The notes under the pieces are model-generated. The model saw only the letters and a list, made by a program, of their open reading frames with translations. It did no database searches and was not told where the DNA came from. A stretch of 42,514 nt of DNA, taken from positions 1 to 42,514 of the forward strand of contig NBMF01000002.1 in NCBI GenBank assembly GCA_002084825.1, in the 5' to 3' direction. The stretch comes from Fusobacteriia bacterium 4572_74 (GTDB taxonomy: Bacteria; Fusobacteriota; Fusobacteriia; Fusobacteriales; Fusobacteriaceae). This document shows positions 1-42,514 of the stretch, in pieces. The position numbers and the translations under genes are program-made. The first letter of the stretch is position 1, and each line of letters starts with the position of its first letter.

Positions 1-340
1 GAAAATATTTTTGAGTTTAATATTAGTATTCATAATTATATTATACCAGAAAAACCCCCAAGATGGGGGCTGGGGGTTGAAAAGCGTCAGCTATTTATTT
101 TATATAAAATTAAGAGACCAACTATAAATGTCGATTTCATTTGTATATATTAATTTTTTTAGCAACTTAGCAGGCCGTGTAAAATATAAACTAAAAGATT
201 TGTCAGATTGAAAAAAAGTATATTATCTGATATAATTATCTTTAGAAAATTATATAAAAAATAGAAAAATAAGAAATGAAAAATCATCTATAAAAGACAA
301 AATTTTTATTTAATAGTGATTTTAATAAAAGGAGATAAAG
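1..340. other. Gene-free left edge and hslO leader
   Basis: No coding frame here is convincing. A G/C-rich patch stands out against very AT-rich sequence: five Cs at 55-59 can pair with five Gs at 72-76 (AACCCCC with GGGGGTT), or alternatively with the Gs at 65-69. It could be the terminator of a gene beyond the left edge, but no T-run follows it on the plus strand. The right part holds the hslO promoter and the ribosome binding site AAAGGAG just before 341. Confidence 0.5.
208..236 (+). promoter_or_regulatory. Probable sigma-70 promoter of hslO
   Basis: TTGAAA at 208-213 and TATAAT at 231-236 are separated by exactly 17 bases. This is a near-consensus housekeeping promoter about 100 bases upstream of the hslO start. 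Confidence 0.6.
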
Positions 341-1219
341 ATGGGAAAATTATTGAGAGGTTCAAGTAAAAATGCAAGGTTTTTTATAGTTGATACAAAG
401 GATATAGTACAAGAAGCATTGAATATCCATAAATGCAGTCCTACTGCAATCAAAGCTTTTGGAAGATTATTGACAGGAACGATTATGATGGGAGCAACTC
501 TAAAGGGAGATGACTTATTAACTGTAAGAACGAATACAGATGGTTTATTAAATCAAATGTTAGTTACTACTGATGCCAATGGAAATGTAAAAGGTTATTT
601 GAGTAACCCAGAAGTTGATTTAGAGCTAAAAGATGGAGAAGTACCTAAAGTTGGAGATCTAGTAGGAAAAGGAACGTTAACTGTGGTAAAAGATATGGGA
701 TTGAAAGAACCCTATGTAGGAGTATCACAAATAGTTAATGGTGAAATTGGAGAAGATATAGCTTATTATTATTACACATCGGAACAGACATCATCGGTAG
801 TGGTGTTAGGAGTGTCATTAGGTCCTGATATGAGGGTAAAAAATGCCGGTGGATATATGATTCAATTGTTACCGGATGCCAGTGATAATTTTATTACAAA
901 GTTAGAGGCTAAGATAAAAGCTATGAGACCAATGACTGAATTGTTAGCAGGCGGTATGAGTTTAAAGAGGATAGCAAAATTAATCTATGAAGATATAGAT
1001 TCACAAGATGAATTAGCATTGATTGAAGATTATAGTATCTATGAAGAAAAGAAGATCTCTTATAAATGTAATTGTAGTAAAGACAAGTTTTACAAGGGAT
1101 TAATTACTATAAAAAGGGAAGAATTGGAGGAAATATTTACAGAAAAACCTGAATTAGAGGTAGAGTGTCATTTCTGTAGAAAAAAATATTCATTTACAAA
1201 AGAGGAACTATTAGGATAG
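341..1219 (+). CDS. hslO: Hsp33 redox-regulated chaperonin
   Basis: Hsp33 is a cytoplasmic holdase chaperone switched on by oxidation of a C-terminal zinc centre. The 292-residue length is typical of the family. The four zinc-binding cysteines are visible as a CxC pair near residues 243 and 245 and a CxxC pair near 276 and 279. The N-terminal part carries the family-typical segment around RGSSKNARFF and the GRLLTG region. The ATG at 341 follows a good AAAGGAG site. The gene sits alone between its own promoter and a strong hairpin terminator, so it is probably monocistronic. Confidence 0.95.
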   Translation: MGKLLRGSSKNARFFIVDTKDIVQEALNIHKCSPTAIKAFGRLLTGTIMMGATLKGDDLLTVRTNTDGLLNQMLVTTDANGNVKGYLSNPEVDLELKDGEVPKVGDLVGKGTLTVVKDMGLKEPYVGVSQIVNGEIGEDIAYYYYTSEQTSSVVVLGVSLGPDMRVKNAGGYMIQLLPDASDNFITKLEAKIKAMRPMTELLAGGMSLKRIAKLIYEDIDSQDELALIEDYSIYEEKKISYKCNCSKDKFYKGLITIKREELEEIFTEKPELEVECHFCRKKYSFTKEELLG

Positions 1220-1224
1220 ATTTT

Positions 1225-1250
1225 AAGACTACTAAATTTAGTAGTCTTTT
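1225..1250 (+). terminator. Intrinsic terminator after hslO
   Basis: A perfect inverted repeat (AAGACTACTAAA with TTTAGTAGTCTT) begins six bases after the hslO stop and runs into a T-rich tract. Confidence 0.85.
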
Positions 1251-1326
1251 CTTTATATGATATAATAACTTAAAGTGAAAATCCGTAGGGTCTGTGTTTG
1301 AAAAGCTTTATAATTTGGAGGGAAAT

Positions 1327-2082
1327 ATGAAATTAGTAGATACACACTGTCATATAGATAGCGATAGATACGATGAGGACAGAGACAATATTTTAAAAGA
1401 AATTGAAGAAAATTTAGAATTTGCGGTAAATATTGGATGTGATTTAGATTCGTCTAAAAAATCTATAAATTTGGCAGATAAATATGATTTTATGTATGCT
1501 GTAGTAGGAATTCATCCTACAGATATAAATGGATATAACGATGAATTAGAAGGTTGTTTAGAAAAATTGGCCAGTCATCCTAAAGTAGTAGCAATAGGTG
1601 AGATAGGACTAGATTATTATTGGATGAAGGATGGAAAAGAAGAGCAGAAAGCTGTATTTAGAAAACAGTTAGAGATGGCTAAAAGGGTAAATAAACCCGT
1701 AGTTATTCATACAAGGGATGCTACTCATGATACTTTGGAGATTTTGAAGGAATATCCTGAAATAAAAGGGATAGTTCATTGTTATCCAGGTTCTTATGAA
1801 AGTGCAGTAGAACTTATGGATAATTATTATTTTGGAGTAGGAGGAGTGATCACCTTTAAAAATGCTAAAAAACTTGTAGAAGCTATATCGAAGATACCTT
1901 TGGACAGGCTAGTAGTAGAAACAGATTCTCCATACTTAACTCCTACACCATTTAGAGGGAAGAGAAATCATCCTATCTATGTGGAGTATATAGCCAGAAA
2001 GATAGCTGAGATAAAGGAAGTAACCTATGAAGAAGTAGTGAAAGTAACTACAGAAAATGCAAAAAAAATTTATGGGATATAA
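1327..2082 (+). CDS. tatD: TatD family metal-dependent deoxyribonuclease
   Basis: TatD proteins are cytoplasmic TIM-barrel metal-dependent nucleases (3'-5' exonuclease/DNase) implicated in DNA quality control. Metal ligands are visible: the HxH pair at residues 7 and 9 (DTHCHID), the Glu in AIGEIGLDYY, His in VIHTRDA, His in GIVHCYPG, and Asp in VETDSPYLTP. The length of 252 residues is normal. The frame stays open upstream to a GTG at 1294, but the ATG at 1327 is chosen because GGAGGG lies at 1317-1322 and the protein then begins directly at the conserved MKLVDTHCH. Family assignment is firm; the exact physiological substrate is not. Confidence 0.93.
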   Translation: MKLVDTHCHIDSDRYDEDRDNILKEIEENLEFAVNIGCDLDSSKKSINLADKYDFMYAVVGIHPTDINGYNDELEGCLEKLASHPKVVAIGEIGLDYYWMKDGKEEQKAVFRKQLEMAKRVNKPVVIHTRDATHDTLEILKEYPEIKGIVHCYPGSYESAVELMDNYYFGVGGVITFKNAKKLVEAISKIPLDRLVVETDSPYLTPTPFRGKRNHPIYVEYIARKIAEIKEVTYEEVVKVTTENAKKIYGI

Positions 2083-2164
2083 AAACTTTTACTGAGATTT
2101 CACCTGTCTTAAACTAGGAGAAGAATTAGGGACGAGATATAGTTTAGAAAAAAGGAGAAAATTT

Positions 2165-2998
2165 ATGAGTGTACTAAAGTGTCCTGTATGTCAGGAAGAG
2201 TTAAATAGAATTGGGAAAAGTTATATATGTAAAAATAATCATATATTTGATATGGGAAAGCAGGGGTATGTAAACCTGCATATGTCCAATGAGAAGAGAA
2301 GTAAAAATCCTGGGGATGATAAGGAGATGATAGTTTCAAGGAAAAATTTTTTGGAAAAGGGGTATTATAAAAAAATATCAGAGACTTTGAATGAAAGTAT
2401 AAAAAAGGGGATAGGCAATAAAAGTGGTATAAATATCTTAGACATAGGATGTGGAGAGGGATATTACACCAATCTTTTGAAGGACGGTCTGGAGGAGGGG
2501 AATATAGATTCCCATATTGTAGGAATAGATATATCCAAAGATGGGATTATTCATGCTGCCAGAACCTACAAAGGGATTGAATGGATAGTAGCAAGCGGAT
2601 CAAATCTTCCTATTGCAAGTGAATCACTGGATTATGTGATCTGTATGTTTACTTATATAAACCCTGCAGAGTATAAAAGAGTACTAAAAAAAGGCGGAAA
2701 GTTAATAACTGTCAGTACAGGAGAATACCACCTGGTGGAGATTAAAGAGGTAGTTTACGATAAACTAAAGATGGATTACTACAGACCAACTCAAGATATC
2801 GTGGATGGATATAACCATAAAGAAATGATAAATGTAAAGTATGAAACTAAATTAGAAGATGGTAAAGATATAAAAAGTTTATTTGATATGACTCCCTATA
2901 GGTGGAAAAGCCCAAAGGATGGGGTAGAAAGGCTGTTAAATTTATCGGAGTTGAAGATAACGGTAGATGTAAATATAGATATTTTTGAAAAAAACTAA
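2165..2998 (+). CDS. rlmA: RlmA-type 23S rRNA guanine-N1 methyltransferase
   Basis: This is a 277-residue SAM-dependent methyltransferase with an N-terminal zinc-ribbon-like start (CPVC at 6-9, then C22 and H26). The family's FDMGKQGYVNL segment follows, then motif I (ILDIGCGEGYY, near residue 95). This architecture is that of RlmA/RrmA, which methylates N1 of a guanine in helix 35 of 23S rRNA. Which position (the G745 or the G748 subtype) cannot be told by eye. It is preceded by AAAGGAG and stands between tatD and a repeat element. Confidence 0.85.
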   Translation: MSVLKCPVCQEELNRIGKSYICKNNHIFDMGKQGYVNLHMSNEKRSKNPGDDKEMIVSRKNFLEKGYYKKISETLNESIKKGIGNKSGINILDIGCGEGYYTNLLKDGLEEGNIDSHIVGIDISKDGIIHAARTYKGIEWIVASGSNLPIASESLDYVICMFTYINPAEYKRVLKKGGKLITVSTGEYHLVEIKEVVYDKLKMDYYRPTQDIVDGYNHKEMINVKYETKLEDGKDIKSLFDMTPYRWKSPKDGVERLLNLSELKITVDVNIDIFEKN

Positions 2999-3003
2999 AA
3001 AAT

Positions 3004-3117
3004 GCTCACAGAGTTACACCGAGGAAAAAGAAAGGTGCACAGAGTTATCTGATAATTAATAAATCAAAATAAAGTCTCTGTGATTCTCTTATTTAAAACT
3101 CCGTGAATTTCTGTGTC
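3004..3117. repeat. Intergenic inverted-arm element (CACAGAG/CTCTGTG type)
   Basis: The left arm contains CACAGAGTTACACCGAGG (3007-3024) and CACAGAG (3038-3044). The right arm contains CTCTGTG (3076-3082) and CTCCGTGAATTTCTGTG, ending near 3115. The right arm is roughly the reverse complement of the left, so the segment could fold into a long imperfect hairpin. Similar CACAGAG/CTCTGTG motifs recur as dispersed intergenic repeats in many bacterial genomes. Only one copy is visible in this window. It abuts the acpS ribosome binding site. Confidence 0.5.
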
Positions 3118-3132
3118 GAAAGGAAGATACTT

Positions 3133-3389
3133 ATGATTATAGGATTAGGAACGGATATAGTAGAAATTTCTAGGATAAAGAAAGCTATCGAAAGAACTTC
3201 TACTTTTTTAGAAAAGGTATATACAAAAAAAGAAATAGAATATATTTCTCGGAAAAAAAATCCATATCCCAGTTATGCTGGAAGATTTGCAGCCAAGGAA
3301 GCTATCTCAAAAGCATTCGGTACTGGTGTCAGAGAATTTGGACTATTGGATATAGAAATTTAACAGCAACTGCTATTTTAGAAAAATAG
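3133..3389 (+). pseudogene. acpS: Holo-[acyl-carrier-protein] synthase with internal deletion
   Basis: AcpS transfers 4'-phosphopantetheine from CoA to acyl carrier protein. The N-terminal 76 residues are clear: MIIGLGTDIVEISRI with the metal-binding Asp, and AGRFAAKEAISKAFGTG with the conserved Glu/Lys. The frame stops at 3361-3363 just after LLDIEI, where the family continues for about 40-50 more residues. In the next frame, 3360-3389 reads LTATAILEK-stop, which resembles the AcpS C-terminus. The simplest reading is an internal out-of-frame deletion of about 40 codons at 3357-3362. The ATG at 3133 is chosen after AAAGGAAG. The gene is normally essential, so either another phosphopantetheinyl transferase exists elsewhere or the sequence is faulty here. 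Confidence 0.8.
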
Positions 3390-3417
3390 TTAGATGAAAT
3401 TATAAAGGAGATCAACT

Positions 3418-3849
3418 ATGAAAAAAGTAATTTTATATTTAATTATGGCAACAAGTATTTTAGGAGCACAATTGAAAGATGGAAAGTATTTTGTACAGGG
3501 AAAGAAATATTATTATGGATGGTCATCGACTGCTAGTATCATAGTAGAAGATGGGGAAATAGTAGAAGTTACAACAGATAAGGTGAATAAAGCAGGAGAA
3601 TTAGTCAATGAGAATGAAGAGTATAATAAGAAAATGTTAGCTAAATCGGGAACAAATCCCAAGAAATATTCGGTAGTGTTAATTGAAAATTTTATGAAAG
3701 AATTGAAAAAAAATAATGATTTTCAGATGCCTAAGATCGATATTATAGCAGGAGCTACAGATTCGAGTAAGAAATTTAGAAAGATGATGGAATTTTTAGT
3801 GAAGAAGGCAAAACATGGAAAAACTGGGGATTATAGGATGGAATTGTAA
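3418..3849 (+). CDS. Secreted FMN-binding-domain-like protein
   Basis: The protein has 143 residues. A short N-terminal signal peptide (KKVILYLIMATSILGA) ends near residue 17, predicting an envelope or periplasmic location. The mature part has the GKYFVQGKKY...ASIIVEDGEIVEV pattern and, near residues 115-123, IDIIAGATDSS. This resembles the (S/A)GAT-x-S motif in which FMN is attached through Thr in FMN_bind domains of RnfG/NqrC type and related lipoproteins. There is no lipobox Cys. A good AAAGGAG site precedes 3418. The redox partner is unknown and the assignment is by motif only. Confidence 0.6.
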   Translation: MKKVILYLIMATSILGAQLKDGKYFVQGKKYYYGWSSTASIIVEDGEIVEVTTDKVNKAGELVNENEEYNKKMLAKSGTNPKKYSVVLIENFMKELKKNNDFQMPKIDIIAGATDSSKKFRKMMEFLVKKAKHGKTGDYRMEL

Positions 3850-3941
3850 ATAGAGGTGATAGAACAGTTGTCTTGATATTCATAATAAAATGACCCCAGA
3901 GATATTGGCTAATTTATTAGAAAAATAGAGGGAGATATAAG

Positions 3942-4352
3942 ATGTTGATAAAAGATTTAAAGAGAGATCAAGTTTTGGAAAATAAAGAGATAGCGGAAAT
4001 TTTTTTGTGCTCCAATCAAGGTGGAGTGAGAAAGAGTAAAAGGACTAATACTATAGTTTTGTTAGCTAAATTTGATAATTGTTCATATAAACATAGGAAA
4101 GATGGGGATATTCTATATTTTACGGGGATGGGCAAAAAAGGCGATCAAGAAATGAAAAGACAAAATAAATCTATCTTAAATGCCAAAGAGGAGGGATTTG
4201 CCCTTCACCTATTAGAACTATATGAAGATAAAAAATATATTTATAAGGGAGTAGTAGAGCTAATTTCAAATCCTGTAATAGAGAGACAATTAGATGACAA
4301 TAGTGAGGAGAGGGATGTTTTTATGTTCCCTTTAAAGTTAAAGGTGAAATAA
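3942..4352 (+). CDS. Stand-alone SRA-like (ScoMcrA type) domain protein
   Basis: The 136 residues match the pattern of the SRA-like domain found at the N-terminus of ScoMcrA-type HNH endonucleases. The segments IAEIFLCSNQGGVRKSK, then DGDILYFTGMGKKGDQ, then LHLLELYEDKKYIYKGVVEL, and a terminal DVFMFPLKL, are family hallmarks. In those enzymes the domain reads modified DNA bases (methylcytosine or phosphorothioate context). No HNH nuclease follows here; a terminator and birA come next. It may be a regulatory or orphan modification reader, or a remnant of a restriction enzyme. Start chosen after GAGGGAG. Confidence 0.65.
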   Translation: MLIKDLKRDQVLENKEIAEIFLCSNQGGVRKSKRTNTIVLLAKFDNCSYKHRKDGDILYFTGMGKKGDQEMKRQNKSILNAKEEGFALHLLELYEDKKYIYKGVVELISNPVIERQLDDNSEERDVFMFPLKLKVK

Positions 4353-4361
4353 AAATGAATT

Positions 4362-4390
4362 AAAGGGCACTAATATTGGTGCCCTTTTTA
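4362..4390 (+). terminator. Intrinsic terminator
   Basis: AAAGGGCAC pairs with GTGCCCTTT across an 8-base loop, followed by a short T-run. It separates the SRA-like gene from birA. Confidence 0.85.
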
Positions 4391-4425
4391 ATACTGGTTT
4401 TACTGTACTAAATAGGAGGATAAAG

Positions 4426-5130
4426 ATGAGAATATTTCATTTTGATGAGCTGGGATCGACCAGTGACTATCTAAAGGAAAAAAAGGATAAAAAAGAATGG
4501 GATTTGGTTATAGCAGACATCCAGACTTCCGGACGGGGAAGGAGGGGAAACCTTTGGGTATCTCCTGCTGAAGCAGGGCTGTTTAGCTTTGTTTTGAAGG
4601 AAGACCCCAACCTGAGTATGGAAGAATATAGTAAACTGCCATTGATTGTGGGTATAGCCCTGTTACAGGGATTGAAAACTGTGGCAGGATTAGATTATAA
4701 ATTTAAGTGGACCAACGATATCTATTTATCCGATAAAAAATTATCCGGGATTTTGGTGGAAAAAGCAAGTGATTATTTTATTGTAGGTATAGGGATAAAT
4801 ATAAATAATTTAGAATTTTTAGGAGAATCTAAAAATGGGATTTCCTTAAAAAGTGCAACTGGAGACAGCTATGAAATTTCAGATGTTATAAAAACAATTG
4901 TAAATTCATTTCAAAAATATTGGAATAGATACCTAAAGGGAGAATGGGATGAGATTTTATACGAGATAAATGAAAAAAATTACCTTCTAAATAAGGAAAT
5001 AGAGATAGATTTTTTAGGAAATAAAATATCTGGTATAGGAGGAAAAATTTTGAAAAATGGTAGATTAGAGGTAGAAACTATAGATGGGATTAAAGAATTT
5101 ATGGTAGGAGAGGTCCATATTAAATTATAG
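4426..5130 (+). CDS. birA: Biotin--[acetyl-CoA-carboxylase] ligase (no HTH domain)
   Basis: This 234-residue enzyme activates biotin with ATP and attaches it to carboxyl-carrier lysines. The biotinyl-AMP loop is GRGRRGNLW (near residues 37-45), and KWTNDIYLSDKKLSGILVE supplies the catalytic Lys and the KLSGIL motif. A C-terminal SH3-like domain follows. The N-terminal DNA-binding winged helix of E. coli BirA is absent, so this is a monofunctional ligase rather than a repressor. It starts after TAGGAGG and lies 36 bases upstream of mnmA, probably cotranscribed. Confidence 0.93.
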   Translation: MRIFHFDELGSTSDYLKEKKDKKEWDLVIADIQTSGRGRRGNLWVSPAEAGLFSFVLKEDPNLSMEEYSKLPLIVGIALLQGLKTVAGLDYKFKWTNDIYLSDKKLSGILVEKASDYFIVGIGININNLEFLGESKNGISLKSATGDSYEISDVIKTIVNSFQKYWNRYLKGEWDEILYEINEKNYLLNKEIEIDFLGNKISGIGGKILKNGRLEVETIDGIKEFMVGEVHIKL

Positions 5131-5166
5131 AGTGGGGTTGTAGTGGCAAAAAAAGGAGAAGAAAAA

Positions 5167-6210
5167 ATGGAAAAAGTAATAGTCGGGTTAAGCGGGGGAG
5201 TAGATTCTTCAGTAACGTCATATATTTTGAAAGAAGAGGGATATGAGGTAATAGCAGTAACTTTGCAAGTGGATAAAAAATCTCAAGGAGAGATAGCAGA
5301 AGCTAAAAAAGTAGCTGACATATTAAAAATAAAATATGTAGTTTTAGATGTGTCAGAAGACTTTGAAAATATAGTGATTAGAGATTTTTTAGATGGGTAT
5401 AGCAGTGGAATAACCCCTTCTCCTTGTGTAGTATGTGATGAGAGAATAAAAATAAAGAGTTTGATAGACTATGCAGACTCAGTAGGAGCAAAATATATAG
5501 CTACAGGACATTATTGTAACTTGGAATATTCACCTCAAATGGATAAATATCTCCTAAAAAATGCAGTAGATATACGTAAAGATCAAACCTATATGTTATA
5601 TAGATTAGATGAAAACACTCTGAAAAGAATGAAATTTCCATTATATAATTTTACTAAAACAGAAGTTAGAGAGATGGCAAAAAAAATAGGATTAATAACT
5701 CATAATATGAAAGACAGTCAAGGAATATGCTTTGCTCCAGATGGATATAAAAGGTACCTACAAGAAAAATTAAAAGATAATATAGAAAAGGGGAACTTTG
5801 TAGATGAAGATGGAAACCTAATGGGGACTCATGATGGATACCAGCTCTATACTATTGGACAGAGAAGGGGGTTGAATCTAAAAAAACCTAGACCTTATTT
5901 TGTATTGGATATAAGGCCTTCTAAAAATGAGATCCTTTTAGGTGACTATGATAAACTTTTTGTAAAAGAAGTGGAATTGCTAGACTATAAATTTATAGTT
6001 GAGATAGATAAATTATTGGAAGTAGAGTTCATGGCAAGACCGAGGTTTTCAAGTCATGGATCTATAGGTAAGTTAAAAAAAATATCTGAATCTGGAAAAA
6101 AAGATAGAATATATTTTGAATATAAAGAAAAAAATCCACAGAATGCTAAGGGGCAACATATGGCTCTATATTATGGTAAATATCTCGTGGGTGGAGGAGT
6201 GATAGGATGA
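5167..6210 (+). CDS. mnmA: tRNA-specific 2-thiouridylase MnmA
   Basis: MnmA thiolates U34 of tRNA Lys, Glu and Gln using ATP and a persulfide. The N-terminal PP-loop is GLSGGVDSSV. The first catalytic Cys lies in SPCVVCDERIKI and the second in DSQGICF. TGHYCN and KDQTYMLYRL are family motifs, and the C-terminal domain ends with KGQHMALYYG. The length is 347 residues. The frame opens at a GTG at 5143, but the ATG at 5167 is preferred because AAAGGAG sits 8 bases before it and it starts at MEKVIVGLSGG. The segment after VTLQ is shorter than in E. coli MnmA, as in compact family members. Confidence 0.93.
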   Translation: MEKVIVGLSGGVDSSVTSYILKEEGYEVIAVTLQVDKKSQGEIAEAKKVADILKIKYVVLDVSEDFENIVIRDFLDGYSSGITPSPCVVCDERIKIKSLIDYADSVGAKYIATGHYCNLEYSPQMDKYLLKNAVDIRKDQTYMLYRLDENTLKRMKFPLYNFTKTEVREMAKKIGLITHNMKDSQGICFAPDGYKRYLQEKLKDNIEKGNFVDEDGNLMGTHDGYQLYTIGQRRGLNLKKPRPYFVLDIRPSKNEILLGDYDKLFVKEVELLDYKFIVEIDKLLEVEFMARPRFSSHGSIGKLKKISESGKKDRIYFEYKEKNPQNAKGQHMALYYGKYLVGGGVIG

Positions 6211-6300
6211 AAAAATAAAATATTATTTTAATATTTTAAATTTATAGAGTATACTAAAAATAGTTATATCAAAATAATAAATAATTAAAGGAGGGAAAAG

Positions 6301-6477
6301 ATGTCACACAGAATAAGAAAAGATGAGTGTATTTCATGTGGAGCATGCGAAGATGTATGCCCAGTAGCTTGTATTTCAGAGGTAGAAGATGGTAAAAGAT
6401 TGATAGATGAAGATGCATGTATCGATTGTGGAGCATGTGCTGGGGTATGTCCGGTAGCTTGCATAGATCAAGTATAA
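6301..6477 (+). CDS. 2[4Fe-4S] ferredoxin
   Basis: The protein has 58 residues with two CxxCxxCxxxCP motifs (CISCGACEDVCP, then CIDCGACAGVCP), each followed by VAC. It is a classical clostridial-type low-potential electron carrier of the cytoplasm, used for example by pyruvate:ferredoxin oxidoreductase, hydrogenase or Rnf. It starts at an ATG after AAAGGAGGG, an excellent ribosome site suggesting high expression. It is followed by its own terminator, so it is monocistronic. A TATACT -10-like box lies at 6250-6255. Confidence 0.95.
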   Translation: MSHRIRKDECISCGACEDVCPVACISEVEDGKRLIDEDACIDCGACAGVCPVACIDQV

Positions 6478-6484
6478 GATTATT

Positions 6485-6527
6485 AGAGGGTTAAAATATT
6501 CTATGGATATTTTAATCCTCTTTTTTT
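6485..6527 (+). terminator. Intrinsic terminator after ferredoxin
   Basis: AGAGG plus TTAAAATAT pairs with ATATTTTAA plus CCTCT, followed by eight or so Ts. Confidence 0.88.
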
Positions 6528-6583
6528 ATAGATGAATAAACTAAAAAAAAATGATATAATAAACAAAAACAACAGGGGGAACA

Positions 6584-7498
6584 ATGGATATAAAGAAATA
6601 TGCTCAGGAAATATTTGATATTGAAATAAAGGAATTAAAAAAAGTAAAGGATAAGATAGGAAAAGAAATGGAGAGAACAGCCAAGCTGATTATGGGCTGT
6701 AAGGGAAAGGTTGTTATCACTGGGATCGGAAAATCTGGAATAGTAGGGAAAAAAATAGCAGCTACCTTAGCTTCTACAGGAACATTGACCGTATTTATGA
6801 ACTCAGCTGAAGGTCTTCATGGAGATCTTGGAATGGTGCATAGAGAAGATATAGTAATTGCTATATCAAATTCAGGAAACAGTGATGAAGTGGTATCGAT
6901 AATCCCGTCGATAAAAAAAATTGGTGCAAAATTAATAGCTATGACTGGAAATAAAAAATCTAAATTGGGGATAGAATCAGATGAAATATTGGATATAGGC
7001 GTTGAAATGGAAGCCTGTCCTATGAATATAGCTCCTACTTGCTCCACTACAGCCACTATGGTTATGGGAGATGCTTTAGCATCGGTACTAGTTAAACTAA
7101 GAAATTTTAAGCCGGAAAATTTTGCTGTATATCACCCTGGAGGCAGCCTTGGCAGAAGACTACTCATGAAGGTTAAAGATGTAATGCATAGTGGATTTGA
7201 TCTTGCAATTGTAGAAAAAGATACCAATATAGATGAAATATTGGTAACTATGACAAAGAAAAAATTAGGAGCTGTCTGTGTATTAGAAAACGAGATGATG
7301 ATAGGAATAATCACAGAGGGAGATATCAGAAGAGCATTGAAAAATAAAGAAGAGTTTTTCACCTATAACGCCAAGGATATCATGAGTTCCAAATTCACCT
7401 ATATTGAAGCTGAAAAGATGGCTGTAGATGCATTGGAACTCATGGAAAATAGGAAGAGTCAAATCTCAGTATTACCTGTATTAGAAGGACAATATTGA
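6584..7498 (+). CDS. kdsD: KpsF/GutQ-type arabinose-5-phosphate isomerase, C-terminus short
   Basis: The enzyme interconverts ribulose 5-phosphate and arabinose 5-phosphate, the first step of Kdo synthesis for lipopolysaccharide. The N-terminal SIS domain (VVITGIGKSGIVGKKIAATLASTGT and ISNSGNSDEV, residues 45-110; NIAPTCSTTATMVMGDALA near 150) is followed by two CBS domains (about 185-304). The protein stops at SVLPVLEGQY. Family members usually continue with roughly 15-20 more residues (a LIGILR-HDL-type end), so the second CBS domain appears clipped. The start follows CAGGGGGAAC. The gene implies a diderm cell with Kdo-containing LPS. It lies 18 bases upstream of the selenoprotein gene. Confidence 0.85.
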   Translation: MDIKKYAQEIFDIEIKELKKVKDKIGKEMERTAKLIMGCKGKVVITGIGKSGIVGKKIAATLASTGTLTVFMNSAEGLHGDLGMVHREDIVIAISNSGNSDEVVSIIPSIKKIGAKLIAMTGNKKSKLGIESDEILDIGVEMEACPMNIAPTCSTTATMVMGDALASVLVKLRNFKPENFAVYHPGGSLGRRLLMKVKDVMHSGFDLAIVEKDTNIDEILVTMTKKKLGAVCVLENEMMIGIITEGDIRRALKNKEEFFTYNAKDIMSSKFTYIEAEKMAVDALELMENRKSQISVLPVLEGQY

Positions 7499-7516
7499 TT
7501 TTAGGAGGAGTTAAAA

Positions 7517-7717
7517 ATGGTAAACAAAGATATGGGTATATTAGATGCTGTACAACAATATCCAGTAATAGTTCAAGTATTTCAAAGATATGGCCTTGGG
7601 TGAGTTGGTTGTATGGTAGCCTCAGGTGAGAGCTTAGGAGAAGGAATCGCATCACACGGATTAAATGCTGATATTGTAATTGAAGAAATGAATAAATTAA
7701 TTAAAGAGACTAAGTAA
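7517..7717 (+). CDS. DUF1858 redox-disulfide protein, probable selenoprotein (UxxC)
   Basis: Reading TGA at 7601-7603 as an amino acid gives one 66-residue protein ending at TAA 7715-7717. It has the full DUF1858 (hybrid-cluster-protein-associated redox disulfide) pattern: DMGILDAVQQYPVIVQVFQRYGLG, then U29-V-G-C32-M, then ASGESLGEGIASHGLN and a helical end. The family has CxxC at this place, so the TGA replaces the first Cys (residue 29). Sequence similarity continues in the same frame right after the TGA, and a hairpin suited to a bacterial SECIS follows. The alternative is a nonsense mutation, which would not explain the position or the hairpin. The start follows TTAGGAGGAG. Sec machinery genes are not in this window. 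Confidence 0.85.
7618..7634 (+). promoter_or_regulatory. Putative bacterial SECIS hairpin
   Basis: Fourteen bases after the in-frame TGA, AGC-CTC pairs with GAG-(A)-GCT with a single bulged A, closing an AGGT apical loop. A short stem with a bulge and a GG/GGU-containing loop, about 11-16 nt after UGA, is what bacterial SelB recognises (compare the E. coli fdhF element). It is inside the coding frame and compatible with the protein sequence. Confidence 0.65.
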
Positions 7718-7740
7718 TTTTATTAAGTTATTTATATAAA

Positions 7741-7773
7741 AAGACCCTTGAAAATTCAAAGGTCTTTTTTTTA
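7741..7773. terminator. Bidirectional terminator between convergent genes
   Basis: AAGACC-c-TTGAA pairs with TTCAA-a-GGTCTT around a 2-base loop. A T-run follows on the plus strand and an A-rich tract precedes it, so it can serve both the selenoprotein gene and the convergent TauE/SafE gene. Confidence 0.85.
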
Positions 7774-7796
7774 TTGATATATATATTATAATTTTA

Positions 7797-8546
7797 TTAG
7801 CTAACCATACCGTAAATCATTTTGCTAGCCATAACTAGAGACATAACAATAAAAATAGGCTTTATAAATTTAGCTCCATTCTTTATAGCCATCTTAGAAC
7901 CTAACTTAGAACCTAAGATCATAAATACTGTAGAAATAAGGCCGTATCTAAAGTTCACTTGTCCATTGTATAAAAAAGTAAGGAGAGCAGCAAAACCAGT
8001 GGTTAAATTCAATACCTTAGTATTAGCAGTGGCAACAGTAAAATCAAATTTAAAAATTTTAACTAGACCAAACATAAAAAATGTTCCTGTACCGGGGCCA
8101 AAGAACCCGTCGTAAAACCCTAAAATAGAGGTTAATATTTTACCTAAAAATTTATTTTTAGGAGTAAATCCGTCAAATGAATTTATCATGCCTACTTTTT
8201 TAGAGATAACAGTGTAGATAGCCACTCCAAAAATCATAAATGGGATTAGTACCTCTAATATATCAGGGGCAATAAATTGTAAAGCACTTACACCAATAAC
8301 TGCTCCTACAAATGCAAAGGGAATCATGAGCTTAAGTAATTTGAAATTTAATTTATTGTTCTTAAAAAATTCATGACTGCTGACCATAGCCCCTGCAGAA
8401 GCAGCTAGTTTATTTGTTCCTAAGGCAAGATGAGGTGGGAGGCCTACTAAAAGCAGTGTAGGAGTACTAATCAACCCTCCTCCTCCAGCGATAGAGTCAA
8501 TAAATCCAGCTATAAACATTCCTAATCCGATCAATAAAATTTCCAT
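7797..8546 (-). CDS. TauE/SafE (TSUP) family membrane transporter
   Basis: The 249-residue integral membrane protein has about seven to eight hydrophobic segments. The N-terminal MFIAGFIDSIAGGGGLISTPTLL and the internal GFYDGFFGPGTGTFFMFG are the two repeats typical of the TSUP family, which moves sulfite, sulfonates or related anions. The substrate cannot be inferred from sequence. A GGAGGAAC site precedes the ATG. It shares the minus strand with the BCCT gene upstream but is separated by about 150 bases, so it may be independently transcribed. Confidence 0.85.
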   Translation of the reverse strand: MEILLIGLGMFIAGFIDSIAGGGGLISTPTLLLVGLPPHLALGTNKLAASAGAMVSSHEFFKNNKLNFKLLKLMIPFAFVGAVIGVSALQFIAPDILEVLIPFMIFGVAIYTVISKKVGMINSFDGFTPKNKFLGKILTSILGFYDGFFGPGTGTFFMFGLVKIFKFDFTVATANTKVLNLTTGFAALLTFLYNGQVNFRYGLISTVFMILGSKLGSKMAIKNGAKFIKPIFIVMSLVMASKMIYGMVS

Positions 8547-8698
8547 AGTTCCTCCATAATTTTTAATATAATTAATATTCTATAGGATTCTATCAAAATA
8601 ATCAATAGCTAATATTTTCAGAAAGAATTTTTTTATCAAAGTATTCACTATATATTTTTTACCATATACCAAATAAATTAAACATTATAACCTTTTTA

Positions 8699-10408
8699 TT
8701 ATTTTCCTTTGATCTGTTCATTTTTTTCAAATTCACTGTATACTTTCTCATTAAATATTTTATTTAATAATTTGTCTTCTTTATACTGCTTAAGTTTATT
8801 TAGGTCATTTCGAAGACCCATATGTAAACTATAAGTCATAGCAAGCAGCATTACTGTAAAGGGCAACCCAGAAAGAATTACACCTGTTTGAAGGGCACTT
8901 AATGCTTCACTTCCCCCAGCAATTAAAAGTGCTATTGCTATGGCACCTTCCATTAGAGCCCAAAATATTCTCTGTGGAACTGGAGAATCAATCTTACCAC
9001 CAGAGGTTAGATTGTCAACCACAAGGGATCCTGAATCTGATGAAGTAACAAAGAATGATATTACTAAAAATGTACCCATTACTGAAAGAATTATCTTAAA
9101 AAGTGAAGATATCTCTAAATTTTGGATCATTGCAAATAACGAAGTAGCTACATTGTTATTGACTGCATTTAGCAGAGCTCCGCCATCTATACTGTTTTGA
9201 AATAAAGCTGTTCCTCCAAATGCAGACATCCAAATAAAACTTAAGAATGTTGGGACTATAAGAATAGCTAATATAAATTCTCTAACTGTTCTTCCTTTTG
9301 AAATTCTAGCAATAAACATTCCTACAAAAGGTGACCATGAAATCCACCATGCCCAGTAGAAAATAGTCCATGAACCTTGCCATTTGTTTCCATTTTCCGT
9401 AAAGAAACTTATTGAAATTAAATTGTTTAAATAAAATCCTAGCCCATTATTAAAAGCTCTTACTATATAAAGAGTCGGTCCTAAAACTATAATTAGAATA
9501 AGAAAGACAGCTGCAACTTTCATATTCAATTCCGAGAGGATTCTAACTCCCTTTCCTATCCCAGAAATAACAGAGATAGTTGCTATAAGTGTGATTACAA
9601 CTATAATTAACACTTGTATTTTCGGTGATTGAGGGATTCCAAATAAAAAATTTAATCCTGCATTTATTTGCTGGGAACCAAATCCAAGGGAAGTAGCTAG
9701 TCCAAAAAGACATGAAATTACAGCTGTGATATCGATAATATCACCTACCCATCCAAATACCTTGTCTTTAAATATTGGATAGAAAACAGATCTTAAAGAG
9801 AGAGGCAATCCTCTATTATATGCAAAAAATGCCAAAGATAAAGCTACCAAAGTATAGATTCCCCATGGATGAAATCCCCAGTGATAAAAAGTTATACCCA
9901 AAGCCTCTCCAACAGAATTTCCATCGGTTATAGGCATTTTCGTTGTGGCGTGATAAAGTGGTTCTCCTACACTCCAAAACATAAGACCAATACCCATTCC
10001 GGCACTTATAAGCATAGAATACCATGCAAAATCAGTGTATTCTGATTTTGCCTTAGGTCCTCCCAATTTAACTTCTCCTAGTTTACTGAACATAAGATAG
10101 ATAGGAAAAATTAAAAATATATTGGCACTTAATATAAAAAACCAATTCCAGTTATCGGTTATATTATTTTTGATACTACTTAAAATTTTGTTGACTCCTA
10201 TCGGATCTTTTAAAGTAGCTCCTATAAAAAATAAAACTAACAATCCAGAAATAATAGATACCTGTGGGTGAAAATCAAACCCCCATTTATTAACATTTCT
10301 AGAATGTAGTAATTTTGTTTTCCCTTTTAATTTATCAGTTTCAAACTTTGCTTTTTTCAACCTTGTCTTTGGTTTTTTCGTTTTTTGAGTTTTCTTTCTT
10401 TCCTCCAC
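8699..10408 (-). CDS. BCCT family betaine/carnitine/choline transporter
   Basis: This is a twelve-span secondary transporter for quaternary ammonium osmolytes such as glycine betaine or choline. Family motifs are GMGIGLMFWSVGEPLYH and the tryptophan-rich block FYWAWWISWSPFVGMF followed by ARISKGRTVREF. A charged Lys/Arg-rich cytoplasmic N-tail of about 45 residues precedes the first span. The frame is open to 10492, but that extension runs through a terminator-like hairpin. The GTG at 10408 has AGGAGGAG just before it, giving 569 residues. Sodium or proton coupling and the exact substrate are unknown. A BCCT carrier suits a marine organism. Confidence 0.9.
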   Translation of the reverse strand: MEERKKTQKTKKPKTRLKKAKFETDKLKGKTKLLHSRNVNKWGFDFHPQVSIISGLLVLFFIGATLKDPIGVNKILSSIKNNITDNWNWFFILSANIFLIFPIYLMFSKLGEVKLGGPKAKSEYTDFAWYSMLISAGMGIGLMFWSVGEPLYHATTKMPITDGNSVGEALGITFYHWGFHPWGIYTLVALSLAFFAYNRGLPLSLRSVFYPIFKDKVFGWVGDIIDITAVISCLFGLATSLGFGSQQINAGLNFLFGIPQSPKIQVLIIVVITLIATISVISGIGKGVRILSELNMKVAAVFLILIIVLGPTLYIVRAFNNGLGFYLNNLISISFFTENGNKWQGSWTIFYWAWWISWSPFVGMFIARISKGRTVREFILAILIVPTFLSFIWMSAFGGTALFQNSIDGGALLNAVNNNVATSLFAMIQNLEISSLFKIILSVMGTFLVISFFVTSSDSGSLVVDNLTSGGKIDSPVPQRIFWALMEGAIAIALLIAGGSEALSALQTGVILSGLPFTVMLLAMTYSLHMGLRNDLNKLKQYKEDKLLNKIFNEKVYSEFEKNEQIKGK

Positions 10409-10433
10409 TTTTCTCCTCCTAAATAAATAATAA

Positions 10434-10600
10434 AAAAAGCACTCTAATTCTACTACCATAATGGTAATAGAGTTAGAGTGCTTAAGTTTCATCTGATAGA
10501 CTCACAATATGCCACATAAGTAGCATAACTCATTGCCTCAAAAAAGACCCTAAGTAAACCCCAGTTCTACAAAAATTTTTCAAATCAAATTTTCCTTTTA
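10434..10600 (-). promoter_or_regulatory. Structured leader with attenuator-like terminator before the BCCT gene
   Basis: Reading the minus strand, a long stem (AGCACTCTAA... pairing with ...TTAGAGTGCT, about 10483 to 10438) is followed directly by eight Ts, and then by the BCCT ribosome site. A second stem lies upstream (TATGC with GCATA, about 10532-10513). A terminator inside the 5' leader of a transporter gene suggests attenuation or a riboswitch. I do not recognise the aptamer class. Confidence 0.6.
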
Positions 10601-10742
10601 TTCAATTAGTTCGTATTTATACTATAAAAAACATTATAAATCTTGCTAATTAAGTAATCATTTTATCTACTTCATATTGTATTATTTTAAATAATTCTAC
10701 CATATTTTCCACACTAAATCAACCGGTATCTTTTGTTTGATA

Positions 10743-10971
10743 GTGTCAAGTTGTTGTAGGTTTTTTAAAAAATCCCTAATTTAATTGATTTCAGCCCATT
10801 CATCATGGTTTGTAATCCATTTACTTTTCCTATTGATAAAACTGATATATTTCCTAGTGTTTCCATGGTTAAACGCTTAATTCTTTTAATATTTTTTACT
10901 ACTTTATATTTTTCTTTGGATTCTTTTTGATTTACATTTTTTAAAATTATTGTTATTTCTTTTCTAGTCAT
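10743..10971 (-). mobile_element. Possible transposase 3' remnant
   Basis: A 68-residue minus-strand frame (10765-10971; basic N-part, ending KSIKLGIF) stops about 20 bases before TGTCAAGTTGTTGTAGG at 10743-10759. This resembles the terminal sequence at 11006-11021 in the same orientation. A basic C-terminal fragment ending next to an inverted-repeat-like sequence is what the tail of an insertion sequence looks like. The family was not recognised, and the frame may not be expressed. Confidence 0.35.
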
Positions 10972-11005
10972 TCTATTTAATATTGATATCCTTACCTGGT
11001 ATTAC

Positions 11006-11100
11006 GTCAAGTTTTTGGACAATATTTTTTTCGCTTGTTAAGAATATTTTTTGTAATCAAGAGGAGACTTCCAGTTTAATTTTTTCTCAAATCCCCCCAT
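11006..11100 (-). mobile_element. IS3-family insertion sequence, 3' end remnant
   Basis: On the minus strand, a frame ending at TAA 11038-11040 reads GGFEKKLNWKSPLDYKKYS, the typical C-terminus of an IS3/IS150-group orfB transposase (K-LNW-SPxEY). It is followed at 11021-11006 by TGTCCAAAAACTTGAC, a typical IS3-type end. Everything upstream in the transposase is missing. The break point, near 11100, falls against the truncated tetR gene. Confidence 0.6.
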
Positions 11101-11104
11101 TAAT

Positions 11105-11293
11105 ATTATACAGCCACTTTTTATAGATACGACTATGACTATTATTAAAGAAGAAGGAGTAGAAAAGGTTAGTATAAGAAAAATTGCAAAGATTACTGGA
11201 TATAATAGTGTTACCCTTTATACTTATTTTAAAAATTTAGATTATTTAATACTTTTAAGTTCTATCAAGTTTTTAAAAGAAAATTTCTTTTAG
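11105..11293 (+). pseudogene. TetR family regulator, N-terminal HTH fragment
   Basis: The frame reads IDTTMTIIKEEGVEKVSIRKIAKITGYNSVTLYTYFKNLDYLI...: the complete TetR-type helix-turn-helix (SIRKIAKITGYNSVTLYTYF). It then stops at TAG 11291-11293, where about 130 residues of ligand-binding domain should follow. The start is also disturbed: IS-derived sequence abuts it and no ribosome site is seen. The neighbouring 2-hydroxycarboxylate carrier gene may once have been its target. Confidence 0.7.
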
Positions 11294-11442
11294 TAAGAAG
11301 AACAGAATCACATTTTTTACAAATATATTTTTACGAAAAATTGAATTTTTTTTCATATCTCGTAATAAAAGTAATAAAAATTAAAAAAATTAAAAAAATT
11401 AAAAAAAAATAAAGATAAAAAATGAAACAAGGGGGAAATAAA

Positions 11443-12744
11443 ATGAAGACAGGAGTTTTATCCAATGATAAGGTACAGAAAAAATTTAAATTATTGGGCT
11501 TGGAAATGAAATATTTTATGCCTATAACAGCAATAGTATTAGGTGCAACATTTACAGGAGTGCTGCCAAAGGGAATGGAGGGAATTTTTCCTTTTCTATT
11601 GATAATGGGAGTATTGCTAAATGAGATAGGGAATAGGACACCCATTGTAAAGGATTATTTTGGTGGTGGGCCTATAGTAGCTATATTTGCAGCAGCAGCA
11701 TTGGTTACATATAATATTTTACCAGAAACAGTGGTTAGTTCTTCCGCAACGTTTATGAAAAGTGGAGGTTTTTTAAATTTTTATATAGCCGCCCTTATTA
11801 CAGGTAGTATTTTGGGGATGGACACAAAATTGCTGATAAAGGCAGGAATAAAATATCTTCCAGTAATAATAGGGGGGGTAGTTGTATCAATCTTGATGAC
11901 CGGGGCAGTAGGAGCATTGATGGGTTATGGATTTACCAATGCAGTATTTTATATAGCTATCCCAATAATGGGTGGTGGAATGGGAGCAGGAGCAGTGCCT
12001 CTAGCTCAAATTTTTGGTAAAGCCATGAATCAGGATCCAACACAGCTTTTATCTGTTATGGTTCCAGCAGTAGCACTGGGTAATGCAGTAGCTATAGTTT
12101 GTGCAGGAATATTAAATAAATTAGGAAAAAAATATAAGAAATTTTCTGGTGATGGGAAGTTATTGAAGGGTCAAGATGATGTAGGGGTAGAAGAGGAAAA
12201 GGAATTAAAGATAGATTATTTATCTTTAGGAAAAGGTTTATTGATAGCTACAACATTTTATGTACTGGGTAAATTTTTAGGAAAATATATACCATTACAT
12301 CCCTATGCACTGATGATTTTATCGGTAGCTTTAGCTAAATTAACAGGTGTTTTAAAGAGAGAACACGAGGAAGCGGCAACGACATGGTTCCAGTTTGTGA
12401 TGAAAAATTTTACACTGGCACTCTTGGTAGGGATAGGGATAGCATACACAGATTTAGGAGCAGTAATCAGTGCATTTAGTTTAACTTATCTATTATTAGT
12501 GGTTACAACTATCGTAGGAGCTATGATAGGAACTGCAATAGTTGGTCGTATGTTGGGATTCTATATGATCGAAGGTACAATAACAGCAGGATTATGTATG
12601 GCAAACATGGGTGGAACAGGAGATATTGCGGTGTTATCAGCTGCTAATAGGATGGAATTATTGCCATTTTCACAAATATCATCTAGGATTGGAGGAGCAT
12701 TCATGCTTATATTGACATCCTTACTTATAAATTTATTTGTTTAA
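11443..12744 (+). CDS. 2-hydroxycarboxylate transporter (CitS/CimH/MaeN family)
   Basis: This secondary carrier of 434 residues has about eleven hydrophobic spans. Two re-entrant GGxG loops mark the 2HCT family: IPIMGGGMGAGAVPLAQI (near residue 180) and CMANMGGTGDIAVLSAANRMELLPF (near 395). Members take up citrate, malate or lactate, usually with sodium or in exchange. The early GIFPFLLIMGVLLNEIGNRTPIVKDYFGGG is also characteristic. The ATG at 11443 (after GGGGGAAA) is preferred to the in-frame ATG at 11422. Purine-rich sequence precedes the gene. Citrate versus malate cannot be resolved. Confidence 0.9.
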   Translation: MKTGVLSNDKVQKKFKLLGLEMKYFMPITAIVLGATFTGVLPKGMEGIFPFLLIMGVLLNEIGNRTPIVKDYFGGGPIVAIFAAAALVTYNILPETVVSSSATFMKSGGFLNFYIAALITGSILGMDTKLLIKAGIKYLPVIIGGVVVSILMTGAVGALMGYGFTNAVFYIAIPIMGGGMGAGAVPLAQIFGKAMNQDPTQLLSVMVPAVALGNAVAIVCAGILNKLGKKYKKFSGDGKLLKGQDDVGVEEEKELKIDYLSLGKGLLIATTFYVLGKFLGKYIPLHPYALMILSVALAKLTGVLKREHEEAATTWFQFVMKNFTLALLVGIGIAYTDLGAVISAFSLTYLLLVVTTIVGAMIGTAIVGRMLGFYMIEGTITAGLCMANMGGTGDIAVLSAANRMELLPFSQISSRIGGAFMLILTSLLINLFV

Positions 12745-12751
12745 AAAAAAG

Positions 12752-12774
12752 ATGCCCTAGGGTATTTTTTTTTT
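12752..12774 (+). terminator. Intrinsic terminator after the carrier gene
   Basis: A short stem (ATGCCC with GGGTAT) is followed by ten or more Ts, eight bases after the stop codon. Confidence 0.65.
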
Positions 12775-12874
12775 ACATAATTTAGTAAAAAAAAATACAT
12801 TTAAAGGATTCAAAAAAAATAAAATTTTATTTTTTTAAAAAAAATGATAATCTTTTAGAGAGGAAGCAAAAAAA

Positions 12875-12963
12875 ATGGATATAATAGAACTGAAAAATTA
12901 ATTTCAAATAAAAATTTAATAGCAGTAATACATGCCAATGAGTTTATTGATATTAAAGTTTAA
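12875..12963 (+). pseudogene. KDPG-aldolase-like N-terminal remnant, frameshifted
   Basis: ATG at 12875 follows AGAGGAAG and reads MDIIELKN-stop. In the next frame the sequence continues as LISNKNLIAVIHANEFIDIKV-stop (to 12963). Joining the two across the A-run at 12893-12897 gives MDIIELK(K)LISNKNLIAVI, which resembles the start of 2-keto-3-deoxy-6-phosphogluconate aldolase (Eda) family proteins. The rest of the barrel is absent. Its position just upstream of a sugar kinase fits a former sugar-catabolism operon. The assignment rests on about 25 residues only. Confidence 0.4.
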
Positions 12964-13022
12964 CAAGAGTAATAAAAAAAATTGTAAAATCAAAATTAAA
13001 GGACATAGGGGGAGGAATTATA

Positions 13023-13970
13023 TTGAAATATTTTGCAGGGGTAGATTTGGGAGGAACAAATACAAAAATAGGCATTTTGGATGAAAATGGTGAAATTTTA
13101 ATAAAAGAAACAATAAAGACATTTTCAGAAAAAGGTATGGAAACAACCTTGAAAAGAATATGGGAAACCATAGAAAACCTAATGGATAAAAAAAACATAA
13201 GTAAAGAAAAGCTGGGTGGAATAGGAATAGGAATTCCAGGACCTGTAATAAATCAAGAAATTGTAGCTTTTTTTGCTAATTTTGACTGGGAAGTTAATGT
13301 CAATATCAGTGAAATAATGGAAAAAATATCAGGTGTGCCAACAAAATTAGAAAATGATGTAAATATGATAGCTATTGGAGAAAGTAAATTTGGAGCAGGA
13401 AAGGGAAGTAGTAGCAGTATTACAGTGGCTCTTGGAACAGGAATTGGTGGTGGAATAGTAGTAAATTCTAAGTTGGTTTCAGGAATGAATGGTGCTGGTG
13501 GAGAGATTGGTCATATGAAATTAGTTGAAAATGGAAAATTATGCGGCTGTGGACAAAGAGGTTGTTTTGAAGCTTATGCATCCGCTACTGGAGTAATTAG
13601 AGAAGCTAAATCACGTCTAGCTGTAAATAAAAATAATCTTTTATATAGGAGTTTGGATGGAAATATAGAAAAATTAGAAGCAAAAGATGTCTTTGACTGT
13701 GCTAAAGCCGGAGATGAATTTTCTATGGAGATAGTAAATTATGTAGGGAATTATTTAGGTATGGGAATAGGAAATTTATTGAATGTAATAAATCCAGAAA
13801 TCATTATTTTATCAGGTGGAGTTGCATTAGCAGGAGAGATACTTTTGGATGTAGTTAATAAAAAATTAAAGCAATATGCTATGCCGGTAACTTTGAAAAA
13901 CTTAGAAATTAAATTAGGAGAGTTAGGAAATGATGCTGGAATCAAAGGTGGAATTGCACTTTTCTTATAA
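13023..13970 (+). CDS. ROK family sugar kinase (glucokinase-like)
   Basis: The 315-residue cytoplasmic sugar kinase has the N-terminal ATP-phosphate loop GVDLGGTNTKIGI and the catalytic Asp region KLENDVNMIAIGE. ALGTGIGGGIVVN follows, with the ROK zinc site HMKLVENGKLCGCGQRGCFEAYAS (His plus CxCGxxGC). Phosphorylation of glucose, ManNAc or another hexose is possible; the sequence resembles glucokinases most. It starts at a TTG, justified by TAGGGGGAGG seven bases before and by the conserved MKYFAGVDLGG start. The upstream aldolase-like remnant is the only context clue. Confidence 0.88.
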   Translation: MKYFAGVDLGGTNTKIGILDENGEILIKETIKTFSEKGMETTLKRIWETIENLMDKKNISKEKLGGIGIGIPGPVINQEIVAFFANFDWEVNVNISEIMEKISGVPTKLENDVNMIAIGESKFGAGKGSSSSITVALGTGIGGGIVVNSKLVSGMNGAGGEIGHMKLVENGKLCGCGQRGCFEAYASATGVIREAKSRLAVNKNNLLYRSLDGNIEKLEAKDVFDCAKAGDEFSMEIVNYVGNYLGMGIGNLLNVINPEIIILSGGVALAGEILLDVVNKKLKQYAMPVTLKNLEIKLGELGNDAGIKGGIALFL

Positions 13971-14189
13971 GAAACTACATACAGAACAGAAATTTATCTT
14001 CGCTTGAGAATGCAAGCCTTTGGATCTTTAGAATTGCTTACAAAAATACCTCTAATAATTTATGTAGGAATAGGAAGAGATCTAATAAACTTTGGAATTA
14101 ATTTTCAATTTGTTTTTGATATAATAAAGTTTATAATAAAATATATAGTATAAAGAAGTATTATAAGAATGTTTAAGGTGGTGAGGAAA

Positions 14190-15092
14190 ATGAAAATAGG
14201 TCTAGCTCTAGGAAGTGGTTCATCTCGCGGGTGGGCACATATAGGGATAATAAAAGCTCTGGCTGATTTGGGAATTGTACCAGATATAGTTTGTGGGACT
14301 TCTATAGGGGCAATGGTTGGGGCATCTTATCTATCAAATAATCTTGAAAATTTAGAAGAATGGGCTTGTTCATTAACTAAATTTGAAATGGCTAAATTTT
14401 TTGAGATAAATATGTCTTTGAATGGATTCGTTGATACCCAAAGATTGCACTATTTTTTAAATAAATATGTAGCGGCTGATAGTGCTAGTATAGAAGAATT
14501 TAGTAAACAATATGCAGCCGTGGCAACAGATTTAGAGACTGGAAAGGAGATATGGTTGACTAAAGGGTCAGTTTTAGATGCAGTCTGGTCTTCAGTTTCG
14601 CTACCGGGATTATTTCCAGCTATAAAAACCAATGGTAGATGGCTTGTGGATGGGGGGTTGGTAAATCCTGTGCCAGTATCTACTTGTCGTGCATTAGGGG
14701 CTGATATAGTAATAGCCGTGGATTTAAATGGTGACATTGTTGGAAAACACTTTAAAAAATCTATACCTCCTAAAAAAAAAATTGGAGTGATAAGTAAGAT
14801 AAATAATTTGGTCAAAGAGTATACACCTTCTATATTTGACATAGATGAAAATAGTGAATCTCCTCCAAGTTTATTTGATGCTATAGCCAGTTCGATAAAT
14901 ATAACTCAGGATAGAATAACGAGAAGCCGTATGGCAGAGGATCCCCCGGATATCCTTATCACTCCTAAGCTGTCCCATATCAAACCACTAGAGTTTTATC
15001 GTGCAAAGGAGGCCATTGATGAAGGAAGAAAGTGTGTTCAAAATAGTATGATAGACTTAAATGCTATTCTAGAAGTTATAGATAGAGAATAG
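14190..15092 (+). CDS. Patatin-like phospholipase
   Basis: This lipid acyl hydrolase of about 300 residues is similar to bacterial RssA/YchK-like patatins. The oxyanion-hole glycines are in LALGSGSSRGWAHIG, the nucleophile serine in GTSIGAMVG (near residue 42), and the catalytic Asp in LVDGGLVNPVPV. No signal peptide or membrane span is seen, so it is probably cytoplasmic or membrane-peripheral. An in-frame ATG at 14169 exists, but the ATG at 14190 has GGTGAGG before it and begins at the conserved MKIGLALG. The substrate is unknown. It precedes uppS by 86 bases. Confidence 0.88.
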   Translation: MKIGLALGSGSSRGWAHIGIIKALADLGIVPDIVCGTSIGAMVGASYLSNNLENLEEWACSLTKFEMAKFFEINMSLNGFVDTQRLHYFLNKYVAADSASIEEFSKQYAAVATDLETGKEIWLTKGSVLDAVWSSVSLPGLFPAIKTNGRWLVDGGLVNPVPVSTCRALGADIVIAVDLNGDIVGKHFKKSIPPKKKIGVISKINNLVKEYTPSIFDIDENSESPPSLFDAIASSINITQDRITRSRMAEDPPDILITPKLSHIKPLEFYRAKEAIDEGRKCVQNSMIDLNAILEVIDRE

Positions 15093-15178
15093 TCCCTCTT
15101 TGATCTCCTAATTGGAAAAATAGAAAATAATATGATAGAATGTAAAGAATAGAATGTATTAAAATTAAGGGGAGATAG

Positions 15179-15865
15179 ATGATACCAAAACATATAGCAA
15201 TTATAATGGATGGAAATGGGAGATGGGCTCAAAATAGACACCTGCCTAGATTTGTTGGGCATCGTGAGGGTGCTAAAAGGATAAAAGCAATAATAGAACA
15301 TGCAGGGAATATAGGGATTAAATATTTATCTGTTTATGCTTTTTCTACAGAAAATTGGAAAAGACCTCAAAAAGAGGTAGATACTCTGATGGATATCTTT
15401 CAAAAATATCTAAAGGCTGAAGCTGAAAATATGTTGAGGGATAACATTAGATTGATAGTTACAGGAAGAAAAGAAGGGGTATCTTCTAAACTTTTAAATG
15501 CTATATCTGAGGTAGAAGAATTGACCGCAGGTAATGATGGATTGACCTTTAATATTTGTTTTAACTATGGAGGAAGATCGGAAATAATAGATGCAGTAAA
15601 AAAAATAATTGAATCGGGAGAAAAAAACATCAGTGAAGAAAATTTTAAAGATTATCTTTATTCTGATATACCAGATCCTGAATTAGTTATAAGAACCAGT
15701 GGAGAATTTAGAATATCTAATTTTTTACTTTGGCAGATAGCTTATTCAGAAATATATGTAACAGATGTGTTGTGGCCGGATTTTGACGAGAAAGAATTTG
15801 ACAGGGCAATAGAAACTTTTAGAAACAGAGACAGAAGATTTGGGGGAGTAAAAAATGTTAAATAG
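15179..15865 (+). CDS. uppS: Undecaprenyl diphosphate synthase
   Basis: UppS adds isopentenyl units in cis to farnesyl diphosphate to make the C55 carrier for peptidoglycan and O-antigen. Motifs: HIAIIMDGNGRWA at the N-terminus with the catalytic Asp, RFVGHREGAKR, YLSVYAFSTENWKRP, FNICFNYGGRSEI, and near the C-terminus PDPELVIRTSGEFRISNFLLWQIAYSE. The length of 228 residues is normal. GGGGAGAT precedes the ATG. It overlaps cdsA by 11 bases, indicating translational coupling. Confidence 0.97.
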   Translation: MIPKHIAIIMDGNGRWAQNRHLPRFVGHREGAKRIKAIIEHAGNIGIKYLSVYAFSTENWKRPQKEVDTLMDIFQKYLKAEAENMLRDNIRLIVTGRKEGVSSKLLNAISEVEELTAGNDGLTFNICFNYGGRSEIIDAVKKIIESGEKNISEENFKDYLYSDIPDPELVIRTSGEFRISNFLLWQIAYSEIYVTDVLWPDFDEKEFDRAIETFRNRDRRFGGVKNVK

Positions 15866-16706
15866 AATATTGGTGGCTTTAATATTAGTCCCTCTGACGG
15901 TATATATATACCTTTATGGAGATAAAAGTTTTATAGCATTTACAGTGCTTTTAATTGGGATGGGAATATATGAAATCTATCAAATGATGGAATTGAAAGG
16001 AATTATTGTAAACAAACCTGTAGGGATAATACTTGGAGGAGCAATACCGCTGGCATTATATTCTAGTGTATCATCGAGTAAAGATTTTTTAGGTAAATTT
16101 ATGGGGAATAATATAGATATGTCCATGGGAACAATGGTGCTTATTTTAGGAATATTTATTTTGATGTTTATCAGAATATATCAAAATAAAGTGGAAGGCA
16201 GTAGTAGTTATATAGGATATACAATGCTTGGAATTATTTATGTAGGATTTTTGTTTTCCCATATAGTTCCCATAAAATATATGTTGAATGGAAGTAAATG
16301 GCTGATGACTATTCAAATATTGGTTTGGATATCAGACACATTTGCATACCTTGTAGGGGTAAAATTCGGGAGAAAAATATTTTCTCGTGGACTCTGTGAG
16401 ATAAGCCCTAAAAAATCCATAGAGGGATCTTTGGGATCTATAATATTTACTGTGATAACTATGTTACTCATAAAAGTATTATTATTTAAAGATTTAAATA
16501 TATCGGGGATTCATTTAATAATAGTCCCTGTGTTGGTAGCTGTAACTGGTCAAATTGGTGATTTGGCAGAATCGGTATTTAAAAGAGAATTTGGTGTAAA
16601 AGATTCAGGAAAAATATTAGGTGGACATGGGGGGATATTGGACAGATATGATAGTTTAATCTGGGTATTTCCACTTATGTATTATTATATTGATTTTTTC
16701 TTATAA
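15855..16706 (+). CDS. cdsA: Phosphatidate cytidylyltransferase
   Basis: CdsA makes CDP-diacylglycerol from phosphatidic acid and CTP in the inner membrane. The 283 residues contain about eight hydrophobic spans. The family signature is complete near the C-terminus: ESVFKREFGVKDSGKI, then LGGHGGILDRYDSL. The uppS-cdsA-dxr-rseP order is widespread in bacteria; here dxr, a remnant and tmk come before rseP. The ATG is inside uppS and preceded by a GGGGGAG site. Confidence 0.95.
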   Translation: MLNRILVALILVPLTVYIYLYGDKSFIAFTVLLIGMGIYEIYQMMELKGIIVNKPVGIILGGAIPLALYSSVSSSKDFLGKFMGNNIDMSMGTMVLILGIFILMFIRIYQNKVEGSSSYIGYTMLGIIYVGFLFSHIVPIKYMLNGSKWLMTIQILVWISDTFAYLVGVKFGRKIFSRGLCEISPKKSIEGSLGSIIFTVITMLLIKVLLFKDLNISGIHLIIVPVLVAVTGQIGDLAESVFKREFGVKDSGKILGGHGGILDRYDSLIWVFPLMYYYIDFFL

Positions 16707-16908
16707 AAAATAAGATGATGTTGGATCTAATAAAAAAGCAATGTGACGTTGCATCCAGGTAGACACACTCTAAGTTTTTTATAGTCTTTTATTTATTAAA
16801 AAAATTTATGATTTCCTATATAATAAAAAAAAGAGAGTGAAAGCTCCTTTTTTTTATTATAATAGAAAAAAGAGAGTTAGATATGGTAAAAATAAGGAGT
16901 TGATTAAG

Positions 16909-18063
16909 ATTAAAAATATAACGATATTAGGAAGCACTGGAAGTATTGGAACTAATGCATTAGAAGTAATTAGAAATAAAAGTTCAGAATTTAATGTGGT
17001 TGCCATGAGTGCTCACTATAACCATAAATTATTGATAGAACAAATAAAGGAGTTTAAACCTACATATGTGTCTATTGGAACAGAGGAGGGATATGAAGAG
17101 GTAGTAAAAAAATATCCTGACTTAGAAGTATACTTAGGGAATAAAGGACTCAAAAAATTAGGTAGTTTAGATCAAGCAGATATAGTTCTTACAGCAGTAA
17201 GTGGTGCAGTGGGGATAGAGGCAACCATAGAAGCTATAAAAAAAGAGAAGAGAATAGCTCTTGCTAACAAAGAAACCATGGTAGCGGCAGGAGACCTGAT
17301 AAATAATATGTTAAAGGAATATAAGGCAGAGATAATACCGGTAGACAGTGAACATTCAGCTATCTATCAATCTCTTTTAGGTGGTAAAAAAAATGAGGTA
17401 AATAAGATAATAATCACAGCAAGTGGTGGGACTTTCAGAGGGAAAACTTTGGAAGAATTGAAGGCTGTGAGGGTAGAAGATGCTTTGAAACATCCAAATT
17501 GGTCTATGGGAAAAAAAATAACTATAGATTCATCTACCCTTTGTAATAAAGGTTTAGAAGTTATAGAGGCACATCAACTTTTCAATGTTTCTTATGATGA
17601 CATAGAGGTATTGGTGCATCCCCAGAGTATAATTCACTCAATGGTGGAGTTTAAGGACATGTCTATAATAGCTCAATTAGGAGTACCTGATATGAAGGTG
17701 CCTATCCAATATGCTTTTACCTATCCAGACAGAGTGTCTAATAGTATTTTAGATAGTTTGGATTTTAAAACAATCTCTAATCTTACTTTTGATGAGGTAG
17801 ATAATGATGTATTTAAAGGTGTAGAGTATGCATATTTTGCAGGAAGAACAGGGAAATCTATGCCAGCAGTTTATAATGCAGCCAATGAGATAGCTGTGGA
17901 TCAATTTATAAATGGAAATATTAAATTTTTAGAAATATATAAAGTTATAAAAAAAACCATGGATAACCATGAGGTACATTCAGTGAATACTTTGGAAGCA
18001 GTTATAAAAGCTGATAGTTGGGCAAGAAAAGAAGCGTTGAGAATAATAAAAACTTATCAATAG
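16909..18063 (+). CDS. dxr: 1-deoxy-D-xylulose 5-phosphate reductoisomerase
   Basis: This is the second enzyme of the MEP pathway, NADPH- and metal-dependent. Motifs: [19 protein letters not shown] (NADPH fold), [14 protein letters not shown], the metal/substrate site [44 protein letters not shown], and [12 protein letters not shown]. The start is unusual. The frame is open to a GTG at 16837, but the conserved protein begins at [13 protein letters not shown] at 16895-16899 is 9 bases from an ATT codon at 16909 and directly against a TTG at 16900. ATT (a rare start, as in infC) is therefore the best-spaced start, giving about 384 residues; TTG at 16900 is the alternative. Confidence 0.93.
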
Positions 18064-18124
18064 GAAGTTAGAAATTATAATCAAGACACCTATACGGTGA
18101 GAATATTAACTTGAGCAAATTAAG

Positions 18125-18226
18125 ATGTATAAATTATGTGGGGAAATAGTTGAAAAAGTAAATCTGGAACTACAACTTTCAGGGCACACCCGTGGAGGTC
18201 AGTTGTTCTCCATTCTGAAAAAATAG
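18125..18226 (+). pseudogene. Metallophosphoesterase C-terminal remnant
   Basis: A 33-residue frame between dxr and tmk reads ...KVNLELQLSGHTRGGQLFSILKK. This matches the metal-binding block of YkuE-type calcineurin-like phosphoesterases (D-L-LSGHTHGGQ-), with the second His of GHTH changed to Arg. The rest of the about 270-residue enzyme is missing. No ribosome site precedes the ATG. Confidence 0.6.
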
Positions 18227-18248
18227 ATTGATTATAGGAGAGTAAAAA

Positions 18249-18920
18249 ATGGGAAAATTAATAGTAATAGAAGGGACTGATTCTAGTGGAAAGCAGACTC
18301 AAGCAGAATTATTGTATGAAAAATATAAAAAAACGGGAAAGAAGGTTATGAAAGTTACTTTTCCAAATTATGAAAGCCCATCATCAGCACCGGTGAAGAT
18401 GTATTTGAATGGCGAGTTTGGGAAAAATGTAGGAGAGGTCAATACCTATGCTGTATCTACTATGTTTGCAGTGGATAGATATGCATCTTTTAAAACTATT
18501 TGGGAGGAATTTTATAACGACGGAGGAATAATAATATCAGACAGATATACAACTTCTAATATGGTTCATCAGGCATCAAAGATGGATGATAAAGAAGAGA
18601 AAGATAGATATTTAAAGTGGTTGACCGATTTGGAATATGAAAAAATGGGAATACCAAAACCGGATATGGTAGTATTTTTAAATATGCCTACCCAAATGGC
18701 ATATAAATTAATGGAAAAAAGAAAAAATAAGATTACAGGGGAAGACAAGAAAGATATCCATGAAAAAGATCGTGAATATATGCAAAAATCTCATGATAAT
18801 GCTTGTTATATAGCAAATAAATATTCATGGAAAGAAATAATGTGCATAAAAGATGGAGAATTAAAGACAATAGACGAGATTGGGAATGAAGTTTTGAGAG
18901 TTTGTGAGGAGTTGCTTTAG
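18249..18920 (+). CDS. tmk: Thymidylate kinase
   Basis: Phosphorylates dTMP to dTDP. The P-loop is LIVIEGTDSSGKQTQAELL (residues 4-22) and the substrate motif is IIISDRYTTSNMVHQASKM, with the DR[YH] signature. The lid region (EKRKNKITGEDKKDIHEKD) follows PDMVVFLNMPTQMAY. The 223 residues are slightly longer than E. coli Tmk. The SSGKQTQ P-loop form belongs to a subgroup seen in clostridia-like relatives. Start follows TAGGAGAG. The stop codon abuts the rseP ATG with no gap. Confidence 0.93.
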   Translation: MGKLIVIEGTDSSGKQTQAELLYEKYKKTGKKVMKVTFPNYESPSSAPVKMYLNGEFGKNVGEVNTYAVSTMFAVDRYASFKTIWEEFYNDGGIIISDRYTTSNMVHQASKMDDKEEKDRYLKWLTDLEYEKMGIPKPDMVVFLNMPTQMAYKLMEKRKNKITGEDKKDIHEKDREYMQKSHDNACYIANKYSWKEIMCIKDGELKTIDEIGNEVLRVCEELL

Positions 18921-19940
18921 ATGAATATAATAATAACGATAGTTATACTTGGAATTATAATAATGGTTCATGAATTGGGACATTTTTTGACAGCCAAATA
19001 TTTTAAGATGCCGGTGGAGGAGTTTTCTCTGGGGATGGGACCTGTTTTATTCTCTCATGAAGGACTACATACAAGATATTGCTTGAGAGCTATACCTGTG
19101 GGTGGTTTTGTAAATATCAAAGGAATGGAGGTAGAATCTGTAGTAAAAGATGGTTTTAATACTAAAAGTCCATTTCAAAGATTTGTAGTATTAATTGCAG
19201 GTGTAATGATGAATTTTATATTGGCTTATATTATAGTCTTTGGGAGTTTACTTTATAGTGGAAAAGCAATTCAAAATGAAAAACCTGTAATTGGAAAGAT
19301 GGTAGAAACTGCTAAATCTTTTGGGACTCTAAAGACAGGAGATGAGATTTTGGAGATTGATGGAAATAGGATAGACAGGTGGGAAGATATAAGCCGTGTA
19401 AACGGTGAGATAGATAGCAATAGTATGAAATTTCTTATAAAAAGAGACGGGGGGATTATAAAAAAAGAAGTTGAACTTACCTTTGATGAGCAAAGGAATG
19501 ATTATTATATCGGGATATTGCCAGAATATAGTATCGAAAAATATGGATTTATAGATGCCATATTTGAATCTGGTATTGCTTACAAAAATTTATTTACAAT
19601 GATTTTAACAGGTTTTAAACAGCTAGTCACAGGGCAGGTAAGTGCTAAGGAAATATCAGGGCCTGTAGGGATAGTTAAGATTATAGGAGATGCCAGTCAA
19701 GGGGGGGTGGGAATCTTATTTTGGTTGACAGCATTACTCTCTATAAATATAGGATTTTTTAATCTGCTTCCATTTCCTGCTTTAGATGGTGGAAGGATAA
19801 TATTTATTCTTTTGGAAGTGATAGGGATAAAGGTAAATAAAAGGTTTGAAGAAAAATTTCATATGGTAGGAATGATTATATTATTTGGTCTTATTATATT
19901 GATAACTTTTAATGACGTATTGAAAATATTTAATAAATAA
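18921..19940 (+). CDS. rseP: Site-2 intramembrane zinc metalloprotease (RseP family)
   Basis: M50 membrane protease that cuts membrane-spanning anti-sigma factors or signal-peptide remnants within the bilayer. The zinc motif HELGH lies in the first span (IIIMVHELGHFLTAKYF), a single PDZ domain lies near residues 120-180 (IGKMVETAKSFGTLKTGDEILEIDG), and the third zinc ligand is in FNLLPFPALDGGRI. The 339 residues and single PDZ domain match RasP/MmpA-like compact members rather than two-PDZ E. coli RseP. It is translationally coupled to tmk and followed by a terminator. Confidence 0.93.
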   Translation: MNIIITIVILGIIIMVHELGHFLTAKYFKMPVEEFSLGMGPVLFSHEGLHTRYCLRAIPVGGFVNIKGMEVESVVKDGFNTKSPFQRFVVLIAGVMMNFILAYIIVFGSLLYSGKAIQNEKPVIGKMVETAKSFGTLKTGDEILEIDGNRIDRWEDISRVNGEIDSNSMKFLIKRDGGIIKKEVELTFDEQRNDYYIGILPEYSIEKYGFIDAIFESGIAYKNLFTMILTGFKQLVTGQVSAKEISGPVGIVKIIGDASQGGVGILFWLTALLSINIGFFNLLPFPALDGGRIIFILLEVIGIKVNKRFEEKFHMVGMIILFGLIILITFNDVLKIFNK

Positions 19941-19956
19941 AAATAAATTAAAAAAA

Positions 19957-19987
19957 GAAGGTGAAATTAATAATTTCATCTTCTTTT
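19957..19987. terminator. Bidirectional terminator between rseP and tRNA-Arg
   Basis: GAAG-g-TGAAATT pairs with AATTTCA-t-CTTC, with a T-rich side on the plus strand and an A-rich side before it. It can serve both rseP and the convergent tRNA gene. Confidence 0.8.
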
Positions 19988-20001
19988 GGTTTTAAAAAAA
20001 A

Positions 20002-20078
20002 TGGTGACCCTGACGCGATTCGAACGCATGGCCTACTCCTTAGGAGGGAGCCGCTCTATCCATCTGAGCTACAGAGTC
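20002..20078 (-). tRNA. tRNA-Arg (anticodon CCU)
   Basis: On the minus strand the cloverleaf is complete: acceptor GACTCTG/CAGGGTC, D-stem GCTC/GAGC, anticodon stem GCTCC/GGAGT with loop CTCCTAA (anticodon CCT), and T-arm ATGCG-TTCGAAT-CGCGT. CCA is genome-encoded (20004-20002). It reads AGG codons. A TATAAT-like box lies just upstream on the minus strand near 20090. Confidence 0.95.
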
Positions 20079-20403
20079 ATCTTATAGATTATATAATATT
20101 TTTCCAAAAAAAGAAAGATAGTTTTTATTTTTTTTAATTATTAGAGAAAAAAAAGATAATTTTCTAGATGGAACTTTTAATTATTTTCTAAGGAAAATGT
20201 ATTTATAAATAATTTAATATATTATAAAATGTACTTAAAAAGTAGTACTTTTGCGTTTTTATTTTTTAAAAAAACAAAAAAACTTTGAATTTTTAGAAAA
20301 GCATGCTAAAATACAATGAAAACGAAACAACTTTTTCATTTTGTGTACAGTTTTTTTGGAAATGAAGAAGGGATTAAAAAATTAGAAACAGGAGGAGATT
20401 CAA
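20079..20403. other. AT-rich intergenic region with divergent promoters
   Basis: No gene is seen. The left end should hold the tRNA promoter (minus strand). For the DUF819 gene, TTGAAT at 20285-20290 and TAAAAT at 20307-20312 (16-base spacing) form a plausible promoter, and CAGGAGGAG just before 20404 is the ribosome site. A short palindrome (AAGTAGTACTT) lies near 20240-20251. Confidence 0.5.
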
Positions 20404-21621
20404 ATGATAACAAGTATATTTAGTTATTTTTCGTTATTGATATTATTTATAACGGCAGTATTGTATTGTGAGAAAACATTAAAGTTAAAATTATTCAAGG
20501 TTATACCAGGATTAACATTTATTTACTTTGGTGGAATGATAGGTGCAACAATGCACATTTGGGAATTAACACCGCAATTATCAAGCTTTATCGGTCAATT
20601 AAAATATTTTTTATTGCCAATGATGTTATTTTTATTACTATTAAAAAATGATATTAGAGATGTATTTAAATTAGGACCAAAGTTAATGGGTTCATTTTTG
20701 GCAGTAACAGCTAGTATCATAATTGGATTTATAATTGTATTTATTTCATTAAAATCAAGATTCGATGCAGATGCATGGCAAACATTCTCAATTTTATCTT
20801 CTTCATGGGTTGGTGGATCAACAAACATGGCCGCTGCTCAAGCAGGATTAGGAGTAAAAGATGGTTCACAAGCACTGACATATGCATTCTTAATGGATAA
20901 TATCTGTGCATCGTTCTGGCTAGTATTACTTATCAGTTTAGCTCCAATGAGAGAACAGTTCAATAAATTCTCTGGTGCAAATAGTGATGAAGTAGATAAA
21001 ATAATAAGTCATATCCATACAACAGCAGCTAAAAATCAAGATAAGAGAGATTATGAATTTATGGATTTTATGTTAACATTGGGATTAGGTCTTGGAGTAG
21101 CAGGAATTGTATTAGTTCTTGGAAAACAAGTAGTTAACCCAGGTGGATTAACTAGTGCTAATTTCTTATTCGGTCTTAGAGGGTTCTTTAGTGGATCTGG
21201 ATGGGTAGTAATCTTAGCTACAATATTTGGTATATTAGGAAGTATGACTCCATTAAAGAAAATCAAGGGAACAGACCATGTAGGTGGGGTACTTTTATAC
21301 GTAGTAGTTGGATTAATTGCAACAGCAACAGATTTTTCTACAATTGATATGGGTCAAGCAGCTATCTATATTGTAGCAGGAGTATTAGTATTGTTATTCC
21401 ATTTAGTGGTATTATTGATCTTAGCGAAGATATTCAAGTTAGATCTTTATATCTGTGGTATAGCTTCTCAAGCTAACATAGGTGGATCTGTATCAGCTCC
21501 AATATTAGCAGGGACATATGATGAAGCATTAATTCCGGCAGGTCTTATGATGGGAATATTCGGTTCAGCAATAGGAACGGTAACGGCTCTTATGTTAGCT
21601 AAGCTATTAATGACATTATAG
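20404..21621 (+). CDS. DUF819 family membrane protein
   Basis: The 405 residues have about eleven to twelve hydrophobic spans. The segments SSSWVGGSTNMAAAQAGLG (near residue 137) and ASQANIGGSVSAPILAGTYDEALIPAGLMMGIFGSAIGT (near 360) are hallmarks of DUF819 (YjcL-like) proteins, whose substrate is not established. The paired Gly/Asn-rich loops suggest a secondary transporter with re-entrant loops. It stands alone between its own promoter and a bidirectional terminator. Codon use and promoter suggest good expression. Confidence 0.85.
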   Translation: MITSIFSYFSLLILFITAVLYCEKTLKLKLFKVIPGLTFIYFGGMIGATMHIWELTPQLSSFIGQLKYFLLPMMLFLLLLKNDIRDVFKLGPKLMGSFLAVTASIIIGFIIVFISLKSRFDADAWQTFSILSSSWVGGSTNMAAAQAGLGVKDGSQALTYAFLMDNICASFWLVLLISLAPMREQFNKFSGANSDEVDKIISHIHTTAAKNQDKRDYEFMDFMLTLGLGLGVAGIVLVLGKQVVNPGGLTSANFLFGLRGFFSGSGWVVILATIFGILGSMTPLKKIKGTDHVGGVLLYVVVGLIATATDFSTIDMGQAAIYIVAGVLVLLFHLVVLLILAKIFKLDLYICGIASQANIGGSVSAPILAGTYDEALIPAGLMMGIFGSAIGTVTALMLAKLLMTL

Positions 21622-21632
21622 ATTTAAATAAT

Positions 21633-21687
21633 AAAAAAGAGGTGGCTCAAGTAGAAAATTTACTGATGAGTCGCCCTCTTTTTTTAT
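21633..21687. terminator. Bidirectional terminator between DUF819 gene and speB
   Basis: AAAAAAGAGG-t-GGC pairs with GCC-CTCTTTTTTT, with an inner stem AGTA/TTACT. A-run and T-run on the two sides suit convergent genes. Confidence 0.85.
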
Positions 21688-21692
21688 ACTTT

Positions 21693-22541
21693 TTATACCA
21701 TGGTTAAGATTACTTCTCGTAAAACTTTACAAGCTGTTGCTGTAGAAGTACCACTGGTATCGTAGTTAGGAGAAAGTTCTACTATATCTCCTCCTACAAC
21801 ATTTAAGTTTTCAAATTCTTTTATCCCTTTTACAATCTCATTGAATGTAAGTCCTCCCGGTTCTGGTGTTCCAGTTCCTGAAAAGATAGAGGGATCTAAA
21901 ATATCCAAATCAATAGTAATATACACAGGGACATTTTTTAGTTTATCTATAATTTCACTTAATGTATTCATAGAATATTTTTCCATATAGGTATGATTTT
22001 TAGCCCATAAAAATTCTTCCTTAGTCCCAGATCGAATACCAAATTGATAGATTTTTCTATCTCCTAAAAAGTCCCAGCAACGTCTAATCACTGAAGCATG
22101 AGAAAATTTTTCTCCCATATAATCATCTCTCAAATCTGCATGTGCATCTAAATGTATGACATGAAGATCAGGATATTTTTCATAGACAGCTTTTATTGTA
22201 CCATAGGAAATTAGATGTTCCCCTCCTACCATAAATGGAACTTTCTCATCTTTCAATATTTTTTTTGTATATTTATATATACAATCTAAAGTACTCTTTG
22301 GATTTCCGAATGAAAACTCTAAGTCTCCTCCATCAAAAATTTTATAATCTTCTAAATCTTTTTCTAAGTAAGGGCTATAAGTTTCTAATCCGTAAGATTC
22401 CCTCCTCATTACTTCTGGAGCAAATCTGGTACCCGGTCGAAAAGATGTGGTTCCATCAAAAGGAGCACCAAATACTACTATTTCGGATTCGTCATACTCA
22501 TTATCAAATCCAATAAAAGTAGAAATGTTTTTATTTCTCAA
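21693..22541 (-). CDS. speB: Agmatinase
   Basis: Ureohydrolase of 282 residues converting agmatine to putrescine and urea with a binuclear manganese centre. Metal motifs are present: GGEHLISYG (His), HLDAHADLRDDY (DxHxD), and TIDLDILDPS (DxD), followed by GGDIVELSPNYD. It is the last gene of the speA-D-E-B operon and overlaps speE by 11 bases. Its presence indicates that the upstream decarboxylase acts on arginine. Confidence 0.93.
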   Translation of the reverse strand: MRNKNISTFIGFDNEYDESEIVVFGAPFDGTTSFRPGTRFAPEVMRRESYGLETYSPYLEKDLEDYKIFDGGDLEFSFGNPKSTLDCIYKYTKKILKDEKVPFMVGGEHLISYGTIKAVYEKYPDLHVIHLDAHADLRDDYMGEKFSHASVIRRCWDFLGDRKIYQFGIRSGTKEEFLWAKNHTYMEKYSMNTLSEIIDKLKNVPVYITIDLDILDPSIFSGTGTPEPGGLTFNEIVKGIKEFENLNVVGGDIVELSPNYDTSGTSTATACKVLREVILTMV

Positions 22542-23388
22542 TCTCTAACATCTCCTTAACATAATTTGGCAGAGCAAAACATCCTCTGTGTAATTCTGAG
22601 TTATAATATTTAGTTTTTATATTTAATTTTTCCCATTCTTCTGGGTTATGATCTTTTATAGGGTCAAATTTTTTAGACGCAAATCCAAACAACCAATGTC
22701 CTGAGGGGTAAGTAGGCTGATGAAATTGATATACTCTTGCTATTGGAAAAGTATCTAATATTTTTTTATGAGCTTTTTGCATTTCTTTCGAAAATTTTTC
22801 AAAATATGGAGATTCATGTTGATTTATTAAGATTCCTTCTTCTCCTAATACTCTGAAGCAATTATTATAAAATTTTGTTGTAAATAATCCCTCTCCTACA
22901 GATATCGGGTCAGTAGAATCCACTAAAATTAGGTCATATTTCCCTTTCTCTGATTTTTCTACAAATTTTAATCCATCTTCAAAATACATAGTTACCCTGG
23001 GATCATTTAATTTGTCAGCTGTAACTGGTAAAAATTGTTGAGATAATCTTACTACCCTTTCGTCTATTTCTACCATATCTATCTTTTCTATATTTTTATA
23101 TCTAGTAAGTTCCCTTACAGTCCCACCGTCACCAGCTCCAATAACCAATACTTTTTTTATCTTTGGATTAGTTGCCATGGCTACATGGGTAATCATATCG
23201 TGATAGATAAATTCATCTTTTTCTGTAACCATCATAAGTCCGTCCAATGTAAAAAAATTACCGTATTCTTCCGACTCAAAAAAATCTATTTTTTGAAATC
23301 TACTCATCTCACTGTGAAGATGTTTTTTTACCTTAATTGAAAATTTTGTGTTTTCAGTCCAGTTTTCTGTATACCATAAATCTAACAT
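22531..23388 (-). CDS. speE: Spermidine synthase
   Basis: Aminopropyltransferase moving the aminopropyl group of decarboxylated SAM to putrescine. Motifs: LDGLMMVTEKDEFIYHDMITH, VLVIGAGDGGTVREL (dcSAM binding), MVEIDERVV, the catalytic region LILVDSTDP, and YPSGHWLFGFASKKFDP. An in-frame TTG at 23400 exists, but the ATG at 23388 sits behind TTGGAGG and begins at MLDLWYTENW, giving 285 residues. Nineteen bases separate it from speD. Confidence 0.95.
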   Translation of the reverse strand: MLDLWYTENWTENTKFSIKVKKHLHSEMSRFQKIDFFESEEYGNFFTLDGLMMVTEKDEFIYHDMITHVAMATNPKIKKVLVIGAGDGGTVRELTRYKNIEKIDMVEIDERVVRLSQQFLPVTADKLNDPRVTMYFEDGLKFVEKSEKGKYDLILVDSTDPISVGEGLFTTKFYNNCFRVLGEEGILINQHESPYFEKFSKEMQKAHKKILDTFPIARVYQFHQPTYPSGHWLFGFASKKFDPIKDHNPEEWEKLNIKTKYYNSELHRGCFALPNYVKEMLEIEK

Positions 23389-23407
23389 GATTTCCTCCAA
23401 TTTTCTT

Positions 23408-23842
23408 TTAATAATTAATTGTTTCTTGATTTTCTTCTGGCTTAAAAGTTATTTTTCCTAGTTGTTCAGGATGAAATTTTCTTATTTTTTCGACCATTCC
23501 TCTAGGTATTTCTATAGATTCACTTCTGTTTGCTTCAAATACATCCTCTAAAAAATCAAAAGCTATCCATGGATTTATTTTATCTCCACATGTAAATACA
23601 TCTACAGCAGCATACCCATATTCTGGCCAAGTATGGATAGCCAAGTGAGATTCAGAGATAATAACAGCTCCAGATACTCCATATGGGTTAAAGTGATGGA
23701 ACACTGAATTTACTATAGTGGCATTGGCTATTTTTGCTGCCTTATTCATATGTTTTTCAATAATTTCTGGGCTTGCTAATATTTCCTCGTTACAGTTATA
23801 AAATTCTATCAAAATATGTCTTCCTAAAGTTTCTAATTTCAT
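23408..23842 (-). CDS. speD: S-adenosylmethionine decarboxylase proenzyme
   Basis: Pyruvoyl enzyme that decarboxylates SAM to provide aminopropyl groups. The self-cleavage site is the Ser of ISESHLAIHTWPE (near residue 64), and FTCGDKINPWIAF carries the conserved Cys. The 144 residues match the short prokaryotic class 1B enzymes. The ATG overlaps the speA stop by 4 bases (ATGA), showing tight coupling. Confidence 0.95.
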   Translation of the reverse strand: MKLETLGRHILIEFYNCNEEILASPEIIEKHMNKAAKIANATIVNSVFHHFNPYGVSGAVIISESHLAIHTWPEYGYAAVDVFTCGDKINPWIAFDFLEDVFEANRSESIEIPRGMVEKIRKFHPEQLGKITFKPEENQETINY

Positions 23843-25281
23843 CTATATTCTCCTTTTAAAATACTTATATTATTTAATGTTTTATCGTTCATTCCCGTTA
23901 TGACAGCCTTTTGTTCCTTTAAAAAATATATATGGTCTATCAAATCTTTTGTAATTCTCTCTCCTTGAATCAAGAGTGGAATTCCTGGAGGATACACCAT
24001 AATAGATTCTCCACTTACCCTTCCAATAGCTGCCAATAATGGTATACTCTCGGTCTCTGAATAAAAAGCATCCCTAGGAGATACTATTAATTCTGGGCTT
24101 TCAAGTTCATTAAAATCTATTGTTTGATTATCCCCTTTATAATCATATGCCATCTCTTTGAGGGCATCTATGAGTTTTTGATAATCTTCCCAAATGTCTC
24201 CTATGCTGGCTATTCCAAGTATATTATGGGTATCAGCTAATTCCATCTGGATATTATATTTTTCTCTCAGGATATCATAACCTTCAAAACCAGTAAGCCC
24301 AAGACCGTTGAGATTGATTCCTATCTTGGTCTTGTCAAAATCATAGAGTTTATCCGATAATATTGATTTAAAACATTTTATCCCTGGGATAGAATTTAAT
24401 TCCTCTCTAAATTTAGATATCATATCTAAAAGATCAGTAAAAATTTTCTCCCCTTCTGTAACCAAAGTTTTTCTAGCTACATCTAGACTTGTCATCAAAA
24501 GGTAGGAAGCACTTGTAGTCTGGGTTAAATTTAACATCATTTTGACTCTCTGCGGATCTATCATACCAGTATTTAAGAGAAGTACCGAACTTTGAGTTAG
24601 AGATCCACCTGTTTTATGGATACTAATTGCAGACATGTCGGCTCCTAAAGCCGTGGCATTTTCTGGAAAACTATCATGAAATGGAAAGTGTGCTCCATGA
24701 GCCTCATCTACCAAGACGATTATTTCATTTTTATGGCAAAATTTTATAATTTCCTTTAGATCAGATACAGCTCCATAATATGTAGGGTTAATTATAAACA
24801 CTGCCTTAATATCCGAATCTTTTTTTACTGCTTCTTTTATTTTTTCTATACTTACTCCTAGACTTATTCCTAAAATTTCATCTACTTCAGGCTCTATATA
24901 GACTGGAGTAGCTCCACTTAAAATAAGAGCATTGATAGCACTTTTATGAACATTTCTAGGGAGGATTATTTTATCCCCAGGATTGCAAGCACTCATAACC
25001 ATGGTTTGTATCCCAGAAGTGGTTCCGTTAACAAGAAAAAAAGCTTCATCTGCACTATAAGCATGAGCCATTAATTGATGTGCTTCCCTTATTACCCCAG
25101 TAGGGTTATTTAATATATCCAGTTCCTTCATGGAATTGGTATCTAATTCTATTATTTTATGACCTATATAATCCGAAAATTCATTTTGAAACCTTTTTTT
25201 ATGTCCCGGAACATCAAAAGATACTATCTCTGTTTTATGATAGTTTTTTAATGCGTCGAAGAGTGGTGTTTGTTTTTGCAT
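23839..25281 (-). CDS. speA: Arginine decarboxylase (Orn/Lys/Arg decarboxylase family, PLP)
   Basis: Fold-type I PLP decarboxylase of 480 residues, like Bacillus SpeA/YaaO. The N-terminal VSFDVPGHKKR is the substrate-binding PGHK motif. PLP contacts are in LVNGTTSGIQTM, and VDEAHGAHFPFH precedes the Schiff-base Lys in SIHKTGGSLTQ. Lysine and ornithine decarboxylases share this fold; arginine is inferred from speB downstream. An upstream in-frame TTG at 25299 exists, but the ATG at 25281 follows CAGGAGGGA. A palindrome lies directly upstream of the ribosome site. Confidence 0.92.
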   Translation of the reverse strand: MQKQTPLFDALKNYHKTEIVSFDVPGHKKRFQNEFSDYIGHKIIELDTNSMKELDILNNPTGVIREAHQLMAHAYSADEAFFLVNGTTSGIQTMVMSACNPGDKIILPRNVHKSAINALILSGATPVYIEPEVDEILGISLGVSIEKIKEAVKKDSDIKAVFIINPTYYGAVSDLKEIIKFCHKNEIIVLVDEAHGAHFPFHDSFPENATALGADMSAISIHKTGGSLTQSSVLLLNTGMIDPQRVKMMLNLTQTTSASYLLMTSLDVARKTLVTEGEKIFTDLLDMISKFREELNSIPGIKCFKSILSDKLYDFDKTKIGINLNGLGLTGFEGYDILREKYNIQMELADTHNILGIASIGDIWEDYQKLIDALKEMAYDYKGDNQTIDFNELESPELIVSPRDAFYSETESIPLLAAIGRVSGESIMVYPPGIPLLIQGERITKDLIDHIYFLKEQKAVITGMNDKTLNNISILKGEYR

Positions 25282-25297
25282 GATCCCTCCTGTATTC

Positions 25298-25320
25298 AAA
25301 GTTTACCAATACTAAACTTT
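25298..25320. promoter_or_regulatory. Palindromic operator candidate at speA
   Basis: Perfect 8-base arms (AAAGTTTA at 25298-25305, TAAACTTT at 25313-25320) flank 7 bases. The site lies just upstream of the speA ribosome site. Its TAGTA/TAAAC half-sites recur at 25452-25466 and 25742-25754. It is a plausible target of the divergent XRE-cupin regulator. Confidence 0.5.
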
Positions 25321-25329
25321 TTTTTAAAA

Positions 25330-25368
25330 AAATATTGATCTTTCAAAGTTTTGAAAGAACAATATTTT
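25330..25368 (-). terminator. Attenuator-like hairpin in the spe leader
   Basis: AATATTG (25331-25337) pairs with CAATATT (25360-25366) and CTTTCAAA (25340-25347) pairs with TTTGAAAG (25350-25357), making a long hairpin. On the minus strand it is followed by a run of seven Ts, about 50 bases before speA. T-rich sequence also follows on the plus strand, so it could insulate both directions. Confidence 0.6.
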
Positions 25369-25388
25369 TTATTCATTTTTTTCTCATA

Positions 25389-25490
25389 AATTATAACTTT
25401 TAAACTTTATTTTTTCAAATTATTTTGTTTTATATAACTTGTTTTAAAAAATAGTATTACTAAACTTTCATTATTATATTATATAAAAAA
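25389..25490. repeat. Direct duplication, copy A (spe intergenic region)
   Basis: Shares with copy B the ordered blocks ATTATAACTTTTA, AACTTTAT, GTTTTATATAA, GTTT(A/T)AAAAA, AGTATTACTAAAC and TATATTATA(T)AAAAAA. It contains the near-palindrome TAGTATTACTA at 25452-25462. The region is otherwise gene-free. It probably holds the speA promoter and operators. Confidence 0.6.
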
Positions 25491-25659
25491 AAAAAAACTT
25501 TGTCAATTTTTTTTGATTTTGTTTGTTGAGTTAAAACTTCGTTTTTAAACTTTATTTTGAGGGACTAATACCTCCTCTAAAAACTCTCATTGTTAAAGTT
25601 TAAGACACTCTCTTTCCTACCTTCATCTTTATAGACATCTCTTCATTAAAATAATAATC

Positions 25660-25783
25660 AATTATAACTTTTATTCTTGTTTCATTTTTTAAATTAGTAA
25701 TTACTGCAACTTTATGTTTTATATAATATGTTTATAAAAACAGTATTACTAAACCTCTAGAATTATATATTATAAAAAAACTA
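25660..25783. repeat. Direct duplication, copy B (spe intergenic region)
   Basis: Diverged second copy of the 25389-25490 block. It contains AGTATTACTAAAC at 25742-25754 and, in a part not shared with copy A, the perfect palindrome AGTAATTACT at 25696-25705. It lies upstream of the XRE-cupin gene, so each copy may serve one of the two divergent genes. The sequence between the copies (about 25491-25659) shows nothing coding; TTTTTAAACTTTATTTT near 25543 echoes copy A. Confidence 0.6.
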
Positions 25784-25878
25784 TCCTTTATTAATTGATT
25801 TATTTTATGTATCGAGCTATAATATTAAATAGATTTTTAAATTTCAAATAAATAATTTCAAATAAAAGGGAGTAAAAA

Positions 25879-26418
25879 ATGGATATAGGCAAAAAAATTA
25901 AAAGATTGAGACAGGAAAAATTTCTCACTCAAGATGAATTAGCTATGAGGTGTGAACTATCCAAAGGTTTTATATCCCAATTAGAAAGAGATTTGACCTC
26001 TCCATCTATAACTACCTTAATAGATATATTAGAGGGGTTAGGTACTAACCTTCAAGATTTTTTTAATGAGGATCAGGATGAAAAAATTGTCTTTAAAAAG
26101 GAAGATATCTTTGAGAATGTTGATGAAGAATTAAAATATAAGATCGAATGGATTGTTCCTAATGCACAAAAAAATCAAATGGAACCCATTCTTATAACCA
26201 TAGAAGAAGGGGGAAGGTATAAAGAAGAATTACCCCATGAGGGAGAAGAATTTGGATATGTGCTTAGTGGTACAATCTTAATTCATTTAGGAGAAAAAAC
26301 ATACAAAGCTCGTAAGGGAGAATCATTTTATTATAAATCTAGAAAAAATCACTACATTTCCAATGCAGGAAAAAATATAGTTAAAGTTTTATGGGTGTCT
26401 AATCCACCAGCATTTTAA
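25879..26418 (+). CDS. XRE-cupin transcriptional regulator (PuuR-like), probable spe regulator
   Basis: The 179 residues comprise an N-terminal XRE helix-turn-helix (MDIGKKIKRLRQEKFLTQDELAMRCELSKGFISQLERD, residues 1-38). A C-terminal cupin barrel follows (LPHEGEEFGYVLSGTILIHLG...ARKGESFYYKSRKNHYISN, about 115-165). This layout matches PuuR-type regulators, in which the cupin senses a small ligand, putrescine in E. coli. Divergent placement from speA-D-E-B and the shared palindromes suggest it controls polyamine synthesis and itself. The ligand is inferred. AAAGGGAG precedes the ATG; a strong terminator follows. Confidence 0.85.
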   Translation: MDIGKKIKRLRQEKFLTQDELAMRCELSKGFISQLERDLTSPSITTLIDILEGLGTNLQDFFNEDQDEKIVFKKEDIFENVDEELKYKIEWIVPNAQKNQMEPILITIEEGGRYKEELPHEGEEFGYVLSGTILIHLGEKTYKARKGESFYYKSRKNHYISNAGKNIVKVLWVSNPPAF

Positions 26419-26420
26419 AA

Positions 26421-26458
26421 AAAGATATCAAAAGTATATTACTTTTGATATCTTTTTA
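26421..26458. terminator. Bidirectional terminator after XRE-cupin gene
   Basis: A near-perfect long stem (AAAGATATCAAAAGTA with TACTTTTGATATCTTT, loop TAT) is flanked by A- and T-runs, serving the regulator and the convergent dacB. Confidence 0.9.
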
Positions 26459-26476
26459 GTTTTTATGCCTTACCAT

Positions 26477-27973
26477 TTACTTTAAATAATAGATACTTTT
26501 CATAACTTTTTCTAATTTTTTAGATATATTGGTTCCGTTCATGCCATGATGATTTATTATTATAGAAAATGCCATTAGATCTCCATCAACATTATACATA
26601 TATCCCCCATAGGATTTTACTCCTGTTAGAGTTCCACTCTTTCCATGGAGATTATCCACTAAGATTGTTTTTTCTTGAAATTTTTTTAAGGTTCCATTCT
26701 TTGTAGGTTCAGCCAAAGAATTATAAAAACTAGAAAAATTATCAGAATTTTTCATATATTTTAAGACTCCTACAACAGTATTAGGAGTCACACCATCATA
26801 ACGTGATAATCCACTCCCATCATAGATATAGAGTCCTCTCGTAGATAAACGATTACTCCAATAATCCTTTATTGTTTGAGTAGTATATTTCATTGCCTCT
26901 TTATTTTTCCTCCTTAATTTTTTTTCTACCTCTATCTTTAGATGTTCAGCAAATAAATTTACACTATATTTATTTGTGTAAGCTATGATATCCTCCAATT
27001 TAGGAGAATACTGGGTATAAATAAAGGTCTTTTTATTCATTTCTTTCTTGTTTTTATCTATTAATTTACTTCCATTATTTTTTATACCTTTTCTTTCTAA
27101 AGTATTAGAAAATAATCTACCTAAGGTAGATGCAGGATCTTGCATCACTGTATTATATGAAATTATAGGTTTATTCATAGTCCCCAGTATAATTATTTCA
27201 TTGCTGTAGGGGGGGACTACCAGGGTTATTTTAGATGGACTTTGATCTTCTCCTACAACTCTATTAGTTACCACGGTATTAGTGTATGATGGAGAAATAT
27301 TGGTCACAATATTTTGATCTTTTTTCCGCAATGTTAATCTGATACTATTATCCAAAAAAGTAAGCCCATTAGGTTTCGATGCAAAGGTATATCTCAGATC
27401 ACCCCATTCCCATGTTTGAGAGAGGGTTGTTTCAGGATAATAGGATGGGTCAGTTATTATTTTCCCATTAATTTTTTTTATTCCCATATTTTTAATTTTT
27501 TCTATCCAAATATTTAAAAATTCCAACTGTTTCTTTTTTTCTTCTGCTGTTGGCCATTCAGGATCTTTCGCAACTAGATATTTAGAACCTAGAGTGGGAT
27601 CTCCTCCCCCAATAATATAGATATTCCCATCGAGAGTTCCATCTGATCCTATCTTTCCTTCATAGGCTAAGGTAGTTTTAAATCTATAATCTTTCCCCAA
27701 AACCTCTAAAGCAGCTCCCGTTGTCAATAATTTCATATTAGAAGCCGGTACCAAAGATCTGTCAGAATTTAATGCAAATAAAGTTTTACCAGTTTCTAAA
27801 TTTATTACTTTTATCCCTAGACTGGCATTTTCTATTTGAGGTAGATCTCTAAAATTACTCACAGCTATATCTGTCTCAGATCTTATTGGAATAGTAGGAG
27901 TTTTTGTACTCCTACATGAAATTATAGACATCAAAATTATCAATAAAATTAATTTTTTTAATATATTTTTCAT
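26477..27973 (-). CDS. dacB: D-alanyl-D-alanine carboxypeptidase/endopeptidase (PBP4 type), lipoprotein
   Basis: Peptidase family S13 enzyme of 498 residues that trims peptidoglycan cross-links in the periplasm. The three penicillin-binding motifs are present: SxxK in LVPASNMKLLTTG (near residue 83), SxN in NKYSVNLFAEHL, and the K(S/T)G motif in LHGKSGTLTGVKSYGGY. The N-terminus is a hydrophobic signal ending at MSIISC, so it is probably a lipoprotein anchored through Cys20, although the lipobox is not ideal. It overlaps the LD-carboxypeptidase gene by 4 bases, forming a cell-wall recycling pair. Confidence 0.92.
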   Translation of the reverse strand: MKNILKKLILLIILMSIISCRSTKTPTIPIRSETDIAVSNFRDLPQIENASLGIKVINLETGKTLFALNSDRSLVPASNMKLLTTGAALEVLGKDYRFKTTLAYEGKIGSDGTLDGNIYIIGGGDPTLGSKYLVAKDPEWPTAEEKKKQLEFLNIWIEKIKNMGIKKINGKIITDPSYYPETTLSQTWEWGDLRYTFASKPNGLTFLDNSIRLTLRKKDQNIVTNISPSYTNTVVTNRVVGEDQSPSKITLVVPPYSNEIIILGTMNKPIISYNTVMQDPASTLGRLFSNTLERKGIKNNGSKLIDKNKKEMNKKTFIYTQYSPKLEDIIAYTNKYSVNLFAEHLKIEVEKKLRRKNKEAMKYTTQTIKDYWSNRLSTRGLYIYDGSGLSRYDGVTPNTVVGVLKYMKNSDNFSSFYNSLAEPTKNGTLKKFQEKTILVDNLHGKSGTLTGVKSYGGYMYNVDGDLMAFSIIINHHGMNGTNISKKLEKVMKSIYYLK

Positions 27974-28884
27974 CTGACCGCTCCCTCTAAACTTCTAATC
28001 GTTAATCTATCGCCATCTATCTCTAACTCTATTCCTAGAGGGAGAGTTACCATGGGTTTACAATGACCAGATTTGAAATTATAAATTATAGGAATACCCA
28101 AATTTTTCAGCCTATCTTCAAATAGATCCATAAGGGACATATCGTATTCCGAGGCAGGAATACATCTATTAAAATCACCTAGAATAATCCCATTTAACTG
28201 ACTCAATTTACCTGAATTTAAAAGCTGAGTCAAAATACGATCGATCTTATATGTAGGTTCTCTGATTTCCTCTATAAATAATATTTTTTCTTTAAAATTA
28301 AGTTCATTGGGAGTTCTTATGTCTCCCATAAGGGTAGTTAAATTTCCCCCTATAACTATTCCAGATGCCTTTCCTCCTGTCATAGATTTCAATTCCACTG
28401 GATTTTTTATTTCTCTAGGTTCATTATTTTCCATACTTTCTATAAATGAATCCAAAGTAAATTTTTCTATATTAAAAAAATTAGAAGAAGCCATAGGACC
28501 GTGAAATGTAATTAATCCAGCTTTTTGATTCAGAGCACTATGAATTGTTGTGATGTCACTATATCCTATAAATATCTTTGGATTCTTCTTTATCATCTCG
28601 ATATCTAAATCTTTCACTATCCTGATACTTCCATATCCTCCACGGAGACACATGATCGCGTCTATCTCTGGATCTTCGAAAAAATTATTTATATCTGATA
28701 CTCTGTTTTTATCTGTCCCTGCAAATGAATGCCAGGTATCAAAGATATGTTTTCCTAATTTTACTTTGTATCCCAAATTTTCTAATTTATCTTTTGATCT
28801 CAATATCTTGTCTTTAGAATCTGAATTAGCTGGAGCAACTATCCCTATGGTATTTCCTTTTTTTAATATTTTACCCTTTAACAT
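27970..28884 (-). CDS. LD-carboxypeptidase (peptidase family S66)
   Basis: The 304 residues have the S66 fold shared by LdcA and MccF. LdcA removes the terminal D-Ala from muropeptide tetrapeptides during wall recycling; MccF cleaves microcin C. Motifs: TIGIVAPANSDSKD at the N-terminus, IMCLRGGYGSIRI, the nucleophile Ser in FIGYSDITTIHSAL, FHGPM, and LFIEEIREPTYKIDR with catalytic Glu. The neighbouring dacB favours the LdcA role. AGAAGGAGGACA precedes the ATG. Confidence 0.9.
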   Translation of the reverse strand: MLKGKILKKGNTIGIVAPANSDSKDKILRSKDKLENLGYKVKLGKHIFDTWHSFAGTDKNRVSDINNFFEDPEIDAIMCLRGGYGSIRIVKDLDIEMIKKNPKIFIGYSDITTIHSALNQKAGLITFHGPMASSNFFNIEKFTLDSFIESMENNEPREIKNPVELKSMTGGKASGIVIGGNLTTLMGDIRTPNELNFKEKILFIEEIREPTYKIDRILTQLLNSGKLSQLNGIILGDFNRCIPASEYDMSLMDLFEDRLKNLGIPIIYNFKSGHCKPMVTLPLGIELEIDGDRLTIRSLEGAVR

Positions 28885-28914
28885 ATCTGTCCTCCTTCTA
28901 TATAAAAATAAAAC

Positions 28915-28943
28915 TTTACATTTTAAAAAAAATGGGTTATACT
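28915..28943 (+). promoter_or_regulatory. Plus-strand promoter in the ldcA-topB gap
   Basis: TTTACA (28915-28920) and TATACT (28938-28943) are separated by exactly 17 bases. No plus-strand gene follows, only two hairpins and a T-run. It faces away from both flanking minus-strand genes. Confidence 0.55.
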
Positions 28944-28949
28944 GTTTTT

Positions 28950-29083
28950 GAAATGTGTTAGCGACATTATGGTGTTTCTAATGCAGAGCCAGTAAACTTT
29001 TCTCAAAAGGTTTACTGGCTCTTTCACTTTATATAGTTATTTAGTTATGTTCCCTCATTTAAGAGATGAGGGAACATTTTTTT
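28950..29083 (+). ncRNA. Candidate small RNA, about 134 nt
   Basis: Between two minus-strand genes, a plus-strand promoter is followed by a strong hairpin (GAGCCAGTAAAC at 28986-28997 with GTTTACTGGCTC at 29010-29021). A second hairpin (ATGTTCCCTCAT with ATGAGGGAACAT, 29047-29077) ends in seven Ts on the plus strand only. Neither hairpin has a T-run on the minus strand, so they are not simply the topB terminator. No ribosome site plus reading frame is evident. The tail overlaps the 3' end of topB in antisense. Confidence 0.45.
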
Positions 29084-31154
29084 ATTCACTAGGGAAATAT
29101 TTTTCTAACTTTAAGTTTACATATTTTCCTGTATCTTCTAATTTAAATTCAGCTGAGTATATTTTTCCATTTTTACCCTTGATTTTTTTTATAGAAATAT
29201 TTTCTCCTTTTATTAATTTTTTAGCTCTTGTCTTAGATATTTTTACCTCTATAGATTTATATTTACTTTCTTTCCAAATAGTAAAATTACATGACGGGGT
29301 ATCTCTATAGCCAACACATGAAAATCCTTTACTATTTTCATATATATTTTTACCACATCTAGGACAAACTCCTATTATTTCCCTTTCTGAATCATTATAT
29401 ACTCGAGGTATCTCTATATTTTGACCTATAATTCTTTGGAGTTCCTCTGTAACCAAATCGATAGTTTCTTGGATAGAACTATTTCCTTTATACACTTTTT
29501 TTAGGAGTTTGGAAAACTCTACAGTTTTTGTTTTATATAGATCTATATTTAATTTATCCAATGTCTCAATCACTTTCCTTCCCAATGGTTCTAGAGAAAA
29601 ATTAGATCCTTTTTGGGATACATATTCATATTTTTTGGCATTTTCTATTATTCCTGTTCTTGTGGCCTCTGTTCCTATCTCGATCCCTTTTAATATAGCT
29701 TTATACTCATCCTCTTCAGTATCACTATCTTTTCTAAATGGATTTTTCAGATGAGCTGAAAGTTCTCTTTCCGATACTTTTTTAGGAGGTTTTGTTTCTT
29801 TCAATATCTTTTTAAATTCAATCTTGAAGGTATCTCCTACAATAAAATTTGGTAATTTATTCTCAAAAGTTGCAGGTTCATATCTATAAAATCCAATCTG
29901 TACGACACTTTCTCCTGAAAGTTTAAATTTTTCATCTCCTACACCTATTGTTACTATAACCTTGGCTGTAATAGTTTCTTCAGCTACAAAATTAGAAATA
30001 AAACGATTCAGGATAGTTTCATAGATTATTTTTTCTCGACCGTTTAAATTATTTTTAGGGAATTTCATAGTTGGAATTATTGCACTGTGACTCTCTACCT
30101 TATCATCATCAAATATTTTTTTAGAATCTTTAAATTTTACATTATGATCCTTTGAAAGCACTTTTAGGAGTTGTTTAACCTTCCCTTTTTCATTTATGGC
30201 CAGGTATTCTGTATTTGTTCTAGGATATGTGATATATCCATTTTCATATAATTTTTGAATTATTTCCAAAGATCCCTTAAAATCTATTTTATTTTTTTTT
30301 GAAAGCTGGGATTGTAATTTTGATAATGAAAATAATTTACTTGGTTGTTTTTTTATATCCTTATTTTCCTTGGACAAAACTTTTCCCTCGTAGGAGTTGA
30401 GTTCTTCACATTTTGAGTTGGCTTTTTTTTCATCTTTTATGAGATATTTAGTACTTTTAGATAATTTAAATTTAATCTCATCTTTTACACACTCACTCTC
30501 AAGCTGTATATATTTTTCTTTGATAAATTTTTCTATAGCTATGTCTCTGTCATAGATAAATTTTAATACAGGTATCAGTACCCTCCCAACCGGCATCAAT
30601 TGACCACTTTTCAGGGTGATGTATCTGGTTAAGTTTATCCCGAAAAGCCAGTCCATTACAGTCCTGGAATATCCCTCAAAAGCTAACCTTATATAATCTT
30701 TATCAGGTTTTATATTTTTAACTTCCTCTATGATAGTTTCCTTTGTTTGTTCTGGGAGCCATAGTCTGTATACCTCTTTTTTTACTTTGGATTCCTTTAT
30801 TATCCTATCTATTATTATCTGTCCCTCTCTGTCTGCATCCCCACAATTAATAATTCCTTCTACATCTTCTCTCTCCATAAGATCTTTGAGGACTTTAAAT
30901 TGTTCAGGAATTCCCTTATTTTCCTTTAATTTAAATTTAAATTTTCTCGGTGTAAAGGGCAGTTCTACCTCTTTCCACTTCATTTTTTTTCCGAAATAAT
31001 CATCTACATTTGATAGTTCGAAGAGATGCCCAAATGCCCAAGAAATAATATATTTTTCCCCTTCTATATACCCATTTCCTCTTTTTTTCAGTCCCAGTGC
31101 ACTGGCTATATTTCTTCCTAAACTTGGTTTTTCTGCTATAATTAATTTTTTCAT
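29082..31154 (-). CDS. topB: DNA topoisomerase III
   Basis: Type IA topoisomerase of 690 residues that decatenates DNA through a transient tyrosyl-DNA bond. The N-terminal Toprim domain has IAEKPSLGRNIASAL and the acidic triad in GIINCGDADREGQIIIDRI. The catalytic Tyr lies in GYITYPRTNTEYL, and EIGTEATRTGIIENAKK is a family motif. A C-terminal zinc-ribbon-like unit (CPRCGKNIYENSKGFSC...C) and a short terminal domain follow. The frame opens at a TTG at 31181, but the ATG at 31154 has GAGGGAG before it and starts at MKKLIIAEKPS. Confidence 0.94.
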   Translation of the reverse strand: MKKLIIAEKPSLGRNIASALGLKKRGNGYIEGEKYIISWAFGHLFELSNVDDYFGKKMKWKEVELPFTPRKFKFKLKENKGIPEQFKVLKDLMEREDVEGIINCGDADREGQIIIDRIIKESKVKKEVYRLWLPEQTKETIIEEVKNIKPDKDYIRLAFEGYSRTVMDWLFGINLTRYITLKSGQLMPVGRVLIPVLKFIYDRDIAIEKFIKEKYIQLESECVKDEIKFKLSKSTKYLIKDEKKANSKCEELNSYEGKVLSKENKDIKKQPSKLFSLSKLQSQLSKKNKIDFKGSLEIIQKLYENGYITYPRTNTEYLAINEKGKVKQLLKVLSKDHNVKFKDSKKIFDDDKVESHSAIIPTMKFPKNNLNGREKIIYETILNRFISNFVAEETITAKVIVTIGVGDEKFKLSGESVVQIGFYRYEPATFENKLPNFIVGDTFKIEFKKILKETKPPKKVSERELSAHLKNPFRKDSDTEEDEYKAILKGIEIGTEATRTGIIENAKKYEYVSQKGSNFSLEPLGRKVIETLDKLNIDLYKTKTVEFSKLLKKVYKGNSSIQETIDLVTEELQRIIGQNIEIPRVYNDSEREIIGVCPRCGKNIYENSKGFSCVGYRDTPSCNFTIWKESKYKSIEVKISKTRAKKLIKGENISIKKIKGKNGKIYSAEFKLEDTGKYVNLKLEKYFPSE

Positions 31155-31350
31155 AATTTCTCCCTCTAATTCTTGATTCAATTAATAATTAAATTCAAAA
31201 TCTTTTCTTTTGCCACTAATTCACACAAATCTATTCTAATTAAAACTTTTTTTAGACACAAATTTTTAAAATCTAATTTTCAATTGACATTATTATTTCT
31301 TCTTATAATTCTAAAGTATATACAAAGTAAAATCAAGAAAAAAAAGAAAA

Positions 31351-31380
31351 TTGACCTTATCCTCTTAATATTGATATAAT
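31351..31380 (+). promoter_or_regulatory. Probable promoter of ftsEX-envC
   Basis: TTGACC at 31351-31356 and TATAAT at 31375-31380 with an 18-base spacer, about 75 bases before ftsE. The rest of the 274-base topB-ftsE gap shows nothing else clear. Confidence 0.6.
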
Positions 31381-31455
31381 TTAATGATAAATAGGTAGTT
31401 ATTTTCTATCTGTAAACTTTTAGTTATCAACTCTTGTTTTATAGGAGAAATCAAT

Positions 31456-32106
31456 ATGTTAAAATTTAAAAATATAACTACCAATGAAAAGAAACCCTAT
31501 CTGAACAATTTAAATTTAAATATTTCAAATGGAGGGTTTGTACTTTTAAATTATAAATCTAAACTAGAAAAAAATAAGATGATCGATTTAATCTGTCAGC
31601 TTGATACTCCTAAATCTGGTGGAATAATAATCGGGGGTAAAAATCTTTCTAAATTTGATTGTTGTTCAAAAATAATCCACAAAAGAATAGGCATTTGTTT
31701 TGAAGATTTTAAACTTATACAAACTAAGGATGTTTTGGCAAATATAATTTTTCCTTTGGAGATCCACACAAAATTATCTCTCCAGAAACTTATTGAAATA
31801 GGTGAGAAACAGTTAAAAATGTTTGGCCTTTTAGATAAAAAAAATAATTCTTTAACTACTCTAAATTTAGAGGAAAAACAAAGACTTAACATTGCTAGAT
31901 CTATGGTGTTGAATCCCGAATTAATCATCTTGGATAATCCAGAAATTCATTTAAAAGCTGAAAAGATTGAGGGGTTGATGAAATATCTCCAAGATCTTAA
32001 TAATAAAGGTAAAACTATAGTAATTTTTACCAACAATAAAAAAATTGAAAATATGATAGATTGCGATAAATATATTTTAGAGAAGGGAGCTATATCCAAT
32101 GTTTAA
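31456..32106 (+). CDS. ftsE: FtsE-like ABC protein with degenerate ATPase motifs
   Basis: The 216 residues align along their length with FtsE, the cytoplasmic ATPase that drives FtsX to activate septal wall hydrolases. The catalytic motifs are lost. The Walker A position (residues 32-41) reads NYKSKLEKNK instead of GxSGxGKST. The LSGGQ signature reads LNLEEKQRLNIARSMV. Walker B is LIILDNPE, with the catalytic Glu replaced by Asn. The Q-loop/RIGICFEDFKL region and overall order are kept. The frame is intact and overlaps ftsX by 8 bases, so this looks like a conserved pseudo-ATPase rather than a broken gene. Assignment rests on context. Confidence 0.75.
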   Translation: MLKFKNITTNEKKPYLNNLNLNISNGGFVLLNYKSKLEKNKMIDLICQLDTPKSGGIIIGGKNLSKFDCCSKIIHKRIGICFEDFKLIQTKDVLANIIFPLEIHTKLSLQKLIEIGEKQLKMFGLLDKKNNSLTTLNLEEKQRLNIARSMVLNPELIILDNPEIHLKAEKIEGLMKYLQDLNNKGKTIVIFTNNKKIENMIDCDKYILEKGAISNV

Positions 32107-32950
32107 AAAAATACGTCAGATGAATACCGAAATAAATGAATTGATCCAAAAAAATATAACCTACTATACCTTTAGTTTTACTACTTTGATCTTTGCATTT
32201 TTATTTTTTAATATAAGTGTTATATCTATCTATAATATTTATCAGAGGAATAAAACTTTAAATAAAAATTATACTCTTAGTGTATATATGAATAATAACG
32301 TCTCTCAAAATAGTATTGAGAAGATTGAAAAAAATATTTTGAAACTTGATGGTATTGAAAAAATTAGCTATATAAATAAAGAATTAGCGTTTAAGAAATT
32401 AGCTAATCAATTAGGACTTAGCAATCATGGGATAAATAATCCTCTCTTAAACTCATTTATAGTAAAAACTACAGGAGAAAAAAAACTAAATGAAGCAAAA
32501 ATTATTATCGATGAGATTAATGGTGTAAAAGAAGTTGTGATCAACAAAAAAAGTGTCATTGCACTGAGTGAAAAAATAAAAAGAAATAATAAACTTATAA
32601 TTGGATTATTTATTATCACACTTATGCCGATAAAAATAATGATATTTAATATAATGCATAGTAGTGTTGTTAGTCAAAATCATGATATAGAAGCTAGACT
32701 ATATCTAGGTATGGGGAAAAAAGAGATTTTAAGACCTTATTATTTTATAAATAATATAAAGTTTATCTCAGCAGCTGTTATAGGAAGTTTGATTTTTTTA
32801 AACCTCTATGAATTTATTCGGAGTGAGATAGTAGGATTAAGTTATATAGTCTCTACCATTCAGGCTGGGATAGTTATGGGAATCATTATTTTTCTTGTTA
32901 GTTTAATTTTTCCATTTTTATCTTTTAATTTAATAAAGGTTAAGAGGTAG
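32099..32950 (+). CDS. ftsX: Cell division protein FtsX
   Basis: Membrane partner of FtsE in division. The 283 residues show the FtsX layout: a short cytoplasmic N-terminus, a first span (about residues 22-48), and an extracellular domain of about 115 residues including LSVYMNNNVSQNSIEKIEKNIL. Three C-terminal spans follow (about 164-185, 215-235, 248-275), with QNHDIEARLYLGMGKKEILRPYYF between spans 2 and 3. The conserved EARLYLGMGKKEI block suggests FtsX still couples to its partner. Four bases separate it from envC. Confidence 0.88.
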   Translation: MFKKIRQMNTEINELIQKNITYYTFSFTTLIFAFLFFNISVISIYNIYQRNKTLNKNYTLSVYMNNNVSQNSIEKIEKNILKLDGIEKISYINKELAFKKLANQLGLSNHGINNPLLNSFIVKTTGEKKLNEAKIIIDEINGVKEVVINKKSVIALSEKIKRNNKLIIGLFIITLMPIKIMIFNIMHSSVVSQNHDIEARLYLGMGKKEILRPYYFINNIKFISAAVIGSLIFLNLYEFIRSEIVGLSYIVSTIQAGIVMGIIIFLVSLIFPFLSFNLIKVKR

Positions 32951-32954
32951 GTCT

Positions 32955-34073
32955 ATGAAGAAACTAATGTTTTTCCTAACACTACTAATTATTACTACAA
33001 ATACATTTTCTAACACCTTAGATGAAAAAAAAAATCAGATCAATCAGATTGAAGATGAAATAAAAAAAAATGGTGAAGTAATTATAAAAAACACTCAAAA
33101 GATAAAAACTATAGATAAAAAAACCGAAACACTGAAGGAACAGATAATCCGTGTAGAAAAAGAATTAAAAATTATTGAAAGTGAAAAAAAAAATCTAACA
33201 GAAAAAATTAATGTGGTCAATAGAAAAATTGATTATGGTAAAAGAAATCTGAAATTTAGTTCTAAAGAACTCACTAATATGGAAAATGATTATGTGGCTA
33301 TGCTCCAGTCATGGCAAAAAAAAGAGATAACTGATGAAATTGATATCTATAATTTTAAAGAAGTCTTGAGAGCCAATCAAGAAAGACAAGAAGAGATAAA
33401 AAGTGTCCAACATAATATAAAAAAAGTTAAAGAAAATATTGAGAAAGAACAGAAAAAATTGAAAAAACTACAATCTCAGCTGGCTTATAAAGAACATCAG
33501 CAAGAGAAGAAGAAAAAACAGCACAATAATTTAATTGCTCAATATAATAAAGATAAAAAGATAACAACAGCCAAAACAAAACAAGCTAAAAATACGATAA
33601 TGAACCTTCAAAAACAAAAAGCTGCCATTGAGAAAGAGATTGATAACATAATCAGAACCAGAACTAAACAACTAGGAAATGTAAATTATTCCACTGTTGC
33701 TAAATATTTGGGGAGTTTTAAAAAACCTATCTCTGGAAGAATAGTAGTTGGATTTAATCAGGCTAAAGTAGGAGGAATTCATAGTTCTGGACAAGAGATT
33801 CAAGGAAATTTAGGAGATCGAGTCATTGCTGCAAATAAGGGAAAAGTTATCTATGCAGGCAAATTTATGAATATGGGAAAAGTTGTCATGATAGATCATG
33901 GATATAATTTAATCACTATCTATGGAAACCTAATTTCTAACTATGTAAAGTTAGGGCAAACGGTGAGAAAAGGCAGTGAAATTGGAATTTTGGGACTTAA
34001 TTTAGATGGAATGTCATATCTTTATTATGAAACTAGATTTAATATGAAATCTTCTAATCCAAATAATTTTTAA
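32955..34073 (+). CDS. envC: EnvC-like coiled-coil LytM-domain protein (degenerate M23)
   Basis: The 372 residues begin with a signal peptide (KKLMFFLTLLIITTNTFS), then a long Lys/Glu-rich coiled coil (about 22-235) and a C-terminal LytM domain (about 255-372). The zinc ligands are absent. The HxxxD site reads IHSSGQEI and the HxH site reads YLYYETR, so it should not cut peptidoglycan itself. This matches E. coli EnvC, whose inactive LytM domain activates amidases under FtsEX control. The C-terminus ends at SSNPNNF without the usual extra residues. Confidence 0.87.
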   Translation: MKKLMFFLTLLIITTNTFSNTLDEKKNQINQIEDEIKKNGEVIIKNTQKIKTIDKKTETLKEQIIRVEKELKIIESEKKNLTEKINVVNRKIDYGKRNLKFSSKELTNMENDYVAMLQSWQKKEITDEIDIYNFKEVLRANQERQEEIKSVQHNIKKVKENIEKEQKKLKKLQSQLAYKEHQQEKKKKQHNNLIAQYNKDKKITTAKTKQAKNTIMNLQKQKAAIEKEIDNIIRTRTKQLGNVNYSTVAKYLGSFKKPISGRIVVGFNQAKVGGIHSSGQEIQGNLGDRVIAANKGKVIYAGKFMNMGKVVMIDHGYNLITIYGNLISNYVKLGQTVRKGSEIGILGLNLDGMSYLYYETRFNMKSSNPNNF

Positions 34074-34170
34074 AAAAATATTTTTTGACACAGATATCAT
34101 ATATTAAATTAATTGAAAATCAAGGTCAAAAGATACTCACGGTAAAAAAAAGATTTTAAATTTGCGGAGA

Positions 34171-34203
34171 GGTAATCCATAAATTACCAGTACAGTTTCG
34201 CCA
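34171..34203 (+). other. Hairpin in the nadK leader
   Basis: GGTAAT (34171-34176) pairs perfectly with ATTACC (34183-34188) and lies within an outer GCG...CGC pair. A TTGACA box at 34085-34090 may be the nadK promoter. There is no T-run, so this is not an intrinsic terminator; its role is unknown. Confidence 0.35.
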
Positions 34204-34227
34204 TAGACAATTTGAAGGGGGAGAAAA

Positions 34228-35022
34228 ATGAAAAAAAAGGTATGTATTATATATAATACCTCTAAAAAAGATGCAATAAAATTTTATGAAGTATCCAAAG
34301 AATTTTTTGAAAATTGTGGTGTAGGGGTTCAGTCAGAGATAGAGGGATCAGCCTTTGTTGTGGTAATTGGTGGCGATGGGACCCTCCTACAGGCCAGTAA
34401 AAATATAGCTAATCACAATAAATTTGTTATTGCTGTAAATATGGGAAGTCTTGGATTCCTTACAGATATAAGGAGGATTGAAGCTCTTCAAGTTTATGAA
34501 GATGTTTTGATGGGAAACTATAAATTAGAGGAAAGACATATGCTAGAGGTAGAGGTTCGAGGAGAAACACATCTCGGACTCAATGAGGTGGTTATGGCAA
34601 AAGGAGGAATCCTACAAAAATTAATTAGAATAAGAGTTTCAGGGGAACATTATATTAATACCTATCGAGCAGATGGATTAATTGTTGCTACTCCTACGGG
34701 ATCAACGGGCTATTCCCTTTCAGTGGGGGGGCCGATCATCAGACCAAATTTGGATGTTCTTTTAATCACTCCTATTGCTCCACACAATTTAAGTACTAGA
34801 CCTATAATAATAGATGGCAAAGAGGAGATCACATTAAAACTAGAGAAAAAAGAAGGCTCAGCTTATGTAACTATCGATGGGGATGACCTTGTCAAGGTGA
34901 CTAAAGATGATCTCATTAAAATAAAATATTCAGATAAAAAACTAAAATTAGTGCTACCAAAATCGAGAAATTATTATTCTGTTTTAAGAGAAAAATTAAA
35001 GTGGGGAGATAAGATATGTTAA
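34228..35022 (+). CDS. nadK: NAD kinase
   Basis: Phosphorylates NAD to NADP. The 264 residues contain the GGDGT motif in VVVIGGDGTLLQASKN (near residue 50) and the second signature TPTGSTGYSLSVGGPII (near 155). LITPIAPHNLSTRPIII, common to NAD kinases, follows. A GAAGGGGGAG site precedes the ATG. The stop region overlaps recN by 7 bases. The linkage nadK-recN is widely conserved. Confidence 0.95.
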   Translation: MKKKVCIIYNTSKKDAIKFYEVSKEFFENCGVGVQSEIEGSAFVVVIGGDGTLLQASKNIANHNKFVIAVNMGSLGFLTDIRRIEALQVYEDVLMGNYKLEERHMLEVEVRGETHLGLNEVVMAKGGILQKLIRIRVSGEHYINTYRADGLIVATPTGSTGYSLSVGGPIIRPNLDVLLITPIAPHNLSTRPIIIDGKEEITLKLEKKEGSAYVTIDGDDLVKVTKDDLIKIKYSDKKLKLVLPKSRNYYSVLREKLKWGDKIC

Positions 35023-36623
35023 GGGAACTTCGAATTGAAAATTTAGCAATTATAGATAAATTAGAATTAGAATTTCAAGATAAATTAATAGCTCTTGAAA
35101 AAACCAATATGGAGATGCTCCGGGATGGGGCTGAATATCTTCTGGCTGAAGGTGTATTCGATGCCGACGAAAATCAGGTTAAAGAATTCCATGAGATGGG
35201 AATAGATGTAGAAAATAATGAGATAATTGTCCAAAGAAGGATGGAGTCCAATGGTCGGGGGAAAGCTTTTGTAAATGGTAGAAGAGTCCCTATGAGTAAT
35301 TTAAAGGAGATTATGGGAACACTAGTGGATATAGTAGGTCAGCGCTCTCATCAGATGCTTCTTCATAGAGGAAACCATATAAAATTAATTGATAGGTTTT
35401 TAAATAAAGATGAACACCTTATCAAAGATGAACTAGGAAATATTGTTTCTAGCTATGAGGATATTCGTAGACTTCTCATTCAACTTTCGGAAACAAGAAA
35501 TGGTATTAAAGAGAAAAAGGATCTCTATGAATATCAATTGACTGAAATTGAAGAGATGAATTTATCTGAAAATGAAGATGAAGAATTAGAAGATGAATAT
35601 AAGATCCTTTTTAATGCCGGTAAAATCACTGAAAAATTGAAAAATTCTTACTTTAGTATAAGTGACGGTGAGATAAATGTAACATCACTACTCCATGGTG
35701 TAAAAAAAAATATGGAATTTCTCTCTCAATATGGTAAAGATTATGAAATTATCTTTGAAAAAGTTGAAAAAATCTACTATGAAATTGAAGATCTTACATA
35801 TAATATAGAAAATATTCAGGATAGTATGGGTGTAGATGAATACCGTCTAAATGCTGTAGTAGACAGATTAGACAAGATAAATAATCTCAAAAAAAAGTAT
35901 GGAGAAAATCTTACAGAAATTTTAGAATATCGGGATAAGATAAAAAGTGAATTGGATCTTTTGGATGAAAGTGATTTTGAGGAAAAAAAATTAAATAAAA
36001 ATCTGGAAGATCTTTTAAAAAAATATAAGGAAGTTGCTATCCAGCTTTCTACTATCCGTAAGGTCAAAGCTAAAATGATTGAGAAAAATCTAACTTCTGA
36101 ACTGATATATTTAAATATGAAGGATTCTAAATTTAGGGTTGATTTTAAAGTCAATGAAAAAATTTCTAGATCAGGGATGGATATAGTAGAATTTATGATA
36201 GCTCCTAATCTGGGGCAAGAGATGAAACCTTTGGCAAAGGTGGTTTCTGGTGGAGAGATGAGTAGGATCATGTTAGCTTTAAAGGTTATCTTTTCAGCTG
36301 TAGATAATATTCCTATACTAGTATTTGATGAGATCGATACTGGAGTAGGAGGAGAAACAGTGAGAAAGATAGCTGACAAACTATATGATATTGGAGAGAA
36401 TGCCCAGATCATATGTATAACACATTCCCCTGCTATCGCAGCCAAAGCTAGCCAGCAATTTTATATTGAGAAAAAAAATATCCAGGGGAAAACTATAGCC
36501 ACAGTAAAAAATCTAGATCCAGAAGAGAGAATAGATGAAATTGTACGAATGTTAGCAGGGGATCAGGTCAGTGAAAGTGTGAGAAATCATGCAAAAGATC
36601 TATTAAAAGGCAGGGATAAATAA
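35016..36623 (+). CDS. recN: DNA repair protein RecN lacking Walker A
   Basis: RecN is an SMC-like ATPase for double-strand-break repair. The head halves and coiled coil are recognisable: MLRELRIENLAIIDKLELEF at the start, GRGKAFVNGRRVP, and VGQRSHQMLL. The ABC signature VVSGGEMSRIMLALK and Walker B ILVFDEIDTGVGGE are in the C-terminal half. Between DKLIAL and EKTNMEML (around base 35095) the expected TGETGAGKSIIL... block of about 20 residues is absent, although the frame stays open. The 535-residue length against the usual 555-560 agrees. The product should not bind ATP normally. It is either a real in-frame deletion or a sequence error. Confidence 0.9.
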   Translation: MLRELRIENLAIIDKLELEFQDKLIALEKTNMEMLRDGAEYLLAEGVFDADENQVKEFHEMGIDVENNEIIVQRRMESNGRGKAFVNGRRVPMSNLKEIMGTLVDIVGQRSHQMLLHRGNHIKLIDRFLNKDEHLIKDELGNIVSSYEDIRRLLIQLSETRNGIKEKKDLYEYQLTEIEEMNLSENEDEELEDEYKILFNAGKITEKLKNSYFSISDGEINVTSLLHGVKKNMEFLSQYGKDYEIIFEKVEKIYYEIEDLTYNIENIQDSMGVDEYRLNAVVDRLDKINNLKKKYGENLTEILEYRDKIKSELDLLDESDFEEKKLNKNLEDLLKKYKEVAIQLSTIRKVKAKMIEKNLTSELIYLNMKDSKFRVDFKVNEKISRSGMDIVEFMIAPNLGQEMKPLAKVVSGGEMSRIMLALKVIFSAVDNIPILVFDEIDTGVGGETVRKIADKLYDIGENAQIICITHSPAIAAKASQQFYIEKKNIQGKTIATVKNLDPEERIDEIVRMLAGDQVSESVRNHAKDLLKGRDK

Positions 36624-37480
36624 TGCTCAGTAAAATACCAGGATTTCAAGAGTTTGAAAAACATATGAAAGACAGTAACTTTAGTTATAACAGCTGTGAA
36701 GCCTACAAAAAAGATATAGATGATTTTTTTATATTTATCAGATATAAACCTCTAAATGAAATAATAGAGATGGATATCTTAAATTTTATAAAAGATCTAA
36801 AAAAAGTCTATTCTAACAATAGTATCAATAGAAAAATAATATCTATTCGAGGATATTTAAAATATTTTTACAAAAATGGTATAATTAATAGTCTGCCTAT
36901 GGAAAATATAAAAAATCTCCCTCCTGAAAAAAGAACTTTAGAAATATTGAGTTCTGATGAAATTGAGAGGTTGAGAGAAGTTATGGATAATTCTCCCAAA
37001 GAATATAGAGATAGAATAATCCTAGATATTCTTTATAGTACTGGCATTTTAATTTCAGAGGTTCTAGATCTTCGGTGTGAAGACATAATCTCAGAAGATT
37101 ACAAAGCTATCATTCAAATTAAGGGAATTAAGATAAATAAGATCCCTTTAGATGATTCTTTGAGTGAACGGTTGCAGATATTTATAGAAGAAAAAAGAGA
37201 TTTTTTGAGAAATAAAAATACTAAGATATTTTCTAGTGTTTCCAGACAAAATTATAGAGCTAGACTTATAAAATATGCGAAAAGAGCTGACTTAGGCAGA
37301 GAAATATACACCCATATGATTAGAAATACTGTCTTAAAAAATATTTTGGATACAGAGGGGGCTCACGTTGTAAAAGATAGGATGGGATATTCTACCATTC
37401 AAAATACCAGTCTTTATAGCAGCAGAAACACAGAGCAGATTAAAAAGATATATATGGAGATAGGAATCGGAGACGAATAA
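36623..37480 (+). CDS. XerC/D-like tyrosine recombinase with degenerate active site
   Basis: The 285 residues show the XerD plan: an N-terminal SAM-like core-binding domain (1-105) and a C-terminal catalytic domain. Several active-site residues are changed. The first Arg (TGLRVSEL in XerD) reads TGILISEV. HxLRH reads HMIRNT, keeping His and Arg. LGHSS reads MGYSTI, losing the late His. The Tyr of IYTH remains in SLYSS. The frame is full-length, and the start codon shares its A with the recN stop. It may be an inactive regulatory relative; true XerC/XerD could lie elsewhere. Confidence 0.75.
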   Translation: MLSKIPGFQEFEKHMKDSNFSYNSCEAYKKDIDDFFIFIRYKPLNEIIEMDILNFIKDLKKVYSNNSINRKIISIRGYLKYFYKNGIINSLPMENIKNLPPEKRTLEILSSDEIERLREVMDNSPKEYRDRIILDILYSTGILISEVLDLRCEDIISEDYKAIIQIKGIKINKIPLDDSLSERLQIFIEEKRDFLRNKNTKIFSSVSRQNYRARLIKYAKRADLGREIYTHMIRNTVLKNILDTEGAHVVKDRMGYSTIQNTSLYSSRNTEQIKKIYMEIGIGDE

Positions 37481-37517
37481 AAAAGAAAAAAAATTATAAA
37501 ATAAAAAAGGAGATTTA

Positions 37518-38413
37518 ATGAAAGCAGGATTTATTGCAGTAGTAGGAAGACCGAACCGAATGTAGGGAAATCTACATTGATGAATAAGATAGTAAATGAA
37601 AAGGTAGCCATAGTTTCTAATAAAGCTGGGACAACGAGAGATTCAATCAAGGGTATATTAACTATCCAAGATACGCAATATGTATTTATTGATACTCCAG
37701 GAATCCATAAGCCTAAACATCTTTTAGGTGAACACATGACCAATACAGCCATCAATGCACTAAAGGAAGTAGAAGCAGTTATTATGGTACTCGATGGGAC
37801 TCAAGAGATCAGTACAGGGGATCAATTTGTTTTCGATAAGATTATGAAAGCTCCTAATACTCCTAGAATTGCTATTATAAATAAGATTGACCTTATGAGT
37901 GATCAAGAGATCGAGGAAAAAATTGGTGAAATTCAAGCAAAATTAGGAAATTTCCACAGGATAGTGACTATGTCAGCTGAATATGCCATCGGTATCCCTA
38001 AGTTATTAGAAGCCATCGATCCATTTTTAGAGGAAGGAATCATGTACTATCCTGAGGATATGTATACTGATATGCCTATGTATAGGATGATCATCGAGAT
38101 TGTAAGGGAAAAAATATTAACTAGAACCAGAGATGAAATCCCACATTCTATTGCTGTTGAGATCATTAACGTAGAGAGAAGGGAAAATGGTAAGGATAAA
38201 TATGATATCAATATCTATGTAGAGAGAGATTCTCAAAAAGGTATAGTTATCGGTAAAAAAGGCTCTCTTTTAAAGGCTGTAGGTACTGATGCTAGAAAAG
38301 ATATTGAAACATTATTAGAAAAAGAAATCTACTTAAACCTATGGGTTAAAGTTAAAGATAATTGGAGAAAGAAAAAGCCATTCCTAAAAGAAATGGGATA
38401 TAACTTAGACTAA
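37518..38413 (+). pseudogene. era: GTPase Era, frameshifted in the P-loop
   Basis: Era is a ribosome-assembly GTPase with a KH RNA-binding domain. ATG at 37518 (after AAAGGAGA) reads MKAGFIAVVGRPNR-M-stop. Removing one copy of the tandem CCGAA at 37551-37560 restores GRPNVGKSTLMNKIV and a 296-residue protein. Downstream of the break everything is intact: TTRD, FIDTPGIHKP (G3), INKID (G4), MSAEYA (G5), and the KH segment IVIGKKGSLLKAVG. Translation from ATG 37577 would lack G1. Era is essential in many bacteria, so this is a sequence error, a very recent mutation, or a sign of a second copy. Confidence 0.9.
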
Positions 38414-38447
38414 TTATAAAAAAATAATGTGATGTTTTATAAAAATT

Positions 38448-38470
38448 AGGAGGATTTTTCCTCCTTTTTT
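38448..38470 (+). terminator. Intrinsic terminator after era
   Basis: AGGAGG pairs with CCTCCT around an ATTTTT loop and is followed by five more Ts. Confidence 0.85.
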
Positions 38471-38485
38471 GCTAAAGGGGGGGCA

Positions 38486-39091
38486 ATGGGGAAAAAATAT
38501 AGGATACTCATCGTCAGTGATACAGAAATTTTGGGACAATATCCCGTGGATAAATTAAAAAATATGTTCTCCGATATTGACTTTATAATTTCAGCAGGAG
38601 ATCTGGGAAATGACTATTTGGATTATCTTTTTACAACTCTCAATAAGGATATTATCTATGTCAATGGAAATCATGTCTATAAGAAGGGACATGATATCTC
38701 ATTTTGTAAAAATATAGATGGAAAAATTATAAAATATAAGGGACTAAAAATATTTGGTTTAGGAGGCAGTAAAAAATACTCCTACCAAGAAAATCAATAT
38801 TCAGAGTTTGAGATGACCCAGAGGATAATCTTAAATTTAGGATATCTTCTCTGGGGAAATCTAGATATCATGGTAACCCATACTCCTCCACGAAGGATCA
38901 ATGATCGAGAAGATTTTACCCACCAGGGATTTGAGGTATTTCATAAAATTTTAAAATATTTTAAGCCTAAATTATGGATCCATGGACATATTCATCTGGT
39001 TTCCCATATGGATGTTCAGGAAACCATCGTAGGAGATACTCGAGTTATCAATGCCTATGGATATAAAGTTATAGAATATATGAAAAATTAG
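38486..39091 (+). CDS. YfcE/MJ0936-like metallophosphoesterase
   Basis: Calcineurin-like phosphoesterase of 201 residues. The metal blocks appear in order: SDTE at residues 11-14 (usually DxH, so Glu replaces His), SAGDLGND, VNGNH, VTHTPP, and HGHIHL near residue 165. Substrate unknown; relatives act on phosphodiesters and cyclic nucleotides. It starts a four-gene group with the ParB-like gene 9 bases downstream. The GGGGGGGCA before the ATG serves as ribosome site. Confidence 0.8.
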   Translation: MGKKYRILIVSDTEILGQYPVDKLKNMFSDIDFIISAGDLGNDYLDYLFTTLNKDIIYVNGNHVYKKGHDISFCKNIDGKIIKYKGLKIFGLGGSKKYSYQENQYSEFEMTQRIILNLGYLLWGNLDIMVTHTPPRRINDREDFTHQGFEVFHKILKYFKPKLWIHGHIHLVSHMDVQETIVGDTRVINAYGYKVIEYMKN

Positions 39092-39100
39092 GAGGTATTT

Positions 39101-40375
39101 ATGAATAATTTATATATCCAAGAGGAAGCTAGAAATGCCTATGACAAATTTGTAGGAAAGGGTAAGATCTTAGGGATTTCAGTGGGTCACAGAGAGGAAT
39201 TAAAAAAATTTTCAGATAGGCAGAAAGAACTATCTGCCTATAACAACTCCTACCTGGGACTTCAAAGTGTTTCCCTCTCTAAAATTGTCGGCAGTGTACA
39301 GAAAATCGAAGATTTTAAGAAGGGATTTATTCCTAAAAACAGTATCGTTAAGATAAGATGGTGCAATATCTATATTGAGATGTTAGGAGATTTTAAACTC
39401 CCTCCAGTTGAACTCTATAAAATAAGGGATGAATACTATGCTTACGATGGTAATCATAGGGTTTCTGTGGCTAATTTTCTTAATTTCTCGTCTATAGAAG
39501 CAGTAGTAACAGAATTTTTTTCTGGGAAAGATACTGAAGAGGATCTGAATTATAAAGAAAAGTTTAAATTTACCAAACAAACTCAGCTTAATCTTGATTT
39601 GATAGAGAGCGGAGACTATAAAAAGCTCCTGGATGATATTGAAAGTTTAGAAGGTGACAAGAGTCTTATTGAAAAATCCAAATATTGGTATCAAAATATA
39701 TATATCCCCATTATAAAAATTTTAAAATTTAATGGGATGACTGCAGATAAAAAACTAGAGGGAGGTCTTTATATAAAATTTTTAGAACATAGAAAATATT
39801 TGATCAATAATACTAAAAGATATGATTATTCCTATGCTCTGGTTGATTATTTGAATATGATCCATCTGCAAAAAAAATATACTATCCAAACTCAAATAAA
39901 GATCAATCAGTATATAGATTCTCTTATTAGAAGGCTCTATAAATTTGATAAGGAAAGGTCTATGGACAGCATACAAAAAGACAATCTTTTAGAACTCAGG
40001 GAATTAATCAGAGGGGATTTTATAGATGAGCTCTATTTTTCCAAGGCTATTAGGAGAGATATCAGGTCATGGTATTATGCAAAAGTTCGAACAACTATAG
40101 ATATTTTTAGAGATAAATCTAGATTATTTGAACGATCCAAATTGATTCAAAAGAATGAATTGAAATTATATAGAGAATTAAAGGATTATATGAATTATTA
40201 TAAAAAAAAATACTCCAATGTTTCCATAAGGGAGGGAATTTTAGACTATATTTTGGAGATTTTAATTCCAACATTTGACTATTTTTCCCATAAAAAAATA
40301 GATGAAGATGAACTTGTTGCACAATACTTTAAACTCAGTCATAGAAAAATTAAATTTTTAAAGAATGGGAATTGA
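39101..40375 (+). CDS. ParB-like-domain protein of unknown function
   Basis: The 424 residues are soluble. Around residues 95-125, KLPPVELYKIRDEYYAYDGNHRVSVANFLNFSSIEAVV matches the ParB/Srx-like fold: the DGNHRVSVA motif corresponds to the nucleotide-binding GxHR of ParB-like nucleases and sulfiredoxin-like domains. The rest is helical, charged and rich in Lys and Tyr, with no recognised domain. There is no helix-turn-helix as in chromosome-partition ParB. Location between a phosphoesterase and a small unknown protein, with 1-base overlap, suggests one operon. LGISVGHREELK hints at an N-terminal repeat of the fold. Confidence 0.55.
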   Translation: MNNLYIQEEARNAYDKFVGKGKILGISVGHREELKKFSDRQKELSAYNNSYLGLQSVSLSKIVGSVQKIEDFKKGFIPKNSIVKIRWCNIYIEMLGDFKLPPVELYKIRDEYYAYDGNHRVSVANFLNFSSIEAVVTEFFSGKDTEEDLNYKEKFKFTKQTQLNLDLIESGDYKKLLDDIESLEGDKSLIEKSKYWYQNIYIPIIKILKFNGMTADKKLEGGLYIKFLEHRKYLINNTKRYDYSYALVDYLNMIHLQKKYTIQTQIKINQYIDSLIRRLYKFDKERSMDSIQKDNLLELRELIRGDFIDELYFSKAIRRDIRSWYYAKVRTTIDIFRDKSRLFERSKLIQKNELKLYRELKDYMNYYKKKYSNVSIREGILDYILEILIPTFDYFSHKKIDEDELVAQYFKLSHRKIKFLKNGN

Positions 40376-40725
40376 TGGATCTTTATGAGGGAACTACAAA
40401 CTATAAAACTATCTTACATATAAAAGAACAGATTTGGAATTTTGTAGAACAGAGTCCTTCAGATGACTGGGTCAAAGGGAAGTTTGCCTTGGATTTGGAA
40501 AAATTAACACTCAATAAAGAGGGATTGAAGTTTTTTAAAACCGAAAGATTTATGCACTTTATCAGGGAAAAATCAAATACCTATACCATCGTTGATTTCT
40601 CGGTGCAAAATAGAGTCTATAACTCTCTTATTCTCTCTTTGATTAAAGAGAGAAACTATATAAAAAGGGGAAAAAATTATGATAAAAGCAGTTATGCTGG
40701 ATCTAGACGGGACATTATTAGATAA
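40375..40725 (+). CDS. Small conserved-looking protein, unknown
   Basis: The 116 residues are soluble and charged, starting MDLYEGTTNYKTILHIKEQIW. I do not recognise a family. Its ATG shares a base with the stop of the ParB-like gene, indicating coupling. The last 15 residues overlap the HAD gene by 47 bases in another frame, and this tail (YDKSSYAGSRRDIIR) looks unlike the rest, so an original stop may have been lost. Function unknown; probably a partner of the upstream ParB-like protein. Confidence 0.5.
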   Translation: MDLYEGTTNYKTILHIKEQIWNFVEQSPSDDWVKGKFALDLEKLTLNKEGLKFFKTERFMHFIREKSNTYTIVDFSVQNRVYNSLILSLIKERNYIKRGKNYDKSSYAGSRRDIIR

Positions 40726-41461
40726 TCTTCACAAGATCAGCGATACAAATAAAGAAATACTAAAAAAATTAGAAGACAAGGGAATAAAAATATTTTTAGC
40801 CACTGGTAGAAGTTATGAATCTATGAGGTCATATCATGAGGAACTTAACTTAACAACTCCTGCTATCTGCTATAATGGAGCTAAAATAATACATCATAAT
40901 GGGAGTGAGAAGGAATACCCCGTGAAAGAAAAATCCCTTAAAATATTGATAGAAATTGCAAGGGAATATAAAACTCATTTAAATATATATCAGCATGAGA
41001 TCTGGTATTCTGAAAATATTACCAATAAAGAAACCGAGATATATAAAGATATTTCAGGATTAGAACCTGTAAAAAAAGATTTTGACCGATTAGATGAGAT
41101 GTTTTCTACAAAAGTTCTCTATATAGGAGAACATGAAAATCTATTAAAAATTGAAAAAGATATAAAAGATAGATTAGGAGATGGTATCCACACGACCTTT
41201 TCTAAACCATTTTTCCTAGAAATTTTAGATAGAAATGTCAATAAAGGCACAGCTATGAAAAATATCATGGAGGAGGAGAATATCTCTCTGTCTCAGGTAA
41301 TTGCCTTTGGAGATGGATTGAACGACAAAGAGATGTTGGAAACTGCTGGAGTTGGAGTAGCGATGGATGGTGCATTTGAAGAATTAAAACAAGTGGCTGA
41401 CCATGTGACTATATCTAATAATGAATCGGGTGTAGGAGAATTTTTAAAAAAATATTTATAA
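40679..41461 (+). CDS. Cof-type HAD phosphatase
   Basis: HAD superfamily IIB phosphatase of 260 residues with a cap domain. Motif I is MLDLDGTLLDN (nucleophile Asp7), motif II ATGRS, and motif III/IV is the Lys region with FGDGLNDKEMLETAG. Such enzymes hydrolyse sugar phosphates, flavin or pyridoxal phosphates; the substrate cannot be predicted. AAAGGGGAAA precedes the ATG, which lies inside the preceding gene. Confidence 0.9.
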   Translation: MIKAVMLDLDGTLLDNLHKISDTNKEILKKLEDKGIKIFLATGRSYESMRSYHEELNLTTPAICYNGAKIIHHNGSEKEYPVKEKSLKILIEIAREYKTHLNIYQHEIWYSENITNKETEIYKDISGLEPVKKDFDRLDEMFSTKVLYIGEHENLLKIEKDIKDRLGDGIHTTFSKPFFLEILDRNVNKGTAMKNIMEEENISLSQVIAFGDGLNDKEMLETAGVGVAMDGAFEELKQVADHVTISNNESGVGEFLKKYL

Positions 41462-41611
41462 CGGAATCAAAGAAAGTTAAGAAGATTTTCTGACTCTTCC
41501 TTTTTATGGTTTCTCTTCGTAAACGAAACCGAAGTTAAAATCAATTGGTCTTAATTGTAGAAATACTGCAGCAAATTGGTATTCATTGGTGGTAGGATAC
41601 TTGATTAGCAG

Positions 41612-41640
41612 TTGTAAAATATAGGTATATATAGTATAAT
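41612..41640 (+). promoter_or_regulatory. Probable promoter of smpB-ssrA
   Basis: TTGTAA (41612-41617) and TATAAT (41635-41640) with a 17-base spacer, about 25 bases before the smpB start. The preceding 41462-41611 stretch shows no gene. Confidence 0.65.
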
Positions 41641-41664
41641 ACCCTAGTAGAATGAGGTGATATT

Positions 41665-42111
41665 ATGGCATTGGCTAAAAATAAAAAAGCGTTTCATGAA
41701 TATTTTATAGAAGATAGACTTGAGGCTGGAATAGAATTAATTGGTAGTGAGGTAAAATCTATAAAGGCTAGTCAAGTAAGTATCAAAGAAGCTTTTATTA
41801 GAATAATAAATGGAGAGATTTTTATAATGGGAATGAGTATAGTACCTTGGGCTTTTGGGAGTGTATATAACCCCGAAGAAAGAAGGGTAAGAAAACTTCT
41901 TATTCATAGAAAAGAGATTGCAAAACTTCATGAAAAAGCATCACAAAAAGGATACGCTATAGTACCTATCTCAGTATACCAAAAAGCTGGAAAAATTAAG
42001 ATCGAGATAGCTTTGGGTAAGGGTAAAACAAATTACGACAAAAGAGATACCCTAGCAAAGAAAGATGCCAAAAGGCAGATTGACAGAGCTCTTAAAGATA
42101 CATATAGATAA
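41665..42111 (+). CDS. smpB: SsrA-binding protein SmpB
   Basis: Binds tmRNA and delivers it to stalled ribosomes. The 148 residues have NKKAFHEYFIEDRLEAGIELIGSEVKSIKASQVSIKEAF, then PEERRVRKLLIHRKEI and PISVYQKAGKIKIEIALGKGKTNYDKRD, followed by the basic C-terminal tail (AKKDAKRQIDRALK). A GAGGTGA site precedes the ATG. The tmRNA gene starts 34 bases downstream, the classic pairing. Confidence 0.97.
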   Translation: MALAKNKKAFHEYFIEDRLEAGIELIGSEVKSIKASQVSIKEAFIRIINGEIFIMGMSIVPWAFGSVYNPEERRVRKLLIHRKEIAKLHEKASQKGYAIVPISVYQKAGKIKIEIALGKGKTNYDKRDTLAKKDAKRQIDRALKDTYR

Positions 42112-42145
42112 GATATATGGCTTTCAGATATAGTTACAACATTAA

Positions 42146-42492
42146 GGGAGTGCACTGGTTTCGACAGGGGCATTAGGTTATAGGAAGCAAGTCAGGTTGA
42201 TCGCTGTGAGAGGTCAAACCCATTTTTAAATGGAAACGAAAATTACGCAATAGCTGCCTAATAGTGCAGCGTATTCTATTTTCCTAAGGCCTGTGCAGGT
42301 CGGTAGAATATAATTAACATCAGGCTTACCAATGGTTTCGTCATTAAACCTGCGGGACATCTTTAATTGACTGGTATAAGCTAGTCCTGTTTGTGAGACG
42401 AGTTTATACGAGACTAATTCACGAAATAAACTTGTAGAAACCTATGATACTGGTGTTCTTGGACACGGGTTCAATTCCCGTCACTTCCACCA
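42146..42492 (+). ncRNA. ssrA: Transfer-messenger RNA (tmRNA)
   Basis: The tRNA-like ends pair (GGGAGTG at 42146 with CACTTCC at 42482-42488), the T-loop region GGGTTCAATTCCC is present, and CCA is encoded at 42490-42492. The hallmark CTGGTTTCGACAGGG follows the 5' acceptor strand. The tag frame at 42232-42261 reads GNENYAIAA-stop, with resume codon GGA and the protease-recognised AA end. The gene is complete at 347 nt. Confidence 0.96.
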
Positions 42493-42514
42493 ACAAATCC
42501 ACGACTGCAAATGT

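Follow-up and report, generated by a model that had tools for sequence, protein, structure and literature searches.

The window, i.e. the whole stretch of 42,514 nucleotides that was analysed, contains at positions 7517–7717 of the forward strand a frame of 66 codons running from ATG to TAA (stop included in the coordinates) with a single internal TGA at 7601–7603. Its translation is MVNKDMGILDAVQQYPVIVQVFQRYGLG-U-VGCMVASGESLGEGIASHGLNADIVIEEMNKLIKETK. The TGA takes the place of residue 29, which is the first position of a UxxC motif in the context GLG-U-VGC, and the second position, residue 32, is a putative resolving Cys encoded by TGT at 7610–7612 (forward strand). A ribosome-binding site, AGGAGGAG (aggaggag), lies 5' of the ATG at 7504–7511 on the same strand and is similar in relatives. 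With Cys placed at the TGA, the protein matches TIGR03980 (prismane_assoc, hybrid cluster protein-associated redox disulfide domain) over its full length with 73.5 bits (protein residues 2–59 on model positions 1–58; cut-off 44.95 bits) and PF08984 (DUF1858) with 49.5 bits (cut-off 32.2 bits). Both curated cut-offs are thus passed over the whole domain with the alignment spanning the TGA. This agrees with the original prediction, in which the TGA coincided precisely with the first of the two Cys in the family's CxxC motif and was flanked by homologous sequence on both sides.

The upstream neighbour is a KpsF/GutQ-type sugar isomerase (SIS+CBS) at 6584–7498 of the forward strand, which ends in a true TGA stop; the linkage of both genes is kept in relatives. 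A permease of the TauE/SafE family (7797–8546, reverse strand) converges on the frame from the other side. Between them, an inverted repeat with a T-run (AAAGACC...GGTCTTTTTTTT; 7740–7774, no strand assigned) is a probable terminator common to the converging genes. It was not picked up by a simple terminator scan, probably because of a bulge. In seven relatives a consensus-like sigma-70 promoter, TTGACA-N17-TATAAT or TATACT, starts 73–75 nt before the DUF1858 start. The window genome is devoid of this promoter because about 100 nt are missing at window positions ~7485–7500, and the last ~15 residues of KpsF are lost as well; the gap is either a real deletion or an assembly collapse. The only other candidate from a simple scan of the window, a TGA-interrupted frame at 10805–11038, resembles noncoding AT-rich sequence and was discarded.

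Conservation of the TGA codon and of a downstream hairpin

A profile search detected TIGR03980 matches in 94 of 98 Fusobacteriota genomes. Eight genomes have a match holding one TGA, and none of the other matching loci of the 98 genomes contains a stop codon at all. The same eight were recovered by a strict sequence pattern applied to the whole phylum. Seven of them belong to the window's own genus and one to a second genus of the Fusobacteriaceae; three are near-complete assemblies (G002, G006 and G007). A comparison of the eight TGA genes with 13 Cys genes, as had been suggested for verification, revealed a clean Cys/Sec exchange in which the in-frame UGA is aligned to the Cys of the homologues. 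Two of six matches from a scan of the collection, L071 (Kangiellaceae) and L073 (Paludibacteraceae), are antisense to long ORFs and were judged to be due to chance.

A bSECIS-like hairpin, AGCCTC-AGGT-GAG(A)GCT, was found at 7618–7634 of the forward strand, its first base 14 nt downstream of the TGA. Its stem (7618–7623/7628–7634) consists of six base pairs with one bulged A, and the apical loop AGGU (7624–7627) carries a G at loop position 2 and starts 20 nt after the UGA. The bulged AGGT-loop hairpin that had been described 14 bases downstream is therefore present. According to Fig 2A of PMC13188914, the bSECIS consensus comprises an apical loop of 3–9 nt with G in position 1 or 2, a stem of 4–16 bp and a distance of 16–37 nt from the UGA. 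The hairpin agrees with this geometry in loop, stem, position of the G and spacing. The filter given in the same figure is an MFE of ≤ -7.5 kcal/mol, and the value of our hairpin varies with the folded length: -5.4 kcal/mol in 23 nt and -7.9 kcal/mol in 53 nt. Folding, which had been proposed as a check, thus yields a hairpin of bSECIS spacing with a conserved core and a marginal energy. Taken alone the hairpin is weak (-4.9 to -5.4 kcal/mol), and a 106-nt stretch around it has no extra stability compared with shuffled sequences (z +1.9). The energy of the wider region was consequently rejected as proof of a SECIS, and folding energy alone is insufficient.

More telling is the comparison of the codons. 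The 15-nt core GCC-TCA-GGT-GAG-AGC is identical in all eight TGA genes and intact in only one of the 13 Cys genes, that of G021, whereas the other 12 differ (Fisher 4e-5, a value that ignores kinship). Between the two TGA genera, core codons are identical in 35 of 35 comparisons, as against 132 of 226 (58%) for codons outside the core; over all comparisons, shared residues outside the core keep their codon in 75%. Given the codon usage of the window, the probability of obtaining precisely this core is ~8e-5, and only 75 of 4000 synonymous recodings (1.9%) produced a hairpin that had SECIS geometry and was just as stable. The frozen core and the rarity among synonymous recodings raise the hairpin above chance. 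In the window genus the outermost stem pair is A-U; G032 and G021 have U-A instead, and seven of the 12 remaining Cys genes have lost the pair. The exchange of A-U for U-A is compensatory, but as one pair and probably one event it is not statistically strong alone.

One could argue that the protein is indeed a selenoprotein, with the hairpin being a by-product of the conserved peptide ASGES and Sec inserted via another, non-standard element. The small hairpin energy would fit this explanation, as would the part of the stem that is also formed in Cys homologues (68% of cells paired). However, the codon choice is fixed in the TGA genes, all of which use the locally uncommon codons AGC and GCC, and drifts in the Cys genes, and the outer pair compensates. 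We therefore regard this explanation as improbable.

Decoding of the TGA codon

The genome of the window encodes all of SelA, SelB, SelC and SelD, the set that defines the machinery for bacterial selenoproteins. The genes selD, selA and selB are consecutive on contig C53 (29378–30289, 30425–31792 and 31816–33702), with matches of 590 bits for selA and 356 bits for selB, and a tRNA-Sec (selC) with the anticodon TCA is present. Moreover, selD has its own in-frame TGA, reading FCSGGG-U-TSK. A genome devoid of selB and selC, which had been named as evidence against a selenoprotein, is thus not the case here.

UGA read-through occurs in bacteria, and the homologues carry Cys at the position of residue 29. 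Hence, the UGA might be read by another tRNA, either a near-cognate Trp or Cys tRNA or one of a reassigned code, giving a selenium-free CxxC or WxxC protein. In the window, however, TGA is the stop of five of 26 long ORFs and also of kpsF just upstream, and Trp is encoded by TGG in 63 of 63 cases, so that a reassignment of the genetic code was rejected. The complete Sec machinery with its TGA-containing selD also stands against decoding by another tRNA, as does the SECIS-spaced hairpin, which is kept together with the TGA and elsewhere intact only in G021. In view of this, decoding by another tRNA is highly improbable.

Purifying selection at the protein level is indicated both 5' and 3' of the TGA. 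Between G000 and G032, pS is 0.57 and pN 0.22 before the TGA, with 0.47 and 0.15 after it; the corresponding values for G000 and G001 are 0.32 and 0.12 before and 0.42 and 0.06 after. Since the TGA is kept in eight genomes of two genera with such selection on both flanks, it is neither a sequencing error nor the mark of a pseudogene. A true stop, due to a pseudogene or to an error in sequencing or assembly, would be conceivable in view of the incomplete assembly of the window genome (63% complete), but has next to no likelihood, because the same TGA (not TGC or TGT, as an error would have implied) is found in eight separate assemblies including the near-complete ones and the second genus, pN is low 3' of it and the SECIS-like core is frozen.

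Consequently, the gene at 7517–7717 very probably encodes a selenoprotein, with Sec at UGA 7601–7603 presumably inserted via the hairpin at 7618–7634. The proposed UxxC redox selenoprotein is supported by the SECIS-like hairpin, the Sec machinery and the Cys/Sec exchange. Gene callers without selenoprotein rules would miss or split the locus in these genomes. Selenoprotein-aware tools could find the gene, and the term unannotatable used in the original prediction is therefore too strong.

Position of the predicted selenocysteine and its exchange with Cys

That Sec-containing members of the DUF1858 family may exist had been put forward as a mere belief. They do exist, and this is not an open matter, since two reviews (PMC9312934 and PMC13188914) list a DUF1858 selenoprotein with the motif CxxU. 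Their entry, WP_012065717.1, likewise belongs to PF08984 and has Sec within the CxxC motif. It is catalogued with Sec in the second position, in contrast to the UVGC of our gene, which hence falls outside the catalogued subfamily; the 2026 review treats differing Sec positions as separate subfamilies. The UxxC placement is absent for DUF1858 from the main tables of both reviews, and a literature search of partial coverage found no report of it in Fusobacteriota and nothing relevant on the family in Fusobacteria or Psychrilyobacter. Thus, the Sec-bearing family is known and the Sec position appears to be new. It adds to the current catalogue of the prokaryotic selenoproteome and extends the family to Fusobacteriota.

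The Cys-form orthologues of Fusobacteriota (TIGR03980) share the context GLGCxGC, and many of them are located beside kpsF. They have Cys in place of Sec, and the SECIS core is absent or a relic. When the Sec/Cys state is mapped on a tree of the neighbouring KpsF with 16 species, three or more changes are required. G005, with TGT, is nested within the Sec-bearing genus beside the window genome (support 94/89), and this position inside Sec users points to a Sec-to-Cys reversion. Its locus (L054, G005:C43:60400-63000) comprises the TGT orthologue with a decayed SECIS, and selA, selB, selD and tRNA-Sec are retained in this genome.

The orthologue of G021 (L058, G021:C54:15300-18000) has TGC together with an intact SECIS core, GCCTCAGGTGAGAGC. 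Like G005, G021 retains selB. Here the core is probably the fossil of a recent Sec gene after replacement of Sec by Cys. A less simple reading would be that the hairpin is older than Sec. With the relic in G021 and the reversion in G005, the Sec/Cys exchange is open to direct test. Overall, it is likely that UxxC represents a second Sec placement in DUF1858, confined to Fusobacteriaceae among the genomes searched, and that the series from Sec with SECIS via Cys with an intact SECIS relic to Cys with a decayed SECIS records a Sec-to-Cys reversion despite retained Sec machinery.

Predicted fold and redox role

An AlphaFold2 model from the single sequence has five helices and a mean pLDDT of 88.7, with two of five models being good. 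Residue 29 is located immediately before the helix formed by residues 30–36 in this model. The closest solved folds are 2k5e (TM 0.82) and 2k53 (TM 0.78, both by query length), NMR structures of the DUF1858 proteins GSU1278 and A3DK08, respectively, which match the predicted fold. Both are Cys proteins, in contrast to the putative Sec protein described here.

Thiol-redox proteins commonly place a chalcogenol at the start of a helix and another Cys one turn further on, which is a standard arrangement. Most likely, Sec29 is therefore the nucleophile and Cys32 the resolver, as judged from the model. According to the proposed mechanism, the hairpin at 7618–7634 of the mRNA would recruit SelB, which brings the Sec-tRNA(UCA), and the ribosome would insert selenocysteine at UGA 7601–7603. 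The product would be a five-helix DUF1858 domain with UxxC at a helix start, in which the selenolate of Sec29 attacks and Cys32 resolves, so that a selenenylsulfide would be made and broken while electrons are exchanged with a partner in either direction. This marks the first of the two motif Cys in DUF1858 as the likely attacking residue of the domain. UxxC selenoproteins of the thioredoxin, glutaredoxin and DsbA-like types likewise have UxxC at a helix start, with a likely nucleophile and a resolving Cys; the protein described here differs from them in being a predicted small all-helical domain without a thioredoxin fold.

In Bradyrhizobium, a DUF1858 gene is strongly dependent on NnrR, a regulator of denitrification (PMC6710368), and in Thermus DrpB, which contains a DUF1858 domain, is encoded together with nitrate respiration (PMC6282519). 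From these examples it may be guessed that the protein acts under redox stress or stress by nitrogen oxides. By analogy with the family name and other members, our best guess for the partner is the hybrid-cluster protein or enzymes of nitrogen-oxide or redox stress. No hcp gene is adjacent to the selenoprotein gene, whose neighbour is kpsF, and the prismane genes lie on another contig of the same genome. A hybrid-cluster (prismane) gene at G000:C1:11798-13428 is distributed over two frames that separate close to 12830, the second of them containing a TGA; an assembly frameshift is the probable cause. An intact second copy is located downstream on the same contig at 13860–15491.
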